NCBI RefSeq assembly: GCF_002749975.1
Contig: NZ_PEIG01000006.1
Coordinates: forward strand, 186,001-250,000
DNA from: Gloeocapsopsis sp. IPPAS B-1203
Lineage (GTDB): Bacteria > Cyanobacteriota > Cyanobacteriia > Cyanobacteriales > Chroococcidiopsidaceae
DNA length: 64,000 nucleotides
Reading direction: 5' to 3'
Position 1 is the stretch's first letter. Every line of letters begins with the position of its first letter. Below, piece after piece: positions 1 through 64,000 of this stretch. The notes under the pieces were generated by a model. The model saw nothing but the letters and a program-made list of their open reading frames with translations. It was not told where the DNA came from and made no database searches. The position numbers and the translations under genes were made by a program.

Positions 1-790
1 GCAAAGCCTCAAGGCTTAATTCTAAGTAGCCTTTGAGATTTTTATAAGCAGGGATAAGCGGTATACCCGCATCGAGCATGATCTGACCGTATGGCACAAA
101 ATCCGATCCATAAACAGCAACGTTTGACCCATAAAGGTGAAGAACCGATACTGTTTTAGTCCTCAACTTTTCGGCTAGCTGTTGCTGAAACTTTTGAATT
201 CGTTCATTATACTCAGCCAAAATTTCTTCAGCCCGATCGCTCCTGTCCAAGATTTCGGCTAAATATTTCAAGTTTTTTTTGAAATTGACTCCACTATCCG
301 TATCTATCATTACCGTAGGTGCGATCATAGACAAGAGTGAATAGTATTGCTTTTGCCATATATGTCCCACAATTAAATCAGGTTTTAGACTGAGAATTTT
401 TTCTAAAGACGGTTGTTCCCAATGACCCACAAGCGGAATATCAGCAACGAACTGATTGAGCGTATCCGACTTGATGCAGTAGGGGCAGGTGGCAGCACCC
501 ACTGGTTTTATGCCTATTGCTAATAACGGGTCGAGAAGATAACTACCATCTAGCACCAAAATGCGCTGGGGATGAAGTGGAATTTCCGCTTGTCCTAAAG
601 CATGGCTGACAATTTTTGTTGCTGCTGATTTTTGTGCAGAGTCTGACTGCTCTGCTTGTTTAGCTGTTGAATTTATTCTGCCTGGCTGAAGCCACAGCGT
701 CTTACTGTTGCAAGCAGCGATAGAGAAGACAAAAACTGCTGCTAAAAAGAGTAGAAATAGCTTGGCTTTACGGAACACTTTTTTCCTCAT
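1..790 (-). CDS. Iron-siderophore ABC transporter substrate-binding lipoprotein (partial)
   Basis: This gene runs off the left edge, so only the N-terminal 263 codons are visible. The ATG at 790 is followed by a basic and hydrophobic signal sequence ending in SIAAC; Cys27 is a likely lipidation site. After a Ser/Gln/Ala-rich linker come features of the FecB/FepB (TroA-type) ferric-siderophore binding fold: HPQRILVLDG, LLAIGIKPVGA, LEKILSLKPDLIVG and the spacer helix with AEEILAEYNERI. The protein should sit on the outer face of the inner membrane and hand ferric siderophore to an ABC permease. It follows the TonB receptor gene by 69 bp on the same strand, so the two probably share a transcript. 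The substrate cannot be read from the sequence. Confidence 0.85.
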   Translation of the reverse strand, partial: MRKKVFRKAKLFLLFLAAVFVFSIAACNSKTLWLQPGRINSTAKQAEQSDSAQKSAATKIVSHALGQAEIPLHPQRILVLDGSYLLDPLLAIGIKPVGAATCPYCIKSDTLNQFVADIPLVGHWEQPSLEKILSLKPDLIVGHIWQKQYYSLLSMIAPTVMIDTDSGVNFKKNLKYLAEILDRSDRAEEILAEYNERIQKFQQQLAEKLRTKTVSVLHLYGSNVAVYGSDFVPYGQIMLDAGIPLIPAYKNLKGYLELSLEAL

Positions 791-859
791 TGTGAAGCAT
801 TACAGAATTAATTCATATTCAGCCTGTATCTTTGAGTTCTAACTTGGAGAAGTTGTCCA

Positions 860-3472
860 CTAAAATTCCCAACTCACCGAACCGACAATTGTAAAGGGTT
901 CAGTTCTTTGAACAAGAGTTCTGCTGAAGGCAAACGCTGCCTCGTCTACATCAAACAAGTTACGGATATTAATCGCACCTCTGAAACGTCCCCTTCGATA
1001 GTAAAGTGCTGCATCAGTCCGTAAGTAATCACCTAGTTGAAACGAGTTATCTAAATCACCTTGCCGTTCACCGATATAAAACAGTCCTAAACCAAATCCT
1101 AAGCCCTCTAAAGCACCTTCTTGAATGGTATAAGTTGTCCAGAAACTTGCTTGATTTTCTGGTACATTTGCTAATCGATTGCCTTGAGGAAAGGTGTTAT
1201 CTTTAGTAACTTCTGCATCGGTTAAGGCATAGGATAAAATTACGTTCCAACCAGGTAAGATTTCACCTGTCACATCGAACTCAATTCCCTGACTGCGCTG
1301 CTCTCCAGTTTGAATAGAACGAGTAGGGTCATCTGGATCGGGTGTAAGAACATTGGTTCTGGTCAAATGATAGGCAGCTATGGTTGCTGAAAGTCTGCTA
1401 TCTAGAAAATCAGCTTTTACACCAACTTCGTATTGAGTTCCTCTTGATGGCTCGTAAATAACATCTGCATCCGTACTCGTGTTATCAAATCCAGAAAGAG
1501 GAGCAAACGATCGCGTGTAGCTAGCATAGAGCGCAACATCTTCACTAGGTTGATAGACCAAACCCGCACGAGGACTAAAGGCACCGTCATTGCGGGTTGG
1601 ACGATCAATGACATCTCCTGGTGTGGTTAGATCTACTGCAAGATCAGTTGAAACCCAGTCGTAGCGACCGCCAATTAAAAGTTTGAGATTATCTAGAAGC
1701 GCAATCTGATCCTGAAGATAAACACCGTACGAGCGCCGTACCAACTTGAAATCGGAGAAGGTAGGGATTGTTGAGTAGCTAGGAGTTGGAATATCGTAAT
1801 TTGGATTGCGAATGTCTAGAGGAGGTAGAGGCGTATCAGCATCGACATTATTGCCTTCATTACTGAAGCGGTTAAAATCAAACCCTGCTAAAACTTGATG
1901 GGAAATTGAGCCAGTCCCCAACTCTCCAACCAAGTCGATCTGCCCGAAGAAGTTATTTCTCTGATAATTATCTTTGGAGGCATCAAATCCACCAACAAAG
2001 CGATCGTCTTCTACTGTACTAGGAAATCCTGCCACATCATTTCTAAAATGAGTCAGGTTGATTGCAACATTGTTTCTGATTCGCCAGTCGTTATTTAATT
2101 CGTGTTCCAGACTGTATCCAAATCTGTCAACTCTAACATTCAGAAGGCTTAAACCAGGATAGTAGGGGGCAAAGTTTCGAGGAGGCAAACTACCATCGCT
2201 GAGAATTACAGTATTAGTGCCAGCAGCAGAAGGATTAGCATAAAGGTGAGTGTATTCATAGTACAGGTCTAACTCTGTTTGCTCTCCCAAATTAAAGGTA
2301 AGAGAGGGTGCGATCGTAGTTAATCTTGAGTCGGCAAAGCCTTGGAAATCACTCGAGCCTTGGTAGCTAGCAATGAAGCGATATAAAACAGAATCGTTAT
2401 CTGTCAGCGGTCCTGATAAATCAATACTGGGTTGATATAACCCATAACTTCCTGCCTCAAATGTCGCATTATAATAGGGTTCATCTAAAGGCTGCCGCGT
2501 GATGACATTAATAATTCCACCAGGTTCCCCTGCTCCAAACAGAACTGAAGCAGGTCCTCTCAGCACTTCTATTTGCTCAATAGTTCCAATCGGTAAGAGG
2601 CTAAAAAAATCGTTATCAGGAAAGCCATTGCGGAAACTGGTAACTCCTGAAAACCCCTGGTCGAATCCTCTGATGATTCTGTTGTATGTAATTGATCCAT
2701 TGCCATAAAGTCCGCCTCCACGAGCAACACCGCTAACGGTTTCCACTGCTTCATTCAGATTTCTCACATTTCGATCTTCCAACACCTCTCGCGGCACCAC
2801 CTGGATCGATTGAGGAATGTCCCGCAGCGGCGTATCTGTTCGTGTTGCTGTAGAAGCACTCGACGGGTTGTAGCCCTCATCTTGCTCACCTGTCACCACA
2901 ATTTCGATCGCATCCTCATCCGCTACAGTATTAGCATCCCCTAACGTCACCGCTAGCACTAATCCTTGAGCAGTTGTTGTCACCTCAGCCACAGGTGGCG
3001 CATCGGTTCCTGTAATCGTTACCTGTACTTGATTATTTGGCAAACTTGTTACACTCACCAGCGCAATTCCCTCAACTGGGTTTGCTTGAGAAAACGCTTG
3101 AGCGATCGCCGCACCTGCAACATCTACAATCAAATCATTGCCCACAATCCGAGTTTCCGGCACTTCAAAATTGCCATTTGCTGTTTCCAGCACTACCTGC
3201 AAGCCTGTCTCGGTTGCTTCCACACGCACATTCGTAATTTGCACTATCGATGCTTCGATTTGCGCGAGCCAGTCGGCAACGGTTGTCGCGGGTTGATTTT
3301 CAGTAAGCTGAGGTAAAGAAGATACCCGTTCTTTTGTGTTAACGTTCTCTGATGCATAAACTGCTGAAGTTAGCAATAGGGTAAAGGCGATCGCTCCCAT
3401 TTCCACCACGCTTTGAATTAACCATAGAAACAAGCTGCCCTTCAAACTCCTACCTTGCCGAATGCTAACCAT
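860..3472 (-). CDS. TonB-dependent siderophore receptor with N-terminal AMIN domain
   Basis: This is an outer-membrane active transporter for a ferric siderophore. From the N-terminus it has a signal segment (about residues 15-42), an AMIN domain (about 65-178, VADWLAQIEASIVQITNVRV onward), a TonB-box-like stretch DAIEIVVTG, a plug domain (TPLRDIPQSIQVVPREVL, then IEQIEVLRGPASVLFGAGEPGG) and a 22-strand-type barrel that ends in the terminal aromatic VSWEF typical of barrel proteins. Its length (about 870 residues) fits cyanobacterial FhuA/FoxA-like receptors that carry an extra AMIN domain, thought to bind peptidoglycan. A GTG six bases upstream (3478) is an alternative start. The binding-protein gene lies downstream and an AraC regulator lies nearby. 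A Fur-like palindrome lies just upstream of the start. Confidence 0.92.
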   Translation of the reverse strand: MVSIRQGRSLKGSLFLWLIQSVVEMGAIAFTLLLTSAVYASENVNTKERVSSLPQLTENQPATTVADWLAQIEASIVQITNVRVEATETGLQVVLETANGNFEVPETRIVGNDLIVDVAGAAIAQAFSQANPVEGIALVSVTSLPNNQVQVTITGTDAPPVAEVTTTAQGLVLAVTLGDANTVADEDAIEIVVTGEQDEGYNPSSASTATRTDTPLRDIPQSIQVVPREVLEDRNVRNLNEAVETVSGVARGGGLYGNGSITYNRIIRGFDQGFSGVTSFRNGFPDNDFFSLLPIGTIEQIEVLRGPASVLFGAGEPGGIINVITRQPLDEPYYNATFEAGSYGLYQPSIDLSGPLTDNDSVLYRFIASYQGSSDFQGFADSRLTTIAPSLTFNLGEQTELDLYYEYTHLYANPSAAGTNTVILSDGSLPPRNFAPYYPGLSLLNVRVDRFGYSLEHELNNDWRIRNNVAINLTHFRNDVAGFPSTVEDDRFVGGFDASKDNYQRNNFFGQIDLVGELGTGSISHQVLAGFDFNRFSNEGNNVDADTPLPPLDIRNPNYDIPTPSYSTIPTFSDFKLVRRSYGVYLQDQIALLDNLKLLIGGRYDWVSTDLAVDLTTPGDVIDRPTRNDGAFSPRAGLVYQPSEDVALYASYTRSFAPLSGFDNTSTDADVIYEPSRGTQYEVGVKADFLDSRLSATIAAYHLTRTNVLTPDPDDPTRSIQTGEQRSQGIEFDVTGEILPGWNVILSYALTDAEVTKDNTFPQGNRLANVPENQASFWTTYTIQEGALEGLGFGLGLFYIGERQGDLDNSFQLGDYLRTDAALYYRRGRFRGAINIRNLFDVDEAAFAFSRTLVQRTEPFTIVGSVSWEF

Positions 3473-3484
3473 GCTCACACCAAA

Positions 3485-3499
3485 AGAGAATCTTTATCA
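3485..3499. promoter_or_regulatory. Possible Fur box before the TonB receptor
   Basis: AGAGAATCTTTATCA approximates the 7-1-7 Fur/Zur palindrome TGATAATNATTATCA, with about three deviations. It lies 13 bp before the receptor start. The placement suits repression of an iron uptake gene, but the match is imperfect and AT-rich DNA gives chance hits. Confidence 0.35.
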
Positions 3500-3751
3500 A
3501 GAAGCCTAAGTTGCAAGATTACAGGATTTGTATGAGTGCCGCCATACGGTAGAGCGCCATTTTTTTATCCCAAAAACGTCATTCGATTTGGGTTCTAGAT
3601 TTTGGATTATCCCCTGCCCCTTTGCTCCCCTGTTATACAATGAATCTAAAGCTAAGCAATCGGTAAACCCAAAGGCAAATGTGCAAAGCACACGCTGCGC
3701 GATCGCGGTTATCATCAGCAATCGAAAGTAAAGTACTAACAGAAGCAACGC

Positions 3752-4366
3752 ATGAGTAGAACCAAAATTCTCGATCCCGCTGAAAGCTATACCTTTAGCA
3801 AATATGCAGAATTGTCCTTTGACACAGCCGATATACTGGCAGAATTTGGCGTGGTTTTCAACAATACTTCGCTGCAACTACCGCAGCAGCTGCCCATCAA
3901 CCCAGAACCGTTGAAAACTGAACTGCAAGAAAATTTAGCATTAGTAGACCCCTCATCAGAAATTGCTCGACGCGAAGCATTAATCTTTCCTATCCTCAAA
4001 ACTGTTTGTAAGTTTATCCAAGCACCACTCAAAATTGAATATCCAGTCCGAGTTAACTCTAGGCTCAAAGGCAGTTTTGATTATTTCATCCCCACGCCTC
4101 AAAACTTACTTGTAGTAGAAGCTAAAAATGCGGATTTAGCCAAGGGCTTTACCCAACTTGCGGTTGAACTGATTGCTCTCGACCAATGGACGGATTCACC
4201 AACTCCAACGCTCTACGGCACTGTCACAACGGGCGATACTTGGAAATTTGGGCAGTTTCAACGTCAAGAAAGAAAGATTGAGAAAGATATCAACACCTAC
4301 GCCATTCCCAGTGACCTTAATCTCGTTCTTTCTTCCCTCTTTGGTATTACTATGAACATTCGTTAG
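3752..4366 (+). CDS. PD-(D/E)XK nuclease-fold protein of unknown role
   Basis: This is a 204-residue soluble protein without a signal peptide. In its second half it shows the core of a PD-(D/E)XK nuclease fold: Asp110 in GSFDYF and Glu123-x-Lys125 in LLVVEAKNADL, followed by an alpha helix with GFTQLAVELIAL. This arrangement is shared by restriction-endonuclease-like proteins common in cyanobacteria, many of which have no known function. No methyltransferase or specificity subunit lies beside it, so a classical restriction-modification role is not supported. It sits alone between the iron-uptake genes and a patch of dispersed repeats, and is convergent with the AraC gene. Nuclease activity is inferred from the motif only. 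Confidence 0.7.
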   Translation: MSRTKILDPAESYTFSKYAELSFDTADILAEFGVVFNNTSLQLPQQLPINPEPLKTELQENLALVDPSSEIARREALIFPILKTVCKFIQAPLKIEYPVRVNSRLKGSFDYFIPTPQNLLVVEAKNADLAKGFTQLAVELIALDQWTDSPTPTLYGTVTTGDTWKFGQFQRQERKIEKDINTYAIPSDLNLVLSSLFGITMNIR

Positions 4367-4385
4367 ACTTCTTGTATGAATCCTA

Positions 4386-4550
4386 AGCGAATAAATTCGC
4401 TACTAAACAAACATAGACGCGTAGCGGCTTCCCGCAGGGTAGTCTACCTTCGTGGACTACGGGTAAAGCATACCTTACCCCCACAAAACTATTGCTTATA
4501 GTGTGTGGAGGCACACTTCGTTTGGGTAGCCCCGACTTCAGTCGGAGGGC
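4386..4550. repeat. Composite of short palindromic dispersed repeats
   Basis: Between two convergent genes lie at least three hairpin-forming pieces: AGCGAAT-AA-ATTCGCT (4386-4401), GTAGTCTAC-CTTC-GTGGACTAC (about 4441-4462) and CCGAC-TTCA-GTCGG (about 4533-4546). The part GACGCGTAGCGGCTTCCCGC is of a kind I associate with repeats scattered through cyanobacterial genomes. The last hairpin recalls an IS200/IS605 end, but no tnpA or tnpB gene is present. Frame-long translations across it look non-coding. The hairpins could terminate transcription from both sides. Confidence 0.55.
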
Positions 4551-4552
4551 AT

Positions 4553-5536
4553 CTACTTCCCCATCTGACATTGCTTTGGTGTCATGCCAAACTTGCGCTT
4601 GAATGCCTCAGTGAAATGTCCTAAGTGAGAATAGCCTACCGCATGAGCGACTTCCGACACTCGCATTTCTCGGCTGCGTAAAAGCTGTTCTGCTTGCTCC
4701 ATGCGCAGATTGTGCAGGTAGCCAAACACGGGTGTACCGAATAGTTCGCGAAATCCTCGCTGGAGGGTGCGATCGCTCACTCCTACTCGTTGTGCCAACT
4801 CTGACAGCGATGGCGGATTCTCAAATTGTGTCGTCAAAATTTCTTTAGCGTAATGCAAACGCGCGATTGTTTCAGGCTTTAGCCTTGGTAAATTACGCAG
4901 CTTTTGCTCTGCTGTAATGAAGTCGAGGTGCATTGCTAATAACTCAAACACCTTTCCCTGAAGATACATCCGCTTCGCCGCACCTCGATAGGGTGCATTC
5001 AATAATTGTTGCGCCAGCGATCGCATTTTCAAAGTTACTGTTGGGTAAAGCGATATTTTCCAGTCATCTCCTTTAAACAGTAGCTTCCGAATGTCAGAAT
5101 TGTATTGCTTATCTTCCTGCAAAAATGAGTTTAGCCATTCTGGCTCAATGTTTACACCGACAAAGGTTAAACGCTCTCCATCTCGGTATTTTTCAACATA
5201 CGCTGGTGAAATTCCGCTACCCGAAAAATAGCCACACGTCCCGCCCAAATTAGGATGAACTGCCTCAAAATAAATGAATCCTGACAGCAAAATCACAATT
5301 TGGATATCATGCTCGTGAGCAGGGGCTTTTACTATCAAGTCGTGCTGGTATTCGCAATCATAGAAATTTAAACACAACCCTGGTGATAGCTCTATGTTGC
5401 GATTATAGCCGCGACCTATGCACTCTGGTATGCCTGTAATGTGCTCCAAATCTTCATACACCAAATTGTCAAGTTGGAGTTTGGGAGCCTGCTGATGTAA
5501 TTCATCCCAGTTTGCTTGGTTGAGGATCAGTGTCAT
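4553..5536 (-). CDS. AraC family regulator, PchR-like
   Basis: This is a 327-residue transcription regulator. The N-terminal two thirds form an effector-binding region of the kind seen in PchR-type siderophore-responsive activators (LSPGLCLNFYDCEY, then VLLSGFIYFEA). The C-terminal ~100 residues hold two helix-turn-helix units: LSELAQRVGVSDRTLQRGFRE and VSEVAHAVGYSHLGHFTEAF, the second close to the AraC signature, ending KRKFGMTPKQC. Regulators of this class bind ferric siderophore and activate receptor and biosynthesis genes. Its position next to a TonB siderophore receptor and binding protein supports that role. The gene ends inside the repeat patch. A Fur-like palindrome lies about 40 bp upstream of its start. 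Confidence 0.88.
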   Translation of the reverse strand: MTLILNQANWDELHQQAPKLQLDNLVYEDLEHITGIPECIGRGYNRNIELSPGLCLNFYDCEYQHDLIVKAPAHEHDIQIVILLSGFIYFEAVHPNLGGTCGYFSGSGISPAYVEKYRDGERLTFVGVNIEPEWLNSFLQEDKQYNSDIRKLLFKGDDWKISLYPTVTLKMRSLAQQLLNAPYRGAAKRMYLQGKVFELLAMHLDFITAEQKLRNLPRLKPETIARLHYAKEILTTQFENPPSLSELAQRVGVSDRTLQRGFRELFGTPVFGYLHNLRMEQAEQLLRSREMRVSEVAHAVGYSHLGHFTEAFKRKFGMTPKQCQMGK

Positions 5537-5575
5537 AGCGAGGCTAAGGCGCTAAGTTAGTAGATTATTACTAGA

Positions 5576-5590
5576 TGAGAATTATTGTAA
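5576..5590. promoter_or_regulatory. Possible Fur box before the AraC regulator
   Basis: TGAGAATTATTGTAA resembles the 7-1-7 palindrome TGATAATNATTATCA and closely resembles the box at 47306-47320. It lies about 40 bp upstream of the AraC start, where a repressor could block transcription under iron sufficiency. This is a pattern match only. Confidence 0.4.
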
Positions 5591-5676
5591 TTAACTTTAG
5601 CACGCTCTAGCTCGCCAACTCCAAAGAATGCAGCTATGCTGAATGCGATTGCCATTTTAGTAATACGTATTATGAC

Positions 5677-6114
5677 CTAAGTTTCTATCTCATCCAAATT
5701 GATAATTGCTGCTTGGTTTTTGATATCAGTTGCAGGCTTTGTATACCACCACGCCCATGCAATTAAAACCGCTTGAAACGGTAATCTTACAACCTGAAAC
5801 CAAGGAGAATCAGGAATATTATCAATATGAATGTGATTTACAGCCATATTAATATTAGCAGGAAACACTGCAATAAAAAGTGCGATTAGTCCCCAAGCAG
5901 CAGCACGGCTAACTGTAGGAACAAGTAACCCAATTCCTCCTAAAATCTCAAAAAATCCACTAATATAAACTAGCTCTAAAGGATATGGTAAAAGAGATGG
6001 CACAATACTGACAAAAATATCAGGTAAGGCAAAGTGGAGTAGACCAACTATAATAATAGATACAGCCAAAATGACTCGTAGAAGCTCTTTGTTTTTACGA
6101 ATTATTGCTAACAT
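5677..6114 (-). CDS. DoxX-family membrane protein
   Basis: This is a small protein of 145 residues with four predicted membrane helices: ILAVSIIIVGLLHFALP, the FFEILGGIGLLVP helix, WGLIALFIAVFPANI and AVLIAWAWWYTKP. The GGIGLLVP and FPANI motifs place it in the DoxX/DoxD-like family, whose members are linked to redox or stress physiology but lack a uniform function. A second copy of the same type lies at 50584-51000 and shares FEILGGIGLL, VFPANI and QAVLIAWA. Both copies sit beside metal-related loci, which may or may not be meaningful. The gene is separated from its neighbours by over 100 bp on each side. Confidence 0.8.
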   Translation of the reverse strand: MLAIIRKNKELLRVILAVSIIIVGLLHFALPDIFVSIVPSLLPYPLELVYISGFFEILGGIGLLVPTVSRAAAWGLIALFIAVFPANINMAVNHIHIDNIPDSPWFQVVRLPFQAVLIAWAWWYTKPATDIKNQAAIINLDEIET

Positions 6115-6227
6115 AAATTTAATCTGAACTTACCAAAATTCTCTTTTTTCTGTCCTCTGGTTAGTCTGTGTCTGGAGTGGTTCGTTCATGCTTGATAAGT
6201 TACAACTTAAATATGATAACTATCCAA

Positions 6228-7349
6228 CTAATTGGCATCATCATTAGTTCTTGAACTAACCTTGAGTAAGATTTGATCGCTACTATCGAGCGGGTTGTAA
6301 AAAAATGAACCAGTTTGAGGTGGTAGTGTCGGATCAAACACAATTTCTGACAAACTCTTAACCACACCAGTAAGAGGAATTGCTAAAATTACTCCTAAGA
6401 ATCCACCAAATTGTGCTCCTAATAGTAAAGATACAAAAATAATTACTGGAGATAAACCTGTCAGATTTCCCATAATTCGAGGAGCAACTAAATTATCTTT
6501 GATTTGTTGCAAAGCGACTGCTGTTGCTAAAACTTGCAATGCCAGCAACCAGTCAATAAATGCCACAACGATTGTTACTGTTGCAATTCCTAAAGTAGCC
6601 CCAATAAAGGGGATGACTTCCATAAAACCGATAAAAACAGCAAATAAAAGAAAGAACGGGACGTGTAACGCCCAAAAAGCAGGTGTCAGCGTTGCTGCCA
6701 TAAATAAACCTAACAACAATTGACCAGAAACAAATCTCTGGAGGTTACGCTGAAGTGATTCTGTCAGTTTTTCACGAATTGTTGGTGCAAAAATGCGCGT
6801 TAACCCCTGCCACAATCGCTCTCCATCAATGAGCATATAAAATGAGATCACTAAAACAAAAATCAGGTCTAATACCCAGTTAAAAGTTCCTAGTACTAAA
6901 CCAAAACCTTTGGTGGCGATCGCCTCACTCAAAGTTTGTGCCCGTGCCAGCAACTGTGATGCCAAGATCCGAACATCAAACGGTAAGTTGTGTTCTACAC
7001 TCCAAGTTTGAAACATTGTCAACTGCTGTTGTGCAGAGCCTACCAGCGATGGTAAATTTACGACCAACTGCCGTGCTTGATTGAATACTGGTGGTACTAA
7101 TGTCACAGCAGTGAGAACGACAACGACTCCAGCTAATAAGTAAACTAGAACTGCGGCAATACTTCGAGGTAAAAATGATTGCAAGGCTGCAACCGCATAG
7201 TTTAGTAAAAATGCAATCAACCCAGCAGTAATCAAAATGCTGAGTAGTTCTCCGATATATCTTAAGGCATTTAGCGTTACCCAACCTGTGATTAAAATCA
7301 GCAACCAGGTAATCAAAAATTGTTGCAGTGGCGAAAAGACACGATTCAT
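6228..7349 (-). CDS. AI-2E family transporter (PerM/YdiK-like permease)
   Basis: This is a polytopic inner-membrane protein with about seven or eight hydrophobic segments. It has the layout of the AI-2E family (UPF0118): two N-terminal helices, a central soluble region (about residues 95-160), and C-terminal helices carrying FIGFMEVIPFIGATLG, QQIKDNLVAPRIMG and LSPVIIFVSLLLGAQFGG. Members export varied solutes, including autoinducer-2 or sodium ions, so the substrate is unknown. The ATG at 7349 is preferred; a GTG at 7367 is in frame six codons upstream. The C-terminal tail is hydrophilic. It appears to be a single-gene unit. Confidence 0.88.
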   Translation of the reverse strand: MNRVFSPLQQFLITWLLILITGWVTLNALRYIGELLSILITAGLIAFLLNYAVAALQSFLPRSIAAVLVYLLAGVVVVLTAVTLVPPVFNQARQLVVNLPSLVGSAQQQLTMFQTWSVEHNLPFDVRILASQLLARAQTLSEAIATKGFGLVLGTFNWVLDLIFVLVISFYMLIDGERLWQGLTRIFAPTIREKLTESLQRNLQRFVSGQLLLGLFMAATLTPAFWALHVPFFLLFAVFIGFMEVIPFIGATLGIATVTIVVAFIDWLLALQVLATAVALQQIKDNLVAPRIMGNLTGLSPVIIFVSLLLGAQFGGFLGVILAIPLTGVVKSLSEIVFDPTLPPQTGSFFYNPLDSSDQILLKVSSRTNDDAN

Positions 7350-7567
7350 TACTAAAGCTGTGTTCACAAGCTACTTTCCAAAATGTAGCAGTAAATAAAC
7401 ACTATAGTCAGCGTAAGTAGGCGGGCGTAATGATTGATCGTATATTTGTATACTGATTAATGGTTAATAGTTGCTTCACTGACTATTGACCGATAACAGC
7501 CTTTAAGTTACATTAACATGCTGGCGCGATTTATCAGTATCCACCTTTTTTCTTTCAGGTATCTGGT

Positions 7568-7758
7568 GTGAGTCCAGAAGTAACGGCTGTACTACAACGC
7601 TTGACAGAGCGTGGTAAAGTCCCTGAGGCATTGCGTCTAGCACATCTCATTGGCGCTGCTGTAGTCAAAGGAGAAAGCGGAATAATCGGCTTAAGCTTGA
7701 TTTAGAAGGTTTTCCTACAGATGATTTAATTGCTAGAACTGTTATTGAGGTGCGCTAA
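7568..7758 (+). pseudogene. Frameshifted gene remnant
   Basis: Frame one reads VSPEVTAVLQRLTERGKVPE and continues EALRLAHLIGAAVVKGESG before stopping at 7703-7705. Shifting one base near 7690 continues as NRLKLDLEGFPTDDLIARTV to a stop at 7756-7758. The first part looks like the C-terminus of DUF99 (endonuclease-dU-like) proteins, from memory of their IPEPLR.AHLI motif; that assignment is weak. No start codon with a ribosome site and no N-terminal domain are visible, so this is a decayed fragment. The rest of the 7368-7771 gap shows nothing else I can name. Confidence 0.45.
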
Positions 7759-7789
7759 GCGCGTTTGATTTGTGCAGCCAAATTTAAAC

Positions 7790-8230
7790 ATGAAATCAGA
7801 AGCCGTTCATGTATTTGTTTACGGAACACTGAAGCCTGGAGAGATCAATTATCAACGGTATTGTGCAGATAAGGTTTTGACAGTGAAACGGGCGATCGCA
7901 TTTGGGAGGCTTTATCACCTTCCTGTCGGTTATCCTGCTATGACTCTTGGCGGCGATTGCGCGGAGCGCAGCGCCAAAGGCGATCGCGTTGAAGGCTTTG
8001 TCCTTTCGTTCCCTAATGTAGAAGTTTTAGATTATCTAGATTTACTAGAGGATTATCATCCTAGACGACCTATTGAGGAGAATGAGTACTATCGCCAGCA
8101 AATAGACACTTATAATTTAGACTTAACTTCTCTTAGTTCTGCTTGGGTTTACTTGATGACACCGAAACAAGTTAATACATTTGGTGGTCGGCGACTACCA
8201 AATGGTTGGTGGAGTAGTTGTTTACCATAA
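7790..8230 (+). CDS. Gamma-glutamylcyclotransferase-like (AIG2/GGCT fold) protein
   Basis: The N-terminal VFVYGTLKPGEINYQRY is the hallmark of the GGCT/AIG2 fold, and the later SAWVYLM and the acidic DLLEDYHP region follow the family. Such enzymes cyclise gamma-glutamyl compounds to 5-oxoproline; the exact substrate of the bacterial forms is usually unknown. The ATG at 7790 is preferred over a GTG at 7772. An extra segment, DCAERSAKGD, interrupts the usual run from YPAMTLG to GDRVEGF. It is encoded by the 35-bp repeat at 7953-7987, and removing nine residues would restore an ordinary family sequence. The catalytic Glu is probably in the DLLEDYH region. Its neighbours give no pathway clue. Confidence 0.8.
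   Translation: MKSEAVHVFVYGTLKPGEINYQRYCADKVLTVKRAIAFGRLYHLPVGYPAMTLGGDCAERSAKGDRVEGFVLSFPNVEVLDYLDLLEDYHPRRPIEENEYYRQQIDTYNLDLTSLSSAWVYLMTPKQVNTFGGRRLPNGWWSSCLP
7953..7987. repeat. 35-bp HIP1-flanked dispersed repeat inside a gene, copy 1
   Basis: The element begins GCGATTGC, ends GCGATCGC and has 19 bp between. It matches the copy at 49574-49608 at 30 of 35 positions by direct comparison. It is read in frame as DCAERSAKGDR in the GGCT-like protein. Because both ends are HIP1-like octamers, insertion with duplication of one octamer would add 27 bp, exactly nine codons. Confidence 0.8.
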
Positions 8231-8257
8231 TTCAATCACTCTTATTATTTGCTTACC

Positions 8258-8818
8258 TTATTCATGTCGGTAGTCGGCTTGATTAACAAAGTGCGGTTTT
8301 GGAGCAACTACTGCTGCTTTAGGGATTTCAACAACTGGACTATTCACCGCAACCATCAAAGTTTCGCTAGCTTCAGGTACTGGTTGCAGCCCAGCGATTT
8401 GAAGCGAAGGACGACCAGTAAATATACCCGATAAAGCGCCGACAAACATTGCAGCAACCGCTGTTCCTCCCCAAATCGCTACCCGCCGCGATCTTCGCTG
8501 TTCAATTCGAGTAAAGACTTGCTGGACTGTTTGTTCTACAGGCTGTTGTGGTGGTATTGGTAGGGTTCTTATACCTTGACGTAGCTTGAGTAATCTAGCG
8601 TATAAACGCTGAATTTCCGCATCGTTTGCTAGCCATTCTTCGACTTGCTGCCGTTCTGCTGCCGTTACCTCACCATCGAGAAAAGCACTTAATAACTCGA
8701 AGCGATCGCGCTGACATCTATCCATAGCACCCATTGGTTGATTAGTATAACCAGTGTGTATTGCTTGCGTACCCCTGTTGCGGGGTTGCTTACGTGGCAA
8801 CTTTACCTCAGACGTCAT
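8258..8818 (-). CDS. Anti-sigma factor, RseA/zf-HC2-like
   Basis: This is a 186-residue protein with an N-terminal anti-sigma domain (RFELLSAFLDGEVTAAERQQ, the typical LSAYLDGEL-type start), a single membrane segment around residues 112-132 (VAIWGGTAVAAMFVGALSGI) and a short C-terminal periplasmic tail. It lies 160 bp downstream of the ECF sigma factor on the same strand, the usual arrangement for a sigma factor and its membrane-bound antagonist. The N-terminal domain would hold the sigma factor inactive at the membrane until a signal releases it. The ATG at 8818 gives a basic leader of about 30 residues; an internal ATG at about residue 32 (MDRCQRDRF) is an alternative start. Confidence 0.82.
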   Translation of the reverse strand: MTSEVKLPRKQPRNRGTQAIHTGYTNQPMGAMDRCQRDRFELLSAFLDGEVTAAERQQVEEWLANDAEIQRLYARLLKLRQGIRTLPIPPQQPVEQTVQQVFTRIEQRRSRRVAIWGGTAVAAMFVGALSGIFTGRPSLQIAGLQPVPEASETLMVAVNSPVVEIPKAAVVAPKPHFVNQADYRHE

Positions 8819-8978
8819 TTTAACACTACTACCAAATGTGATTAGGGGAACACACTAAATATTCACGCCAGCTAATTGCTGCTTTTATTAATCTTCAAAG
8901 ACACTGATGTTTTGGAAATCTCCTTTAGGACATAATCCTCCTCTACTTTTTTACCTATCTTTATAAAGTCAAGGATTG

Positions 8979-9674
8979 CTAACCATCTAAGTACTGTTGG
9001 AGCTGTGATTGTAGTCTAGAGCGTGCTCGCGCAATTCGAGACTTCACAGTGCCCAAAGAAACACCAGTAATCTCGGCAATGTCTTCGTAAGCCATACCTT
9101 CGATCTCCCGCAAGACGATTGTGGTGCGAAAGACTTCTGGTAAGTCCGCGATCGCTTCTTTGAGTTGTTCGTAGAACTCTCGTGTTGTTAACTCCTCATC
9201 AGGACTGGGGTGATCTCCTGCTATTTCCCAATCCATATCTCCATCTTCCACAGTACGAGGTGCATCTAATGACAACGGGCTAGCATTCCGCTTGCGTTTC
9301 CGTAGCTCGTCATAGAATAGGTTTGTAGCAATTCGACTCAGCCAGCCGCGAAATTTAACTGGGTCGTTTAAGCGCTTGATGTTGCGATAAACACGAATCC
9401 AAACTTCTTGGGCTAAATCTGCGCGATCTTGCCAGTCGGGAGCCAGATGATATAGAACTTTATCGACATGGGACTGATACCGACGCAGCAATTCAGCAAA
9501 TGCATTTCGTTCTGGGCGTAACCCAGCTTGACAACGCAAAATTAAGTCGTAGTTAGATAAGTTATCGATTTGCACTGGTGTTTGAGGAACATTTGCCTCA
9601 ACAGATGACCAGCTTACAGGAATTGATTGACTCATAAAAGCCACTGGCTCAACACATCCCTCACTATTAGACAT
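8979..9674 (-). CDS. sigG: ECF RNA polymerase sigma factor, SigG-like
   Basis: This is a group 4 sigma factor with region 2 (FAELLRRYQSHVDKVLYHL, DRADLAQEVWIRVYRNI, FRGWLSRIATNLFYDELRKR) and region 4 (LPEVFRTTIVLREIEG, YEDIAEITGVSLGTVKSRIA). The acidic linker between them and the overall sequence resemble cyanobacterial SigG, which is implicated in envelope or oxidative stress. It is followed by a membrane anti-sigma gene. The start is uncertain: ATG at 9674, GTG at 9677 or the internal Met at about residue 14 (MSQSIPVSW), which matches where I recall homologs starting. The symbol is given by resemblance. Confidence 0.85.
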   Translation of the reverse strand: MSNSEGCVEPVAFMSQSIPVSWSSVEANVPQTPVQIDNLSNYDLILRCQAGLRPERNAFAELLRRYQSHVDKVLYHLAPDWQDRADLAQEVWIRVYRNIKRLNDPVKFRGWLSRIATNLFYDELRKRKRNASPLSLDAPRTVEDGDMDWEIAGDHPSPDEELTTREFYEQLKEAIADLPEVFRTTIVLREIEGMAYEDIAEITGVSLGTVKSRIARARSRLQSQLQQYLDG

Positions 9675-9727
9675 CACTAATGCGGGGAAGTTCCCTACCT
9701 GAGTGCCAGATTTATCACTGGCTCATT

Positions 9728-9905
9728 AGAGGGGTCAGGGACGAGGAGTGTTAGCGTTAGCGAAGCGAGGCGAAGTCCGGAGTGAGTGAAAGAGTGGTTA
9801 GTGGGAGAGAGTAGGAGTGTGGGAGAGATTGAGAGATTTAATTGCTATTGTTCCCAACTACTCCAAATACCCGCCTACCCTACTACTCAACTCCCCTCCG
9901 ACCTC
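9728..9905. repeat. Low-complexity and dispersed-repeat spacer
   Basis: The gap upstream of the sigma factor contains GCGTTAGCGAAGCGAGGCGA, a sequence of the type seen in cyanobacterial dispersed repeats, followed by purine-rich GAGAGTAGGAGTGTGGGAGA and a pyrimidine-rich counterpart (CTACTCAACTCCC). I see no convincing gene on either strand here. Confidence 0.35.
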
Positions 9906-9912
9906 TTCTTGG

Positions 9913-10098
9913 CTACCATGGAATTGAAGCAGCAGGTAAGGACGGTATTTTTGAGCGATTCGCAGCATTAACTAATCGCGTAGGTGTTTCTCCTATGCGA
10001 TAACTCGGATAAGTCACAGTTTTATTTGGTAGGTTAACTCCCAAAAACAAATTAAGGCAAAATGTAACTGTGACCGCTAATACAAGTTTCTCTAGCAT
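9913..10098 (-). CDS. Small putative secreted or membrane protein
   Basis: This 61-residue open frame starts with ATG at 10098 (GTG at 10101 also possible), preceded by GAGG about ten bases upstream, a plausible ribosome site. It begins with a hydrophobic helix (LVLAVTVTFCLNLFLG) like a signal peptide or anchor, then a short polar tail with several Pro, Thr and Arg residues. I do not recognise a family. It stands alone between the sigma factor and the ComFB gene. The good ribosome site and the signal-like N-terminus argue for a real gene; its small size leaves doubt. Confidence 0.45.
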   Translation of the reverse strand: MLEKLVLAVTVTFCLNLFLGVNLPNKTVTYPSYRIGETPTRLVNAANRSKIPSLPAASIPW

Positions 10099-10252
10099 CA
10101 CTTTTCCTCACGCCACACTATTCTTGCTGAATCACAAATTTTGATACTTGAGTTTGCAGTGCTAAACCAAGTACCAAAAAATATGACGGAACTCCTAAAT
10201 ATAATGTGCCTTTGTTAAAGCAAAAAATGCATAAAAAACTCGTGAAGCTTTG

Positions 10253-10837
10253 TTAAAGTTCTGTCTTAGAATCAAAGGACGAATCAGATTTTTCAGTAGC
10301 TATTTGTTCTTCGTAGTTAGGTGCATAAGCTTGAAGTAAGCTACTAACTTGTTTGAGAACTTCATTGCCAGTATTTTTACTAATAGCTTGTCGCTCAGGG
10401 AAGAACTCAGGTCGATCTAAACTACGAGCGATCGCAGCACTGACTTGCTCGCGAATTAAATCTTGTAGTTCTTCACTAGCACGCTGGCTTTGATATTTAG
10501 CACCTTCTTCTGTTGTGGCATACAAAGGAGGAAGGCGATTTAAAGCGTAAGCAGCAATATCACCTACATCGATGGTGTGTACACTTGTCACTTGAATTTC
10601 TGCTACCCGTGCGATCGCTTCTGTCAGTACCAATTCTTCCATCACGTTGATGAATTGCTTGCGTGGTACTGCTACAACTTCTCCTGTTAATAGCGCTCCC
10701 ATTAATTTGTCGAGTGCCATGTAATCTTCAATGGAAAGTTCCGCTGCAGTGTCACAAATTCGACCAACTTCGGCCTCCATTGCTGGTGTTAGATAACCAT
10801 CATGCAAAGCTTGTTCTACTATTTTCTGAATACTCAT
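10253..10837 (-). CDS. ComFB-family protein (late competence development type)
   Basis: This is a soluble protein of about 194 residues containing a ComFB domain: FINVMEELVLTEAIARVAEI, then DIAAYALNRLPPLYATTEEGA and a helical tail (LQDLIREQVSAAIARSLDRP). The N-terminal ~60 residues form a small helical domain typical of the cyanobacterial members. ComFB proteins in cyanobacteria have been described as cyclic dinucleotide (c-di-GMP/c-di-AMP) receptors linked to motility, cell size and competence. A GGDEF/EAL protein encoded at 21.6-24.1 kb could feed into it, though the genes are not linked. The ATG at 10837 is chosen over the GTG at 10855 because of the better start codon. Confidence 0.85.
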   Translation of the reverse strand: MSIQKIVEQALHDGYLTPAMEAEVGRICDTAAELSIEDYMALDKLMGALLTGEVVAVPRKQFINVMEELVLTEAIARVAEIQVTSVHTIDVGDIAAYALNRLPPLYATTEEGAKYQSQRASEELQDLIREQVSAAIARSLDRPEFFPERQAISKNTGNEVLKQVSSLLQAYAPNYEEQIATEKSDSSFDSKTEL

Positions 10838-10936
10838 AACACTTTGAGACTCCACGGCGCTTGCTCACATAGATCGCAGTAACCCTAGTTTGATTTTTCC
10901 CCGCTCTACCAGCAAAATGATCAAGTTCAACCTGAA

Positions 10937-11806
10937 TTAATTAAATCCTCGTTCGCGCCAAGGTACAGGATCGACCGATTCTCCATGAACGTATAGCCCC
11001 CAATGTAAGTGAGGACCTGTAACTGCACCTGTGGAGCCTACTGCACCAATGACTTGACCTGGTTTAACCATATCTCCCTCTTTAACATCAATTCTGCTTA
11101 GGTGTAAGAAAGCACTCGTCACACCTTGACCGTGGTCGATGCCAACAATATTGCCATGAATACGAAAGCCTTGAGATACTGTTCCTACCAAAGCAACACG
11201 TCCTGATGCTGGAGCAAAGACAGGCGAACCAACACCACCAGCATAGTCAACACCACGATGGTAATAGTCTTTGGCAAATTTGCCGTTGTAGTAGCGACGA
11301 ACACCGTAAATTGCACTAATACGCCCTTTATTTGGCCTTGTAAATGGACCATTCCAGTATTTTTGTGGCGTTACCAGCTTTTTAAACTCTGCCACGCGGT
11401 CAAGTTCGTACTGTGTTGCGCTAGTTCCTGCTTTTCCTGGGGGAAGATTGATCCGCTGGATAGGGAATGAGCGATTCTTTACTTGTACTGCTAAATTACG
11501 TACCTGATCGCCAGCGTTGACTCGAATTTGACGTACTCCTGGTTGTTCTAGGGGCGTTGTCGGTAACATTGCCCGAAATCGATTTGGGGCAATTTCAAAG
11601 GTAGGGTAAGTTTTCTGATTGATTGTAACTGATGGCTCACCTGCTTCGCGATTTTGCTCAATCAAAAGTGTTAGTGTATCTCCCAAATGAGGATTGGTTG
11701 GTGATATCTGCACTTGCATAGCCTGACTTGGAGTTGCCACAACAAGCAATATTATGATGCTGCTGAGTAACAAGATGCTTTTAAAAAAACGTGAGTTTAG
11801 TTTCAT
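10937..11806 (-). CDS. M23 family metallopeptidase (LytM-type peptidoglycan hydrolase)
   Basis: A signal segment (LLLSSIIILLVVATPSQA) precedes an all-beta N-terminal region and a C-terminal LytM domain. Counting from the upstream in-frame GTG at 11830, the zinc site is His191-x3-Asp195 (HRGVDYAGG) and the HLH motif at 274-276 (GPHLHWGLY), with His243 in FLHLS as the further catalytic residue. The motif GDMVKPGQVIGAVGSTG is typical. All ligands are present, so this should be an active endopeptidase that cuts peptide crosslinks in the periplasm. I prefer the ATG at 11806, which leaves a normal signal peptide. It is followed after 82 bp by the ComFB gene on the same strand. Confidence 0.9.
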   Translation of the reverse strand: MKLNSRFFKSILLLSSIIILLVVATPSQAMQVQISPTNPHLGDTLTLLIEQNREAGEPSVTINQKTYPTFEIAPNRFRAMLPTTPLEQPGVRQIRVNAGDQVRNLAVQVKNRSFPIQRINLPPGKAGTSATQYELDRVAEFKKLVTPQKYWNGPFTRPNKGRISAIYGVRRYYNGKFAKDYYHRGVDYAGGVGSPVFAPASGRVALVGTVSQGFRIHGNIVGIDHGQGVTSAFLHLSRIDVKEGDMVKPGQVIGAVGSTGAVTGPHLHWGLYVHGESVDPVPWRERGFN

Positions 11807-12069
11807 CGTTGCTAAGTGGCGATCGCACACTTGGTATAGTCATTGCAGTCAAGAAAACCAATAATAACAATACCAACATAGAGTAGCTTATCTTTTTTGA
11901 TTTTCACTGATATTACTTTTTTAAGTGAAAGTAAGTATAAAAATCACTGAAATCCCTTTTTATATATAAAGATTTTTTATAAGAAATGCCAAACGTTACA
12001 CTAATAAAAAAACATGAAATATTTAATTAGCTTTTTATATTTTTATTAAGTTAATTTAAATACAAAGAC

Positions 12070-12414
12070 TTAAATAATTTCTAGCTTAAGAGAGGGCATG
12101 AGCCGTTGTAAGTTTTTTAATGACTTTCCTTGCCAGGGAATTTCTTGAGAACCAATGACGATCATCTGACTATTTTTTTTCTTGCGGACATTAATTACAA
12201 ATTTTGATAACATACTAATACCTGAACTGTTAAGAAACTCCAATTTCTGCAAGTTTAAGATTATGATAGATGGATCTTGATCTGTTACACTATTAAGGAT
12301 CTGCTCAATCGGAGCATATTCTTCTGCTCCACTGAGACGAAGTGAACCTTGAAATATCACTGTAGCAGTAGAGACATCATAGAGAACACTATAACTTTTA
12401 CCTTCTATTTTCAT
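12070..12414 (-). CDS. STAS-domain protein (anti-sigma-factor antagonist-like)
   Basis: This is a 114-residue single-domain STAS protein. The phosphorylation loop FLNSSGISML (Ser63/Ser64) follows a beta strand IIILNLQKLE, as in SpoIIAA/RsbV proteins. It is the last gene of a same-strand run with a GHKL ATPase, a PP2C phosphatase, a response regulator and a hybrid kinase. In partner-switching modules the ATPase phosphorylates the STAS Ser, the PP2C enzyme removes the phosphate, and the unphosphorylated STAS protein frees or binds its partner. The gap to the ATPase gene is 35 bp. The final output (sigma factor or another target) is not encoded next to it. Confidence 0.82.
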   Translation of the reverse strand: MKIEGKSYSVLYDVSTATVIFQGSLRLSGAEEYAPIEQILNSVTDQDPSIIILNLQKLEFLNSSGISMLSKFVINVRKKKNSQMIVIGSQEIPWQGKSLKNLQRLMPSLKLEII

Positions 12415-12449
12415 TACATCTAGTATTTTTTCATAGTTGATTAAGTAGT

Positions 12450-13025
12450 TTATACTATCAACTGCACCATAGTGGTGACAATTACCTGATGTGAGTTATC
12501 TTGACCTTCCTCAAATTTCCAACCTAGCTTGGTTGTATAGTCGTTAAGGATCGTTAGTAAACCCAATCCAGAGCAACTAGGTTCTTTGTCTGTACTTTTT
12601 TCTAGTTGACGAATATACAAATCATCTAAATCAGAGGTTTGTAATATGTTTATATATGATTGGAAAACTTCAAATTGTTGATAACTGATACTATTAGAAA
12701 TGACAAAAATAATTCTGTCACTATGCAGATGTAATTGAATACTGATAGGAGCAGAATTTTCATAACTAAACTTCATGGAATTTTCTAATAACTCGTTAGC
12801 AATATAGCTAACAGCACTTTTTAGCTCAGTTTGCTTCTGGGCTATAATTGAACTATCATCATTGCCTGGAAAAAACGTAGTTAGGTAATTGGCAAGAAAA
12901 TCAGCCGAAATTCCATTATTCCGCCATCTCTGCTGGAGTGAAGTAGAACTGGGTGAAAAGCCAACAATTAAATATTCTTGATTAAGAGGCAGACAGGTTA
13001 TAAAATCTCCAATTATTTGAAACAT
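12450..13025 (-). CDS. GHKL ATPase-like protein of a partner-switching module
   Basis: This is a 191-residue protein with a HATPase_c-like fold. An N-box-like IANELLENSMKFSYEN is followed by strands and a glycine motif CSGLGLLTILNDY. It resembles slr1861-type cyanobacterial proteins associated with IcfG rather than canonical RsbW, and the G1 box (DxGxG) is not clear. It likely acts as the anti-sigma or STAS kinase partner of the neighbouring genes; kinase activity is inferred from context. It sits 40 bp downstream of the PP2C gene and 35 bp upstream of the STAS gene. Confidence 0.7.
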   Translation of the reverse strand: MFQIIGDFITCLPLNQEYLIVGFSPSSTSLQQRWRNNGISADFLANYLTTFFPGNDDSSIIAQKQTELKSAVSYIANELLENSMKFSYENSAPISIQLHLHSDRIIFVISNSISYQQFEVFQSYINILQTSDLDDLYIRQLEKSTDKEPSCSGLGLLTILNDYTTKLGWKFEEGQDNSHQVIVTTMVQLIV

Positions 13026-13065
13026 GACTCATTTATAGTAATTATTTTTAGGATTAAGTGGTAAG

Positions 13066-14814
13066 CTATTTTTGTTTCAGAATTACTAAAGTGATATCAT
13101 CATAGATTTTATGCGAACCAACATGCCGGCAGACATCATCAATAACAATTTGCCTAATTTCTTGAACTGATTTATACCAATTTTGCTTAACAACTTCACA
13201 AAGTCTTTCTAGTCCGTAGTGAACACCTAAAATATTTTCAGCTTCAGTAATACCATCGGTATATAGTACTACTACATCACCAGCTTCTAACTGAATTTGA
13301 GTTTGGGAAACAAAGCCTTCAATGCTTTCCTCCAGCCCTATTGGAAAGCCTAAATTTATAGTGTTAATGCATTCTAAAGTTCCATTAGAGCGGATGACAA
13401 TAATTTCTTCGTGTTGCCCGCTTAAATTTAATTTACCGTTATGATAATCAACTAAAGAAAGAGTTAAATTCTTACTAGAATTCATGCGTTGAATATTATT
13501 ATAAATTGTCCGATTGAGAACTTCTAGAAATTTTTTAGGGTCAGTTTCGTTGTTTTCCATAAGAGTTCTTACGGCGGTTTGCACCATGAGCATTAGAACT
13601 CCACTTTCTAACCCATGCCCAGTGACATCACCAATACCAATTTTGACTCGCCCATTAGTTTGTAAAACGTCGTAGTAGTCGCCGCCTACTTCGTCTGCTG
13701 GTTCCATATATCCAGCAATATCTAGTCCTTCAATTTGACTTAACTCGTGATCTTTAGGTAAGATCATTTGCTGTAATTTACGTGTAACTTCGAGTTCAGC
13801 ACTCAAGCGAAGGTTTTCAGCTTTAAGTCGTTTATTAAGAAGAGTTATTTCTTGATTAGCACTGTTAAGTTGAGCTAAATATTCTACTTCGCGATCGCGC
13901 AAGCGTTTTTTTTCTAAGCAAGCCTCAATGCGGGCGCGTAGCAAGATTGAATTAAAAGGCTTTGTCAGGTAGTCTTCTGCTCCCATTTCAATGCATTTAA
14001 CAACACTATCAATTTCATCTAAGGCTGAAATTGCGATCGCTGGGATGTGTCGAAATTGCTCGTGCAACCATTGTAATACCTCATATCCATTAACTTCTGG
14101 CATAAGGATATCGAGCAGAATCAGGTCATAGTTTGCTGTTTTAATCATTTGAATTGCTTGCAAACCGTTAGCAGCCGTTGTGACAGTATAACCTTGCGCT
14201 ATGATGAGTCTAGAAAGTAAATCACGATTACTTTCGTTATCGTCAACAATTAAGATATGTCCTGAACGTTCTGCTGGCTTTTTCTGACGATCTTCTAAAT
14301 AAATGGCATCTGTGATAAAATCTTTTTTAATAGATGTAGTTAACTCTAAATAAGAATTCTTCTGTGCAGTTTTAATATTCTGCAACTGGAAATAACGTTC
14401 AACTATATTAGTAATGTTATGAATTGTGCTTAGTAGTGATTGAGTAGCAGTATGAATTTTATCTACATCAGTTATCAGTTCTGTTGTAGCTTGTTTTAAG
14501 AGATGTTCGCAACAATCAATGACTATTTTTAAAAAAGGTTCTAGTTCTAGAGGTAAAATTTCACTTACTGTAACTATACTAAGATGTGAATTAGTAGGCA
14601 AATTAGCTGGATCGAGGTGTTTATTAATAAGTGTTAAAAGTTGAATGCCACAGCTAAAAATTTGTTTTAATTTAGAAATTATGAATGAGTCAGAGTCAGT
14701 TGCTATTTCTTCAAGCAACATTTCACTATAACCAATGATGGCATTAATTGGCGTGCGTAATTCATGTCGCAGATATGAAATTAAAGCCAGTTGTGTAGAG
14801 TTATCGTTCTCCAT
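13066..14814 (-). CDS. HisKA-REC-PP2C (SpoIIE-type) phosphatase
   Basis: This is a 582-residue protein with three parts. Residues 1-60 look like a HisKA dimerisation/phosphoacceptor domain ([19 protein letters not shown], His17) but no HATPase domain follows. Residues 185-300 form a receiver domain (ILIVDDNESNRDLL; phospho-acceptor Asp235 in LILLDILMPEVNGYE). A coiled coil (about 300-345) leads to a PPM/SpoIIE phosphatase domain (about 365-582) with EVGGDYYDV, IGDVTGHGLESG and LYTDGITEAEN, the metal-binding Asp/Gly motifs. It should dephosphorylate the STAS protein under control of receiver phosphorylation. It starts directly after the response-regulator stop, with one base between, so the two are probably translationally coupled. 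Confidence 0.88.
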   Translation of the reverse strand: MENDNSTQLALISYLRHELRTPINAIIGYSEMLLEEIATDSDSFIISKLKQIFSCGIQLLTLINKHLDPANLPTNSHLSIVTVSEILPLELEPFLKIVIDCCEHLLKQATTELITDVDKIHTATQSLLSTIHNITNIVERYFQLQNIKTAQKNSYLELTTSIKKDFITDAIYLEDRQKKPAERSGHILIVDDNESNRDLLSRLIIAQGYTVTTAANGLQAIQMIKTANYDLILLDILMPEVNGYEVLQWLHEQFRHIPAIAISALDEIDSVVKCIEMGAEDYLTKPFNSILLRARIEACLEKKRLRDREVEYLAQLNSANQEITLLNKRLKAENLRLSAELEVTRKLQQMILPKDHELSQIEGLDIAGYMEPADEVGGDYYDVLQTNGRVKIGIGDVTGHGLESGVLMLMVQTAVRTLMENNETDPKKFLEVLNRTIYNNIQRMNSSKNLTLSLVDYHNGKLNLSGQHEEIIVIRSNGTLECINTINLGFPIGLEESIEGFVSQTQIQLEAGDVVVLYTDGITEAENILGVHYGLERLCEVVKQNWYKSVQEIRQIVIDDVCRHVGSHKIYDDITLVILKQK

Positions 14815-14815
14815 A

Positions 14816-15190
14816 CTATTGATTTGCTTTCCTTAGAAGAACCTCAATTTTTTCTAGTAAACGTGGTAACTCGATTGGTTTAGTATCGTACTCGTCGCAT
14901 CCAGCGGTAAGTGCTTTCTCGCGATCGCCTGACATTGCATGTGCAGTCAAAGCAATGACTGGAATATTTTGAGTTTGAGGATTCACTTTTAGTTGTCGAG
15001 TTGCCTCCCAGCCGTCAATGACTGGTAAACTCATATCCATCAAGATGATGTCAGGATTTTCTGAAGAAGTCATTGATAAGCCTTGAGCACCATCAACAGC
15101 AAATACGATATCGTAACCTTTACGAGTTAACCGCCGAGAAAGCATATCTCGATTCATGTCATTGTCTTCGACTATCAGAATTTTGGTCAT
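14816..15190 (-). CDS. Single-domain response regulator (CheY/DivK-like)
   Basis: This is a stand-alone receiver domain of about 124 residues. It has the acidic pair in KILIVEDNDMNRDM, the phospho-acceptor Asp in DIILMDMSLPVIDGWE, the Thr in VIALTAHAMSGD and the Lys in YDTKPIEL, so all key residues are present. Having no output domain, it probably shuttles phosphate between the hybrid kinase encoded upstream and the phosphatase encoded downstream, or acts by protein contact. AGGTGA lies at ribosome-site distance before the ATG at 15190, which is why I prefer it over the in-frame GTG at 15199. Confidence 0.9.
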   Translation of the reverse strand: MTKILIVEDNDMNRDMLSRRLTRKGYDIVFAVDGAQGLSMTSSENPDIILMDMSLPVIDGWEATRQLKVNPQTQNIPVIALTAHAMSGDREKALTAGCDEYDTKPIELPRLLEKIEVLLRKANQ

Positions 15191-15288
15191 CGATTTCACC
15201 TAAAGCTTTGAGTATGACTGATTCATAATTCTCGAATGCACTCCTGCTGCTGCTCAAGAAACTCCCGACTTAATTACTAGCTATGCCA

Positions 15289-18246
15289 CTATGACTGAGT
15301 AGTTATCAAAGTTTTTTGAAGATTGACTGCTTGTGACAATAGATAATGAACTTCTTTGAGTAAGGCTTGGCGATCGTAAGAACCTTTTTCAAAGACTTTG
15401 TAAACATGCTGTTGCAATCTTTGTTGTTCTTCTGTCACTTCTTTAGCAGTAATAACAATGACGGGAATTGATGCCCACTGCGGAGTTTGACGGAGAATAT
15501 GAATAAATTCAAAGCCATCCATTTCTGGCATCATTAAATCAGTAATAATTAGTCCTGGAGTATTCACTTGGAGCAGTTCTAATGCTTTACGCCCGTTTTC
15601 GGCTTGAATAACTTGCCAGCCTTCTTTTTCAAGTTGACGACCGATCATCTGGCTGGTGACTTTATTATCTTCTACCATCATCACAGCCTTAAAAGATTGT
15701 GCTGCATGGTATTTATGCAACATTGCCATCAAACGCTCGCGATCAACAGGTTTAAGAAGATAATCAGAAGCGCCCAGACTATAGCCTAAATTTTTGTCAT
15801 CGACAATAGTTGTCATAATGACTGGAATATTAGCGACTTGAGGATCGGCTTTCAGCGAGGCTAACACTGTCCAACCATCCATACCAGGCATCATTACATC
15901 AAGAATAATTGCATCAGGTCTTATTTCTTTAGCTAGTGATAAGCCAGTAGCGCCACTACTTGCGGCGATCGTCTGAAAACCCTCTTTATTGAGGTAGCGT
16001 TGGATCAAGTCTTTAATGGTTTGATCGTCATCAATCACAAGGATGGTGGTTAATTGGCAAGAAGAAGATTCCGCGATCGCAATTTTTTCAGTCGCTGCAT
16101 CGCTAAAAGATTCAGGAATTTTAGTTGGTAACTCGATGATAAAGGTAGAGCCTTCACTTGGTGTACTACTTACGCTGATATCACCTTCCATTAGCTGACA
16201 AAATCTTTTAGTAATTGCTAGTCCTAAACCAGTTCCACCATATTTACGCGTTGTCGAAGCATCTGCTTGCGTAAAAGCTTGAAAGATTTTTTGTTGTTGT
16301 TCTAGAGTTAAGCCAATACCTGTATCTTTGACTTGAAAGCGAATCCAACCTTGGTTATCTTTTGTGTAGCGATTAACTGTCAGGACGATTTTGCCTTTCT
16401 CTGTAAATTTACAAGCATTACTGAGAAGATTAAATAAACTTTGACGCACCTTTGTGAGATCGGCATACATTGTACCTGCGCATTCAGGACAATTGACAAT
16501 TAGAGCATTGTGATTTTTTTCAGCCAAAGGAGCGATCGTATTGATAACTTCATTAACAAGTGTCGTGATTTCAAAAGTTTCTTGATAAAGTTCCATCCGA
16601 CCAGCCTCAATTTTAGACAAGTCAAGAATGTCGTTAATCAGGGACAATAAATGTTTACCTGCATTATGAATTTTGCGCAAGTCTGGGATAAATTCTTCTT
16701 GCTCCAAATCTTGTGCTTCTTCTTGCAACATTTCGCTGTAGCCAATGATTGCATTTAAGGGAGTCCGCAATTCATGGCTCATATTTGCTAAGAATTCACT
16801 TTTAGAACGATTAGCAGCATCAGCAGTTTCTTTAGCTTCTTTCAGTTCAGCAGTTCTTTCTTCAACCCGCAATTCTAGTTCTTCGTTAGTCTTTGCTAGC
16901 TTCTGAAAAGATTCTCGTAACTGCTGTGCCATTTTGTTAAATAGGTAGGCTAAATGACCTAATTCATCTTGCCGAGATACATCTAGCTCAACGTTTAATT
17001 CACCTGCTGTAATAGTTTCAGTTGCCTCCATCATGTGAGTCAAGGGTTCAGAAATCTGCCGGCGTAAAATTAGAAAAATGATCGCAATTTCAATGGCTAG
17101 TGAGATAAGTCCTAAAAAAAGAATGAGCCGAGCACTAGAGAAGGCTTGCTGTTGAAGGAGACTTTTAGGATAAACTGTGACTAAATACCAATTAGGACCA
17201 TCAATTTTAGTCACGGCTAAGTATTGATTATCCCTGTAATCATCAACAATGACTTGATTAGCTTGCTTATGCTTTACTAGTTTAAAAATATTATGTAAGT
17301 TAGTATTACCTGAATGCGAAATGTTAAATTTTCCTTCTCCATCTTGAATTTCTTGCATAAAGTCAGGATGTGCTATCAAACGCCCATCTTCGCGAAAGAT
17401 TATATTGTATGTTCCTTTTAAAGCATCTTGAATCGCGCGATCGCGTAATTCATCAATCAGAATATCGTGTCCAATTGTTGCAATGTGCTTACCATTTATA
17501 TCTACTGGTGTAACGCAGGAAGCCATCCATCGCTTTGCAACTTTGTCGTAATATATACCAGACCAAACAGTTTGACGCTCTGGATTTTGGATTTTGTTAG
17601 TAATATAAAAAGACTCATCATCAGTAACTCGAAATGATTTATCTGAAGGAGCACTCTGTGTCCAAGCATAACTAGGCATATAAATAGCAATTCCGTTTTC
17701 TGGAATTTGCATATAAGTGTTCACAAAGCGGTTGCGCCATGCAGGACCATAAGCACTAAGTAGCTCAAAGTAAGCAACCACACGACGGCGTATGTCAGCG
17801 TCGATATGAACATTGCTACCTAAGAACACTCCAGGAATCTTCTGTAGTTCAAAATTTTCAGGACGGTTGCGAGTAGTGCCATCAGGCATTTTGATAAATA
17901 GCTGTTCAAACTTGCTTTGAGGATCTTGTGTTTTCTCCTGAAATGTTTCCAAAAGAGCTTGTTTGAGTATGACGTGATTATCTTCTGCCAAGCTAAAAAT
18001 AGCTTCTTCTCTTTGTGCTCGCGAGAGAGCATACTTTTCAATTTGTGTTAGAGTCTGTGCTGTAATACGCGAAATCAACTGAAAGTATCCTACCCCAGTT
18101 GAGGCAACAATGACTGCGCCAATACTAAGTGCTGTTTTGATGAGAGTTTTGCGCGTTAATGAGCCTGTATACTTACTTTGATGAGAACTATCCCTCCCAG
18201 ATGCACAAACAGGGGTTTTTACTTTATTTATCCGATTTGCGTTCAT
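15289..18246 (-). CDS. Hybrid sensor histidine kinase: dCache-HAMP-HisKA-HATPase-REC-REC
   Basis: This is a 985-residue membrane sensor. A first membrane helix (about residues 35-55) and a second (about 378-398, [19 protein letters not shown]) enclose an extracytoplasmic dCache-type sensing domain with [17 protein letters not shown] and [17 protein letters not shown] follows ([20 protein letters not shown]), then a coiled coil, HisKA with the H-box [20 protein letters not shown], a HATPase with [10 protein letters not shown] and [14 protein letters not shown], and two C-terminal receivers with [14 protein letters not shown] and [16 protein letters not shown]. All catalytic motifs appear intact. 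The dCache domain suggests sensing of a small molecule such as an amino acid. It heads the phosphorelay and partner-switch genes; the NRPS-like gene lies upstream on the same strand. Confidence 0.92.
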
Positions 18247-18301
18247 TCACTAACTCTTGGACTTGCTTGGGTGTTGTTTGGAGCAATCTACTAAGCCTGC
18301 T

Positions 18302-18411
18302 AACCTAGCAATTAGGTTCAATTCAGTTAGAAGTCATAGAATCTCATCAGGGCAAGCTTAGTCGTACGTTATTAGTTTGCCCAAACCTTATTGCTAAACT
18401 CACCCTGATGA
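18302..18411. other. Inverted repeats between the NRPS-like and kinase genes
   Basis: The 209-bp gap holds AACCTA-gcaat-TAGGTT (18302-18318) and a larger nested inverted repeat: TCATCAGGG (18344-18352) pairs with CCCTGATGA (18403-18411), and inside it GGGCAA pairs with TTGCCC (18377-18382). Neither has a following T-run, so a role as an intrinsic terminator is doubtful. A processing or regulatory structure is possible. Confidence 0.4.
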
Positions 18412-18455
18412 ATAATCTGAGAGTAATAATTTTTATTGAATTTTCGTCAGTCTAT

Positions 18456-21400
18456 CTAGACTGAGATCAAGCCTCCTGAGTGAGTAGTTAAGAGTTGCGA
18501 CTTGAGGGAACCACGATACTTGAGTAAGTGTGAAAAGTTATTAAGCAGTAACTCATCATCTACAGGAGGACACGTTAGATTGCTAGCAAAAGTGTTTAAG
18601 GTTTCTTGTGAATCAAAGTAAAACGCTCCCAATAGTTTTTGAACTAAGTACTGATTAGCAAAAAGACCTGCTAAGGGGGTTATGGTATTGTCTGAGGTCT
18701 GAGCAGCAAGCTTGAGTAGCTGAGAATACCAAGTAGTGTAAGAGTCTAAGTAAATTGAGTGACCCATCTTATTCAGCCATTTAATAAGTTGCTTCCACTC
18801 GATTGGTTCTGGATTGACTAGATGAAAAGCTTGAGTACAGGGTTCTTGCTTCTGTGACAGTAAAACAATTGCTTGACTGACATAATCTACTGGTACAAGA
18901 TTCAACATTGCGTCTATGTCAGGAGCAACTCCCATCTCCAGACAACCCTTAAGCATTAAGGTAATGAATCCATCAGTTAGGCAAATGCCTGTTTTGCTAT
19001 CTCCAACAATATTACTTGGTCGGTAGATGGAAATAGGTAAGCCTCTAGAAGCAGCTTCCATCAATAATTTCTCAGCCATGTACTTAGTTTGGGCATAGCC
19101 GTTACCAAGAGAAGTTGTTGGACCTGCAACATCTTCTTCTTTGATTGTTCTGAGCGTAGGGCTGCTAGTGGCAGAAAAAACGTCGATTGTTGAAATAAAA
19201 TGTACTGGTTTAGTTTTAGTTTGGCTTGCTAAGCGTAAAATCTCTTGAGTACCTAAAACGTTAGCAGCTTTCAAAGCTGAGTAAGGATATGCTACGTTAA
19301 CCCAAGCTCCACAATGGTAGATTAAATCAATTTTTTCTGCTAGTCGAGCAAACTGTTCAGGTTTGATGCCTAGATAAGGCTGACTCAAATCACCTAGAAC
19401 AGGTATAATTCTTGTACTTAAGCGATCGCTCCAGAGTCCGTAACGCTTTAAAGCATTTTGAATTTTTGCCCGAACTTCCTCAATGCTACTGGCGCGAACA
19501 AGACAGTAGATGTCTGCACGAGTTTGCTGCAATAACTCATAAAGCAGATAAGCACCTAGAGTACCAGTAGCACCCGTTAGAAAAATTTCGGGAATAGGTT
19601 CAGTTAAGATATTTTCAGGATAAATAGCAGAATCTAGCTCTACTTCTGTTTCCTCATTATTAGTTAATTGAGCAACATCTGCATGACAAAGTGACTCAAT
19701 ATTTTGAGCCATTCCCGCGATAGTTGGCATTTCTAAAAAACTTGCAAGGGGTAGCTTGATGTGAAAAATTTCATTAACCTGATGAACAAGTTGAATTGCC
19801 AGCAGGGAATGCCCGCCTAGTTCGCAGAAGTTGTCATAGATACTGGGTTGATCTACTCCAAGTAGTTGACTCCAAAGCTCAGCTAATTGTGTTTCTCTAG
19901 AGTTACGGGGTGCCACATAAATTCCCTGTTCCATACAAGTCCACTTAGGGATAGGTAGTGCACGACGATCAATCTTGCCGTTGAGAGTGAGTGGTAATTC
20001 TTCCAAAAAGACAAATGCTGCAGGAATCATAAAGTCAGGCAACTCCAGCTTAAGAAAATCACGCAAATCGCGGATCATCAAATTTTGTCGTATTGGTTCT
20101 GAGGTAGAATTCGGAACTACATAGGCAACTAATCGTTTGTCGTTTGTAGAAACCTCACGGGCAACTACTACTATCTGACTTACTTTGGGATGTTTTACTA
20201 AGACTGACTCAATCTCTCCTAATTCAATACGAAAGCCGCGAATTTTAACCTGGTGATCGATACGTCCTAAGTATTTGAGATTACCGTCAGGTAAACGAAT
20301 TGCTAAATCTCCAGTTTTGTAGAGTCGCGAACCTGGCTCGTTGCTGAAAGGATTGGGAATAAATTTCTCATCGGTCAAATCTGGACGATTGAGATAGCCT
20401 CTAGCTAAACCTGCCCCAGCAATATAAATTTCACCCTCCATTCCATCTGATACAGGTTTGAGTTGGGAGTCTAGCAGACAAATTTGAGTGTTGGAAATTG
20501 GACGACCGATTGAAGGAGTTTCGGTGGCACCTTTTTGCATTAAAGCAACTGTGGAGTAGGTAGTGTCTTCAGAGGGACCATAAAGGTTACATACTTGATG
20601 AACATGATCTAGCTGATAAAGTTGCTGTACTAAGCTATTTTGTAGCGGCTCTCCAGCAAGGTTGATCGTCTCAACAGAGGCAGGAATTCCCTTCATCCGA
20701 AGTAAGGTAGCGATCGCTGAAGGTACTGTATTAATTAAAGTGACTTTTTGTGCTGCTGGTAGATCTGGTAATTGCAAGGCATTTTGTGCCAAGATTACCG
20801 TTCCTCCACAACTTAAAGTAACAAACAATTCAAAAATTGATAGGTCAAAGCAAAGTGAAGTAGAAGCTAACACTCCTTGTAGCTGCTTAGCGCTAAACCA
20901 TTCTTGTGCCCAATCTATGAAAGCTACTGTGTTACGATGTTCAATTGCTACTCCTTTTGGTTTACCTGTCGAACCTGATGTGTAAATGACATATGCAAGG
21001 TTGTGAGATTCGACCCCACTAAAAGGGTTATTTTCACTTTGTTGGGCAATTTTTTCCCAATCTGCGTCTATGTAGAGCGAATGTCCTTGATGTAAAGGAA
21101 GCGAGCGTGCTAATTTTTGTTGTGTCAGTAAAATAGGAATCTGAGTATCTTCAATAGTAAATGCTAGGCGATCTTTAGGATATGCAGGATCGAGAGGAAC
21201 GTAGGCACCACCAGATTTGAGAATACCGAGTAGGGCAATAATCATCTCTATAGAGCGTTCAACGCAAACTCCTACTAAAACATCTGGTTTGACTCCTAAT
21301 GATTTGAGGTAGTGAGCTAGTTGATTTGCTTTTTCGTTGAGTTCGCGGTAAGTTAATTGTTGATCTTGAAAAATAACAGCGATCGCATCGGGTGTTTTTG

Positions 21401-21464
21401 CTACTTGAATTTCTACGAGTTCGTGGATTAAAACGCCTTGATTAGAAAATGAGTTGTTTGACAT
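18456..21464 (-). CDS. Single-module NRPS-like enzyme: adenylation-PCP-thioester reductase
   Basis: This is a 1002-residue enzyme without a condensation domain. The adenylation domain (about 15-505) has all core motifs: YVIYTSGSTGKPKGV, NLYGPSEDTTY, LYKTGDLA and NGKIDRR with Lys497. The carrier domain attachment site is Ser553 in FCELGGHSLLAIQ. The C-terminal reductase (about 625-1002) begins FLTGATGTLGAYLL and has the SDR catalytic pair YAQTK. Such proteins activate an amino acid, load it on phosphopantetheine and release it as an aldehyde or alcohol. My manual alignment to the PheA pocket reads D-L-F-N-N-A-L-T-Y-K, which I recall being linked to alanine or glycine in cyanobacterial NRPSs; this is tentative. 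No tailoring genes are adjacent. Confidence 0.88.
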   Translation of the reverse strand: MSNNSFSNQGVLIHELVEIQVAKTPDAIAVIFQDQQLTYRELNEKANQLAHYLKSLGVKPDVLVGVCVERSIEMIIALLGILKSGGAYVPLDPAYPKDRLAFTIEDTQIPILLTQQKLARSLPLHQGHSLYIDADWEKIAQQSENNPFSGVESHNLAYVIYTSGSTGKPKGVAIEHRNTVAFIDWAQEWFSAKQLQGVLASTSLCFDLSIFELFVTLSCGGTVILAQNALQLPDLPAAQKVTLINTVPSAIATLLRMKGIPASVETINLAGEPLQNSLVQQLYQLDHVHQVCNLYGPSEDTTYSTVALMQKGATETPSIGRPISNTQICLLDSQLKPVSDGMEGEIYIAGAGLARGYLNRPDLTDEKFIPNPFSNEPGSRLYKTGDLAIRLPDGNLKYLGRIDHQVKIRGFRIELGEIESVLVKHPKVSQIVVVAREVSTNDKRLVAYVVPNSTSEPIRQNLMIRDLRDFLKLELPDFMIPAAFVFLEELPLTLNGKIDRRALPIPKWTCMEQGIYVAPRNSRETQLAELWSQLLGVDQPSIYDNFCELGGHSLLAIQLVHQVNEIFHIKLPLASFLEMPTIAGMAQNIESLCHADVAQLTNNEETEVELDSAIYPENILTEPIPEIFLTGATGTLGAYLLYELLQQTRADIYCLVRASSIEEVRAKIQNALKRYGLWSDRLSTRIIPVLGDLSQPYLGIKPEQFARLAEKIDLIYHCGAWVNVAYPYSALKAANVLGTQEILRLASQTKTKPVHFISTIDVFSATSSPTLRTIKEEDVAGPTTSLGNGYAQTKYMAEKLLMEAASRGLPISIYRPSNIVGDSKTGICLTDGFITLMLKGCLEMGVAPDIDAMLNLVPVDYVSQAIVLLSQKQEPCTQAFHLVNPEPIEWKQLIKWLNKMGHSIYLDSYTTWYSQLLKLAAQTSDNTITPLAGLFANQYLVQKLLGAFYFDSQETLNTFASNLTCPPVDDELLLNNFSHLLKYRGSLKSQLLTTHSGGLISV

Positions 21465-21510
21465 TGTAATTTGCTTATTAATGTAAATAGTTAAATAGCT
21501 AGTAGAAATC

Positions 21511-21553
21511 TAGCCTCGAGTCAGGCTAAAGCTGTGTGTCGTAAAAAGACACA
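21511..21553. other. Two small hairpins in the leader of the NRPS-like gene
   Basis: TAGCCT-cgagtc-AGGCTA (21511-21528) and TGTGTC-gtaaaaa-GACACA (21535-21553) lie between the GGDEF gene stop and the NRPS-like start. They would fold in the transcript leader. No T-run follows on the minus strand, so attenuation or RNA stability is more likely than full termination. Confidence 0.35.
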
Positions 21554-21593
21554 ATAAGGTGATATGAAACCGATCAATCCTTAAGGTGTAAGG

Positions 21594-24062
21594 TTAGTAG
21601 GTAACGTCTGCAAGAACAAAGCGATCGCGTCCTTGAGTTTTTGCTTGATACAGTGCTTTATCTGCTTTTGCCATCAATGCAACAGGTTCGCTGTCTGATG
21701 TCGGAATTGTGCTCGCAATTCCCAAACTCATCGTCACATAATCACTGATTACTGAGCCAGCATGGACAAGCTGAGAGTTTCTTAGTTGCATTTGAATCTT
21801 TTGGGCTACTTTAATTGCACCTTCAGCCTCAGTGTTGGGTAAGATGACTGCAAACTCTTCTCCGCCATACCGAGCAACTAAATCTCCAGGGCGCTCAAGC
21901 GTAGCACTAATGATTTGAGCTACTTGTTTTAAACAACGATCGCCTGCCTGATGGCCATAGTGGTCATTGTATGATTTAAAGTAGTCAACATCGCAGAAAA
22001 TTAAGGTTAAGGGTTGTTTTTCCCTTGCCATGCGCCACCATTCTTGAGCGATCGCTTGATCAAATTGGCGACGATTCGCTATTTGCGTTAAACTATCAAC
22101 GCAACTGAGGTTTTGCAGTCTTCTATTGACTTCTTGTAATGCAACTTCTGCTTTCAGGCGATCGCTAATTTCTCTATGTAATTCTAATTCTACAACGTCT
22201 GAATGTTCATTAGTCGTCTCTAATAAAATTTCTAAATCGGTCTTTTCCTGCTTTAACTCTTCTAACTCTTGCTTAAGTCTTTCAATATGAATTAGTAACT
22301 GCTCCCGAGAGAATTGCTCTTCTAAGTTACGTTGAAATTTTGTTTTTTTATGATGGTTTCGAACCAACAACTCAGACTCCATGAATGCCTCTAGCCCCTG
22401 GCATTCTAAAGCTTTGGAAAATAAAAAGCCTTGACCATAAGTACACTTTAAAACTTTTAATTGAGCATATTGATGTGTGGTCTCTATTCCTTCTGCAACT
22501 ACTTCCATATCCAAGTTTAATGCCAAATTTACAATTGCTTTAACAATCTCCAGCTTTTGTCTACTTTCATTCATCTTTTGAATAAAAGATCTATCCAGTT
22601 TTAAAGTATTGATTGGAAAATTATATAAATAGCTCAAGGATGAATATCCTGTACCAAAGTCATCCATAGAAAACTGAATATTTAATGCTTTTAGCTCCTC
22701 AATAACATTGACTGCAGTGTTAATATTTCTGATTAAACTACTTTCAGTAATTTCGAGCTTTAAGCAACATGGCTCTAGTTGTGTCTCCTGCAAAACTTGT
22801 TTTACCTGATCGAGAAGATCAGTCTTTAGGAGTTGTTTGCCAGAAATGTTGACACTAATTGTTTCTAAAGAAGCGTTAGGAAACTTTAATTGCCAAGCCC
22901 GCATTTGATAACAAGCTTCTCTTAGTACCCAATAGCCCAAAGATATAATTAGTCCTGTATCTTCTGCTAGAGAGATAAATTCAGAAGGATATATTAGCCC
23001 GCGCTGTGGATGTTGCCAGCGTATAAGTGCCTCAAATCCGACAATTTGTCTAGTTTCTAGTAAGACAATTGGTTGGTAGTATAATCGAAACTCCCGGCGC
23101 TCAATTGCCCGCCGTAAATCGTTTTCTAGCTTCAATACCTCTACTGTGCCGTCGTGCATAGCTAGGTTAAATATTTGGTAAGACGATCTACTGAGTTTCT
23201 TGGCATAATGCATAGCTATGTCAGCATCTCGTAACATCTCCTCTGGTTGCTGATAGTCTTCTTTACTCATAGCAATGCCAATACATACATTCACAAAAAC
23301 TTCACGCCCTTTTATATAAAAAGGTAAAACAAGTTCTTTATAAATGCGATCGGCAATTTGTTGTATATGGCTAACATCTTTAATATTGTCGAGTAAAATC
23401 GCAAACTCTCCGCTTCCAAGATGAACAACTATATCTTTGTGGCGCGTGTAAGTTTCTAATCTGCGAGCAAGTGCAATAATAAGTTGATCTTCTATTCCAT
23501 AAGCTAGATTGCTATCAACTACTTGGAATTGTTCTAAATCTAGTAACAAAATAGCAAAAATATAATTGATATTTTGTTTGGTAAAATTAGTTTTCTGAGC
23601 TATTTTTCTTAATAAGTACTTACGGTCTGGCAACATTGTCAACTGATCGGATAACTCTTCATTTGATATTTTATGCACTTGCTTAATTTGACTAATACTT
23701 GAGAGTTTTATCCTAGTCAAGAAGTTTATGTTGTTAATAGAAAGAGTGCTGATAACTCTTGCCCAGATTTTATTGAGTTTTTTATATTGGTAAACTAAAA
23801 TATCTACTACATTATTATTTCTTTTAAATAAGCTAATAACTGGTAAGTTAAAATTGAAAAGTGGTTGAGGAGTTAAAAACAAGAAAAATGGCTCTTGCAA
23901 CCACTGCTTATAATTCATATTGACATGGCAATTCCCAATATTTAATTTGCTAATGCTACGAAATATGGGTTGTTCATTTTTTTGTGTACTTAGAATTGTC
24001 TTTATACCGTTTGAAGCTTTTTCCAATTTTAGTTGGTTAGCTTTCTCGATAATTTCAATCAT
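21594..24062 (-). CDS. GGDEF-EAL-GGDEF cyclic-di-GMP turnover protein
   Basis: The N-terminal ~160 residues have no recognised domain. The first GGDEF domain (about 160-330) carries a degenerate signature, GSGEF in VVHLGSGEFAILL, and is probably not catalytic. The EAL domain (about 345-590) looks complete: FEALIRWQHP, then TISVNISGKQL, LEITES, FSMDDFGTGYSSL and VVAEGIET. A coiled coil (about 600-665, rich in Glu/Leu) precedes a second GGDEF domain with an intact ARYGGEEFAVILP signature. The protein therefore could both make and degrade c-di-GMP. The ATG at 24062 is preferred; an in-frame TTG at 24104 is less likely. It is followed after 129 bp by the NRPS-like gene on the same strand. Confidence 0.9.
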   Translation of the reverse strand: MIEIIEKANQLKLEKASNGIKTILSTQKNEQPIFRSISKLNIGNCHVNMNYKQWLQEPFFLFLTPQPLFNFNLPVISLFKRNNNVVDILVYQYKKLNKIWARVISTLSINNINFLTRIKLSSISQIKQVHKISNEELSDQLTMLPDRKYLLRKIAQKTNFTKQNINYIFAILLLDLEQFQVVDSNLAYGIEDQLIIALARRLETYTRHKDIVVHLGSGEFAILLDNIKDVSHIQQIADRIYKELVLPFYIKGREVFVNVCIGIAMSKEDYQQPEEMLRDADIAMHYAKKLSRSSYQIFNLAMHDGTVEVLKLENDLRRAIERREFRLYYQPIVLLETRQIVGFEALIRWQHPQRGLIYPSEFISLAEDTGLIISLGYWVLREACYQMRAWQLKFPNASLETISVNISGKQLLKTDLLDQVKQVLQETQLEPCCLKLEITESSLIRNINTAVNVIEELKALNIQFSMDDFGTGYSSLSYLYNFPINTLKLDRSFIQKMNESRQKLEIVKAIVNLALNLDMEVVAEGIETTHQYAQLKVLKCTYGQGFLFSKALECQGLEAFMESELLVRNHHKKTKFQRNLEEQFSREQLLIHIERLKQELEELKQEKTDLEILLETTNEHSDVVELELHREISDRLKAEVALQEVNRRLQNLSCVDSLTQIANRRQFDQAIAQEWWRMAREKQPLTLIFCDVDYFKSYNDHYGHQAGDRCLKQVAQIISATLERPGDLVARYGGEEFAVILPNTEAEGAIKVAQKIQMQLRNSQLVHAGSVISDYVTMSLGIASTIPTSDSEPVALMAKADKALYQAKTQGRDRFVLADVTY

Positions 24063-24349
24063 AAAATTACACCATAAACTCAGAACGCATTTCGCAGTAA
24101 CCAATTTATAGCAAGGTTAAATTATTGATGAAAACCGTGAAAATATTGTCAGTGTTGGATTTTAGAAAAAAGCTTTTTTCTTTAGAGATATACTGAAAAT
24201 TGTTGAAGTTTGATAAAAATACGGAGAAAGTGAGTTTAGAGTTGAGTTGAGTAATTGCTATATACTCAGTTAAGCTGACGCACTGGCTTTTAACTTAAAA
24301 AACCTTTATGGTGAAATTTATAGCTTTTATATAGTTCTGTTGAAGACTT

Positions 24350-26629
24350 GTGCAAGAAGATTTTCGGTTAATAGTTGATTTGGTGTTAGTTCTCGCGGTT
24401 GCAGCTGGTGGTGGGCTATTAGCTGCACTGTTGCGCCAACCAGTTCTCCTTGGTTATTTGCTTGGTGGTATGGTGGTTGGTCCTGCTGGACTAGGATTAA
24501 TCAAGGAATTAATTCAAGTAGAAACGCTGGCGCAGTTTGGTGTTGCCTTTTTATTGTTTGCTTTGGGCGTTGAATTTTCTTTTGCAGAACTCAAAAAAGT
24601 CCAGGCGATCAGTTTAGGTGGTGGAGGCTTGCAAATTGCCCTCACTATTTTAGTAACAGCACTCGTATCGTTATTAGTAGGTTGGGTAAATTCTCCAGCA
24701 CAAGGCGTATTCTTAGGTGCAATTTTATCTTTGTCTTCTACAGCAGTTGTACTCAAATGCTTGATGGAACGCAATGAAACCGAAACTTCACACGGGCAAG
24801 TGATGCTGGGAATTTTGGTAGTTCAAGACTTAGCATTAGGGTTAATGCTTGCGGTGTTACCTGCGTTGGATCAACCGGCTGAAACAATTGGTATGGCAGT
24901 GTTGACGGCTTTGTTACGCATTGGATTATTTGCTGCAGGAGCTATAGCCGCGGGAATTTGGTTGATTCCACCTTTGTTGAAACTTTTGGCACGTACCGAA
25001 AGCCGCGAGTTGTTTTTACTTGGTGTTGTAGCTTTGTGTTTGGGTATTGCACTACTAACTGAACACTTGGGTTTATCGATTGAAATGGGGGCGTTTGTTG
25101 CTGGATTGATGATTTCGGAGGTAGAGTACGCCGATCAAACGTTGACTTATGTAGAACCGCTGCGAGATATCTTTGCGACATTATTTTTTGTAGCAATTGG
25201 CATGTTGATTGATCCTGTGTTTTTGTGGCAAAACCTAGAGTTGATTTTGGGGTTAGTAGCGCTGGTTTGGGTTGGTAAATTTTTGATTGTGACTCCATTA
25301 GTTAAAGCTTTTGGTTATTCAATAAAAACCGCGTTGCTGGCTGGTTTAGGTTTGGCTCAAATTGGGGAATTTTCATTTGTGTTAGCGAGTGAAGGGCAAT
25401 CACTAGGGCTAGTTTCCCGCAGGGTATATTTACTAATTTTGGGAACAACTGCAGTCACGCTGGTTCTAACACCGTTTGTATTGCGGCTAGTTCCTTTATT
25501 TTTTAATTGGGCAGAATCGTTACCTTGGCTTAAGCCTTATTTGGACGCGGCTGATGTACCAAAAGAGGTTTCTCCAGAATTACCGATACAGGATCATTTG
25601 GTTGTTTGTGGTTATGGACAAATGGGACGTAACTTAGTTCGCTTAATGCAAGAACGCGGACTTTCTGTAGTAGTAGTAGATCAGTCGGAAAGTAAAATTC
25701 AACAGTTGCGTGAAGCTGGAGTGCCTTACGTGTATGGTAATGCCAGTAGTTTGCGAGTGTTAGAAACTGCTGGGGTGGATCGCGCGCGATCGCTAGCAAT
25801 TGCTTTACGAGATCCGATGAGTACACGTTTGTGTCTTAAACGTGCGTTGGAACTATCTCCTGAACTTGATACGGTAGTCTGTGCCAATAAAAATCAAGAT
25901 ATTGAACTACTGTATCAACTGGGCGCAAGAGAAGTTGTACAACCTGAATTTGAAGCAAGTATCGAACTTTCCACACATTTATTAGCGCAAGTCGGCTTGG
26001 CGCTACCAGTAATTCAACAAGAAATGCAGCAAATCCGATCGCATCATTATCTCGAATTGCGCCCTGAGCGATCGCCTGCACAAGTTTCGCGGGAGTTGCA
26101 GTTAGCAGCTAAAGATATGAATAGTCGCTGGTATCGCTTACCTAAGACATCTCCGCTTGCTGGTATGACGTTAGAAGAAGTAAATTTACGATATCTTACT
26201 GGTGTCAGTTTGATTGCAATTCGTCGGGCGAAAGGTGAAGAAGTTGATTATCCTGATGCTACAACCGTTTTACAGACAGGCGATCGCTTATTACTCGTTG
26301 GAACTGCTGAGGAACTCGCGGCGTTTGATGAATTGGCTAAAGGTGAAGTGGCAATTCATGATGAAAATATGTTGTGTCACTGGATTATGCTTGGAGTTAA
26401 TAGCCCAGTGATTAATCAAACTTTGGCACAGTTAGATGTTTTCACTCGTTGTAGCGTGCAGGTACAAGCAATTCGACGCGATGGTAAATTCTTTTGGTTT
26501 CCTGATGTGAATATGAGCTTGCAAGCAGGCGATTTACTGTTATTATGCGGAGCTTACCCAGCTTTGAATCAACTTCAGGATTGGCTATCAACGCAAGGTG
26601 TACAGGGTGTTTTTCCTATATTGTCGTAA
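24350..26629 (+). CDS. KefB-type cation:proton antiporter with RCK (TrkA-N/TrkA-C) domains
   Basis: This is a 759-residue inner-membrane antiporter of the CPA2 family. The first ~400 residues form about 12 membrane helices with GYLLGGMVVGPAGLG, FLLFALGVEFSF and VVQDLALGLML. A RCK nucleotide-binding domain follows (DHLVVCGYGQMGRNLVRLM, with the GxGxxG-type loop), then two TrkA-C modules (about 575-655 and 665-759). Such proteins exchange K+ or Na+ for protons and are gated by ligand binding to RCK/TrkA-C. The start is GTG at 24350; no better start lies nearby. The gene is transcribed divergently from the GGDEF-EAL gene across a 245-bp AT-rich gap. Confidence 0.9.
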   Translation: MQEDFRLIVDLVLVLAVAAGGGLLAALLRQPVLLGYLLGGMVVGPAGLGLIKELIQVETLAQFGVAFLLFALGVEFSFAELKKVQAISLGGGGLQIALTILVTALVSLLVGWVNSPAQGVFLGAILSLSSTAVVLKCLMERNETETSHGQVMLGILVVQDLALGLMLAVLPALDQPAETIGMAVLTALLRIGLFAAGAIAAGIWLIPPLLKLLARTESRELFLLGVVALCLGIALLTEHLGLSIEMGAFVAGLMISEVEYADQTLTYVEPLRDIFATLFFVAIGMLIDPVFLWQNLELILGLVALVWVGKFLIVTPLVKAFGYSIKTALLAGLGLAQIGEFSFVLASEGQSLGLVSRRVYLLILGTTAVTLVLTPFVLRLVPLFFNWAESLPWLKPYLDAADVPKEVSPELPIQDHLVVCGYGQMGRNLVRLMQERGLSVVVVDQSESKIQQLREAGVPYVYGNASSLRVLETAGVDRARSLAIALRDPMSTRLCLKRALELSPELDTVVCANKNQDIELLYQLGAREVVQPEFEASIELSTHLLAQVGLALPVIQQEMQQIRSHHYLELRPERSPAQVSRELQLAAKDMNSRWYRLPKTSPLAGMTLEEVNLRYLTGVSLIAIRRAKGEEVDYPDATTVLQTGDRLLLVGTAEELAAFDELAKGEVAIHDENMLCHWIMLGVNSPVINQTLAQLDVFTRCSVQVQAIRRDGKFFWFPDVNMSLQAGDLLLLCGAYPALNQLQDWLSTQGVQGVFPILS

Positions 26630-26686
26630 GTGTTTCTACTTGAACATTGCGGGTGGGTAATTGGTAATTAACTGGACTTGATATAG

Positions 26687-27571
26687 TTAGGATTTATGAA
26701 TTAGGCTGACAGTATTAATAAATTTCTGTAAAACTGGAGAAGAGTCTTGTTTTCGCCAGGCTAAAGCAATTTCAATTTCTGGCGTCGGTTCTTGGAGCAT
26801 TTTGTAAACAACACCTGATCTTTGTAAATTTTGGAGTGAAGCGGGTACAAGGGCTATACCTATACCTCCAGCTACTAAGCTAATTGTTGTTTGCAGTTGT
26901 GTCGCTTCTTGGAGAACATTTGGTATGAAATTTGTCTGTTGAAAAAAGCGGAGAATTTGGTTGTATAATCCTCCTCCCAAGTGATGTGGAGGCATAATAA
27001 ATGGTTCTTGAGTGAGTGCTTTGATAGATACTTCTGGTAGTACTGCTAGGGGGTGAGTTGCTGCGATCGCTAAAATAAGGCTTTCTTGTAAAACAGTTAT
27101 AGTACTGAGGGCTTCACTTTCAATTGGTAAATAAAGAATTCCGACATCAATTTGGTTGTGGTGCAGGCGATCGCATTGTTGGCGGGTTGTTAATTCTTGC
27201 AAATCTAACTCTACATCTGGGCATTGCTCGCGAAAGACACGTAAAATTTTTGGCAATATACTATATGTCGCTGAGCTATTAAAACCAATTACCAATCGAC
27301 CAATTTCACCACGACTGGCTTTTTGGACTGCAATCACTGCTTGATCGACTTGTTGTAGTGCTAGCCGCGACTTTTCTAAAAACACTTTTCCTGGTGTTGT
27401 TAATTCTACTCTGCGCTTGGTTCGCTCAAAAAGTTTGACTCCTAACTCTATTTCTAAATCTCGGATTTGCTGACTTAATGGTGGTTGGGCAATATGCAAT
27501 CGTTCTGCTGCACGGCTAAAATTTAGTTCTTCTGCAACTGTAATGAAGTAACGCAGGTGTCGCAGTTCCAT
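26687..27571 (-). CDS. LysR family transcriptional regulator
   Basis: This is a 294-residue LysR protein. The N-terminal winged helix is MELRHLRYFITVAEELNFSR, followed by AAERLHIAQPPLSQQIRDLE, a sequence typical of the CatM/BenM/CbbR-like branch. A linker helix and an effector-binding domain with two Rossmann-like lobes (about 90-290) follow. The co-inducer is unknown. It converges with the antiporter gene 57 bp away, so that gene is not an obvious divergent target; the divergently transcribed gene is the GNAT acetyltransferase at 27696. TAATGGG heptamers lie just upstream of its start. Confidence 0.88.
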   Translation of the reverse strand: MELRHLRYFITVAEELNFSRAAERLHIAQPPLSQQIRDLEIELGVKLFERTKRRVELTTPGKVFLEKSRLALQQVDQAVIAVQKASRGEIGRLVIGFNSSATYSILPKILRVFREQCPDVELDLQELTTRQQCDRLHHNQIDVGILYLPIESEALSTITVLQESLILAIAATHPLAVLPEVSIKALTQEPFIMPPHHLGGGLYNQILRFFQQTNFIPNVLQEATQLQTTISLVAGGIGIALVPASLQNLQRSGVVYKMLQEPTPEIEIALAWRKQDSSPVLQKFINTVSLIHKS

Positions 27572-27695
27572 TTGGGTAATGGGTAATGGGTGTTTGATTT
27601 ATATATTTTGAGTATAAATAAACTGCTAAAAATATATTGGACATCTAGTAATTGCTTCTCTACAGTGAGTAGTAGGCGTACTCAGGAAGCTGAAA

Positions 27696-28214
27696 ATGGA
27701 TGAAATTGATATAAAAATTCGCTTGGCAACAATTGAAGATCTAGAGTTAATTCTTGGGTTTATTTCACAAAAAGCAAAATTTGACAGGTATCCCCATTCT
27801 CTAGAAATCACGATTGATAAGTTAAGGCAAACTTTATTCGCTCAACCTCCACTTGCACAAGTGTTGTTAGCCCAAGTCGATGATGTTGCAGTTGGATTTG
27901 CGCTATTTTCCTATGCTTACTCCAGTTTTTTAGCACAGCTGACGCTTTGGGTAGGCGATTTGTATGTACAGCCACTGATGCGCGGTAAGGGAATTGGTAC
28001 AGCGTTGTTGCAACGTTTGGCGCAAATCGCACAAGAGGCAAATTGTGGCAGGTTAGAATGGACTGTTGCGGATGGCAATACCCGTGCGATCGCTTTTTAT
28101 CAAAAACACGGTACGCAAGTTTTAAATGTCCGGCTGTGTCGAATCGAGCGATCTACAATTTTGCAACTAGCAGGTAAACGGACAGACAAAAGATTTACTG
28201 CTTTTTACAAGTAA
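27696..28214 (+). CDS. GNAT family N-acetyltransferase
   Basis: This is a 172-residue acetyl-CoA-dependent transferase. The acetyl-CoA-binding motif A is clear: LYVQPLMRGKGIGTALLQRL, with the R/Q-x-x-G-x-G/A loop. Motif B follows with RLEWTVADGNTRAIAFYQKHG. The sequence resembles diamine (spermidine/spermine) N-acetyltransferase-like GNATs, whose substrates are amines, but the specificity is not certain. It is transcribed away from the LysR gene 124 bp upstream, which may regulate it. Confidence 0.85.
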   Translation: MDEIDIKIRLATIEDLELILGFISQKAKFDRYPHSLEITIDKLRQTLFAQPPLAQVLLAQVDDVAVGFALFSYAYSSFLAQLTLWVGDLYVQPLMRGKGIGTALLQRLAQIAQEANCGRLEWTVADGNTRAIAFYQKHGTQVLNVRLCRIERSTILQLAGKRTDKRFTAFYK

Positions 28215-28353
28215 TATCAAATCCAGTTGATTAGTGATGATAAAAATGGTGAGTAAAGTGACTAATGACTAGTAACTAACCACTAATAACAGCGTAACAA
28301 TACCGATATTCTGGTTATCTAAGCGGAGATGATATAAATAAGTAACATAAAAT

Positions 28354-28770
28354 ATGCACAAAGTAAAAATTAGCTATAAGGAAAATCATGATATTGATTG
28401 CCTCAGCATTCTTAATTTATATCAAGCGAATCACTGGTCTTCAGCTAACAAACCTGAGCAACTCTACAACGCATTAATGCACTCCCAACTGCTAATTTCT
28501 GCGTGGGATAAAAGTAAGCTAGTAGGTTTAGGCAATGCTATCTCTGATAACTTTTTAGTCGTTTACTATCCTCACTTACTTGTGTTGCCAGAGTACCAGA
28601 AACAAGGTATAGGCAGACAAATTATGAAGATTTTAACGTCTCGTTATCAAGGTTTTCATCAACATATTCTCCTTGCAGACCAACAGGCAATTGAATTCTA
28701 TAAAAAGTGTGGCTTTAAGCGCGCCGGAAAAACTGAGCCGATGTGGATATATGCTGAACAAGAGGATTAG
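28354..28770 (+). CDS. GNAT family N-acetyltransferase (small)
   Basis: This is a 138-residue GNAT protein. The acetyl-CoA-binding loop is LLVLPEYQKQGIGRQIMKIL, followed by the motif-B region LLADQQAIEFYKKCGFKRAG. Its N-terminal half contains WDKSKLVGLGNAISDNF, the central beta strands. It lies 139 bp downstream of the other GNAT gene on the same strand but is not closely similar to it. The substrate is unknown. It converges with the hfq gene, whose stop codon is 24 bp beyond its own. Confidence 0.82.
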   Translation: MHKVKISYKENHDIDCLSILNLYQANHWSSANKPEQLYNALMHSQLLISAWDKSKLVGLGNAISDNFLVVYYPHLLVLPEYQKQGIGRQIMKILTSRYQGFHQHILLADQQAIEFYKKCGFKRAGKTEPMWIYAEQED

Positions 28771-28794
28771 TTTCCTTTAAACCACTACTATCAA

Positions 28795-29010
28795 CTAGTT
28801 TATTGGTTTGAGATAGGCGATCGCACCTCTCCAAACGAGGATAGTTTGATTATTTGCATCAACAAGACTTAAACAGTTTTGATCTTGCCAGCTAATTTTA
28901 CCAATGACTAGATCGCCAGTGACAAGTTTCAACTCGACGCGGTTTGCTTGTTTAATTAATGTTTGAACTTGACGAATGCTAGGTAATGCTGGATCGAATT
29001 CGCTAGGCAT
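28795..29010 (-). CDS. hfq: Hfq, cyanobacterial-type RNA-associated Sm-like protein
   Basis: This 71-residue Sm-fold protein has a helix (LPSIRQVQTLIKQANRVE), an Sm1 motif (VELKLVTGDLVIGKISWQDQ) and an Sm2-like strand (TILVWRGAIAYLKPI). It lacks the YKHA motif of enterobacterial Hfq, as is known for cyanobacterial Hfq. In Synechocystis Hfq binds the pilus motor PilB1 and is required for motility rather than acting as a general sRNA chaperone. The length and the N-terminal extension MPSEFDPALPS match cyanobacterial orthologs. It is divergent from dapF, with a block of heptamer repeats between them. Confidence 0.88.
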   Translation of the reverse strand: MPSEFDPALPSIRQVQTLIKQANRVELKLVTGDLVIGKISWQDQNCLSLVDANNQTILVWRGAIAYLKPIN

Positions 29011-29033
29011 AAATTTGGTTTTCTCGTTGGGAA

Positions 29034-29119
29034 AGGGGTAATGGGTAATGGGTAATGGGTAATGGGTAATGGAAAAAAGATATTTAGCAGTTACCAGTTA
29101 CCAATGACCAGTTACCAAT
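29034..29119. repeat. TAATGGG/TTACCA heptamer repeat block
   Basis: Five tandem copies of GGGTAAT-type heptamers (29034-29070) are followed by inverted TTACCAGTTACCAATGACCA copies. This is the short tandemly repeated repetitive (STRR) type known from cyanobacteria. Related blocks lie at about 26648, 27572, 36490, 46435, 50470 and 63918. Confidence 0.75.
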
Positions 29120-29160
29120 CTTTAGGTTACATTTATTTTCACTTACTGACATAAAATCCT

Positions 29161-30006
29161 ATGACGATTGAATTTGCTAAATATCACGGACTTGGAAACG
29201 ATTTTATTTTGATTGACAATCGTTTGTCATCACAGCCTGTTGTTACACCTGAACAAGCAATTAAGTTATGCGATCGACACTTTGGAATTGGTGCAGATGG
29301 CGTCATTTTTGCACTACCAGGACAGAATGGTACTGACTACACAATGCGGATTTTTAATTCTGATGGTTCAGAACCAGAAATGTGTGGTAATGGCATTCGT
29401 TGTTTAGCGGCGTTTGTCGCAGAAATAGACGGGGATCAGCAAGAAAATAGCCAAAAACGCATTCATACGCTGGCTGGCACTATTACACCGCAAATTATGC
29501 CTGATGGTCAAGTCAAAGTTGATATGGGCGTCCCTCGGTTACTTGCAAGTGAAATTCCGACGACTTTGTGTTCAGAAGGCGTGAAGGTTGTTGACAAACT
29601 GCTAGAAGTTGCCGGACAAAGTTGGAATGTTACGTGTGTCAGTATGGGGAATCCGCACTGTATTACGTTTGTGGAAGATGTCGCAGCAATTCCATTAGAA
29701 AACATTGGTCCGCAATTTGAGCATCACGCTGTCTTTCCGCAACGGACAAATACAGAATTTATTGAAGTGGTGCGCCGCGACTACTTGAAGATGCGTGTCT
29801 GGGAACGCGGCGCAGGGGCTACTTTGGCGTGTGGTACAGGTGCTTGTGCGGCTTTAGTTGCCGGTGTATTGACAGGAAGATGCGATCGCATTGCGACAGT
29901 CGAACTTCCAGGGGGTTGCTTGCAAATCGAATGGTCCGAAATCGATCAGCGGCTATTGATGACAGGACCTGCTGAAAGAGTATTTACAGGTGTTGTAGAA
30001 ATTTAA
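29161..30006 (+). CDS. dapF: Diaminopimelate epimerase
   Basis: This enzyme converts LL- to meso-diaminopimelate for lysine and peptidoglycan synthesis. Both catalytic cysteines are visible in their motifs, EMCGNGIRC in the N-terminal half and [10 protein letters not shown] in the C-terminal half. The opening [15 protein letters not shown] and [10 protein letters not shown] are typical. The length of 281 residues is normal and no defects are seen. It is a soluble homodimeric two-domain enzyme. The ATG at 29161 follows directly after an AT-rich stretch, and the STRR block separates it from hfq. No other lysine pathway gene is next to it. Confidence 0.96.
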
Positions 30007-30087
30007 GCATAGAGGTTCTAAACAAGATACAACACAAACCGCTGTCCCAACGCACTTTATAACCCTGACCTCTGACCCCTGTTATAC

Positions 30088-31656
30088 TTAACGGACTCTA
30101 CAAGATTTACGCTCGCTTTCTAGCTGCGGTTCTTGCCAAGACAAAGCAAAATGACTGACACCTTGAAGTCGTGGTGCATAGGCGCGGAGTGCTTGCATTT
30201 GGGCTTCTAAGGATGGGCGATTGCTAATAGGTTTACCCCAAACTCCTGCGATCGCTGGAATTACCTGAGTTCCAGATGGTGCGTACTGCAAAACTCGCTG
30301 TACTAAAGCAGCAATACAACTTGTATTATTGCAAGCTGCGTAAGACATGGGATGCCATTCTAAAGTTGTTGGAAAGCGGTCCCAAGGCTGCAAACGCGAG
30401 TCATAACCTTGACGACCGACTGATTGGTTGCCATCAGGGAAAAACACTGCACCTGCTTTCATTCCTTGTCGCTGTACAGGCCAAGCTGCAATTGCTAAAA
30501 AGTCGATAATGCCTTGAATTGCATGAGCAACACTAAGTTGCCATAACTCCCACTGTAATTGGGGCTGTCTTTGTGCCGCAGTTGGTGGTTTGTTTGGTGG
30601 TTGTGGTGCTGGGGGAGGGGTGCGTCCTTGCCACAAGGGTTCGCCTTCTTGCGGATACAGCTTGTCGATGGCTTCAATATCTCCTGCAGTAATATATCCT
30701 TTACTCACAAAGCGCTGAATTAAGTTCAGTCCTTTGTAGTTTAGTGCCCGACGATTTAAAGCTTGTTGAGCAGCTTCGCTATGAATCCATAAATCTTGTA
30801 CTCTATTGACAACAGATCCAGCACCTGAGCCTCTAGGATAGCGCACATAGTCAAAGAGAACTCCATCAGGGCGACGCCGTATGACTTCTAGAATAAGCTG
30901 ATAATAATCTCTTTTGGCTTGCAAGTTATAAGGATCAATAAATACCTGACTGGCGTTATCAACCACATACAAACTTGTATCTCCTTTACTGTTACGTGCT
31001 AGCACCGATTGGCGGTCTGGGCGCTGCCCGTAGGAGTAGCCGAAATTCATCATGAACATCCAAGCGTAGACCTTCAACCCGCGATCGCGTCCCTTTTGAA
31101 TGGCTTGAGCTAGCAAATCTGTCCTTTCACTACCAGGGGTCCTAACTACAGAAGGCCAAACGGTAGGATTTGCGGCTGTGGGTAGCAAAACTTGACCGTC
31201 GTAGAATACTTCAATATACACCTGGTTATAGCCACGATTAACAACGCGATCCATGACTTTATCGAGTACTCCAGGCTGAAGATCGCAGGGATATAACCGC
31301 AACCATACTGCTTGAGTTTGAGGCCAAGTGCGGTTGCGACAATCGCGTAAAATTTGAGCGTGTTGATTTACAAGTGCTCTATAGCGGTTCTGAGCTTCTG
31401 TGTTGCCCTGCAGTGCAGATTGACGTAAGGTTTCTTTTTCTTGTGTTGCTGCTGCTGTTAGCTGGCAATACGCCGTTGTTTGTGCCTTAGCTGGAGGAGG
31501 GCTACCAAAATTAGTACTTACTAAGCTACCTGTTAACACGGTGGCAAGCAAGCGTTGCCAAGCAAAGCAAGAACGGGCAAATCTCAAACGATGGTTGGAC
31601 ATTACCGCAAACACAACATAACTACGAACAATGAATCTGGTAGCAAGGCTAATCAT
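30088..31656 (-). CDS. Secreted family-10-like glycosyl hydrolase (GHL10/DUF187 type)
   Basis: This is a 522-residue exported protein. A signal region ends near PPPAKAQ. The catalytic part starts AVWLRLYPCDLQPGVLDKVM and contains YNQVYIEVFYDGQVL, GLKVYAWMFMMNFGYSY, VFIDPYNLQAKRDYY and DGVLFDYVRYPR, the pattern of the GHL10 (DUF187) family related to TIM-barrel glycosidases. A Pro-rich insert (TPPPAPQPPNKPP) splits the barrel, and ATTLEWHPMSYAA-like strands and HFALSWQEPQ close it. The substrate is probably a cell-wall or extracellular polysaccharide, not known. It converges with dapF. The alternative ATG at residue 19 would shorten the signal peptide. Confidence 0.8.
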   Translation of the reverse strand: MISLATRFIVRSYVVFAVMSNHRLRFARSCFAWQRLLATVLTGSLVSTNFGSPPPAKAQTTAYCQLTAAATQEKETLRQSALQGNTEAQNRYRALVNQHAQILRDCRNRTWPQTQAVWLRLYPCDLQPGVLDKVMDRVVNRGYNQVYIEVFYDGQVLLPTAANPTVWPSVVRTPGSERTDLLAQAIQKGRDRGLKVYAWMFMMNFGYSYGQRPDRQSVLARNSKGDTSLYVVDNASQVFIDPYNLQAKRDYYQLILEVIRRRPDGVLFDYVRYPRGSGAGSVVNRVQDLWIHSEAAQQALNRRALNYKGLNLIQRFVSKGYITAGDIEAIDKLYPQEGEPLWQGRTPPPAPQPPNKPPTAAQRQPQLQWELWQLSVAHAIQGIIDFLAIAAWPVQRQGMKAGAVFFPDGNQSVGRQGYDSRLQPWDRFPTTLEWHPMSYAACNNTSCIAALVQRVLQYAPSGTQVIPAIAGVWGKPISNRPSLEAQMQALRAYAPRLQGVSHFALSWQEPQLESERKSCRVR

Positions 31657-31765
31657 TAACTTATAAGTGACAGCCTCAACTAGCGTTGTTCAAAAAAACA
31701 GCGCTTTAGCTTTATGTAACAGTTGCACTAGAACAACGTACCAGGACACACTAATAATTCACTAG

Positions 31766-31820
31766 TGAGAACTTTGGGTTACATAAGTCTTGACTAGTGT
31801 TAGGACTACAAAAGTTCTCA
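31766..31820. other. Long perfect inverted repeat in the 31657-32121 gap
   Basis: TGAGAACTTT (31766-31775) and AAAGTTCTCA (31811-31820) are perfect inverted copies separated by 35 bp. ACTAGTG occurs just before the left arm and again near the right arm. It lies about 110 bp upstream of the glycosyl-hydrolase start on the minus strand. It could be a regulator-binding pair or an RNA stem. The rest of the 465-bp gap holds no convincing gene. Confidence 0.45.
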
Positions 31821-32121
31821 TTCGGTTTCCTTAACGCTCTAATTTCTTAAGTGTGGCAAATGAAGAAACCGCTTCAAATATTAAATCAACTGCTCAAATC
31901 ATTACACCTAATAGTTTTTGTACATTGCGATCGCATGATGTCCAGCCAGATTGCCTGACTATCTGTAAGTTGCTAGTTGTATTAGTACACAACATTAACC
32001 GTAAATATCTCCTGTCTAAAAGCGTTAGGAGAGTAAAATCTCAAACTAACCTTATGTGTTAGTTAGCCACTCACTACTCTCCCACTAGCTACTATAGAAG
32101 GAGATATCGCTAACTACGAGT

Positions 32122-32532
32122 TTAGCTGTTTCGGTTCAGCGCCATTTCTACTTGTTTGAATTCTTGCTCTAACCGTTTTTTGAGCTTTGCTGGTACTGGG
32201 CGATTGGGATAAGAGCTATAGTGTCCTGCCAAGGAGTTTAATGCGGTTCGCATTGTGGTGAAGGAACTTAAACTAGCAACAGCACCATCACGTTGGTAAC
32301 GGGCAGCAAATTCATTAATTTTTTGACGTGCTTCTGTTTGCGCCTCAGCTTTTTCAGGAGCATCATCTGGTAAATCGAGGGCGTTTCTCAATGTGTTTAC
32401 CACAGATAGTGTATCTTGGCGATAATCTCCACTCAGACCATCTGAGAAAGCAGTGCTAGAACAGCCCATCAAGCCAATGACAACAACCAACGCGAGGGCG
32501 AGTAGACGTGACCAATAGCGCTTCATAAGCAT
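32122..32532 (-). CDS. psb27: Photosystem II assembly lipoprotein Psb27
   Basis: Psb27 is a lumenal lipoprotein that binds CP43 in photosystem II intermediates before the oxygen-evolving cluster is assembled, and during repair. Here a signal peptide ends in the lipobox VIGLMGCSS. The mature helical bundle shows GDYRQDTLSVVNTLRNAL, INEFAARYQRDG and FTTMRTALNSLAGHY, all typical of the family. The length of about 135 residues is normal. The start may be the ATG at 32532 or the ATG two codons later. It stands alone. Its presence marks the organism as a cyanobacterium. Confidence 0.95.
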   Translation of the reverse strand: MLMKRYWSRLLALALVVVIGLMGCSSTAFSDGLSGDYRQDTLSVVNTLRNALDLPDDAPEKAEAQTEARQKINEFAARYQRDGAVASLSSFTTMRTALNSLAGHYSSYPNRPVPAKLKKRLEQEFKQVEMALNRNS

Positions 32533-32617
32533 TTAAGTGAGAAAAGACAGAAATTAACGTCCATCCTATCTCGGATTGGTACTGCGGGGATCATGTAATT
32601 TGGGTAGTAGAGTAGTA

Positions 32618-32722
32618 GGGAGACTAAGAGAGTTATGAATGTTGAATGTTGAGTGTTGAGTTAAGAATGCCATCAAAGTCTTCTCATAACTCATAATTCA
32701 AAACTCAAAACTCAAAACTCTA
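32618..32722. repeat. ~100-bp dispersed repeat, copy 1
   Basis: The sequence from GAGACTAAGAGAGTTATGAA through repeated TGTTGAGTG units to CTCATAACTCATAATTCAAA recurs near 42340-42430 and, shortened, at 35715-35770. GAGTTATGA and TCATAACTC form inverted ends. A similar string of AATTTTGAGTTTTGAG occurs after the TetR gene at 62409. These are non-coding. Confidence 0.6.
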
Positions 32723-32745
32723 TTACCTACACTCCCACACTCCTA

Positions 32746-33906
32746 CTAGCCACTAACCACTTCCTCTTCTTTAGTCAGCAGGCAATATAAAGTATCGCGT
32801 TGTGCATGGGGTCTTTTGATGGAACTAATTGCGGTATGTAGAGTTTCTACTTCCATACACGTACCACCGATCGCACCTGCCATTGTGGTAATGTGTTCTT
32901 CCATTAAAGTACCGCCAATATCGTTGCAACCCCACTTTAAAGCTTTTATTGCTCCTGTTAGCCCTAGTTTGACCCAGCTTGGTTGATGGTTAGATATTGC
33001 CTGTCCTAAAAAGATCCTTGCTACTGCTGTCAGTAATAGTGCATCAGCAAGTACTGGTTGATCTCTGCCAACTCTACGGCGTAGAGGTTTGGGGGCTTCT
33101 TGACCGACAAATGGTAGCAAAATGAATTCAGTTATGGTGGCAGAGTAATTTCTATCGTATGCGGTTTGTTGTAGCGATCGCAATTGTTGCAGGTGATGAA
33201 TCTGCTGTTGTGGTGTTTCAATGTGTCCAGAAAGCATTGTACTGGTTGTTGGTACACCTAATTGATGGGCTGTACTGACAATTTCTAGCCAAGTGGCTGT
33301 GTTAATTTTTTCAGGACACAAAATCCGCCTGACTCGATCGTCTAAGATTTCAGCAGCGGTTCCTGGCATTGAACCGACTCCAGCATCGCGTAAAGCAACA
33401 ATGACTGAGGCATAGCTAATATCATCTTCTCGCGCAATAAATTCTACTTCTTGGGGAGAAAATGCGTGTAAGTGCAATTGAGGGAACTGTGCTTTGATGA
33501 TTTTTACTACTTCCAGGTAATATGGCAGAGAGCGCCCGCTAATTTTCGCTTGCGGGTTTAATCCTCCTTGCATACAAATTTCTGTTGCACCGCGCTGTAC
33601 CGCATCACTCGTTTTTTCAAGAATTTGTGCCCAGTTTAGCCAGTAGGCTTCTTCTTCTCCAGCATCGCGCCGAAATGCACAGAAACTACAGTGCTGCTCG
33701 CAAATATTAGTAAAATTAATATTACGATTGATGACATATGTTACAGTGTCACCTGCTTGCAAGCGGCGGAGTTGATCTGCTGTATCCTGAATTGCTGCGA
33801 TCGCTTCGATATCGGTCTGCTGTAACAATATTACTCCCTCTTGGGAGGATAGCTCGTATCCGGTTAAGGCACGCTCAAGAATCTTTTCAACAGCTTTAGT
33901 AGTCAC
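32746..33906 (-). CDS. cofH: FO synthase subunit CofH (radical SAM)
   Basis: CofH joins tyrosine to the 5-amino-6-ribitylaminouracil precursor. With CofG it forms 7,8-didemethyl-8-hydroxy-5-deazariboflavin, the chromophore of cyanobacterial photolyases and the head of F420. The radical-SAM Cys triad is in [15 protein letters not shown]. Further family motifs are [28 protein letters not shown] and [13 protein letters not shown] choose the GTG at 33906, which gives 386 residues as in homologs. A longer frame back to an ATG at 33993 adds 29 residues without similarity. CofG is not in the window. The GT39-like gene is divergent. Confidence 0.92.
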
Positions 33907-34017
33907 AGAGCATTGGATAATTAAGTGCACTTTCTCAATTGTGTCAGTAAATGAAGCAAGACAGGACAGGATGCCTACCCCGCATTTATACATACAGATA
34001 GTGAAAATCTATGAGTT

Positions 34018-35688
34018 ATGAATTTAAAACTCAATCCAAAGACTAAATATCAAGATATATTACTGCTGTTGGTATGGACTGCGATCGCTGTTGGTTTGCG
34101 GTTAACGCTACTAGCAAGTAAACCACCTTGGACAGATGAATTCTCAACGTTAGTCTTTAGCTTGGGCAATAGTTTTCTTGGCGTTCCTTTAAATCAGGCG
34201 ATCGCGCTTGATACACTACTGCAACCGTTGCAACATAATCCAGAGCGTGGAGTTATACAAGTCGTCCACAACTTGGTGACAGAAAGCAATCATCCACCAC
34301 TGTACTTTGCAGTAGCTCATTTATGGATGAATTTTTGGTCGCCACAGTCAACTGACTTAGTCTCGGTATGGACAGCGCGATCGCTTCCGGCTTTACTCGG
34401 TGCAGCATCGGTTCCTGCAATTTATGGGTTGGGTTGGCTGACTTTTCGTTCTCGTTTAATCGGTCATTTATCAGCAGCAATGATGGCGGTTTCGCCCTAT
34501 GGAATATTTTTAGCGCAAGAAGCCCGACATTACACGCTGGCAATTCTATGGGTCATTGCTTCCTTTGGTTGTTTGGTTGTTGCAATTCGACGTCTTGAGT
34601 ACCGTAAACCAATTCCGAGTTGGTTAGTCGTTGTTTGGATTGCTGCAAATTTTTTAGGGATCGCAACGCACTATTTTTTTGTGTTGACTCTTGGTGCTGA
34701 AGCTGCTGTTCTATGTGTGTTGTGGTTACGTCATTATACATCTCGCACTGAATACCCTAGGTCTGGTTCTTGGTGGCAAATTTTGATGGTTGCAGTAGGA
34801 ACATTTCTCGGTGGCTTAGTGTGGCTACCTGTGTTTTTCCAAAACAATTATGGCAGCGATCTCACCGATTGGATTCAAAACGGCACGAAAGGATTATTAG
34901 CATTACTTAACCCAATTTTTCAAGCTCTGGCTGCTTGGCTGACAATGATATCTTTACTACCAGTAGAAGCTCCACAACTACCGATTGTGATTGCTTCTGG
35001 TTTTGTCATGCTGATTTTCTTTTTGTGGGCACTGCCTCAGTTGTATCGTGGGATCAAAGTAAAGCTCACGCAACCTAAAACACGCTTAATGACTTGGGTT
35101 TTTGTGGGGATTGCGTGTAGTGCGATCGCATTGTTCTTTTTCTTTACTTATGTTTTTGGTATTGATCTCACTCGTGGCGCGCGCTATAATTTTGTCTATT
35201 TTCCTGCAGTTATAATTTTAGTGGGAGCAAGTCTTGCAGTTTGTTGGCAGACTCCTCATCAACAAGGAAAACGTGCTGTTGCCTTAATTTGGCTAATGGG
35301 ATTACTCAGCGCGATCACAGTAGTTTGTAATTTAGGTTATCAAAAATACTACCGCCCTGACTTGATGGTAGAAATTATTCAAAACAATACATTGCACTCA
35401 CCAATGTTGATTGCTACAACTCATAAAACTCATGTGCAAATTGGCGAAATGATGGGTATAGGTAGAGAATTTAAACTTGCTGGAGTTAATACGCCGCGAT
35501 TCTTGTTAGCGCGTGAAACAAATGAAGCCACTGCGACTTTACAACAAACTTTAAATAATTTTCCCCGACCGCTAGACTTGTGGTTGATCAATTTTCATGC
35601 GCCAGTGCAAGTAGATAGCTGTATTGCTGAACCTCAAGCTTTGCCATACGTTAATGGTTACAACTACCAGCTATATCGCTGTAATTGA
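34018..35688 (+). CDS. Membrane glycosyltransferase, GT39/ArnT-like (GT-C fold)
   Basis: This is a polytopic inner-membrane protein of 556 residues with about ten membrane helices in the first 450 residues and a C-terminal soluble tail. The first extracytoplasmic loop has the acidic motif PPWTDEFSTLV (Asp40-Glu41), and the next has NHPPLYFAVAHLWM, both hallmarks of GT-C transferases of the PMT/ArnT/GT39 group that use polyprenyl-phosphate sugars. It should transfer a sugar to protein, lipid or polysaccharide on the outer side of the membrane. The acceptor is unknown. It is divergent from cofH, with only 111 bp between the two starts. Confidence 0.82.
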   Translation: MNLKLNPKTKYQDILLLLVWTAIAVGLRLTLLASKPPWTDEFSTLVFSLGNSFLGVPLNQAIALDTLLQPLQHNPERGVIQVVHNLVTESNHPPLYFAVAHLWMNFWSPQSTDLVSVWTARSLPALLGAASVPAIYGLGWLTFRSRLIGHLSAAMMAVSPYGIFLAQEARHYTLAILWVIASFGCLVVAIRRLEYRKPIPSWLVVVWIAANFLGIATHYFFVLTLGAEAAVLCVLWLRHYTSRTEYPRSGSWWQILMVAVGTFLGGLVWLPVFFQNNYGSDLTDWIQNGTKGLLALLNPIFQALAAWLTMISLLPVEAPQLPIVIASGFVMLIFFLWALPQLYRGIKVKLTQPKTRLMTWVFVGIACSAIALFFFFTYVFGIDLTRGARYNFVYFPAVIILVGASLAVCWQTPHQQGKRAVALIWLMGLLSAITVVCNLGYQKYYRPDLMVEIIQNNTLHSPMLIATTHKTHVQIGEMMGIGREFKLAGVNTPRFLLARETNEATATLQQTLNNFPRPLDLWLINFHAPVQVDSCIAEPQALPYVNGYNYQLYRCN

Positions 35689-35714
35689 GAGGTAGTTGGG
35701 TAGGCGGGTATTTG

Positions 35715-35770
35715 GGAGACTAAGAGAGTTATGAGTCATGAAGAGTCTTTTAATTCAAAACTCTTTATTT
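35715..35770. repeat. ~100-bp dispersed repeat, shortened copy
   Basis: GAGACTAAGAGAGTTATGAG followed by AAGAGTCTTTTAATTCAAAA matches the two ends of the repeats at 32618 and 42340 and lacks their middle. It lies between two convergent genes. Confidence 0.5.
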
Positions 35771-36373
35771 CTACTTAAGTACTTCTGGAATACTCACAGA
35801 GGATAAACCGGCGATCGCGCGTAAATTTTGACAACGGATGAGTTCGATAAAAGTTAAGCTAGGACGTTTTTCAAGTTTGGCGACGGCTTCTATTGCAGTT
35901 AACAAATGTTCTGCTGCTTCAGTTTCAATGTAGCTGCGCCTTTGGGCAATTTGAATGGCGGCTTTGTCTGCTTCGATTTCTAGTTGCGTACTGCGATTGT
36001 TGCGCCAGATGCGATTAAGTGCGATCGCACTCAAACCTCCTGCAACCAAAACTCCGACAGCATCTTGCTGTACGAATTCAATTGTTGCGCCTATTAGTCC
36101 TGTAATGACAACACCTTGATAAATATCTGGCTTTAACCACTTGACTTGGAGAAGCCAAGATACAGTTCGTAACAGCAGCAGATCTCTTTGTGGCTGCGAA
36201 AGACGGCGCCATAAGTCAAAATTGATATATATCAAACGCTGCTGATTCCAAGGTAAGGGAAACGAGCTATAAATTACTGCTGCTTGCTCTGGTTTATTCA
36301 CAATTTTAGTCATCATGCGACCAGAAGCTGGCATGATTTCTACGAGGCGGCGAATTTCAATAGCTGGCTCCAT
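35771..36373 (-). CDS. DUF3318 domain-containing protein
   Basis: This is a 200-residue cyanobacterial conserved protein of unknown function. It starts MEPAIEIRRLVEIMPASGRM and continues with FPLPWNQQRLIYINFDLWRRL and LLLLRTVSWL, which I recognise as DUF3318. Two weak hydrophobic segments (about 105-135) suggest membrane association, and the sequence IEADKAAIQIAQRRSYIETEAA resembles an M48-like C-terminal helix without the zinc motif. No HExxH is present, so peptidase activity is not supported. It converges with the GT39-like gene; the gap between them is a dispersed repeat. No function should be inferred from its neighbours. Confidence 0.8.
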   Translation of the reverse strand: MEPAIEIRRLVEIMPASGRMMTKIVNKPEQAAVIYSSFPLPWNQQRLIYINFDLWRRLSQPQRDLLLLRTVSWLLQVKWLKPDIYQGVVITGLIGATIEFVQQDAVGVLVAGGLSAIALNRIWRNNRSTQLEIEADKAAIQIAQRRSYIETEAAEHLLTAIEAVAKLEKRPSLTFIELIRCQNLRAIAGLSSVSIPEVLK

Positions 36374-36596
36374 TGACTTTAGTTCAGTAATAATACAACA
36401 AATGGGTAATAGAAAAGCACTTAGCCTTCTTCTGTTAGCATTTAACCCAAAAAAAGCTAATAGCCAATAGCTAATCGCTATTTAATGACCAATTACCAGT
36501 TACCAATTACCAACTCAAATACTTCTACTCTATATACATTATTACTCTGTGTTTAAACAGATAATAGTAAGAAGCAGTTGAAATAAGGATTCCTGC

Positions 36597-36851
36597 ATGG
36601 ATGCATTTGCTCCTGTTCCTCCCGAATGGACTAATAAGGCAATTCACGCTTATGAGTTTTGTTGTCCTACTTGTCGTGCTTCGAGTCGAGAAGCGGAAAA
36701 TGTTTGGCTTAATCGGCGATCGCCTGTGATGACAGATAATTATCGCCGCAAGTGGCAAGAATTTTATCAGTGTCGTTGCGGTTGTGTGTGGTGGGCTTGG
36801 AGTAGCGATCGCCCGCCTTCGGAGTTCTCTTCATCGGAACTGTCAACGTAA
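36597..36851 (+). CDS. Small conserved zinc-ribbon-like protein
   Basis: This 84-residue protein contains two Cys clusters, FCCPTCRASS (Cys22, 23, 26) and QCRCGCVWWAW (Cys59, 61, 63), spaced as in a treble-clef or zinc ribbon. I recall small cyanobacterial proteins of this pattern but no named family. The C-terminal tail is Ser/Pro-rich and looks disordered. ATG at 36597 lies after an AT-rich stretch. It converges with the porin gene, and the strong hairpin between them could serve both. Confidence 0.65.
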   Translation: MDAFAPVPPEWTNKAIHAYEFCCPTCRASSREAENVWLNRRSPVMTDNYRRKWQEFYQCRCGCVWWAWSSDRPPSEFSSSELST

Positions 36852-36866
36852 CCCAAAAAAATAATT

Positions 36867-36891
36867 GGGGCGATCTCATCAAGATCGCCCC
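36867..36891 (-). terminator. Strong intrinsic terminator of the porin gene
   Basis: GGGGCGATCT-catca-AGATCGCCCC is a perfect 10-bp stem with a 5-base loop. On the minus strand it is followed by AATTATTTTTTT, a classical U-tract. It lies about 30 bp after the porin stop codon. On the plus strand it closely follows the small zinc-ribbon gene but lacks a T-run in that direction. Confidence 0.88.
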
Positions 36892-36921
36892 GACTTCAGT
36901 TACTTAATACTAATCATCCTT

Positions 36922-38589
36922 TTAGAAGGAGAAAGTAGTACGAAGGGTTCCGACATAAATTGTGTCATTAGCGTTGTTATGCTCTGGATTGAAGATCACT
37001 AACACACCAGGAGTGATAGCAACGTTCTCGGTAAGCTGTAGACGATATACTCCTTCTAAGTGATATGAAGTATCTGGGTCTTCAACAAGGGCACTATCTG
37101 TAACCTTTGGTGGCTGACCAAAGATAATACCCAACTGATTACCTTCTCTACCAAAATCTTGTAATGCTAATGTAGCAGCCCAGTAGAACATATCTGCATC
37201 AGCTGCAGGACCTACTAAACTATCTGCAGTACTATAGCCTACCCAACCGGAGAGGTTCAATGACTGACCTAGTTGTAAGCTAGCTTGCGCTCCGTAATGG
37301 TTAGCTTCTGTAGCAACATCCTCCCCAAAAGGCGCGTTTGCATTAGCACTTCCTGTGGAACCAAATAGATCAATTCCACTTGCCGTGTTTTGATAAGAAC
37401 GAGCGTATGTAGCACCGATTGTAAATGCATCGCTAATGCGGAAACCAATTTGACCTAACGCAGTATAAGCACCATTAAAGAGTCCTACACCACCTTCGCC
37501 AGGGTCTGCAGCATTAGGTGCAGCAAAAACTCCAGTTACAGTCAGTGGACCTTCTGGATTAAGACTGACTGATATTCCAGCACCGCTACCTGTGCGGTAG
37601 ATAGGGCTAAATCGACCGTAACGAGATATTGCACCACGACCACTGCTTTCAAGAGATGGGTTGAAGCTATATAGCGCGTTATCTAATCCGACATCACTAA
37701 AGTTCAATTGAACTAAAGCAGCATCACCGACGGGAAAACGGTAGTAGAAGTCTTCTAGTTCGACATCGTTACCAGTGTTGGTATCAAAGCCTAGACGGGT
37801 CATGCTAGTACCCGTTTCACCACTGTTGTTGTCTAAATTCGCAGCTTGCAAACGAACTCTCAAGCGATCGTCACCACCAAAACTGGTGTCAAAGTTCAAC
37901 CGCGCCCGACCCCCAAGAACAGTATTGTACTCTAAGTCTTCTCCACCAACTGCTGCGTCGCCGAAAACATCAGATATTGCAAAAATCACTTCTCCGTTGA
38001 GGACGGTTGTTGTGGAGAACTGATTTGCTTCGAGTTCTGCGGTTTGCGCTTCTAGGGCATCAACTCGACCGCGGAGTGTAGCAATTTCTGCTGCAAATTC
38101 TTCTTGTAAACGTTGGAGAGTCGCTAAGTCTTCTCTTGTAACTTGGTCTGCTGTGGCTGTTGCAATTAGTTCATTGACGCGATCTAAACACGCATTCAAA
38201 CCAGCTGCAAATTCGTAGCGGGTCAAAGCACGATTACCGCGATAGGTTCCGTCAGGATAACCAGCAATACAACCGTAGCGCTCAACGAGTGATTGTAGTG
38301 CTTGAAATGCCCAATCTGTTGGCTGAACGTCAGATAACTGAGATACTGATGTTACCTGAGCTAGTGAATTTGCGGGAACTTGACTAACTAAGGTTGGAGC
38401 TTGGCTTGTAACAATTTGAGGAGCTGGTTCTACAGCCGCAGCTTGGTCAGTGGTTGCAGTCGGAACAACTACATCTACTACTGGAGTTTCAGTAGCTTGA
38501 ACGCGGTTGCCTAGAAGCAAGGTTGCTCCTAAAATGACTGGACTGAGCCTCAAAGCGTTCCAGAAAAATTTTGTCATTGTTTGTCTCAC
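36922..38589 (-). CDS. SLH-domain OprB-type outer-membrane porin (iron uptake porin family)
   Basis: This is a 555-residue outer-membrane protein. A signal peptide (LSPVILGATLLLGNRVQA) and a Pro/Thr/Val linker precede an SLH domain (about 84-145: VQPTDWAFQALQSLVERYG and GYPDGTYRGNRALTRYEFAA) that anchors to peptidoglycan-linked polymer. A coiled coil follows (LATLQRLQEEFAAEIATLRG), then a carbohydrate-selective OprB-type barrel ending in the aromatic residue of RTTFSF. This matches cyanobacterial SomA/SomB-like major porins, which pass small solutes and inorganic ions. It has its own strong terminator and an isolated promoter region, as expected for an abundant protein. Confidence 0.92.
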   Translation of the reverse strand: MRQTMTKFFWNALRLSPVILGATLLLGNRVQATETPVVDVVVPTATTDQAAAVEPAPQIVTSQAPTLVSQVPANSLAQVTSVSQLSDVQPTDWAFQALQSLVERYGCIAGYPDGTYRGNRALTRYEFAAGLNACLDRVNELIATATADQVTREDLATLQRLQEEFAAEIATLRGRVDALEAQTAELEANQFSTTTVLNGEVIFAISDVFGDAAVGGEDLEYNTVLGGRARLNFDTSFGGDDRLRVRLQAANLDNNSGETGTSMTRLGFDTNTGNDVELEDFYYRFPVGDAALVQLNFSDVGLDNALYSFNPSLESSGRGAISRYGRFSPIYRTGSGAGISVSLNPEGPLTVTGVFAAPNAADPGEGGVGLFNGAYTALGQIGFRISDAFTIGATYARSYQNTASGIDLFGSTGSANANAPFGEDVATEANHYGAQASLQLGQSLNLSGWVGYSTADSLVGPAADADMFYWAATLALQDFGREGNQLGIIFGQPPKVTDSALVEDPDTSYHLEGVYRLQLTENVAITPGVLVIFNPEHNNANDTIYVGTLRTTFSF

Positions 38590-38829
38590 TCACACCGATA
38601 TTATGAACAGATTCAGACTTTAGGTATATCTGCTGTCAACACTAAGATTATACAAGGTGATCTCGCTAAAAAATCAATAGTAATATCTCGGATTTTCATG
38701 AGATCTTTAATTTAAGCGATCGCCTTTCAAAAGCAAGTATTTGTTACCCAGAATACACTGGTAAACATTGGACATTCTTGGCTTGTGTTTAGAAAATAGA
38801 ATAACAAGTTTGTTGAGCTTACAAAAGTG

Positions 38830-39393
38830 CTATTTGACTAAACATAAAATTATGCGTCTTTGGTGACGAAGTAACATTCCTTCCTCTTCAAAGTGCTGTA
38901 ACAATCGAGTGACTGAAACTCTTGTTGTGTTAATGACTTCTGCCATTTCCTGGTGAGTAATAGCTAAATCAATCAAGCGACCTTGCTCTACTTCTCGACC
39001 AAACTTCTCAGAGAGCCAGATCAAAAAGTGCCACAGTCTCATAGAAACTGGTTTTCGATGTACGATACTCAGAAGCTCTTCAGATTGCTGGATGTGAAGT
39101 AACATAGAATCTACTGCTTGATGCCATAAGCCTGCTGGCAAAAGACTCATTTCCACACTTGTTAGGCACTCTATCTGGTATGGATTTACCCGCGATAATG
39201 GGTAGCCTACAACATCATCTGCGCCCCAGTATCCTAATGTTATGAGTGTGCCTTGTTCGCTCCAAGTAAAAGTACGTACGGCTCCGCGTTCTATTTTCCA
39301 CAAAAGGTCTTGGCGGGGTGGAATAAGCTCTTTGCGGCTAAATATCCGCTGGAGTGGAGAGGGGAGTGGTGTGTTTGGAGCGGAGATAGTCAT
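38830..39393 (-). CDS. Crp/Fnr family transcriptional regulator
   Basis: This is a 187-residue protein with a shortened N-terminal effector region (WKIERGAVRTFTWSEQGTL, then LGYWGADDVVGYPLSRV) and a C-terminal winged helix (LIDLAITHQEMAEVINTTRV followed by SVTRLLQHFEEEGML). Residues for cAMP binding and the Fnr iron-sulfur cysteines are not seen. It is about half identical by eye to the regulator at 47402-47968, so the two are paralogs. The one at 47 kb has a Fur/Zur-like palindrome upstream; I see no equally clear box here. The porin gene downstream is a possible but unproven target. Confidence 0.85.
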   Translation of the reverse strand: MTISAPNTPLPSPLQRIFSRKELIPPRQDLLWKIERGAVRTFTWSEQGTLITLGYWGADDVVGYPLSRVNPYQIECLTSVEMSLLPAGLWHQAVDSMLLHIQQSEELLSIVHRKPVSMRLWHFLIWLSEKFGREVEQGRLIDLAITHQEMAEVINTTRVSVTRLLQHFEEEGMLLRHQRRIILCLVK

Positions 39394-39822
39394 GGATATA
39401 ACCGTTGTTTTTGGTGTTAGTGTGGTTATTTTTTGTATCTATTACTTTTCACTTATTTGAGAGTAAATTCTGCATTTGATTGGCTGCAAATTTAGAAAAT
39501 GACAGATATTTTTTGCTAGATATTATGCCAATGAAACTTAGTTTTATATCTCCCATTCACAGGTAAAATTACCACTCCTGCAATGGTGCAAATCAACGGA
39601 TAAACTGTGTAGCACTTGCGTTTCATTATGTTCAGCTTAAGTGCAATTTCAAAAGAAAGTGTCTTGGAGTTTTTATTGTGAGTTTAATACTGATAGTAAA
39701 GCTATAAGTTTAAGAACAGGTAAGCCTTTGTTAAAGATTGTGTTGTTGTATACAGCACACAACATATTCAGTAATAGTTTTGCTGAATTAGTTTGAGTAA
39801 ATCAAGGATATAGGAGAAAAAG

Positions 39823-39906
39823 ATGACGACAAGTTTGTACAAAAATAATCTTATTCTCTTGTGCTTTAACTTCATGCTTACAACTCTTGCAATCGAAAAA
39901 TTATAA
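39823..39906 (+). CDS. Putative 27-residue small ORF with strong ribosome site
   Basis: ATG at 39823 is preceded at 8 bases by AGGAG. It encodes 27 residues starting MTTSLYKNNL with a hydrophobic middle (LILLCFNFMLTTLA) and ends in a TAA at 39904. Dispersed-repeat-like sequence follows immediately. It may be a tiny membrane peptide, or the stub of a longer gene lost when the repeat inserted. There is no other gene in the 39394-40228 gap, which otherwise holds a MITE-like element. Confidence 0.3.
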   Translation: MTTSLYKNNLILLCFNFMLTTLAIEKL

Positions 39907-39975
39907 ACGCCATTCCCAGCGGAATGTAATGTAGCGGAGAAGCGAGATGTTTAGCAAGGCTCAACATGATAGTTT

Positions 39976-40118
39976 GGCGTTGCTGAATCCAGTATGATTT
40001 TGCCTCCAACCCCCAATTCTGGAGGCGACGAACCAATTAAAGTCCCCCAAATTTGGGGGATTTAGGGGGTAGCAAATAGTTTGTGATTTCCAAAATTCAT
40101 TCCTCTTTCAGCAACGCC
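39976..40118. mobile_element. MITE-like element with GGCGTTGCTGAA termini
   Basis: Twelve-base perfect terminal inverted repeats, GGCGTTGCTGAA (39976-39987) and TTCAGCAACGCC (40107-40118), bound 143 bp with no coding capacity. Inside are two hairpins, one near 40003-40035 (GCCTCCA/TGGAGGC) and one near CCCCCAAATTTGGGGG. Termini of this type are common on cyanobacterial insertion sequences and their non-autonomous derivatives. AGTTT occurs next to the left end and near the right end, a possible but unclear target duplication. The transposase source is not in the window. Confidence 0.7.
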
Positions 40119-40228
40119 GACAGTTTAAATACTTTTGCAAGAAGTCTCTTGTTTGCCCTAGGTAGAACCCCACATTGAGTATTAACCTACTTTCTATCTA
40201 TGAAGCTTGTAGAGCGAAATAGTTGAGA

Positions 40229-40888
40229 TTAGGCTCTGTGTCCTGTGACGATGTATGCTACTCTTTGACCAATATTCGTTGCGTGATCTGCCATTCGTTC
40301 TATGTGGCGGATAACAAGTGCTAAAAGCAAGATTGGTTCTACTACTCCTTTAATGTCGCGCTCGGTTGCCAAAGTTTGGTAGAGTGTTTGGTAGGCATCA
40401 TCGACAAAATCATCGAGCCGTTTGACTGTTTTTCCAGCATCAGCATCGAGATCGGCTAGTGCAACTAAGCTAGTTGCTAGCATGGCTTGGGCGTGATGAG
40501 ACATTTCCTCAATTTGAGGAACACAACGATGAGGCGGATAGGGAAAAAGTTTGATGGCTATTTCGGCTAAGTCCTCTGCATAGTCGCCAATGCGTTCTAA
40601 GTCGCGGACGAGTTGCATAAACGCACTTAACAAGCGCAAATCTTGTGCTACTGGTGATTCTGAGGTGAGTAGAGTAGCACACTCTATCTCAATTTGTTTG
40701 TAGAAGCGATCAATTTGTTTATCGAGGAGAGGTAGTTGTTTAGCTACTTCTAAGTCACGTGCAAACAATGCTTGATGACTAAGCCTAAAGGAATTTTCGA
40801 CTAAAGCTCCCATCCTCAAAACGTCACGTTCTAAGCTTTTGAGGCGACGTTCAAAATGGCGGCGCTCAGAACTAGAGTTAATGTTCAC
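40229..40888 (-). CDS. phoU: Phosphate signalling regulator PhoU
   Basis: This is a 219-residue all-helical protein made of two PhoU repeats: RHFERRLKSLERDVLRMGAL with LSHQALFARDLEVAKQL, then the metal-binding type motif RLLSAFMQLVRDLERIGDYA and, in the second repeat, LALVIRHIERMADHATNIGQ. PhoU links the PstSCAB transporter to the PhoR/SphS kinase and keeps it silent when phosphate is plentiful. It is the third gene of a set with sphS and sphR on the same strand, with 54 bp to sphS. The start is GTG at 40888. Confidence 0.93.
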   Translation of the reverse strand: MNINSSSERRHFERRLKSLERDVLRMGALVENSFRLSHQALFARDLEVAKQLPLLDKQIDRFYKQIEIECATLLTSESPVAQDLRLLSAFMQLVRDLERIGDYAEDLAEIAIKLFPYPPHRCVPQIEEMSHHAQAMLATSLVALADLDADAGKTVKRLDDFVDDAYQTLYQTLATERDIKGVVEPILLLALVIRHIERMADHATNIGQRVAYIVTGHRA

Positions 40889-40942
40889 ATTTGATAATGT
40901 TGCACTATATAGAGATTGGCTACTGTTGTCTCAATGTTAGTG

Positions 40943-42220
40943 CTAATTTTGAGGATTTGCTAATACCCCTGGAAGCAAAACTTGTAACCAAGCACCACTT
41001 TGGGGATGATTCATTGCTTTTATGGTACCGCCGTGAGCTAAGACAATTTGCCGCGCGATCGCTAAACCTAAACCAGAACCTGCACTTATAGAACAACTAG
41101 GATGAGTTAACGGTTGTCGAGTGCGTGAGGGATCTCCTCGGTAAAGTCGATCAAACACATGGGGTAAATCAGTGCTAGGAAAACCTGAACCAGAATCAAT
41201 AATATCAATTTGTACTTGATCTGCTGCGATTAAACTGAGTTTGACTTCAATTTTTCCTTCAGGAGGACTGTACTTAATGCTGTTATCAAAGATGTTCAAG
41301 AACAGGCGATAAAGACGCGATTCATCGGCTTTGAGCCACACAGCTTCGAGTCCAGAATAGCTCAATTGCATCTTTTTATTTTGGGCTAAAGGTTCGAGGC
41401 TTTCCCATACAGTATTGATAAGCGATCGCAGTTCTAAGCTTTGGCGATTTAATTTACTATTTGTTTCGAGTTGATTGAGTTCTAACCATTCTTGAACTAA
41501 TTTAATTAAGCGATCAATTTCAGGAAGAATGCGTTCAGCCCAGCGTTGCAGTGGTGGTTCTAACTGTTGCTCTAAAGTTTCAGCAATGAGACGAATTGAG
41601 GTTAGCGGCGTTTTTAATTCGTGGGCTAAATCGGAAAGTGTGCGATCGCGGGAAGCTGCTATGTCTACCAACGGTTGACGATTTTCAATAAATACACTAA
41701 CTCTCCCTTCAGGTAAAGGATAGCTATAAGCTCGTAAAGTACGCGGTTGAGCCTCTCCGAGTGAAACAGCATTTGTGAAAGTTGGATGGAATACCCATTC
41801 TATTGCTTGTGGTTGTTGGCGATCGCGTGTTTGCTCAATGAGATGATCTAGTTCATACGAGCGTACAAGTTCTAAAAGTAACCTATATTGTCCTGCTTTC
41901 CACCTTTGGATGTTTAATAATTGCTGTGCCTGTGGGTTACAACACAATAATTGGTTCTCCTCATCTACTTGTAGATGACCTACAGGTGCAACTTCTAAGA
42001 GGTATTCACATAAATCAATTTTTGCTTGGAGTTGAGTGTTGTCTTCTTTTTGTTTGACAATTGCCCTTTGTAATAAATTGATCGACGGTAGCGCAATTTC
42101 TGTGGCTTCAGAGGGAAGCCTGCGCAATACTTGCTGTAGTCTTTTCTGGAATTGGGTATATTGCCAAAACCAAATTCCAAGTCCTACAGCTAGCCCCAAA
42201 AAGAATTCCAACAACGCCAT
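40943..42220 (-). CDS. sphS: Phosphate-sensing histidine kinase SphS (PhoR-like)
   Basis: This is a 425-residue membrane-anchored kinase. It has one hydrophobic segment at the N-terminus (EFFLGLAVGLGIWFW), a PAS-like region (about 75-190, LQVDEENQLLCCNPQAQQLL), HisKA (SDLAHELKTPLTSIRLIAET) and HATPase_c with NIFDNSIKYSPPEG, DSGSGFPSTDLPHVFDRLYR and GSGLGLAIARQIV. All catalytic boxes are intact. This layout matches the cyanobacterial SphS/PhoR, which works with SphR and is silenced by PhoU/SphU. It lies between sphR and phoU on the same strand, though 308 bp of repeats separate it from sphR, so it may have its own promoter. Confidence 0.9.
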   Translation of the reverse strand: MALLEFFLGLAVGLGIWFWQYTQFQKRLQQVLRRLPSEATEIALPSINLLQRAIVKQKEDNTQLQAKIDLCEYLLEVAPVGHLQVDEENQLLCCNPQAQQLLNIQRWKAGQYRLLLELVRSYELDHLIEQTRDRQQPQAIEWVFHPTFTNAVSLGEAQPRTLRAYSYPLPEGRVSVFIENRQPLVDIAASRDRTLSDLAHELKTPLTSIRLIAETLEQQLEPPLQRWAERILPEIDRLIKLVQEWLELNQLETNSKLNRQSLELRSLINTVWESLEPLAQNKKMQLSYSGLEAVWLKADESRLYRLFLNIFDNSIKYSPPEGKIEVKLSLIAADQVQIDIIDSGSGFPSTDLPHVFDRLYRGDPSRTRQPLTHPSCSISAGSGLGLAIARQIVLAHGGTIKAMNHPQSGAWLQVLLPGVLANPQN

Positions 42221-42339
42221 TAAGAGCCACGAGCTTTTGCATGCTATCAGCTACTAGCTTATCTATTTTGGCTAAGAAGGGATCAATTTGAGGGTTCGGA
42301 GGTCGGGGATCAGGGGACGGAGAGTCGTGAAGTGTTGAG

Positions 42340-42430
42340 CCTAAGAGAGTTATAAATGTTGAGTGTTGAGTGTTAAGTTAAGAATGCCCTCAAGATCTTC
42401 TCATAACTCAAAATTCAAAATTCAAAACTA
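42340..42430. repeat. ~100-bp dispersed repeat, copy 2
   Basis: CTAAGAGAGTTATAAATGTT through TAAGTTAAGAATGCCCTCAA to CTCATAACTCAAAATTCAAA matches the copy at 32618-32722 closely, including the middle AAGAATGCC. It lies in the 308-bp sphR-sphS gap. Confidence 0.6.
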
Positions 42431-42465
42431 TTCACTAGCCCCTCACCCCTCAACGCCAGTTTGAC

Positions 42466-42507
42466 GCCACTTGCTACAATGGGGGACACCCCCAAGGGCG
42501 CAGTGGC
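42466..42507. repeat. Palindromic GCCACT...AGTGGC repeat
   Basis: GCCACT (42466-42471) pairs with AGTGGC (42502-42507), and GGGGG-aca-CCCCC (42481-42493) forms an inner stem. A related structure is at 60005-60061 between the two M16 genes (GCCACT, GGGGG-ttca-CCCCC, AGTGG). It looks like a REP-type dispersed element and may attenuate read-through. Confidence 0.55.
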
Positions 42508-42528
42508 TCCTCCTCACCCCTTATCTTC

Positions 42529-43230
42529 CTACCCAAATCGGTAGCCGAAGCCGCGTACAGTAATGATGTATTCGGGATGGCTGGGATCTTTTTCTAATTT
42601 TTCCCGTAGCCAACGAATGTGAACATCGACCGTTTTACTATCTCCGACAAAATCTGCACCCCAAACTTGATCGAGTAATTGCTCGCGCGACCAAACTCGG
42701 CGGGGATATGTGATAAATAGTTCGAGTAAACGAAACTCTTTAGGTGAAAGATTCACTTCTTCACCACGCACAGTAACGCGACACTCTTGAGAATAGAGCG
42801 TGACATCTTTGAACTGAAGCAGTGGCAATTGAGGTAAGCTGTTGAAGCGTTGGCGACGCAACAAAGCCCGACAACGAGCCACGAGTTCCCGCATACTAAA
42901 GGGCTTGCTGATATAGTCGTCGGCTCCGACTTCTAAACCTAATACGCGATCTGTTTCGCTACCTTTTGCACTCAGGATGAGGATAGGTATTTGGTTTCCT
43001 TGATGACGCAGTAAGCGACAGACATCTAGACCATTAATTTGAGGTAGCATTAAGTCCAAAATTAATAGGTCAAAAGGTACTTCGCCTTGAGTTGCATCGC
43101 TATTTTGCAACAAAGATAACGCATTTCTGCCATCTGCAGCAGTTGCGATCGCATAACCTTCAGCCTCTAACGCGAGAACAAGCATTTCGCGGATTAGCTC
43201 TTCGTCCTCTACAACTAAGATGCGGCTCAT
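42529..43230 (-). CDS. sphR: Phosphate response regulator SphR (PhoB-like, OmpR family)
   Basis: The receiver domain (SRILVVEDEELIREMLVLAL; phospho-acceptor Asp in LLILDLMLPQINGLDV; Lys in ISKPFSMREL) is followed by a C-terminal OmpR-type winged helix (VNLSPKEFRLLELFITYPRR, SREQLLDQVWGADFVGDSKT and VRGFGYRFG). It activates Pho-box promoters when phosphate is scarce. I prefer the ATG at 43230 (MSRILVVED). An in-frame start at 43284 adds 18 residues that do not look like receiver sequence. SphS and PhoU follow on the same strand. Confidence 0.92.
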   Translation of the reverse strand: MSRILVVEDEELIREMLVLALEAEGYAIATAADGRNALSLLQNSDATQGEVPFDLLILDLMLPQINGLDVCRLLRHQGNQIPILILSAKGSETDRVLGLEVGADDYISKPFSMRELVARCRALLRRQRFNSLPQLPLLQFKDVTLYSQECRVTVRGEEVNLSPKEFRLLELFITYPRRVWSREQLLDQVWGADFVGDSKTVDVHIRWLREKLEKDPSHPEYIITVRGFGYRFG

Positions 43231-43407
43231 TTGCCCAATTTCTGCCCTCGGAGGACACTTGGCTGGTTCAAGAGTAAACATCAATCAAAAATTTCGCGAG
43301 TAGGCTGCATAACTATTATCTACCTCTAATGGTATAGATGTTTGCCTTACTTATGAAATTATCAGAAATTAAGAGATAAATTTATTTTAATATTTATGTA
43401 AACAATG

Positions 43408-43522
43408 GGTAGTTAAAACTGCATCTACACAAACAAAATTTATCTTCACAGGTTTCTATATGAAGTCTGGCGGTTAAAAACCGCGACTACACAGACAAAA
43501 CCCGTCTTCACGGGTTTCTATA
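43408..43522. repeat. Two tandem ~54-bp dispersed repeats
   Basis: Copy one (43408-43461) and copy two (43469-43522) share the pattern GGyrGTTAAAA-CyGCrwCTACACA followed by GTCTTCACGGGTTTCTATA-type ends. The second ends in the hairpin CCCGT-cttc-ACGGG (43501-43514). The right part of the 302-bp gap before the oxidoreductase holds nothing else that I can name. Confidence 0.55.
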
Positions 43523-43586
43523 ACTTGTAGCTTGCTTCTGCAGGTGGGGTGAGTTGGTTAAGCTGCGAATAAATTTGCCAAGCTGA

Positions 43587-44813
43587 TTATTGGTAAGAAA
43601 AAGAGAGACTGGGTTTTCGCAGTGCTGGAACAATTCTTTCACTAGCCATTCTCGCACCTGATAAATTACGAGCTACAGGTCCGACTTGCAGTGCGGCTAA
43701 TCCTCCGGTAATGAACAATTCGGAACCTACCCAGCGTAAGTGAGAATCTAAAACGGGTAAACCTTTGGCGGTAGGAATCGGATACTGTTCAATGATTTGT
43801 GTGAGTAAGGGTTCGGCGGTGATGTCGGTTTTTGTCCCTGTAGCAAGCCAAATGCGATCGCACTCATGTTTACTGTTATCGTCACAAGAAACCTGCCAAG
43901 AGTTAGATTGCCATGTAGCGCAGGATACTTGACATTTTTCTATTAATTTAATCTGCGTATGATGTTGGGCACGGCGTAGTTGTGTCATAATTGCTGGTGT
44001 CATGGAACCACCATTTCTCGCATTGTGAATTAATTCGGCGCGGGTTTGCCAATCAGATTCTGCCCAAAAGTTTTTTAGATATTTTGGTCCTAGCCAGCCA
44101 GGATCGGCATCAAATAATTTTTCTTGCAGGTTGCGGCGTGACATTAAGATAACTTTGGCACCACGGGCGATCGCGCCTAAAGCTAAATGTCCACTTGTTA
44201 AGCCACCGCCGATGATGAGGATTGTTTCTCCGTGTAGCTGTAAATGACGGAGATCGACATGACAAGAATGGCAAAGTTTTTCTGGTGGATATGGTGATGC
44301 AATTTGTTGCACCCAATCGGGAATTTGAGGCGTTCCGCCACCAGTTGCGAGAATAACTCGTCGCGCGACAATTGATTGATCGTTGTGCAACCACAGACGA
44401 AATCGCGATCGCAAGTTTTGTTTAATTGGTTCAATGCGGATGACTTTAGCAGTGACAATGTGCTGCTGCAATGACCAACGGCGAATTAATTCTTGACAAA
44501 AATCTTGAAATAATAAGGTTCCTGGTAAATCGTATGGAGGATAGAGTTCGTGCGATCGCGATTGGGCAAATTGCCTTAAAGCAAAAGGGTTGGGATCGGG
44601 ATGATGTACCGCAGGCGATCTTAAATGCGGAATCTCAAATGCAGCAAATTGATTTTGCCATTGTTGCATCCAGGTTCCACTGGGATCGAAGACTAATAAC
44701 CGCTGACGTAGTTGCTGGCGTTTTTGTAACAAATGCGTTACTACAGTCATCGCATGAGGTCCCGCGCCGATGACTGCAATATCTGTGTTGTGAGGTAGTG
44801 AGGTTGCTACCAT
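43587..44813 (-). CDS. FAD/NAD(P)-dependent oxidoreductase (N-monooxygenase-like)
   Basis: This is a 408-residue soluble flavoprotein. The N-terminal dinucleotide fold has IAVIGAGPHAMTVVTHLLQK, a GxGxxx loop followed by substrate-like strands (WMQQWQNQFAAFEIPHLRSP). A second nucleotide-binding loop is ETILIIGGGLTSGHLALGAI, and a C-terminal FAD motif includes LWLATGTKTD- and LFITGGLAALQVGPVARNL-like segments. The layout resembles lysine/ornithine N-monooxygenases and related FAD-NAD(P)-binding proteins, but the substrate is unknown. It is divergent from the CobW-like gene across a 54-bp gap containing a Fur/Zur-like palindrome, so both may be repressed by the same metal sensor. Confidence 0.75.
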   Translation of the reverse strand: MVATSLPHNTDIAVIGAGPHAMTVVTHLLQKRQQLRQRLLVFDPSGTWMQQWQNQFAAFEIPHLRSPAVHHPDPNPFALRQFAQSRSHELYPPYDLPGTLLFQDFCQELIRRWSLQQHIVTAKVIRIEPIKQNLRSRFRLWLHNDQSIVARRVILATGGGTPQIPDWVQQIASPYPPEKLCHSCHVDLRHLQLHGETILIIGGGLTSGHLALGAIARGAKVILMSRRNLQEKLFDADPGWLGPKYLKNFWAESDWQTRAELIHNARNGGSMTPAIMTQLRRAQHHTQIKLIEKCQVSCATWQSNSWQVSCDDNSKHECDRIWLATGTKTDITAEPLLTQIIEQYPIPTAKGLPVLDSHLRWVGSELFITGGLAALQVGPVARNLSGARMASERIVPALRKPSLSFSYQ

Positions 44814-44848
44814 ACTTAATGTTGATTTATGTCATAATGCTTATACAA

Positions 44849-44863
44849 TGATAATCATTCTCA
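44849..44863. promoter_or_regulatory. Fur/Zur-like operator between divergent genes
   Basis: TGATAATCATTCTCA is a 7-1-7 palindrome close to TGATAATNATTATCA. It overlaps the expected start region of the CobW-like gene (start codon 44868) and lies 36 bp upstream of the oxidoreductase start on the other strand. A TATACA hexamer (44842-44847) could be the plus-strand -10 element. CobW-like genes are frequent Zur targets, which makes zinc the first guess. Confidence 0.65.
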
Positions 44864-44867
44864 TGTC

Positions 44868-45617
44868 GTGACGCAATTGATTACTGCTGTGGCTGGACTT
44901 CCTGGTGTAGGCAAGACAAACTGGATTCGCCAGCAATTGACTCAACAACCAACACTCTATTTTTCACCTGCAACGCGAATAGGTATCGACCAAACTCGTT
45001 TAGCAGTGGAGTTTCCTCATGTACAAGTTTTAGCTGACGACCAACAGACACAACTATGGCAGCTTGCTTCTGGAGTGAGTGCTTATATAGAGTTGGGATA
45101 CCACTTAGACTTAGCCAAAATAGCGCCGCTACTCGATACTCTCAACTGTCATCGCGTGGCGATCGTTTCTGCGGGAACGCAAGATGCTGATTGGGATGAA
45201 TGGGCTGATGAGATTATTGTAAGTTCATTAGGTGCAACTAATGCAACTTCGTTATGGGTTGCAAACACAACAGGTCATGTGATTGATCCTGATAGTTTAG
45301 AGGTTTTTTGGTACGAACTGACGCAAGGGGCTTATGGTGTTGTGTCGCGTGCTAAAGGAATTTTTGAGCTTGCTGATGGGTTATCAGTTTATGGCGATTT
45401 TGTGGCAGGGATGCAACCAAAAGAATTTGATGAGTTAAATTTACCACGTTGGCTGGAAGGAAGACCACAGAGATTGAGTGGCATAGAGGTTTGGGGAAAT
45501 CAATTAGATGAAGCCGCGATCGCCCAAACTTTTCAAGATTGTTGTTTATCAGATGTGGCGATTCGCCACTATCAACAACAAGTAAAAGAAATGTTAGCTG
45601 AGGAGGCTATGATATGA
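44868..45617 (+). CDS. Short CobW/COG0523-like P-loop protein
   Basis: This is a 249-residue protein with an N-terminal P-loop GLPGVGKT (residues 10-17) and a C-terminal part (KGIFELADGLSVYG, then LEGRPQRLSGIEVWGNQLDE) resembling the CobW C-terminal domain. The usual metal-handling CxCC motif and the GTPase NKxD motif are not visible, and the nucleotide domain is shorter than normal. COG0523 proteins are metallochaperones, several of them induced by zinc starvation. The start is GTG at 44868, just after the Fur/Zur-like box. Its stop overlaps the next gene by 4 bp, so they are co-translated. GTP hydrolysis and zinc binding remain inference. Confidence 0.72.
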   Translation: MTQLITAVAGLPGVGKTNWIRQQLTQQPTLYFSPATRIGIDQTRLAVEFPHVQVLADDQQTQLWQLASGVSAYIELGYHLDLAKIAPLLDTLNCHRVAIVSAGTQDADWDEWADEIIVSSLGATNATSLWVANTTGHVIDPDSLEVFWYELTQGAYGVVSRAKGIFELADGLSVYGDFVAGMQPKEFDELNLPRWLEGRPQRLSGIEVWGNQLDEAAIAQTFQDCCLSDVAIRHYQQQVKEMLAEEAMI

Positions 45618-46426
45618 AATTAGCCGTTATGTCGTGTATTCATGGCAATTTACCGGCATTAGATGCCGTTTTAGCTGATATTACTCAACAAAAAGCTGAA
45701 AAAATATACTGCGTGGGAGATTTAGTTGGTTATGGTCCTTATCCTAATGAAGTTGTCGAACGCATCCGCACATTAAATATTCCGACGTGTACGGGTTGCT
45801 GGGATGAAGATGTTGTAGAAGGACTCAATGCTTGTGAGTGTAGCTATCCTTCATTATTAGCCGAAAAACGCGGTATGGCTGCCCATGCGTGGACAAATCA
45901 GGAGGTGACACCAGAAACACGCAAATTTTTAGCGCAATTGCCGGACAGTTTACACGAAGGTAATCTTTGTTTCGTTCATGGTAGCCCTTATAGCGCTCAC
46001 GAATATCTTTTACCTGATATGGATGCTTTTGTCGCGATGGAACGCGTACTTGTCACAGGGGCGGATGTGCTATTCTGCGGACATACTCATGTACCTTATG
46101 TGCGATCGCTCAATCATGGACAACTGCAAATTTGCGTTACTAGTCCAAGTAGTGATTCAAAGCAATTGAGTTTTACTGCACCTTTTAAGCAGATTGTGAA
46201 TGTTGGTTCAGTAGGAGAACCACGCCACGGACGCCCAAATGCAACTTACGTTCTCTATGATACAGAGACACAACAGGTGATGCTCCGCGAAGTTTCCTAC
46301 GATTATCAAAAAACTTGTGCAGCAATTATTGAAAAAGGTTTACCGCCTATTTTTGCTTGGCGTTTAGCAAAAGGATTGGAATATGCAGAAAGGGCTGAAG
46401 ATCCGACGCATGTATGTGCGCGTTGA
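45614..46426 (+). CDS. Metallophosphoesterase-family protein with Cys at metal-ligand positions
   Basis: This is a 270-residue calcineurin-like (YfcE/Metallophos_2) fold. Expected motifs are present but altered: the usual DxHGN reads SCIHGN (Cys8, His10), GD is intact (Gly35-Asp36), the usual GNHD reads GCWDED (Cys62, Asp64), and HGSPY (His122) and CGHTHVP (His157, His159) are intact. So one Asp and one Asn ligand are replaced by Cys. The C-terminal KGLPPIFAWRLAKGLEYAER and THVCAR are unusual for YfcE and may define a subfamily. It overlaps the CobW-like gene by 4 bp and is followed after 41 bp by a degenerate paralog. Confidence 0.8.
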   Translation: MKLAVMSCIHGNLPALDAVLADITQQKAEKIYCVGDLVGYGPYPNEVVERIRTLNIPTCTGCWDEDVVEGLNACECSYPSLLAEKRGMAAHAWTNQEVTPETRKFLAQLPDSLHEGNLCFVHGSPYSAHEYLLPDMDAFVAMERVLVTGADVLFCGHTHVPYVRSLNHGQLQICVTSPSSDSKQLSFTAPFKQIVNVGSVGEPRHGRPNATYVLYDTETQQVMLREVSYDYQKTCAAIIEKGLPPIFAWRLAKGLEYAERAEDPTHVCAR

Positions 46427-46467
46427 GTAAAGGTAATGGGTAATTGGTAATTGGTTCAATTGAAGTT

Positions 46468-47184
46468 ATGGGTTACTGGGCAATTTTAAGTGGTATTGAA
46501 GGTAATTTAGCGGCTTATGAAGCTGTACTTGCGGATATTAAACAAAGGGATGTCGCAGAGATTTATATTTTAGGAGATTTAGTCGGACCACATCCAGACT
46601 GCGAAAAATTGGTACAGCGAATTCAAAATCCTCTTTCTGGAGAATTGCAACCTCAAGTATGCAAAGGATGGTGGGAGGAACAATGTCTAATTTTGCATGG
46701 TGTTGGTGCAACTGGAGATGCGAGTGAGTTAACTCAAAAATATGGTGCTGAAACTATTGAATTGTTGTGGAAATCTATTTCTCGCCAAACAGTGGAATGG
46801 CTGCGTCAGCTTGATTTTGGTTTTCACGATTCAGATTGTTTATTAGTTCATGGCAGTACTCTGGGTGTTGATGATGAATTGTCTCCCGAAACACCTGCAC
46901 CGCAAATGCTCGATCGCCTATTGCGTGGAGAGGCAAAGACTCTATTGTGTGGGCGTTCTGGATTGGCTTTTCAGTATCAAGTGCAATCAGGTTCGATGAC
47001 AGCAAGTGTAACGACGTTGGATGAGTATACATCACCGTGTGCGATCGCCGCACAACCATGCCAAGTTGTTGGGGTAGGTAATGTAGGACGATTGCCAGAA
47101 ATTGCTATTTATACCTTGTTTGAACCAACGACTAGTTCTGTATGCTTTGAAACAGTTAATTACTCAGTGGGAAAAAGCGATTAA
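46468..47184 (+). CDS. Degenerate metallophosphoesterase paralog (predicted pseudoenzyme)
   Basis: This is a 238-residue protein paralogous to the one before it but without the metal site. The DxHGN position reads SGIEGN, GNHD reads GWWEEQ, and the final GHTH reads CGRSG; only GD in ILGDLVG and His in LLVHGST remain. The fold pattern and similar length are retained without frameshift, so the protein is probably kept for a non-catalytic role, for example as a partner of the Cys-containing paralog. The ATG at 46468 is chosen because an earlier in-frame TTG lies inside a TAATGGG repeat. It is the third gene of the probable operon starting at 44868. Confidence 0.75.
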   Translation: MGYWAILSGIEGNLAAYEAVLADIKQRDVAEIYILGDLVGPHPDCEKLVQRIQNPLSGELQPQVCKGWWEEQCLILHGVGATGDASELTQKYGAETIELLWKSISRQTVEWLRQLDFGFHDSDCLLVHGSTLGVDDELSPETPAPQMLDRLLRGEAKTLLCGRSGLAFQYQVQSGSMTASVTTLDEYTSPCAIAAQPCQVVGVGNVGRLPEIAIYTLFEPTTSSVCFETVNYSVGKSD

Positions 47185-47305
47185 AGTGCTGCTCAAGCAA
47201 ATAGCCATCTATAATCAAGGCTAGTTGAGCTTTGTGTGTCATCTTCCCTTTGAAGTATTCCTTACATAAGTATTTTTCTATGACTAAGATTAACTTTAAC
47301 TTAAT

Positions 47306-47320
47306 TGAGAATTATTTTCA
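47306..47320. promoter_or_regulatory. Fur/Zur-like box before the second Crp regulator
   Basis: TGAGAATTATTTTCA is a 7-1-7 palindrome with one mismatched pair. It lies about 82 bp before the ATG at 47402, inside an AT-rich leader. It matches the boxes at 44849 and 48073 in layout. Confidence 0.55.
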
Positions 47321-47401
47321 TTTGCCTTGCATTTTTCAGCCAACAAATCTATACTCAATTCCAAGCAGTGTCCGCACTCTTTACTTTTTAATCCAAATGC
47401 T

Positions 47402-47968
47402 ATGGCTTTTGTAACTCACACCCCAACTTCGCCTGCTAATTGGAGCCAGTATACTTTTAGCCGTGGTGATAAAATTCCACTCAAACCGAACGTACTGCTA
47501 CGAATTGAGCGCGGGGCTGTACGCAGCTTAACCTGGAGTGAAGAAGGTACGACAGTAACGCTGGGCTATTGGGGTGCTGGAGATGTTGTCGGTCAACCTC
47601 TATCGAGAATTCAACCTTATCAGATTGAGTGCTTAACAAGTGTAGAGGCGACTTATATTCCGGCTGTGCAGTGGTCTCAAGTCATTGATAATATTTTACG
47701 GAACGTACAGCAAGCAGAAGAGTTACTGTGTATCGTTCGCCATGAGAGAATTCCCAATCGTTTACTACAACTTTTATCTTGGTTAGCTAGCAAGTTTGGA
47801 CGTAGCGTCGATCAAGGACAGTTGATTGATTTACGACTAACGCACCAAGAAATTGCTGAAGTTATTGGCACAACACGGGTGACTGTGACGCGAATGCTGG
47901 CTCGTTTTGAAGAAGAAGGCATTATTTATCGTCCTCGGCGTCATTTTATTTTGCTGCGTCGGGTTTAG
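47402..47968 (+). CDS. Crp/Fnr family transcriptional regulator, metal-box associated
   Basis: This is a 188-residue regulator from the ATG at 47402. An in-frame start 75 bp earlier would add 25 residues of low similarity. The effector half contains LRIERGAVRSLTWSEEGTTV and LGYWGAGDVVGQPLSRIQPY; the winged helix contains LTHQEIAEVIGTTRVTVTRML. It is a paralog of the protein at 38830-39393. No Fnr-type cysteine cluster is present. A Fur/Zur-like palindrome 82 bp upstream suggests metal control, and it sits between the phosphoesterase genes and hemB on the same strand, so it may coordinate the local response. Targets are unknown. Confidence 0.85.
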   Translation: MAFVTHTPTSPANWSQYTFSRGDKIPLKPNVLLRIERGAVRSLTWSEEGTTVTLGYWGAGDVVGQPLSRIQPYQIECLTSVEATYIPAVQWSQVIDNILRNVQQAEELLCIVRHERIPNRLLQLLSWLASKFGRSVDQGQLIDLRLTHQEIAEVIGTTRVTVTRMLARFEEEGIIYRPRRHFILLRRV

Positions 47969-48072
47969 AGTTCTCTGAGTGCAGACCAGGGCTAGACAAA
48001 GATAAATGTGTTCGTCTAGTAGTAAATTTCTTCACATTCGCATTCATGCCGCAAACCTCTTTTATAGAATAA

Positions 48073-49122
<1,050 letters not shown>

Positions 49123-49188
49123 ACATGATCCCAATCTCATAAACCAAAAAGGTCACACGTTGTCACCCAATACAAATAGTAAAGGCTT

Positions 49189-50052
49189 ATGACTACTACA
49201 GCGAAAGAAGCTACAGATAAAATTTCTGGTGTTTCGGAAACTTTAATGATTACGTTGTATGCGCGGTATATAGAATCGCAGCGCCAGGATGCAATTCTTC
49301 AGGATAATAAAGCAGCAGAAATTGTTGAGAAGATTGATTATGATTTTTCAAAGTATGCTCAAGGATGGGCATCGCAACTTGGATGTGTGATTCGTGCAGA
49401 AGTTTACGATCACCTAGTTTCACAATTTATTCAAAAGCATCCTCAAGCAACTATTATTAATTTGGGTGCAGGGCTTTGTACGCGGTTTTTTCGTGTTGAT
49501 AATGGAAAAATAACTTGGTATGAGGTAGATTTTCCTGAAGTAATTGACTTGAAACGTAAGTTGATAGAGGAAAGCGATTGCGCTACGCGCAGCGCCGGAG
49601 GCGATCGCTATCGTTTTATTGCTAGTTCTATTTTAGAAGCTACTTGGATTGAGGAGATTCAGCGCGTAGCACCAGTATTAATTATTATGGAAGGGGTATC
49701 AATGTATCTTACAGAAATAGAGATGAAAACTCTATTTCAAAACATTACTCGCGACCTTGCACCAGTCACAATTCTTATGGATGTTATTGCTAGCAAAAGG
49801 GCAAAAAATACTCAGAAGCATGATACTGTTTCTAAAACTAATGCAAAGTTTAAGTGGGGACTAGATAACTCCAAAGAATTAGAAAATTGGCAACAAGAAC
49901 TTACAGTGACGGATGAAGTTTACTATTTAACTCGCTTTGCAAATTATCCACATCGCTTACCTTGGTGGGGTAGATATTTGCGGTTCATTCTTGTTGCGGT
50001 GTTTAAAAACTTTGGGCGAGTAATTCAAGTGCAAATTACTCAATCAGCTTAA
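49189..50052 (+). CDS. Class I SAM-dependent methyltransferase (TcmP/LCMT-like)
   Basis: This is a 287-residue methyltransferase of the leucine carboxyl methyltransferase/TcmP (PPM) group. Motif I is TIINLGAGLCTRFFRVDNGK, followed by ITWYEVDFPEVIDLKRKL and the later LIIMEGVSMYLTEIEMKTLF, all typical. Its substrate is unknown; relatives methylate polyketides or protein C-termini. Between RKLIEES and YRFIASS the protein carries DCATRSAGGDR, encoded by the 35-bp dispersed repeat at 49574-49608. The insertion lies in a loop between strands and keeps the frame. It follows hemB on the same strand by 66 bp. Confidence 0.82.
   Translation: MTTTAKEATDKISGVSETLMITLYARYIESQRQDAILQDNKAAEIVEKIDYDFSKYAQGWASQLGCVIRAEVYDHLVSQFIQKHPQATIINLGAGLCTRFFRVDNGKITWYEVDFPEVIDLKRKLIEESDCATRSAGGDRYRFIASSILEATWIEEIQRVAPVLIIMEGVSMYLTEIEMKTLFQNITRDLAPVTILMDVIASKRAKNTQKHDTVSKTNAKFKWGLDNSKELENWQQELTVTDEVYYLTRFANYPHRLPWWGRYLRFILVAVFKNFGRVIQVQITQSA
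49574..49608. repeat. 35-bp HIP1-flanked dispersed repeat inside a gene, copy 2
   Basis: GCGATTGC, then 19 bp, then GCGATCGC: the same architecture as the copy at 7953-7987, with five differences in 35 bases. It is read in the same frame, giving DCATRSAGGDR in the methyltransferase. The host gene is otherwise unrelated to the first one. Confidence 0.8.
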
Positions 50053-50178
50053 CTCTTGATTAGCAAGTACATACAAGTAAACGAGGATTTTTAAAGAAAC
50101 TGTTTCTGAAGATAGACGTACTTTAAATTATTCAATAGTATATCAGTAAGTACCTACCTTTAGCGAATAGCAGTAACT

Positions 50179-50343
50179 ATGAGTCAGTTAGAACCACGAC
50201 TTGGGTTAGAAATAGAGGCGATCGCACCTCCTGTTGAGCCTGATGCTGAACCTATTCCGTCTCCTGAACCAGGTACTGAACCCGATCCTGAACCAACACC
50301 AGAAGAAGATCCGGATTTAGAGCCTGTTCCTGCTCCATCATAA
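50179..50343 (+). CDS. Small Pro/Glu/Asp-rich protein (54 residues)
   Basis: ATG at 50179 begins MSQLEPRLGLEIEAIAPPVE. The next 34 residues alternate Pro with Glu, Asp, Ser or Thr (for example PSPEPGTEPDPEPTPEED) and end VPAPS. The reading frame shows a strongly biased composition on this strand, which argues for a translated protein. It is very acidic and probably disordered. I do not recognise a family. It lies between the methyltransferase and a DoxX gene on the same strand; metal binding by its carboxylates is only a thought. No clear ribosome site is seen. Confidence 0.5.
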   Translation: MSQLEPRLGLEIEAIAPPVEPDAEPIPSPEPGTEPDPEPTPEEDPDLEPVPAPS

Positions 50344-50469
50344 ACTTGTATTTAATAAAGTATTGGTGATTAGAGCAATAACATCTATAACTTATGCCCA
50401 TTTAGCTACAAATAAATGTTTAACAAAAAAGCTAAATAAGTGCTAGTAACTGGTTAAGTAAAATATCTA

Positions 50470-50497
50470 TTACCAATTACCAATTACCAATTACCTA
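50470..50497. repeat. TTACCAA heptamer repeats
   Basis: Four consecutive TTACCAA units lie upstream of the second DoxX gene. They are the reverse-strand form of the TAATGGG-type heptamer seen at 29034 and other gaps. Confidence 0.6.
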
Positions 50498-50583
50498 AAT
50501 AGCTAAAATTTTCCCTATTTCTTCAGGCAGACGTCAGTTTTAATAAAGCTGTTCTACCGTTTGATTAGCGTTTTTGGTTGCAT

Positions 50584-51000
50584 ATGTCTTCTACGTACAA
50601 CACTCATCGCCGTAAGGAAATTCTTCGGGGTATTCTTGCTGTATCTTTAGTCATTGTTGGTCTTACACATTTTATCCGACCAGAACAATATGCACGTATT
50701 GTCCCGCCACTATTTCCGCCCTTCGCTTCGGTTTATTTGAGTGGTGTATTCGAGATTCTTGGTGGTATTGGGTTGTTGATTCCTGCGGTGAGTGTAACAG
50801 CAGCATGGTGTTTAATTGCTTTGTTTATCGGGGTGTTTCCGGCAAACATCTATATGACTTTGCATAATATTAAAGTTGAGGGAATTCCCCACAGTCAATT
50901 GCTTTATTTGGCAAGACTACCACTACAAGCTGTTTTAATTGCTTGGGCGTATTGGTATACTCGAAATCCAGAGACGCAGTTAGAAACAACAGACAAATAA
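50584..51000 (+). CDS. DoxX-family membrane protein, second copy
   Basis: This is a 138-residue protein with four membrane helices (GILAVSLVIVGLTHFIRP, the VFEILGGIGLLIP helix, CLIALFIGVFPANIYMT and QAVLIAWAYWYTR). It is a paralog of the protein at 5677-6114. A TTG two codons upstream is in frame, but ATG at 50584 is the natural start. It lies just downstream of the putative metal-response cluster and upstream of sufE. The family is tied to redox homeostasis in some bacteria, but the function here is unknown. Confidence 0.8.
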   Translation: MSSTYNTHRRKEILRGILAVSLVIVGLTHFIRPEQYARIVPPLFPPFASVYLSGVFEILGGIGLLIPAVSVTAAWCLIALFIGVFPANIYMTLHNIKVEGIPHSQLLYLARLPLQAVLIAWAYWYTRNPETQLETTDK

Positions 51001-51109
51001 TTTGAACAAATGCGATCGCTTTTGGGACAATATTGTGTGAGATTTTGCGTAGATTTTTAATTATAGTACTTGCACAATGTAATCATGGTAATGTTTATCG
51101 TTAGTGATT

Positions 51110-51541
51110 ATGACTTCTACCGCAGCACCTTTACCAAATTCACTTGCGCGTGTTGTGCAGCGTTTTCAACGACTTTCTAACCCAAAGCAGCGTTACGAGC
51201 AGTTGGTTTGGTTTGCTAAACGGCTAAAGGAATTTCCAGAAGGCGACAAAGTACCAGAAAATAAAGTTCCAGGTTGTGTTTCACAGGTGTATATCACTGC
51301 AAAGCTAGACCAAGGAAAAGTTTGGTATGAAGGCGATTCAGATTCAGCACTTGTGAAAGGATTAGTCGCTGTATTAGTTGAGGGTTTGAGTGGTTTATCA
51401 CCCGAAGAGGTTTTGCAAGTGTCTCCAGAGTTTATTAAAGATACTGGATTGAATGCGAGTCTGACACCTTCGCGCAGCAATGGATTTTACAACATCTTTC
51501 AGAAAATGAAGGAAAAAGCTTTGTTGTTGGCGAGCAAGTAA
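51110..51541 (+). CDS. sufE: SufE family sulfur-transfer protein
   Basis: SufE accepts sulfur from the cysteine desulfurase SufS and stimulates iron-sulfur cluster assembly. The acceptor Cys lies in KVPGCVSQVYI, inside the family region RYEQLVWFAKRLKEFPEG and WYEGDSDSALVKGLVAVLVE. The tail LTPSRSNGFYNIFQKMKEKA is typical. The length of about 143 residues is normal. The ATG at 51110 is preferred; a GTG two codons earlier is in frame. It is not next to sufS here. The gene ends before an inverted repeat shared with the converging RTX gene. Confidence 0.92.
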   Translation: MTSTAAPLPNSLARVVQRFQRLSNPKQRYEQLVWFAKRLKEFPEGDKVPENKVPGCVSQVYITAKLDQGKVWYEGDSDSALVKGLVAVLVEGLSGLSPEEVLQVSPEFIKDTGLNASLTPSRSNGFYNIFQKMKEKALLLASK

Positions 51542-51556
51542 ATTTTATGGGATGAT

Positions 51557-51577
51557 GGGCAGGCAAGATGCCTACCC
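51557..51577. terminator. Hairpin between convergent sufE and RTX genes
   Basis: GGGCAGGCA-aga-TGCCTACCC forms a 9-bp stem with one mismatch. It stands 16 bp after the sufE stop and 39 bp after the RTX stop. No T-run follows, so termination is likely weak or Rho-dependent. The sequence is also of a dispersed-repeat type. Confidence 0.4.
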
Positions 51578-51615
51578 TACATGGCTAAACTCTTATTGAC
51601 AATAGTTCAGATTGG

Positions 51616-54600
51616 TCAAGAAATTGATTGTGTGATATCAGTATCAACTAGTAGTGTTGCCGCACCAGCAGTAAACTGATTGTACCTGATGCCATCCAGT
51701 GTTGTTTCGTTACCACGAATCCATCCTTGTTCAGTAGATGTCACCGAGTCGCCAGCATTACCATTGACAATCAAGCGATTGGTAGTATCTGAAAGATTGA
51801 GTAAGTTTAAGCGCGTCAGGATAAGGTTGTTGTTACCTGTACCAGTCAGATCGATAAGTTCAATACTGCGAATTTGATTGCGGGGTAGAGTTGTGAAGTC
51901 AATTGTGATGCCATTAGTATCAACAGTAAGAGTATCTATACCACTACCACCATCAAGACGGCGATCGCGCACGCCAAAACTAAGAGTATCATCACCTGCA
52001 CCACCGTAGAGGACATCAACACCACGACCACCGATCAGGCGATCGTTCCCTCTGCCACCAATGAGGATGTCATCGCCATTAGTACCAATGAGAGTATCAT
52101 CGCCATCAGTACCCAGGTGGGTAACAGAGTTTGTAAAATCGCGACCAAAGATAACGTAGCTTTCTCCAGCGTAGTTTTGACCATTGGGACTAGCATTAGG
52201 TGCGCCAATAATTAAGTCATCAAAGCCATCGCCATCAATATCTCCTGCACTGCTAACAGAATCTCCTGAGAAGTCGTATGTATTAATACCATTAATGACA
52301 AAACCATTACTACCATCAAGTGTTGCTAAGTCAAAATTTGCATTAAACCCTGATGCTGTGCCAAAGATTACGTAGCTTTTTCCTGCACGAATTTGATCAT
52401 TAGAATTAGCATTAGCATCACCAATAATCAAGTCATCAAAGCCATCAGCATTGACATCTCCTGCACTACTAGCAGATCTTCTTGAGAAGTAACCAACATC
52501 AATATCATTAATGACAAAACCATTGCTACCATCGAGTGTTGCTAAGTCAAAATTTGCATCAAAATCTGATGGTTTGCCAAAGATAACGTAGCTTTGTGAA
52601 GCATACTGACCAAGAGAGGCAGCAAAAGATCTGTTAACAATTAAGTCATCGAAACCATCTCCGTTAACATCTCCTGCATTGCTAACATTCTCAGTAGCGC
52701 CGTTGATTGCAAAGCCATTGTTACCATCGAGTGTCGCCACGTTGAAACTGCCAGTAAACTCTGATGCTTTACCAAAGATAACGTAGCTTTGTGAAGTATA
52801 TTGACCATAGTCAGCAAAATATCCAGTAACAACTATGTCATCAAAGCCATCACCATTAATATCTCCTGCATTGCTGATCGCAGAACTTAATGATGAACGA
52901 CTACCGTAACTACTGCTATCAACAGGAAGAATCACAAAACTATTGCTGCCATCAAGCGCCAAGTCGAAATTTGCGCTAAACCCCGATGCTTTGCCAAGCA
53001 CAACATAGCTTACCCCAGAACCTTTACCACCAGTTTCAGCAATAATCAAGTCATCAAAGCCATCGCCATTGAGATCTCCTGCACCACTAACTGATGAACC
53101 AAAGCCATTGCCTCCATAACTACCATTAATAGCAAAGCCATTACTGCCGTTGAGTGTTGCTAAATTAATTGCACTAAACCCAGTTGGTTTACCAAAAACA
53201 ACATAACTTGCTCCTGTGTCAATGTTACCCCTTGGTGCGCCGATAATTAAGTCAGCAAAGCCATCACCGTTGACATCTCCGGCGTTGCTGACTGAGGAAC
53301 CTGAGGAGTCAAGTTCGTTGATACCATTAATAGCAAAGCCATTGCTGCCATCAAGTGTTGCTAAATCGAGATTAGCGTCAAACCCTGATGCTTTGCCAAA
53401 TACAACATAGCTTGCTCCTGTACCGAATCGACCAATGCGGTTGGCGTCATATGCACCAACAATTAAGTCATCGAAACCATCTCCGTTAACATCTCCTGCA
53501 TTGCTAACAGATCCTCCTGAACGGTCACGTGCAGCAACACCGTTAATCACAAAGCCATTGTTGCCATTGAGGGTTGAAAGGTTGAATTCATCATTTGTGA
53601 ACTTAAAATAGTTGCCGTTCAAACTTAGTGAGGAACTTCCTTGAATAATTGCAATCAATTCATCCGCTTCTCCATTAACTTTGCGGAAGATTGCAGTTCC
53701 TGCAGGTAAATTTCCTTGCCCAGAAGAAGCGCTTAAGAAATAATCAGTTCGTTTGCCGTTGAGGCGAATAAAATCATCGTTGATGTTGAAATCGGTAATT
53801 AATGCATAGTCATTAAATCCTGAAGTGGTGCTGTTGCGATCGTCGTAAAATACTGTTGTGGTATTTCCCAACATAAACGTATCTTTACCGCTACCACCAG
53901 TGAGCGTGTCTTGGTCGCCTACAGTTCCATCAGTACCGACAAGAATATCATTGCCTGCATTCCCTATTAGTAGATCATTTCTCGCCTTACCACGAAGCAC
54001 ATTACTAAATGAATTGCCAGCGATTATGTTATCGAGATTGTTTCCAATGCCGGATACATCATAAGTTTCATCGGCAATAGTTAAGTTTTCTACATTTGCA
54101 CTTAACTCATAAGAAGAGATACCAGAGTCAACAATGACAGTATCTATGCCTGAGTTAGGAGCTTCAATAATTTGTATATTAGGGTTGTAGACTACATAAG
54201 TATCGTCACCTTGACCGCCATACAAAAAGTCTTCGCCATAATATCCTCCATATAGGGTGTCATTACCTACACCACCATAGAGTGTGTTATTCCCTTCAAA
54301 GCTGCCATAGAGAATATCATTGCCTAAACCGCCATAAAGTACATTATTACCCGCATTGCCCTCGAGTACATCATCGCCTTCAAAGCTGCCATAGAGAATA
54401 TCATTGCCTAAACCGCCATAAAGTACATTATTACCCGCATTGCCCTCGAGTACATCATCGCCTAGACTCCCATAGAGAGTATCATTGCCATTACCACCTC
54501 TAAGCGTGTCCTTTCCTCTACCTCCTCTTAGAACATCATTGCCTGCTCTACCCAGAAGCAAATCATCGCCTGCAAAACCCAATATCGTATCAGCGAATTG

Positions 54601-54648
54601 TGTTCCTACAAGAGTGTCGTTGCCCGAAGTCCCTCTAATGATTGCCAT
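51616..54648 (-). CDS. Giant RTX/FG-GAP calcium-binding protein, copy 1
   Basis: This is a 1010-residue protein with no signal peptide. The N-terminal ~150 residues are RTX nonapeptides (GGxGxDxLx-type, e.g. LYGGLGNDILYG), which bind calcium and usually direct type I secretion. A linker of about 200 residues follows, then seven FG-GAP repeats, each with a motif such as SNAGDVNGDGFDDLIVG, as in the seven-bladed propeller of integrin alpha. A further RTX cluster (DTLIGTNGDDILIGGRGNDR) and a C-terminal ~120 residues (IDFTTLPRNQIRSIELIDL and onward) end the protein. It is likely a secreted adhesin or surface protein. It contains an 84-bp tandem repeat and is a tandem paralog of the next RTX gene. 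Confidence 0.85.
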   Translation of the reverse strand: MAIIRGTSGNDTLVGTQFADTILGFAGDDLLLGRAGNDVLRGGRGKDTLRGGNGNDTLYGSLGDDVLEGNAGNNVLYGGLGNDILYGSFEGDDVLEGNAGNNVLYGGLGNDILYGSFEGNNTLYGGVGNDTLYGGYYGEDFLYGGQGDDTYVVYNPNIQIIEAPNSGIDTVIVDSGISSYELSANVENLTIADETYDVSGIGNNLDNIIAGNSFSNVLRGKARNDLLIGNAGNDILVGTDGTVGDQDTLTGGSGKDTFMLGNTTTVFYDDRNSTTSGFNDYALITDFNINDDFIRLNGKRTDYFLSASSGQGNLPAGTAIFRKVNGEADELIAIIQGSSSLSLNGNYFKFTNDEFNLSTLNGNNGFVINGVAARDRSGGSVSNAGDVNGDGFDDLIVGAYDANRIGRFGTGASYVVFGKASGFDANLDLATLDGSNGFAINGINELDSSGSSVSNAGDVNGDGFADLIIGAPRGNIDTGASYVVFGKPTGFSAINLATLNGSNGFAINGSYGGNGFGSSVSGAGDLNGDGFDDLIIAETGGKGSGVSYVVLGKASGFSANFDLALDGSNSFVILPVDSSSYGSRSSLSSAISNAGDINGDGFDDIVVTGYFADYGQYTSQSYVIFGKASEFTGSFNVATLDGNNGFAINGATENVSNAGDVNGDGFDDLIVNRSFAASLGQYASQSYVIFGKPSDFDANFDLATLDGSNGFVINDIDVGYFSRRSASSAGDVNADGFDDLIIGDANANSNDQIRAGKSYVIFGTASGFNANFDLATLDGSNGFVINGINTYDFSGDSVSSAGDIDGDGFDDLIIGAPNASPNGQNYAGESYVIFGRDFTNSVTHLGTDGDDTLIGTNGDDILIGGRGNDRLIGGRGVDVLYGGAGDDTLSFGVRDRRLDGGSGIDTLTVDTNGITIDFTTLPRNQIRSIELIDLTGTGNNNLILTRLNLLNLSDTTNRLIVNGNAGDSVTSTEQGWIRGNETTLDGIRYNQFTAGAATLLVDTDITQSIS
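54293..54460. repeat. Exact 84-bp tandem duplication within RTX copy 1
   Basis: A unit beginning CCTTCAAAGCTGCCATAGAG occurs twice in a row with a period of 84 bp (28 codons). The two copies look identical by eye and encode two successive blocks ending VLYGGLGNDILYGSFEG. It is a recent expansion of the calcium-binding segment and absent from RTX copy 2. Confidence 0.8.
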
Positions 54649-54991
54649 AAATTGTGTGCCTGTGATAATAAATAAAAAAAACAGATTAAACGGTCATAAT
54701 TTTTGACAGCAAAAACCTACTATTTCCCCAGAACTGATGTTAGGAAATAGCAGCAATTACAAAGTTAAATTGAGAATATTTTTCCTCAAGACTGATAATT
54801 TGAGATTAATTGAAAAGTCAAGTTCAAACTATGAATTTTTGGTAAAGACATCAGGCAAAAACACGCCTAAATTAAAGTTCTGGTAAATTCTTATTAAGTA
54901 TAAGTGTATAAAAAAAGAAGATGGTAATACAAAACCTAGTAAAATTACACATCTTCTGGCAAGAAGTATTAAGTACTCAGTTACATTTCAA

Positions 54992-55120
54992 TTAACGCGT
55001 TTGTTGTGTTGCTACAGGTTCAGCCCCAGGAATAGTAATATCAATTGGTGTAACTTCTGATGCTAGTACTATCAATAGAGGTTGCATTCCAAAAGCATTA
55101 TTAATAACTAAAGTCACTTT
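54992..55120 (-). pseudogene. Decayed 3' end of the M16 peptidase gene between RTX copies
   Basis: On the minus strand 42 codons read KVTLVINNAFGMQPLLIVLA then SEVTPIDITIPGAEPVATQQ, ending in TR and a stop at 54992-54994. This matches the C-terminus of the inactive M16 protein encoded at 58468-59970 (LVTLVVGNASAIQPPLTALA and SEVTSIDITIPEPKPVATQQ). No start or upstream part is present. It lies 14 bp beyond the RTX copy 2 stop. The rest of the 54649-55134 gap resembles the gap 58084-58467. Confidence 0.9.
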
Positions 55121-55134
55121 GAAAACACAGAAGT

Positions 55135-58083
55135 TTAAGAAATTATCTGAGTAATATCAGTATCAACTAGTAGTGTTGCCGCACCAGCAGTAAACTGATT
55201 GTACCTGATGCCATCCAGTGTTGTTTCGTTACCACGAATCCATCCTTGTCCAGTAGATGTCACCGAGTCGCCAGCATTACCATTGACAATCAAGCGATTG
55301 GTAGTATCTGAAAGATTGAGTAAGTTTAAGCGCGTCAGGATAAGGTTGTTGTTACCTGTACCAGTCAGATCGATAAGTTCAATACTGCGAATTTGATTGC
55401 GGGGTAGAGTTGTGAAGTCAATTGTGATGCCATTAGTATCAACAGTAAGAGTATCTATACCACTACCACCATCGAGACGGCGATCGCGCACGCCAAAACT
55501 AAGAGTATCATCACCTGCACCACCGTAGAGAACATCAACACCACGCCCACCGATCAGGCGATCGTTCCCGCGCCCACCGATAAGGACATCATCGCCATTA
55601 GTACCAATGAGAGTATCATCGCCATCAGTACCCAGGTGGGTAACAGAGTTTGTAAAATCGCGACCAAAAATAACGTAGCTTTCTCCGGCGTCCGTATCAT
55701 TAGGATCAGCACCAGCAGAGCCAATAATCAAATCGTCAAAGCCATCGCCATCAATATCTCCCGCACTGCTAACAGAGCTTCCTGAGAGGTCAAATACATC
55801 AATACCATTAATGACAAAACCATTGTTACCGCCAAGTGTTGCTAAATCGAGATTTGCATTAAATCCTGACGCTTTGCCAAAGATAACGTAACTTTGTCCC
55901 GCATTTGTTTGAAAATTGGGGTCAGCCGAGGGCGCACCAATAATCAAATCATCGAAGCCATCTCCGTTGATATCACCTGCACTGCTAACAGATCCTCCTA
56001 AGCCGTCATCAGCCTCAACACCATTAATGACAAATCCGTTGCTACCGTTGAGTGTCGTCAAGTCGAGATTTGCATTAAATCCTGACGCTTTGCCAAAGAT
56101 AACGTAGCTTTTTCCTGCATTATTTTGATTATTGGGGTCAGCCGAGGGCGCACCAATAATCAAATCATCGAAGCCATCTCCGTTGATATCACCTGCACTG
56201 CTAGCAGATCCTCCTAAGCCGTCATCAGCCTCAACACCATTAACGACAAATCCGTTGCTACCGTTGAGTGTCGCCAAGTCGAGATTTGCATTAAATCCTG
56301 ACGCTTTGCCAAAGATAACGTAGCTTTTTCCTGCATTATTTTGATTATTGGGGTCAGCCGAGGGCGCACTAACAATTAGGTCATCAAAGCCATCACCATT
56401 AATATCTCCCGCATTGCTACCTCTACCTAATCCATCATATTCATCAATATCACTAATAGTAAAGCCATTGTTACCGTTGAGTTGTGCCGAAGAGAGACTT
56501 GCACCAAATCCAGATGCTTTGCCAAAGATGACGTAGCTTTGTCCAGAGCTGAGATCATAGCTGAGATCATAGGTAGGTGAGCCAATAATCAAGTCATCAA
56601 AGCCATCACCGTTGATATCTCCCGCACTGCTAACTGAGGAGCCATCTGTAGTAAATGTAAAACCATTGCTGCCATCAAGTTCTACCAAGTCGAGAGTTGC
56701 ATCAAACTCTGATGCTCTACCAAAGATGACGTAGCTTTGTCCAGAGCTGAAATCATAGGCACGTGAGCCAATAATCAAGTCATCGAAGCCATCACCGTTG
56801 ACATCTCCTGCACTGCTCACTAACACACTGCCTGAAATGCGATTGATAACAAAGCCATTGCTACCATTGAGTGTTGCTAAATCGAAAGTTGCATTAAACC
56901 CAGATGCTTTACCAAAGATAACGTAGCTTTGTCCCTCCTGAGGTCTAGGATCATATCTACTATTAGGAGCGCTAATACCAATAATTAGGTCATCAAAGCC
57001 ATCACCGTTAACATCTCCTGCATTACTAATAGCTCCTCCTGAGTTAATCACAAAGCCATTGTTGCCATTGAGTGTTGCAAGATCGATTTCATCATCTGTG
57101 AACTTAAAATAGTTACCGTTCAAACTCAGTGAGGAACTTCCTTGGACGATCGCAATCAACTCATCCACTTCTCCATTAACTTGGCGGAAGATTGCAGTTC
57201 CTGCAGGTAAATTTCCTCCTCCAGAGAAAGCTCTTAAGATATAATCAGTTCGTTTGCCGTTGAGACGGATTAAATCATCGTTAATGTTGAAATCAGTAAT
57301 TAATGCATAGTCGTTAAATCCTGGAGTGATGCTGTTGCGATCGTCATAAAACACAGTTGTGGCATTTCCTAAAACAAACGTATCTCTGCCACTACCACCT
57401 GTGAGCGTGTCTTTGTCACCTACAGTCCCATCAGTGCCAAAGAGAAAATCATTACCTGCATTCCCAATCAGTAAATCATTACCTGCCCTACCATAGAGTC
57501 CATTGTCAGATGAATTTCCAGTAATTGTGTTATTGAGATTGTTACCAGTACCAGTACCAATGCCAATAAAAGGAAAAACCCTATCTGTTATGGTTAAATT
57601 CTCTAAGTTAGCACTTAACTCGTATCTGACAGTGGCGGAATTGTAATAGTCTAAAATTACAGTGTCGATGCCTGAGTTAGCCGCTTCAATAATCTGTGAA
57701 GTACTGTAACCATCTATGATGTAAGTATCATCACCATCACCACCATACAAAACCTTTTGCCCATATCCTCCACTGAGCGTGTCATTCCCCGCACCGCCGT
57801 AGAGTGTATCATTGCCGTCAACTCCATAGAGAACATCATCGCCTAGACCGCCATAGAGTATATTATTGCCGTTACCTCCATAGAGAATATCATCGTCTAA
57901 ACCTCCATAAAGAGTATCATCACCATTACCACCCCGAAGCGTATCTTTTCCTCTACCTCCGTAGAGAACGTCATTGCCTCTTCTACCTAAAAGCAAGTCA
58001 TCGCCTGCAAAACCAAACAATGTGTCATCATTTTGATTTCCGCTAAGAGTATCGTTGCCCGAAGTACCTTTAATAGTTGCCAT
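55135..58083 (-). CDS. Giant RTX/FG-GAP calcium-binding protein, copy 2
   Basis: This is a 982-residue paralog of the protein at 51616-54648 with the same order: N-terminal RTX repeats (LLGRRGNDVLYGGRGKDTLR), a linker with DTFVLGNATTVFYDDRNS, seven FG-GAP repeats (SSAGDINGDGFDDLIIG) and a second RTX block with an almost identical C-terminus. Two adjacent FG-GAP blades at about 55915-56350 are nearly identical 216-bp units. No signal peptide is seen; secretion by a type I system is inferred from the RTX signature. It is likely a calcium-stabilised cell-surface or extracellular protein. The inactive M16 peptidase gene lies 384 bp upstream on the same strand. Confidence 0.85.
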   Translation of the reverse strand: MATIKGTSGNDTLSGNQNDDTLFGFAGDDLLLGRRGNDVLYGGRGKDTLRGGNGDDTLYGGLDDDILYGGNGNNILYGGLGDDVLYGVDGNDTLYGGAGNDTLSGGYGQKVLYGGDGDDTYIIDGYSTSQIIEAANSGIDTVILDYYNSATVRYELSANLENLTITDRVFPFIGIGTGTGNNLNNTITGNSSDNGLYGRAGNDLLIGNAGNDFLFGTDGTVGDKDTLTGGSGRDTFVLGNATTVFYDDRNSITPGFNDYALITDFNINDDLIRLNGKRTDYILRAFSGGGNLPAGTAIFRQVNGEVDELIAIVQGSSSLSLNGNYFKFTDDEIDLATLNGNNGFVINSGGAISNAGDVNGDGFDDLIIGISAPNSRYDPRPQEGQSYVIFGKASGFNATFDLATLNGSNGFVINRISGSVLVSSAGDVNGDGFDDLIIGSRAYDFSSGQSYVIFGRASEFDATLDLVELDGSNGFTFTTDGSSVSSAGDINGDGFDDLIIGSPTYDLSYDLSSGQSYVIFGKASGFGASLSSAQLNGNNGFTISDIDEYDGLGRGSNAGDINGDGFDDLIVSAPSADPNNQNNAGKSYVIFGKASGFNANLDLATLNGSNGFVVNGVEADDGLGGSASSAGDINGDGFDDLIIGAPSADPNNQNNAGKSYVIFGKASGFNANLDLTTLNGSNGFVINGVEADDGLGGSVSSAGDINGDGFDDLIIGAPSADPNFQTNAGQSYVIFGKASGFNANLDLATLGGNNGFVINGIDVFDLSGSSVSSAGDIDGDGFDDLIIGSAGADPNDTDAGESYVIFGRDFTNSVTHLGTDGDDTLIGTNGDDVLIGGRGNDRLIGGRGVDVLYGGAGDDTLSFGVRDRRLDGGSGIDTLTVDTNGITIDFTTLPRNQIRSIELIDLTGTGNNNLILTRLNLLNLSDTTNRLIVNGNAGDSVTSTGQGWIRGNETTLDGIRYNQFTAGAATLLVDTDITQIIS
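55915..56350. repeat. 216-bp tandem repeat encoding FG-GAP blades
   Basis: Two successive 216-bp units (72 codons), each starting near GTCAGCCGAGGGCGCACCAA, are almost identical; a third unit to the right (from 56352) shares only its edge. The period equals one propeller blade. This is a recent blade duplication in RTX copy 2. Confidence 0.75.
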
Positions 58084-58467
58084 AAATTTGTTGCCTGCAA
58101 TATTGAAACAAAAAACAGGTGAGTATGAATATTTATTGACAGCAAAATCCTACTGTCTCCCTCACAAATATTGTCGGGAAGCAGGAATTAAGAAATTGAA
58201 TTAAGAAAAATTTTTCCTCAATGTATGTATTTTGAGATTAATTGAATAGTCAATCTCTAAATATAAATTTTTTATAAAGGGAAAAAGAAGTTTATCGCTC
58301 AAACATAAAGTTTTAGTAAACTATTAGTAAGTAGATATGTATAAAAAATAAAGGTAGTAGTAAACATAATAGTAATATTGCGCATCTTAATACTAAGAAA
58401 AAGAAAAGCTCCCTATCGATTTTTCTTATAATCGGGGGAGCAAGACCTGATTTATGCAGAAGTCTAA

Positions 58468-59970
58468 TTAACGATTTTGTTGTGTTGCAACTGGTTTTGG
58501 TTCGGGAATTGTAATATCAATTGATGTAACTTCTGATGCTAGTGCTGTTAATGGCGGTTGAATTGCACTGGCGTTACCCACAACCAAAGTGACTAAGTTT
58601 TCGGGTTTGAGGTGAGTTTGAGCGACACGTTGAATATCTTCAGCAGTAGTTGCTTCAACAGCTTGACGATAGCGGAAGAGAAAATCTGCGGGATAGCCGT
58701 AGTATTCATAACGTAAAAGTCGCGTTAGAGTTTGTGCCGGATCTTCAAAGTTGAAAACGAAAGAATTAAGAACTGAATCTTTCGCTAAAGCAAGTTCTTC
58801 TGGTGTTACCAATTCTGTTTTGAGGCGTTCAATTTCTGTTTGCATTGCTTGAATAAAAGACACTGTGGCATCAGATCGAGTTTGTCCGCCAGCAATAAAT
58901 AAACCAGGGTAGTCATAACGCGGACTCCACGCACCGTACACCGAGTAAGCTAAACCTTGACGCGATCGCACATTATTAAATAACCGCCCGCCAAAGCCAT
59001 TTAATACCCCATTTAAAACATCTAGTGCAGCATAATCAGGACTATTAAATTGACCGCCTAAGTGACCGATTTGCAAGTAACTTTGTGTTAGTTGCGGCTG
59101 ATCTACCAAGAAAATACCACCAAGCTTTGCTTGACACACTGTTGGTAACTGCGGTAGTTGCATTCCAGGATTGGGTTGCCACTCAGCAAAATACTTTTGA
59201 ATCAGCGATCGCATTTGTTGCGAGTCAAAATCACCCACAATTCCCAAAATCATATTATTGGGGTAAAAATACTCGCGATAAAAATTAACGACATCTTCCC
59301 GCGCAACATTATCTACAGTTTGATACTCTGGAATTCGCGCATAAGGACTGTCATCACCGTAAATCAACTTCTGAAATTCCCGCTGAGCAATGCTACCTGG
59401 TTCATCATTCCGTCGTGCAATACTACCGCGTAACTGCGTTTTTGCTAAATCTAATTTATCCTGCGCAAACACTGGCTGACGGATCACCTCAGCAAACAGC
59501 CCAAAAACTGTTTCGAGATCTTCACTTAAGGCATCAAAACTTGCCGAACCCGAAGCGGTACTAATCGATGTTTCCACCGTAGCCGCCCGTTGTTCTAATA
59601 ACTCATTAAGTTCATCACCTGAATGCTGTTTTGTTCCTCCGGTTCGCATCACGGTTCCCGTCAAACCAGCTAAACCAGTTTTCTGGGCACTTTCCCAGCG
59701 TTGCCCAGTGCGAAACAACGCCGTACCACTCACCAAGGGCAACTCGCGATCTTCTAACAGATACACAATCATGCCATTATCCGTAACAAAGCGCGTATAC
59801 TCTGGTAACTGAACCTCTGGCAATGGCGCAAACTGCAACTCAGTAAAATGTACAGCACCCGCAACTGCAGGCAAGCGCAACATTACTACCAACAGCAGCG
59901 CTACCAACCACAACCCAATCCAGTTAACACCCCGCTGATTTCGACTTGTACCAACCCACTGCATCAACAT
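58468..59970 (-). CDS. M16 peptidase family, inactive partner subunit
   Basis: This is a 500-residue exported protein with an N-terminal hydrophobic segment (GLWLVALLLVVMLRLPAVAG). It has the two-domain M16 fold, but the zinc motif HXXEH is missing: the matching stretch reads KTGLAGLTGTVMRTGGTK. The C-terminal half keeps the paired Arg/Tyr substrate motif (RSRQGLAYSVYGAW). In two-subunit M16 peptidases one chain carries zinc and the other helps bind substrate, and this gene fits the second role. The next gene upstream on this strand encodes the HXXEH-containing chain. ATG at 59970 is preferred over a TTG two codons earlier. A decayed copy of its 3' end lies at 54992-55120. Confidence 0.88.
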   Translation of the reverse strand: MLMQWVGTSRNQRGVNWIGLWLVALLLVVMLRLPAVAGAVHFTELQFAPLPEVQLPEYTRFVTDNGMIVYLLEDRELPLVSGTALFRTGQRWESAQKTGLAGLTGTVMRTGGTKQHSGDELNELLEQRAATVETSISTASGSASFDALSEDLETVFGLFAEVIRQPVFAQDKLDLAKTQLRGSIARRNDEPGSIAQREFQKLIYGDDSPYARIPEYQTVDNVAREDVVNFYREYFYPNNMILGIVGDFDSQQMRSLIQKYFAEWQPNPGMQLPQLPTVCQAKLGGIFLVDQPQLTQSYLQIGHLGGQFNSPDYAALDVLNGVLNGFGGRLFNNVRSRQGLAYSVYGAWSPRYDYPGLFIAGGQTRSDATVSFIQAMQTEIERLKTELVTPEELALAKDSVLNSFVFNFEDPAQTLTRLLRYEYYGYPADFLFRYRQAVEATTAEDIQRVAQTHLKPENLVTLVVGNASAIQPPLTALASEVTSIDITIPEPKPVATQQNR

Positions 59971-60004
59971 TCCCAAATTCCTTATTATTTAATCTCTGCG
60001 TTAC

Positions 60005-60061
60005 GCCACTTTCCTCAACGGGAAACTCGGGGACTGGGGGTTCACCCCCGTATGGAAGTGG
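60005..60061. repeat. Palindromic GCCACT...AGTGG repeat between M16 genes
   Basis: GCCACT (60005-60010), GGGGG-ttca-CCCCC (60036-60049) and AGTGG (60057-60061) repeat the architecture of 42466-42507. It lies in the 120-bp spacer between the two M16 genes and would fold in their joint transcript. Confidence 0.5.
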
Positions 60062-60090
60062 TTCCTCTGTGCCAAGTTCGGTTTGTTCTC

Positions 60091-61662
60091 TCAAGCCTGC
60101 GGCACCAACCGCCCCACTGTACGATTTTGTGCTGTAAAACTCGCCTGCGCCACGCGCTGAACATCAGCAGCCGTCACTGCCTGAATCGCCTCCAACTCCT
60201 TAAACAAATTACGCCAAGAGCCAGTTTTTACTTCATATTCCAATAACAACTGCGCCATCCCCATATTTGATTGCAGCGATCGCAATAATCCAGCCCTTGC
60301 TTGCGTTTTCACACGATCTAACTCAACAGCAGAGACAGGTTCCGTCTTTAAACGTTCAATCTCTTTTCTTAACGCTGCACCGACTTCGTTTGCGGTATGA
60401 CCAGGAGCCGTCAAAGCATAAAATAACATGACATTTTGGTGCTTATCACCTGGAAATCCACTAAAACCTTGAGCAGAAAGAGCAAGTTGCTGTCGTTCAA
60501 CTAAAGATCTATACAACCGCGACGTGCGACCATCACTGAGTAATCTACCAATGATGTCATAAGTAACATGATCCGGATCGTTAATGGCAGGACGATGATA
60601 ACCTTCTAAATACCACGGCTGCGATCGCAAACGCAATTCAAATTCCCGCTGTCGCTTTTGCGGCGGTTCAGATACTTGCACTGGAGGGGCGGCAGGTTTT
60701 GCTTTGTAGCGACCAAAGTAAGTTTGTGCTAACTGTTGTACGCGATCGGCTTCAACATCACCAATCACGGCAATTGTTAAATTACTTGGTACGTAGTGCG
60801 TATCAAAAAAATCTTGTAAGTCTTGCCGCGTTAAGTTGCGGATGTCTTCTTCGTAACCAATTACTGGACGACGATAAGGATGCTTTGTAAATGCAGTATC
60901 AAGAAACTTCTCCACCATTTGACCGATAGGAGAATTATCAACTCTTAATCGCCGTTCTTCCAGAATGACATCTTTTTCTTGATAAAACTCACGGAACACA
61001 GGTTCTAGAAATCGCTCCGACTCTAACGACATCCACAGTTCTAATTTATTACTCGGAAAACTGTAGAAATAGCGCGTTGCATCTGCTGAGGTATTGGCAT
61101 TTAAACCAACACCACCGGCTTGTTCAACTATTTGCCCTAGTTCGTTTTGCTTGACAAAACTTTGCGCTTGGGCTTGCACTTTTTCAAATTCTGCTTGCAA
61201 ACGGGCGACTTCAGCTTTGTTTCCCCTGGCTTGTGCCGTGCGAATTTGGGCATCGAGTTCATCTAAGCGATCTAAGAGTGGTTTTTCTGCTTCGTAATCT
61301 GTTGTGCCGATGCGCTGTGTTCCCTTAAATGCTAAATGCTCTAAATAGTGAGCAATTCCTGTTTTGCCATCGGGTTCATCTGCACCACCGACATCAGCAT
61401 AGGTGAGAAACGAAACAACAGGCGCTCGATGGCGTTCTAAAACAATAAATTTTATGCCATTTTCTAGACGAAACTCACTTAGTTGATCGATGACGCGATC
61501 CAAATAAGGCTGGATCGATGTCTCCGGTGTGGGTGTTTGCGTACGGGCGATCGCATTTGCTGGCAACGACGCCCAAGAAAACAAAATAATTATTAAGAAA
61601 GTGAAGATCTGCCATCTTACATGATGAGGTAAGAACAATTGGCAGCAACGTTTCAAACTCAT
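60091..61662 (-). CDS. M16 zinc peptidase, active subunit
   Basis: This is a 523-residue exported protein with an N-terminal hydrophobic segment (WQIFTFLIIILFSWASLPA). The inverted zinc motif HXXEH is present as IAHYLEHLAFKGT, and a downstream Glu (for example in SLESERFLEPVFREFYQE) fits the third ligand. An insert of coiled-coil type (LDELDAQIRTAQARGNKAEV) follows the zinc motif and is seen in many cyanobacterial relatives. The C-terminal half is the non-catalytic M16 domain. With the inactive chain encoded next to it, it should form a peptidase in the periplasm or on the cell surface. The start is ATG at 61662. Confidence 0.9.
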   Translation of the reverse strand: MSLKRCCQLFLPHHVRWQIFTFLIIILFSWASLPANAIARTQTPTPETSIQPYLDRVIDQLSEFRLENGIKFIVLERHRAPVVSFLTYADVGGADEPDGKTGIAHYLEHLAFKGTQRIGTTDYEAEKPLLDRLDELDAQIRTAQARGNKAEVARLQAEFEKVQAQAQSFVKQNELGQIVEQAGGVGLNANTSADATRYFYSFPSNKLELWMSLESERFLEPVFREFYQEKDVILEERRLRVDNSPIGQMVEKFLDTAFTKHPYRRPVIGYEEDIRNLTRQDLQDFFDTHYVPSNLTIAVIGDVEADRVQQLAQTYFGRYKAKPAAPPVQVSEPPQKRQREFELRLRSQPWYLEGYHRPAINDPDHVTYDIIGRLLSDGRTSRLYRSLVERQQLALSAQGFSGFPGDKHQNVMLFYALTAPGHTANEVGAALRKEIERLKTEPVSAVELDRVKTQARAGLLRSLQSNMGMAQLLLEYEVKTGSWRNLFKELEAIQAVTAADVQRVAQASFTAQNRTVGRLVPQA

Positions 61663-61789
61663 AAGTCACAATAAAAGTACTTTTCCAGGATAGATCCCTT
61701 AACGATCTATTACACTTTCAGCGGGGAATCTGCTTGATAGTAGAAAATATCGCTACAAGTGGCACTGCAATCATACAGGCATTAAGTCT

Positions 61790-62407
61790 ATGCAAGTTTT
61801 TCATCGTCCTTCTCAATCTGAAGAATCTTCCCGCGATCGCATTTTAAAAGCAGCACAGCGGTTATTTGCTCGTCAAGGCTATGATGGCACAACAACGCGC
61901 GACTTAGCCGTTGCCGCAGGTGTCGCGGAAGGAACCCTATTCCGTCATTTTACGAATAAAAAAGCGATTTTGATTGAAATTGCTACGCAAGGTTGGGTGG
62001 AAATTCTCACCGATCTTCTCACCGAATTAAGCGAAATGGGTAGTTACAAAGCAGTAGCACAAGTGATGCAGCGTCGGATGTGGAATTTTCACAAAAATGC
62101 GGATATGATGCGGGTTTGCTTTATGGAAGCGCAGTTTCATCCTGATTTACGCGATCGCATTCAAGCTGAAGTAATTAATAAAATGACTGATGTTGCTGAG
62201 GCATTCTTCCAAACTGCAATGGATCGGGGAATTTACCGTAAAACGAATCCGAAAATTGTCGCCCAAGTATTTTTAGGAATGTTTGCGATCGCTGGTTTTA
62301 GTCACAATACACTCATGGAACCAGATGCTTCTCCCAAAGATATGCAAGAAATGGCGGAAGGACTCGCGGATATTTTTCTTAATGGTGTGTTAGAGAGGGG
62401 CGAGTAG
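61790..62407 (+). CDS. TetR/AcrR family transcriptional regulator
   Basis: This is a 205-residue regulator. The N-terminal helix-turn-helix is SRDRILKAAQRLFARQGYDG followed by TTTRDLAVAAGVAEGTLFRH and FTNKKAILIEI. The C-terminal ligand-binding helices include NADMMRVCFMEAQFHPDLRD. The ligand is unknown. It is divergent from the active M16 gene with 127 bp between the starts, so it could control that gene, and it is followed by the aminopeptidase gene on the same strand. Confidence 0.88.
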   Translation: MQVFHRPSQSEESSRDRILKAAQRLFARQGYDGTTTRDLAVAAGVAEGTLFRHFTNKKAILIEIATQGWVEILTDLLTELSEMGSYKAVAQVMQRRMWNFHKNADMMRVCFMEAQFHPDLRDRIQAEVINKMTDVAEAFFQTAMDRGIYRKTNPKIVAQVFLGMFAIAGFSHNTLMEPDASPKDMQEMAEGLADIFLNGVLERGE

Positions 62408-62509
62408 AGTTTTGAATTTTGAGTTTTGAGTTAACTCGTTGATAATTTGTCATTCGTGACTCAGCGCAGGAATAAAACGAATGTATGGTATTTGGTTTTG
62501 CTTTGGTTT

Positions 62510-63895
62510 ATGAATATTCAGGATATTGATGGGTCGCTTGCGGATGTTTTGGGCGATCGCCGTCGGCGATTGGCTGAAATTTTTGCTGCACCAGTCGTAT
62601 TATGGTCAGGGCGTCGTAGTCCGCGTAATTTTGCGGCGAATACGTTTCCGTTTCGTGCTAGTAGTCATTTTCTCTACTTTGCTGGACTACCTTTAGAAAA
62701 TGCGGCAATTTGTTTAGAAGCTGGGCAGTTAACTTTATTTATTGACGATCCATCTCCTAGTTATGCGTTGTGGCATGGAGAAACACTTTCAAAAGAAGAT
62801 ATTGCGCAAAGTATTGGGGCTGAGGCTGTTTTTCCAATGGCAGAATTATCAGCACACTTAGCTGGAGTTGCGACAATTCCTGTGCAAGATGCGGCGACTT
62901 GGACAGAACAAACGCAGTTACTTGATCGCTGGGTATTGCCAGAAAGACCGCTGGAAGGAATTGATTTAGAGTTAGCAAAAGCAATTGTTTCTCTTCGTCT
63001 TGTTCACGATGCTAGTGCATTAGCTGAGTTACGCAAAGCTGCGGCGGTGACGGTAGAGGTGCATACAGCCGGAATGGCAGCGACTCGGAGTGCTAAAACC
63101 GAAGCTGATATTCGGGCGGCAATGGAAAGTGTCATGATTGCAGAGAATATGAGTTGTGCTTATGCAAGTATTGTCACGATTCATGGGGAAGTGTTGCATA
63201 GCGACCGCTATCACAACACAGTTAAACCTGGAGACTTAATACTTGCTGATGTTGGTGCGGAGACTGCTACAGGTTGGGCATCTGATGTGACGCGGACTTG
63301 GGCAGTGGCAGGCAAATTCTCATCTACCCAAAGAGATATTTACGATATTGTTTTAGCAGCCCACGATGCTTGTATTGCCAAAGTCCATCCAGGTGTTGAG
63401 TATCGCGATCTTCACTTTCTAGCAGCAACGACGATTGCTGAAGGGTTAGTGAATTTGGGCATTTTGCAGGGTAATGCAGAAGATTTGGTAGAAAAAGATG
63501 TTCATGCATTATTTTTCCCGCATGGTGTCGGTCATTTACTCGGTTTGGATGTTCATGATATGGAAGATTTGGGAGATTTGGCAGGATACGAACCAGGAAG
63601 AACAAGAAGCGATCGCTTTGGTTTAGGGTATCTGCGTTTGGATCGTCCTTTACACCCTGGAATGCTGGTAACAATTGAACCTGGCTTTTATCAAGTTCCC
63701 GCAATTTTAAATAACTCCGAAGTCCGCACTGCATATCAAGATGCAGTTAATTGGGAACGCTTGGCGCAGTTTGCAGATGTACGCGGAATTCGGATTGAAG
63801 ATGATGTATTGGTTATGGACACAGGAAGCGAGGTATTAACCGCAGATTTGCCCACTAAAGCCGAAGATATTGAACAATTAAGTAGGTTGACATAA
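62510..63895 (+). CDS. pepP: Xaa-Pro aminopeptidase (M24B, PepP-like)
   Basis: This is a 461-residue metallopeptidase that removes N-terminal residues before proline. The N-terminal aminopeptidase-P domain (AAPVVLWSGRRSPRNFAANT, FPFRASSHFLYFAGLP) is followed by the pita-bread catalytic domain with metal ligands in LILADVGAETATGWASDVTR (two Asp), FPHGVGHLLGLDVHDM (His), LVTIEPGFY (Glu) and GIRIEDDVLV (Glu). All five ligands are present. ATG at 62510 is preferred; an in-frame TTG at 62447 would add 21 residues not typical of the family. A string of AATTTTGAGTTTTGAG repeats lies upstream. Confidence 0.92.
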   Translation: MNIQDIDGSLADVLGDRRRRLAEIFAAPVVLWSGRRSPRNFAANTFPFRASSHFLYFAGLPLENAAICLEAGQLTLFIDDPSPSYALWHGETLSKEDIAQSIGAEAVFPMAELSAHLAGVATIPVQDAATWTEQTQLLDRWVLPERPLEGIDLELAKAIVSLRLVHDASALAELRKAAAVTVEVHTAGMAATRSAKTEADIRAAMESVMIAENMSCAYASIVTIHGEVLHSDRYHNTVKPGDLILADVGAETATGWASDVTRTWAVAGKFSSTQRDIYDIVLAAHDACIAKVHPGVEYRDLHFLAATTIAEGLVNLGILQGNAEDLVEKDVHALFFPHGVGHLLGLDVHDMEDLGDLAGYEPGRTRSDRFGLGYLRLDRPLHPGMLVTIEPGFYQVPAILNNSEVRTAYQDAVNWERLAQFADVRGIRIEDDVLVMDTGSEVLTADLPTKAEDIEQLSRLT

Positions 63896-63917
63896 TTAAA
63901 CATCACATTTTTTGAAG

Positions 63918-64000
63918 TTGGGTAATGGGTAATAGGTAATTGCTAATCGGTAATGGGTAATGGGTAATTCTTAATAAGTATTTTTCCAATTACCAGTTAC
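63918..64000. repeat. TAATGGG heptamer block at the right edge
   Basis: GGGTAATGGGTAATAGGTAA and further variants are followed by CCAATTACCAGTTAC, the inverted form, up to the window end. Same STRR class as 29034-29119. Confidence 0.7.

Follow-up and report, generated by a model that had tools for sequence, protein, structure and literature searches.

The window considered here (the whole stretch of DNA analysed, 64,000 nucleotides from the genome of Gloeocapsopsis sp. IPPAS B-1203, hereafter G000) includes a gene for a gamma-glutamylcyclotransferase/AIG2-like (GGACT) protein, which starts with an ATG at 7790, has a stop codon ending at 8230 and matches Pfam GGACT (PF06094, E 3.6e-20). Lying in frame within this gene is a 35-bp repeat bounded by HIP1-like octamers, GCGATTGC-GCGGAGCGCAGCGCCAAAG-GCGATCGC, at 7953-7987, just as a first-pass annotation had described it, with sequence and coordinates exact; its further observation, that the same element occurs in frame in another gene of the window, also holds, at 49574-49608 within the ORF at 49189-50052. 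The two copies are read in one phase, as GDCAERSAKGDR in the GGACT gene and as SDCATRSAGGDR in the second gene, which is of LCM type.

7790..8230, + strand: host gene, gamma-glutamylcyclotransferase/AIG2-like (GGACT), 146 aa including nine extra residues
7892..7899, no strand assigned: unoccupied HIP1 octamer GCGATCGC inside the GGACT gene, from the sequence
7953..7987, + strand: filled site of 35 bp, the 27-nt element between two HIP1 parts; exact pattern match
7956..7982, + strand: the 27 nt gained, from empty sites in G001 (L042) and G002; shown as if HIP1 were broken after nt 3, although any position within HIP1 nt 1-5 would fit (limit set by site L029)
7958..7970, + strand: hairpin 1, TGCGC-GGA-GCGCA, with a variable 3-nt loop; compensatory changes in 4 of 5 pairs
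7972..7982, + strand: hairpin 2, CGCC-AAA-GGCG, the weaker of the two, with 2 of 4 pairs showing compensatory changes and 87.7% of cells paired
49189..50052, + strand: ORF carrying the second copy; LCM-type methyltransferase by its Pfam match (LCM)
49574..49608, + strand: the other perfect copy, read in the phase of the first (SDCATRSAGGDR); pattern match, site L022

Searched with GCGATTGC-N19-GCGATCGC at up to two mismatches, the window gives seven matches at four places, against 0.02 expected from 100 dinucleotide shuffles. Two of these places (7953-7987 and 49574-49608) match perfectly; those at 36778 and 60621 are two-mismatch matches without the element core.

Copy number and distribution

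Written inside HIP1 as GCG-ATTGCGCNNNGCGCAGCRCCRRAGGCG-ATCGC, the element produced 31 matches in a consensus search of G000 at up to three mismatches, and none in the reversed control. The pattern GCGATYGC-N19-GCGATCGC gave 46 rows in the same genome (reversed-pattern control, 0), a count in which places with GCGATCGC at both ends appear on both strands and several interiors are unrelated. The element is dispersed in the genome and often lies in genes, in frame. When the spacing in GCGATTGC-N6..36-GCGATCGC was scanned in G000 and G002, counts peaked at N19, with rarer relatives at N14, N16, N20 and N22, and a looser core search, which underlies part of the locus set, returned 96 matches against three in its reversed-pattern control.

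At no more than one mismatch, the element was matched in 11 of 60 genomes, its own among them, with no match for the reversed pattern, and phylum-wide in 12 of 386 genomes (completeness at least 90), which fall in three families of one order (f1, f33 and f13). The spacing scan yielded a single row, unlike the element, in one f33 genome (G078) and eight rows in another (G281), including four 27-bp forms and one 24-bp form. Matches at E up to 1 were found in 25 plasmid records, mostly from Nostocales-like genera (including Nostoc, Anabaena, Trichormus, Scytonema and Tolypothrix), but also from Stanieria and Allocoleopsis (82.9% identity, E 0.3).

The locus set began as 118 loci, reduced to 100 by removal of 11 without a core match at up to three mismatches and seven repeats of the same copy, and then to 94 by setting aside L101, L105, L106, L116, L126 and L131 (truncated, nested or chance). 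The alignment, of 73 distinct sequences, does not include the five copies among the 94 that have the TYTTCTC form.

Several related arrangements were observed along the way. A 24-bp sibling near GCGATTGCGCNNNGCGCACGCTACGCGATCGC (L239-L242), likewise inside HIP1, has full-length matches on plasmids of Oscillatoria, Nostoc, Fischerella and Calothrix, the weaker of them at E 0.02-0.7. At L105 (G000:C19:15155), an apparently nested repeat consists of HIP1, GCAGCGTCTCGTAGAGAAGCCC and then the right half of the 27-bp element, and repeats bounded by HIP1 but differing in their interiors cluster locally at G000:C1:712015-715820 and G002:C1:3050686-3054759. On Trichormus and Scytonema plasmids typed as conjugative, the element sits in a hypothetical gene of similar length (L149 and L151, 1501-1535), perhaps at the same site; the host gene on the Trichormus plasmid adjoins a gene of the TrbI/VirB10 family.

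Empty sites in related genomes

Orthologous sites were surveyed by querying 23 filled sites (18 from G000, five from G001) against six genomes, giving 124 rows. Sixty rows from 20 sites were compared, leaving aside G000 self matches, likely paralogues, partial matches and some weaker orthologues; three queried sites (L003, L012 and L097) had no compared stretch, and at L014 and L018 the sole relative compared was the sister genome. In 41 of the 60 stretches the middle is 8 bp long where the query has 35 bp. These octamers read GCGATCGC in 24 cases, GCGATTGC in five, GCAATCGC in three and ACGATCGC in two, the other seven occurring once each; five of the 41 (AGAATCGC, AGCATCGC, GAGATCGC, GAGATTAC and GAACTTGC) are further from HIP1. 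In nine more the middle measures 32-36 bp, filled or almost so; the remaining ten have middles of 0-10 bp, several resembling alignment offsets; several 5-bp or 10-bp middles that seem to be such offsets of HIP1 were excluded from the HIP1 count. A perfect single HIP1 is present in at least one relative at 14 of the 20 compared sites. The second copy in the window, at 49574-49608, is empty in G001, G002 and G014.

Because filled sites mostly begin with GCGATTGC and empty sites mostly read GCGATCGC, the T of the left octamer is taken to be the element's, and at most sites compared this sixth base does belong to it. The duplication of the octamer envisaged by the first-pass annotation is to that extent inexact. 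Excision scars were considered as the origin of the five empty stretches reading GCGATTGC and set aside, such scars being indistinguishable from ordinary transitions.

The position of the break is narrowed by a single informative site, L029, which is filled in G000 as ACG-27 nt-ATCGC and empty in G004 and G014, where it reads ACGATCGC and is flanked by 60 bp on each side that are identical in both. The contrast between the empty ACGATCGC and the filled ACG...GCGATCGC places the break between HIP1 nt 1 and nt 5. These comparisons show a precise insertion inside the HIP1 octamer, somewhere in nt 1-5 and consistent with GCG^ATCGC, and show at least one copy to be recent. Near L029, an identical filled site, its near flanks identical as well, was seen in G000 (L038) and on a 201,822-bp contig of G014 (L143).

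The GGACT gene

At the GGACT site, where the window has GGCG-GCGATTGC-N19-GCGATCGC-GTT, the sister genome has a single octamer (GGCA-GCGATTGC-GTT; G001, probably the strain of L042, which comes from Gloeocapsopsis crepidinum LEGE 06123 and is the closest named relative of this gene), as does G002 (GGTA-GCGATCGC-GTC). These two closest relatives uphold the proposal that an insertion at one HIP1-like site added 27 bp net, or nine codons, and supply the empty HIP1-like sites that it predicted; in the more distant G014 and G004 the site has degenerate octamers only (AGAATCGC and AGCATCGC). Homologs sharing the nine residues, which the first-pass annotation had named as counter-evidence, are absent: the residues occur in none of the 24 aligned homologs (24 of 30 stretches, without the window copy, L042, which equals L053, and L064, L068, L070 and L071). 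Judged from these orthologues, the 27 bp in the GGACT gene are an insertion.

An AlphaFold2 model of the protein built from 11 sequences (mean pLDDT 86.9) sets the inserted residues between two strands (49-52 and 66-74); residues 56-59 and 61-63 have pLDDT below 50. YtfP (1xhs) was the only solved relative found by sequence at E 0.001. In this model, the insert extends a turn, predicted at low confidence and probably disordered, that links the two strands; its effect is probably that of a near-neutral surface extension.

Insertions in genes

Coding calls rested on the codon usage of the flanking sequence, scored after training on 28 long ORFs of the window, a heuristic by which real genes are missed (it scored the GGACT gene as non-coding). 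With orthologous copies merged by hand into 17 groups (L036, L113 and L122 were left unmerged), 76 unique sites were obtained, of which 33 were called coding, 15 were classed as 'edge' and 28 were not called coding. For comparison, unfilled HIP1 octamers were called coding in 46 of 72 cases in the window and in 150 of 321 cases in the loci. Insertions in genes are thus nearly as frequent as unfilled HIP1 of the same loci, and rarer than HIP1 of the window. A Pfam family match was obtained for 17 of the 20 host ORFs scanned; galactokinase, SfsA and an FGGY kinase are examples of recognisable genes with filled/empty pairs.

The element lies in sense orientation at 27 of the 33 unique coding sites, with counts for target phases 0/1/2 of 11/3/13 in sense and 1/5/0 in antisense orientation (17/6/17 and 2/5/1 when edge sites are added). 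Unfilled HIP1 octamers in genes are distributed over the same phases as 21/12/13 in the window and 73/26/51 in the loci. Orientation depends on target phase (permutation p 0.001, in a test chosen after the pattern was seen). Since the preferred orientation flips in phase 1, we read this pattern as probable selection on the inserted peptide, as if only some peptides survive, rather than as insertion bias. Among the six possible readings, RLRGAQRQRRS, AIAFGAALRAI(A) and DRLWRCAPRNR are rare.

Five or six of the six frames are open in 77 of the 94 copies, compared with about 18% of random 27-mers from the window placed in HIP1. This openness is mainly a by-product of the GC-rich composition: shuffling the mononucleotides of the 27-mer also leaves five or six frames open in 82% of cases. 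The first-pass annotation had attributed frame-keeping to HIP1 geometry; this attribution does not survive, as 27 bp is the element's own length, and sibling inserts in HIP1 measure 22, 24, 28 or 30 bp. None of the five 22-bp or 28-bp inserts examined interrupts a called coding frame, although one (L237) adjoins such a frame; these inserts represent four sites, as L243 and L247 are the same site.

Fold and same-site variation

Over the 73 distinct 35-mers, the structure GCGAT[TGCGC NNN GCGCA]G[CGCC RRA GGCG]ATCGC has 93.4% of cells paired, with six pairs changed on both sides (2.3 in shuffles; 1 of 500 reached this value) and 15 doubly changed cells (3.1 in shuffles; 0 of 500). Two slide controls equal or slightly exceed individual values: a shift of -3 also gives six pairs changed on both sides (10 cells), but only 34% of cells paired, and a shift of +3 has a covariation score of 0.097, against 0.092 for the fold itself, with 52% of cells paired. 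Most of the covariation signal comes from hairpin 1; in hairpin 2, one pair is disrupted in 18 of the 73 sequences and another in 14. Compensatory changes support the predicted two-hairpin fold. Folded singly, four of five forms prefer an outer 8-bp stem between the octamers, and the commonest form folds no better than its shuffles (z -0.64). A conserved HIP1-HIP1 stem of 8 bp was rejected, having no compensatory changes.

Among 18 same-site pairs (excluding the TYTTCTC and dependent pairs, which were only listed), the hairpin-1 loop shows 0.24 changes per base, compared with 0.04-0.11 elsewhere, and six of its 13 changes come from two exact loop inversions. These inversions, each at one site, affect element nt 11-13 (GAA to TTC in L112/L094; GGA to TCC in L115/L096). 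At two other sites shared by different species (L019/L118 and L031/L186), the central 7 bp are exchanged (NNNGCGC vs TYTTCTC) while the right half of the element is the same or nearly so, and at L107/L202/L203 the interior is remodelled, being 36 bp long in two species.

Discussion

We assign a probability of about 0.85 to the reading that the element is a 27-bp, HIP1-targeted small dispersed repeat (SDR) of the SDR5 kind, with movement and selection as follows. The element would move as a single-stranded RNA or DNA molecule with a two-hairpin fold, which a trans-acting enzyme would join into a nick or gap at HIP1. A length of nine codons and a sequence mostly free of stops in all six frames would make insertions in genes survivable; selection on the peptide would then keep mainly three of the six readings (GDCAERSAKGDR, AIARSAAPKAIA and RSPLALRSAQS). 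To our knowledge, no enzyme is known to move such 27-bp elements.

Two readings dispense with insertion altogether. The filled sites could be an ancestral 35-bp segment, deleted in relatives by recombination between its two octamers; such a deletion would leave GCGATTGC, as read in five empty stretches, yet GCAATCGC, the mirror transition, which it could not produce, occurs three times, and five against three is no clear excess. Moreover, the nine residues are missing from all 24 aligned GGACT homologs, 14 of 20 sites have a relative with a clean HIP1, outgroups are empty at most of the sites for which several relatives were compared, and filled sites in unrelated genes have one common sequence; we rejected ancestral loss, which we consider very improbable. 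Convergent drift around two neighbouring HIP1 octamers, with no mobility, might draw on the abundance of HIP1 in G000, where chance pairs do occur (the non-N19 spacings of the scan). It hardly deserves credence, as the N19 peak has one conserved core, the reversed-pattern controls gave 0 (3 vs 96 in the looser core search), the window shuffles gave 0.02, and empty sites differ by exactly 27 bp.

If insertion of an SDR is accepted, two routes might serve it, each conceivable but on the unlikely side. In peel-and-paste transposition by a HuH/Y1 enzyme (IS200/IS605- or RAYT-like), the hairpins would be the element's ends and GCGAT the cleavage site; the two hairpins, the lack of a clear target duplication, GCGAT at both ends and Y1 transposase matches in G000, G001, G002 and G014 are all compatible with this. 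Y1 matches are commonest, however, in three genomes without a near-consensus element (G008, 11; G005, 10; G009, 8), two incomplete genomes with element matches (G016 and G018) have no Y1 match, and no strand bias by chromosome half was visible by eye in G002 and G014, whose origins were unmapped. Alternatively, a structured RNA might be copied into HIP1 by a resident reverse transcriptase, which would suit both the compensatory changes that keep the hairpins and the sense orientation of 27 of 33 unique gene sites. Against this, RVT_1 has no match in element-rich G001 and G014 (the enzyme may have been lost later), and the sense excess is gone in phase 1 (three sense, five antisense), for which reason peptide-level selection explains that excess better. 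Across 19 family genomes, the element shows no correlation with the number of Y1 transposase matches, in a weak test, or with that of reverse-transcriptase matches, and we therefore hold the RNA-mediated and HuH-type routes to be equally probable.

An insert might also stay a hot spot after landing and rewrite its nine residues in place: loop inversion and central 7-bp exchange would each change codons while the frame is kept. We regard such rewriting as improbable; were it true, HIP1-targeted SDRs would act in cyanobacterial proteins as a standing source of peptide diversity.

At 27 bp, such elements rank among the smallest mobile DNAs proposed. The kind of element is already known, and what is added here is the comparison of in-gene insertions with their empty sites; filled/empty pairs in recognisable genes offer a direct test set for target site, fold and peptide selection.

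Comparison with known systems

SDR5 was reportedly described in Nostoc punctiforme and relatives by Elhai et al. in 2008 (Genome Res 18:1484), who are said to have defined a size class of 21-27 nt for mobile SDRs with paired structure and compensatory changes, to have proposed an RNA intermediate and to have found SDR5 confined to one cyanobacterial subgroup. Our literature search found no account of in-frame HIP1 inserts, a weak negative given that the full text of this 2008 work lay outside it. The present element resembles SDR5 in inserting inside HIP1 (the break being resolved here to nt 1-5, from one informative site, L029), in its 27-bp length, dispersal (31 matches in G000) and recent mobility (the identical flanks of L029), and in a paired structure with compensatory changes, a likeness drawn independently of the published drawing. 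It is most likely SDR5 or a close variant, an identity that rests on behaviour and not on the SDR5 consensus, and so would belong to a known class found here in new hosts. SDR5 is reported to insert precisely inside HIP1, between nt 3 and 4 (PMC4390886); the mechanism, which the first-pass annotation had not seen stated for HIP1, is thus already in print, and is not new. This study differs from the SDR5 work in using Gloeocapsopsis-like genomes, orthologous empty sites and coding-phase counts. Less documented, within the literature searched, are the covariation-backed two-hairpin fold and the phase-dependent orientation in genes.

Rickettsia palindromic elements (RPE), described as mobile palindromic repeats that have become in-frame parts of conserved genes (PMC2229807, PMC10969869), share with the present element the in-frame occurrence of a mobile palindromic repeat in genes. 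RPE, however, are 105-150 bp long with their own ORF, whereas the element here adds 27 bp net, has a single octamer as its target and occurs in several reading frames. REP/REPIN sequences with RAYT are short hairpin repeats thought to spread in trans (PMC3116915); REP are extragenic, and large REP families bear a GTAG or CGTC tag (PMC3733652). The element described here, by contrast, is often genic, with 33 of 76 unique sites called coding and a further 15 classed as edge.
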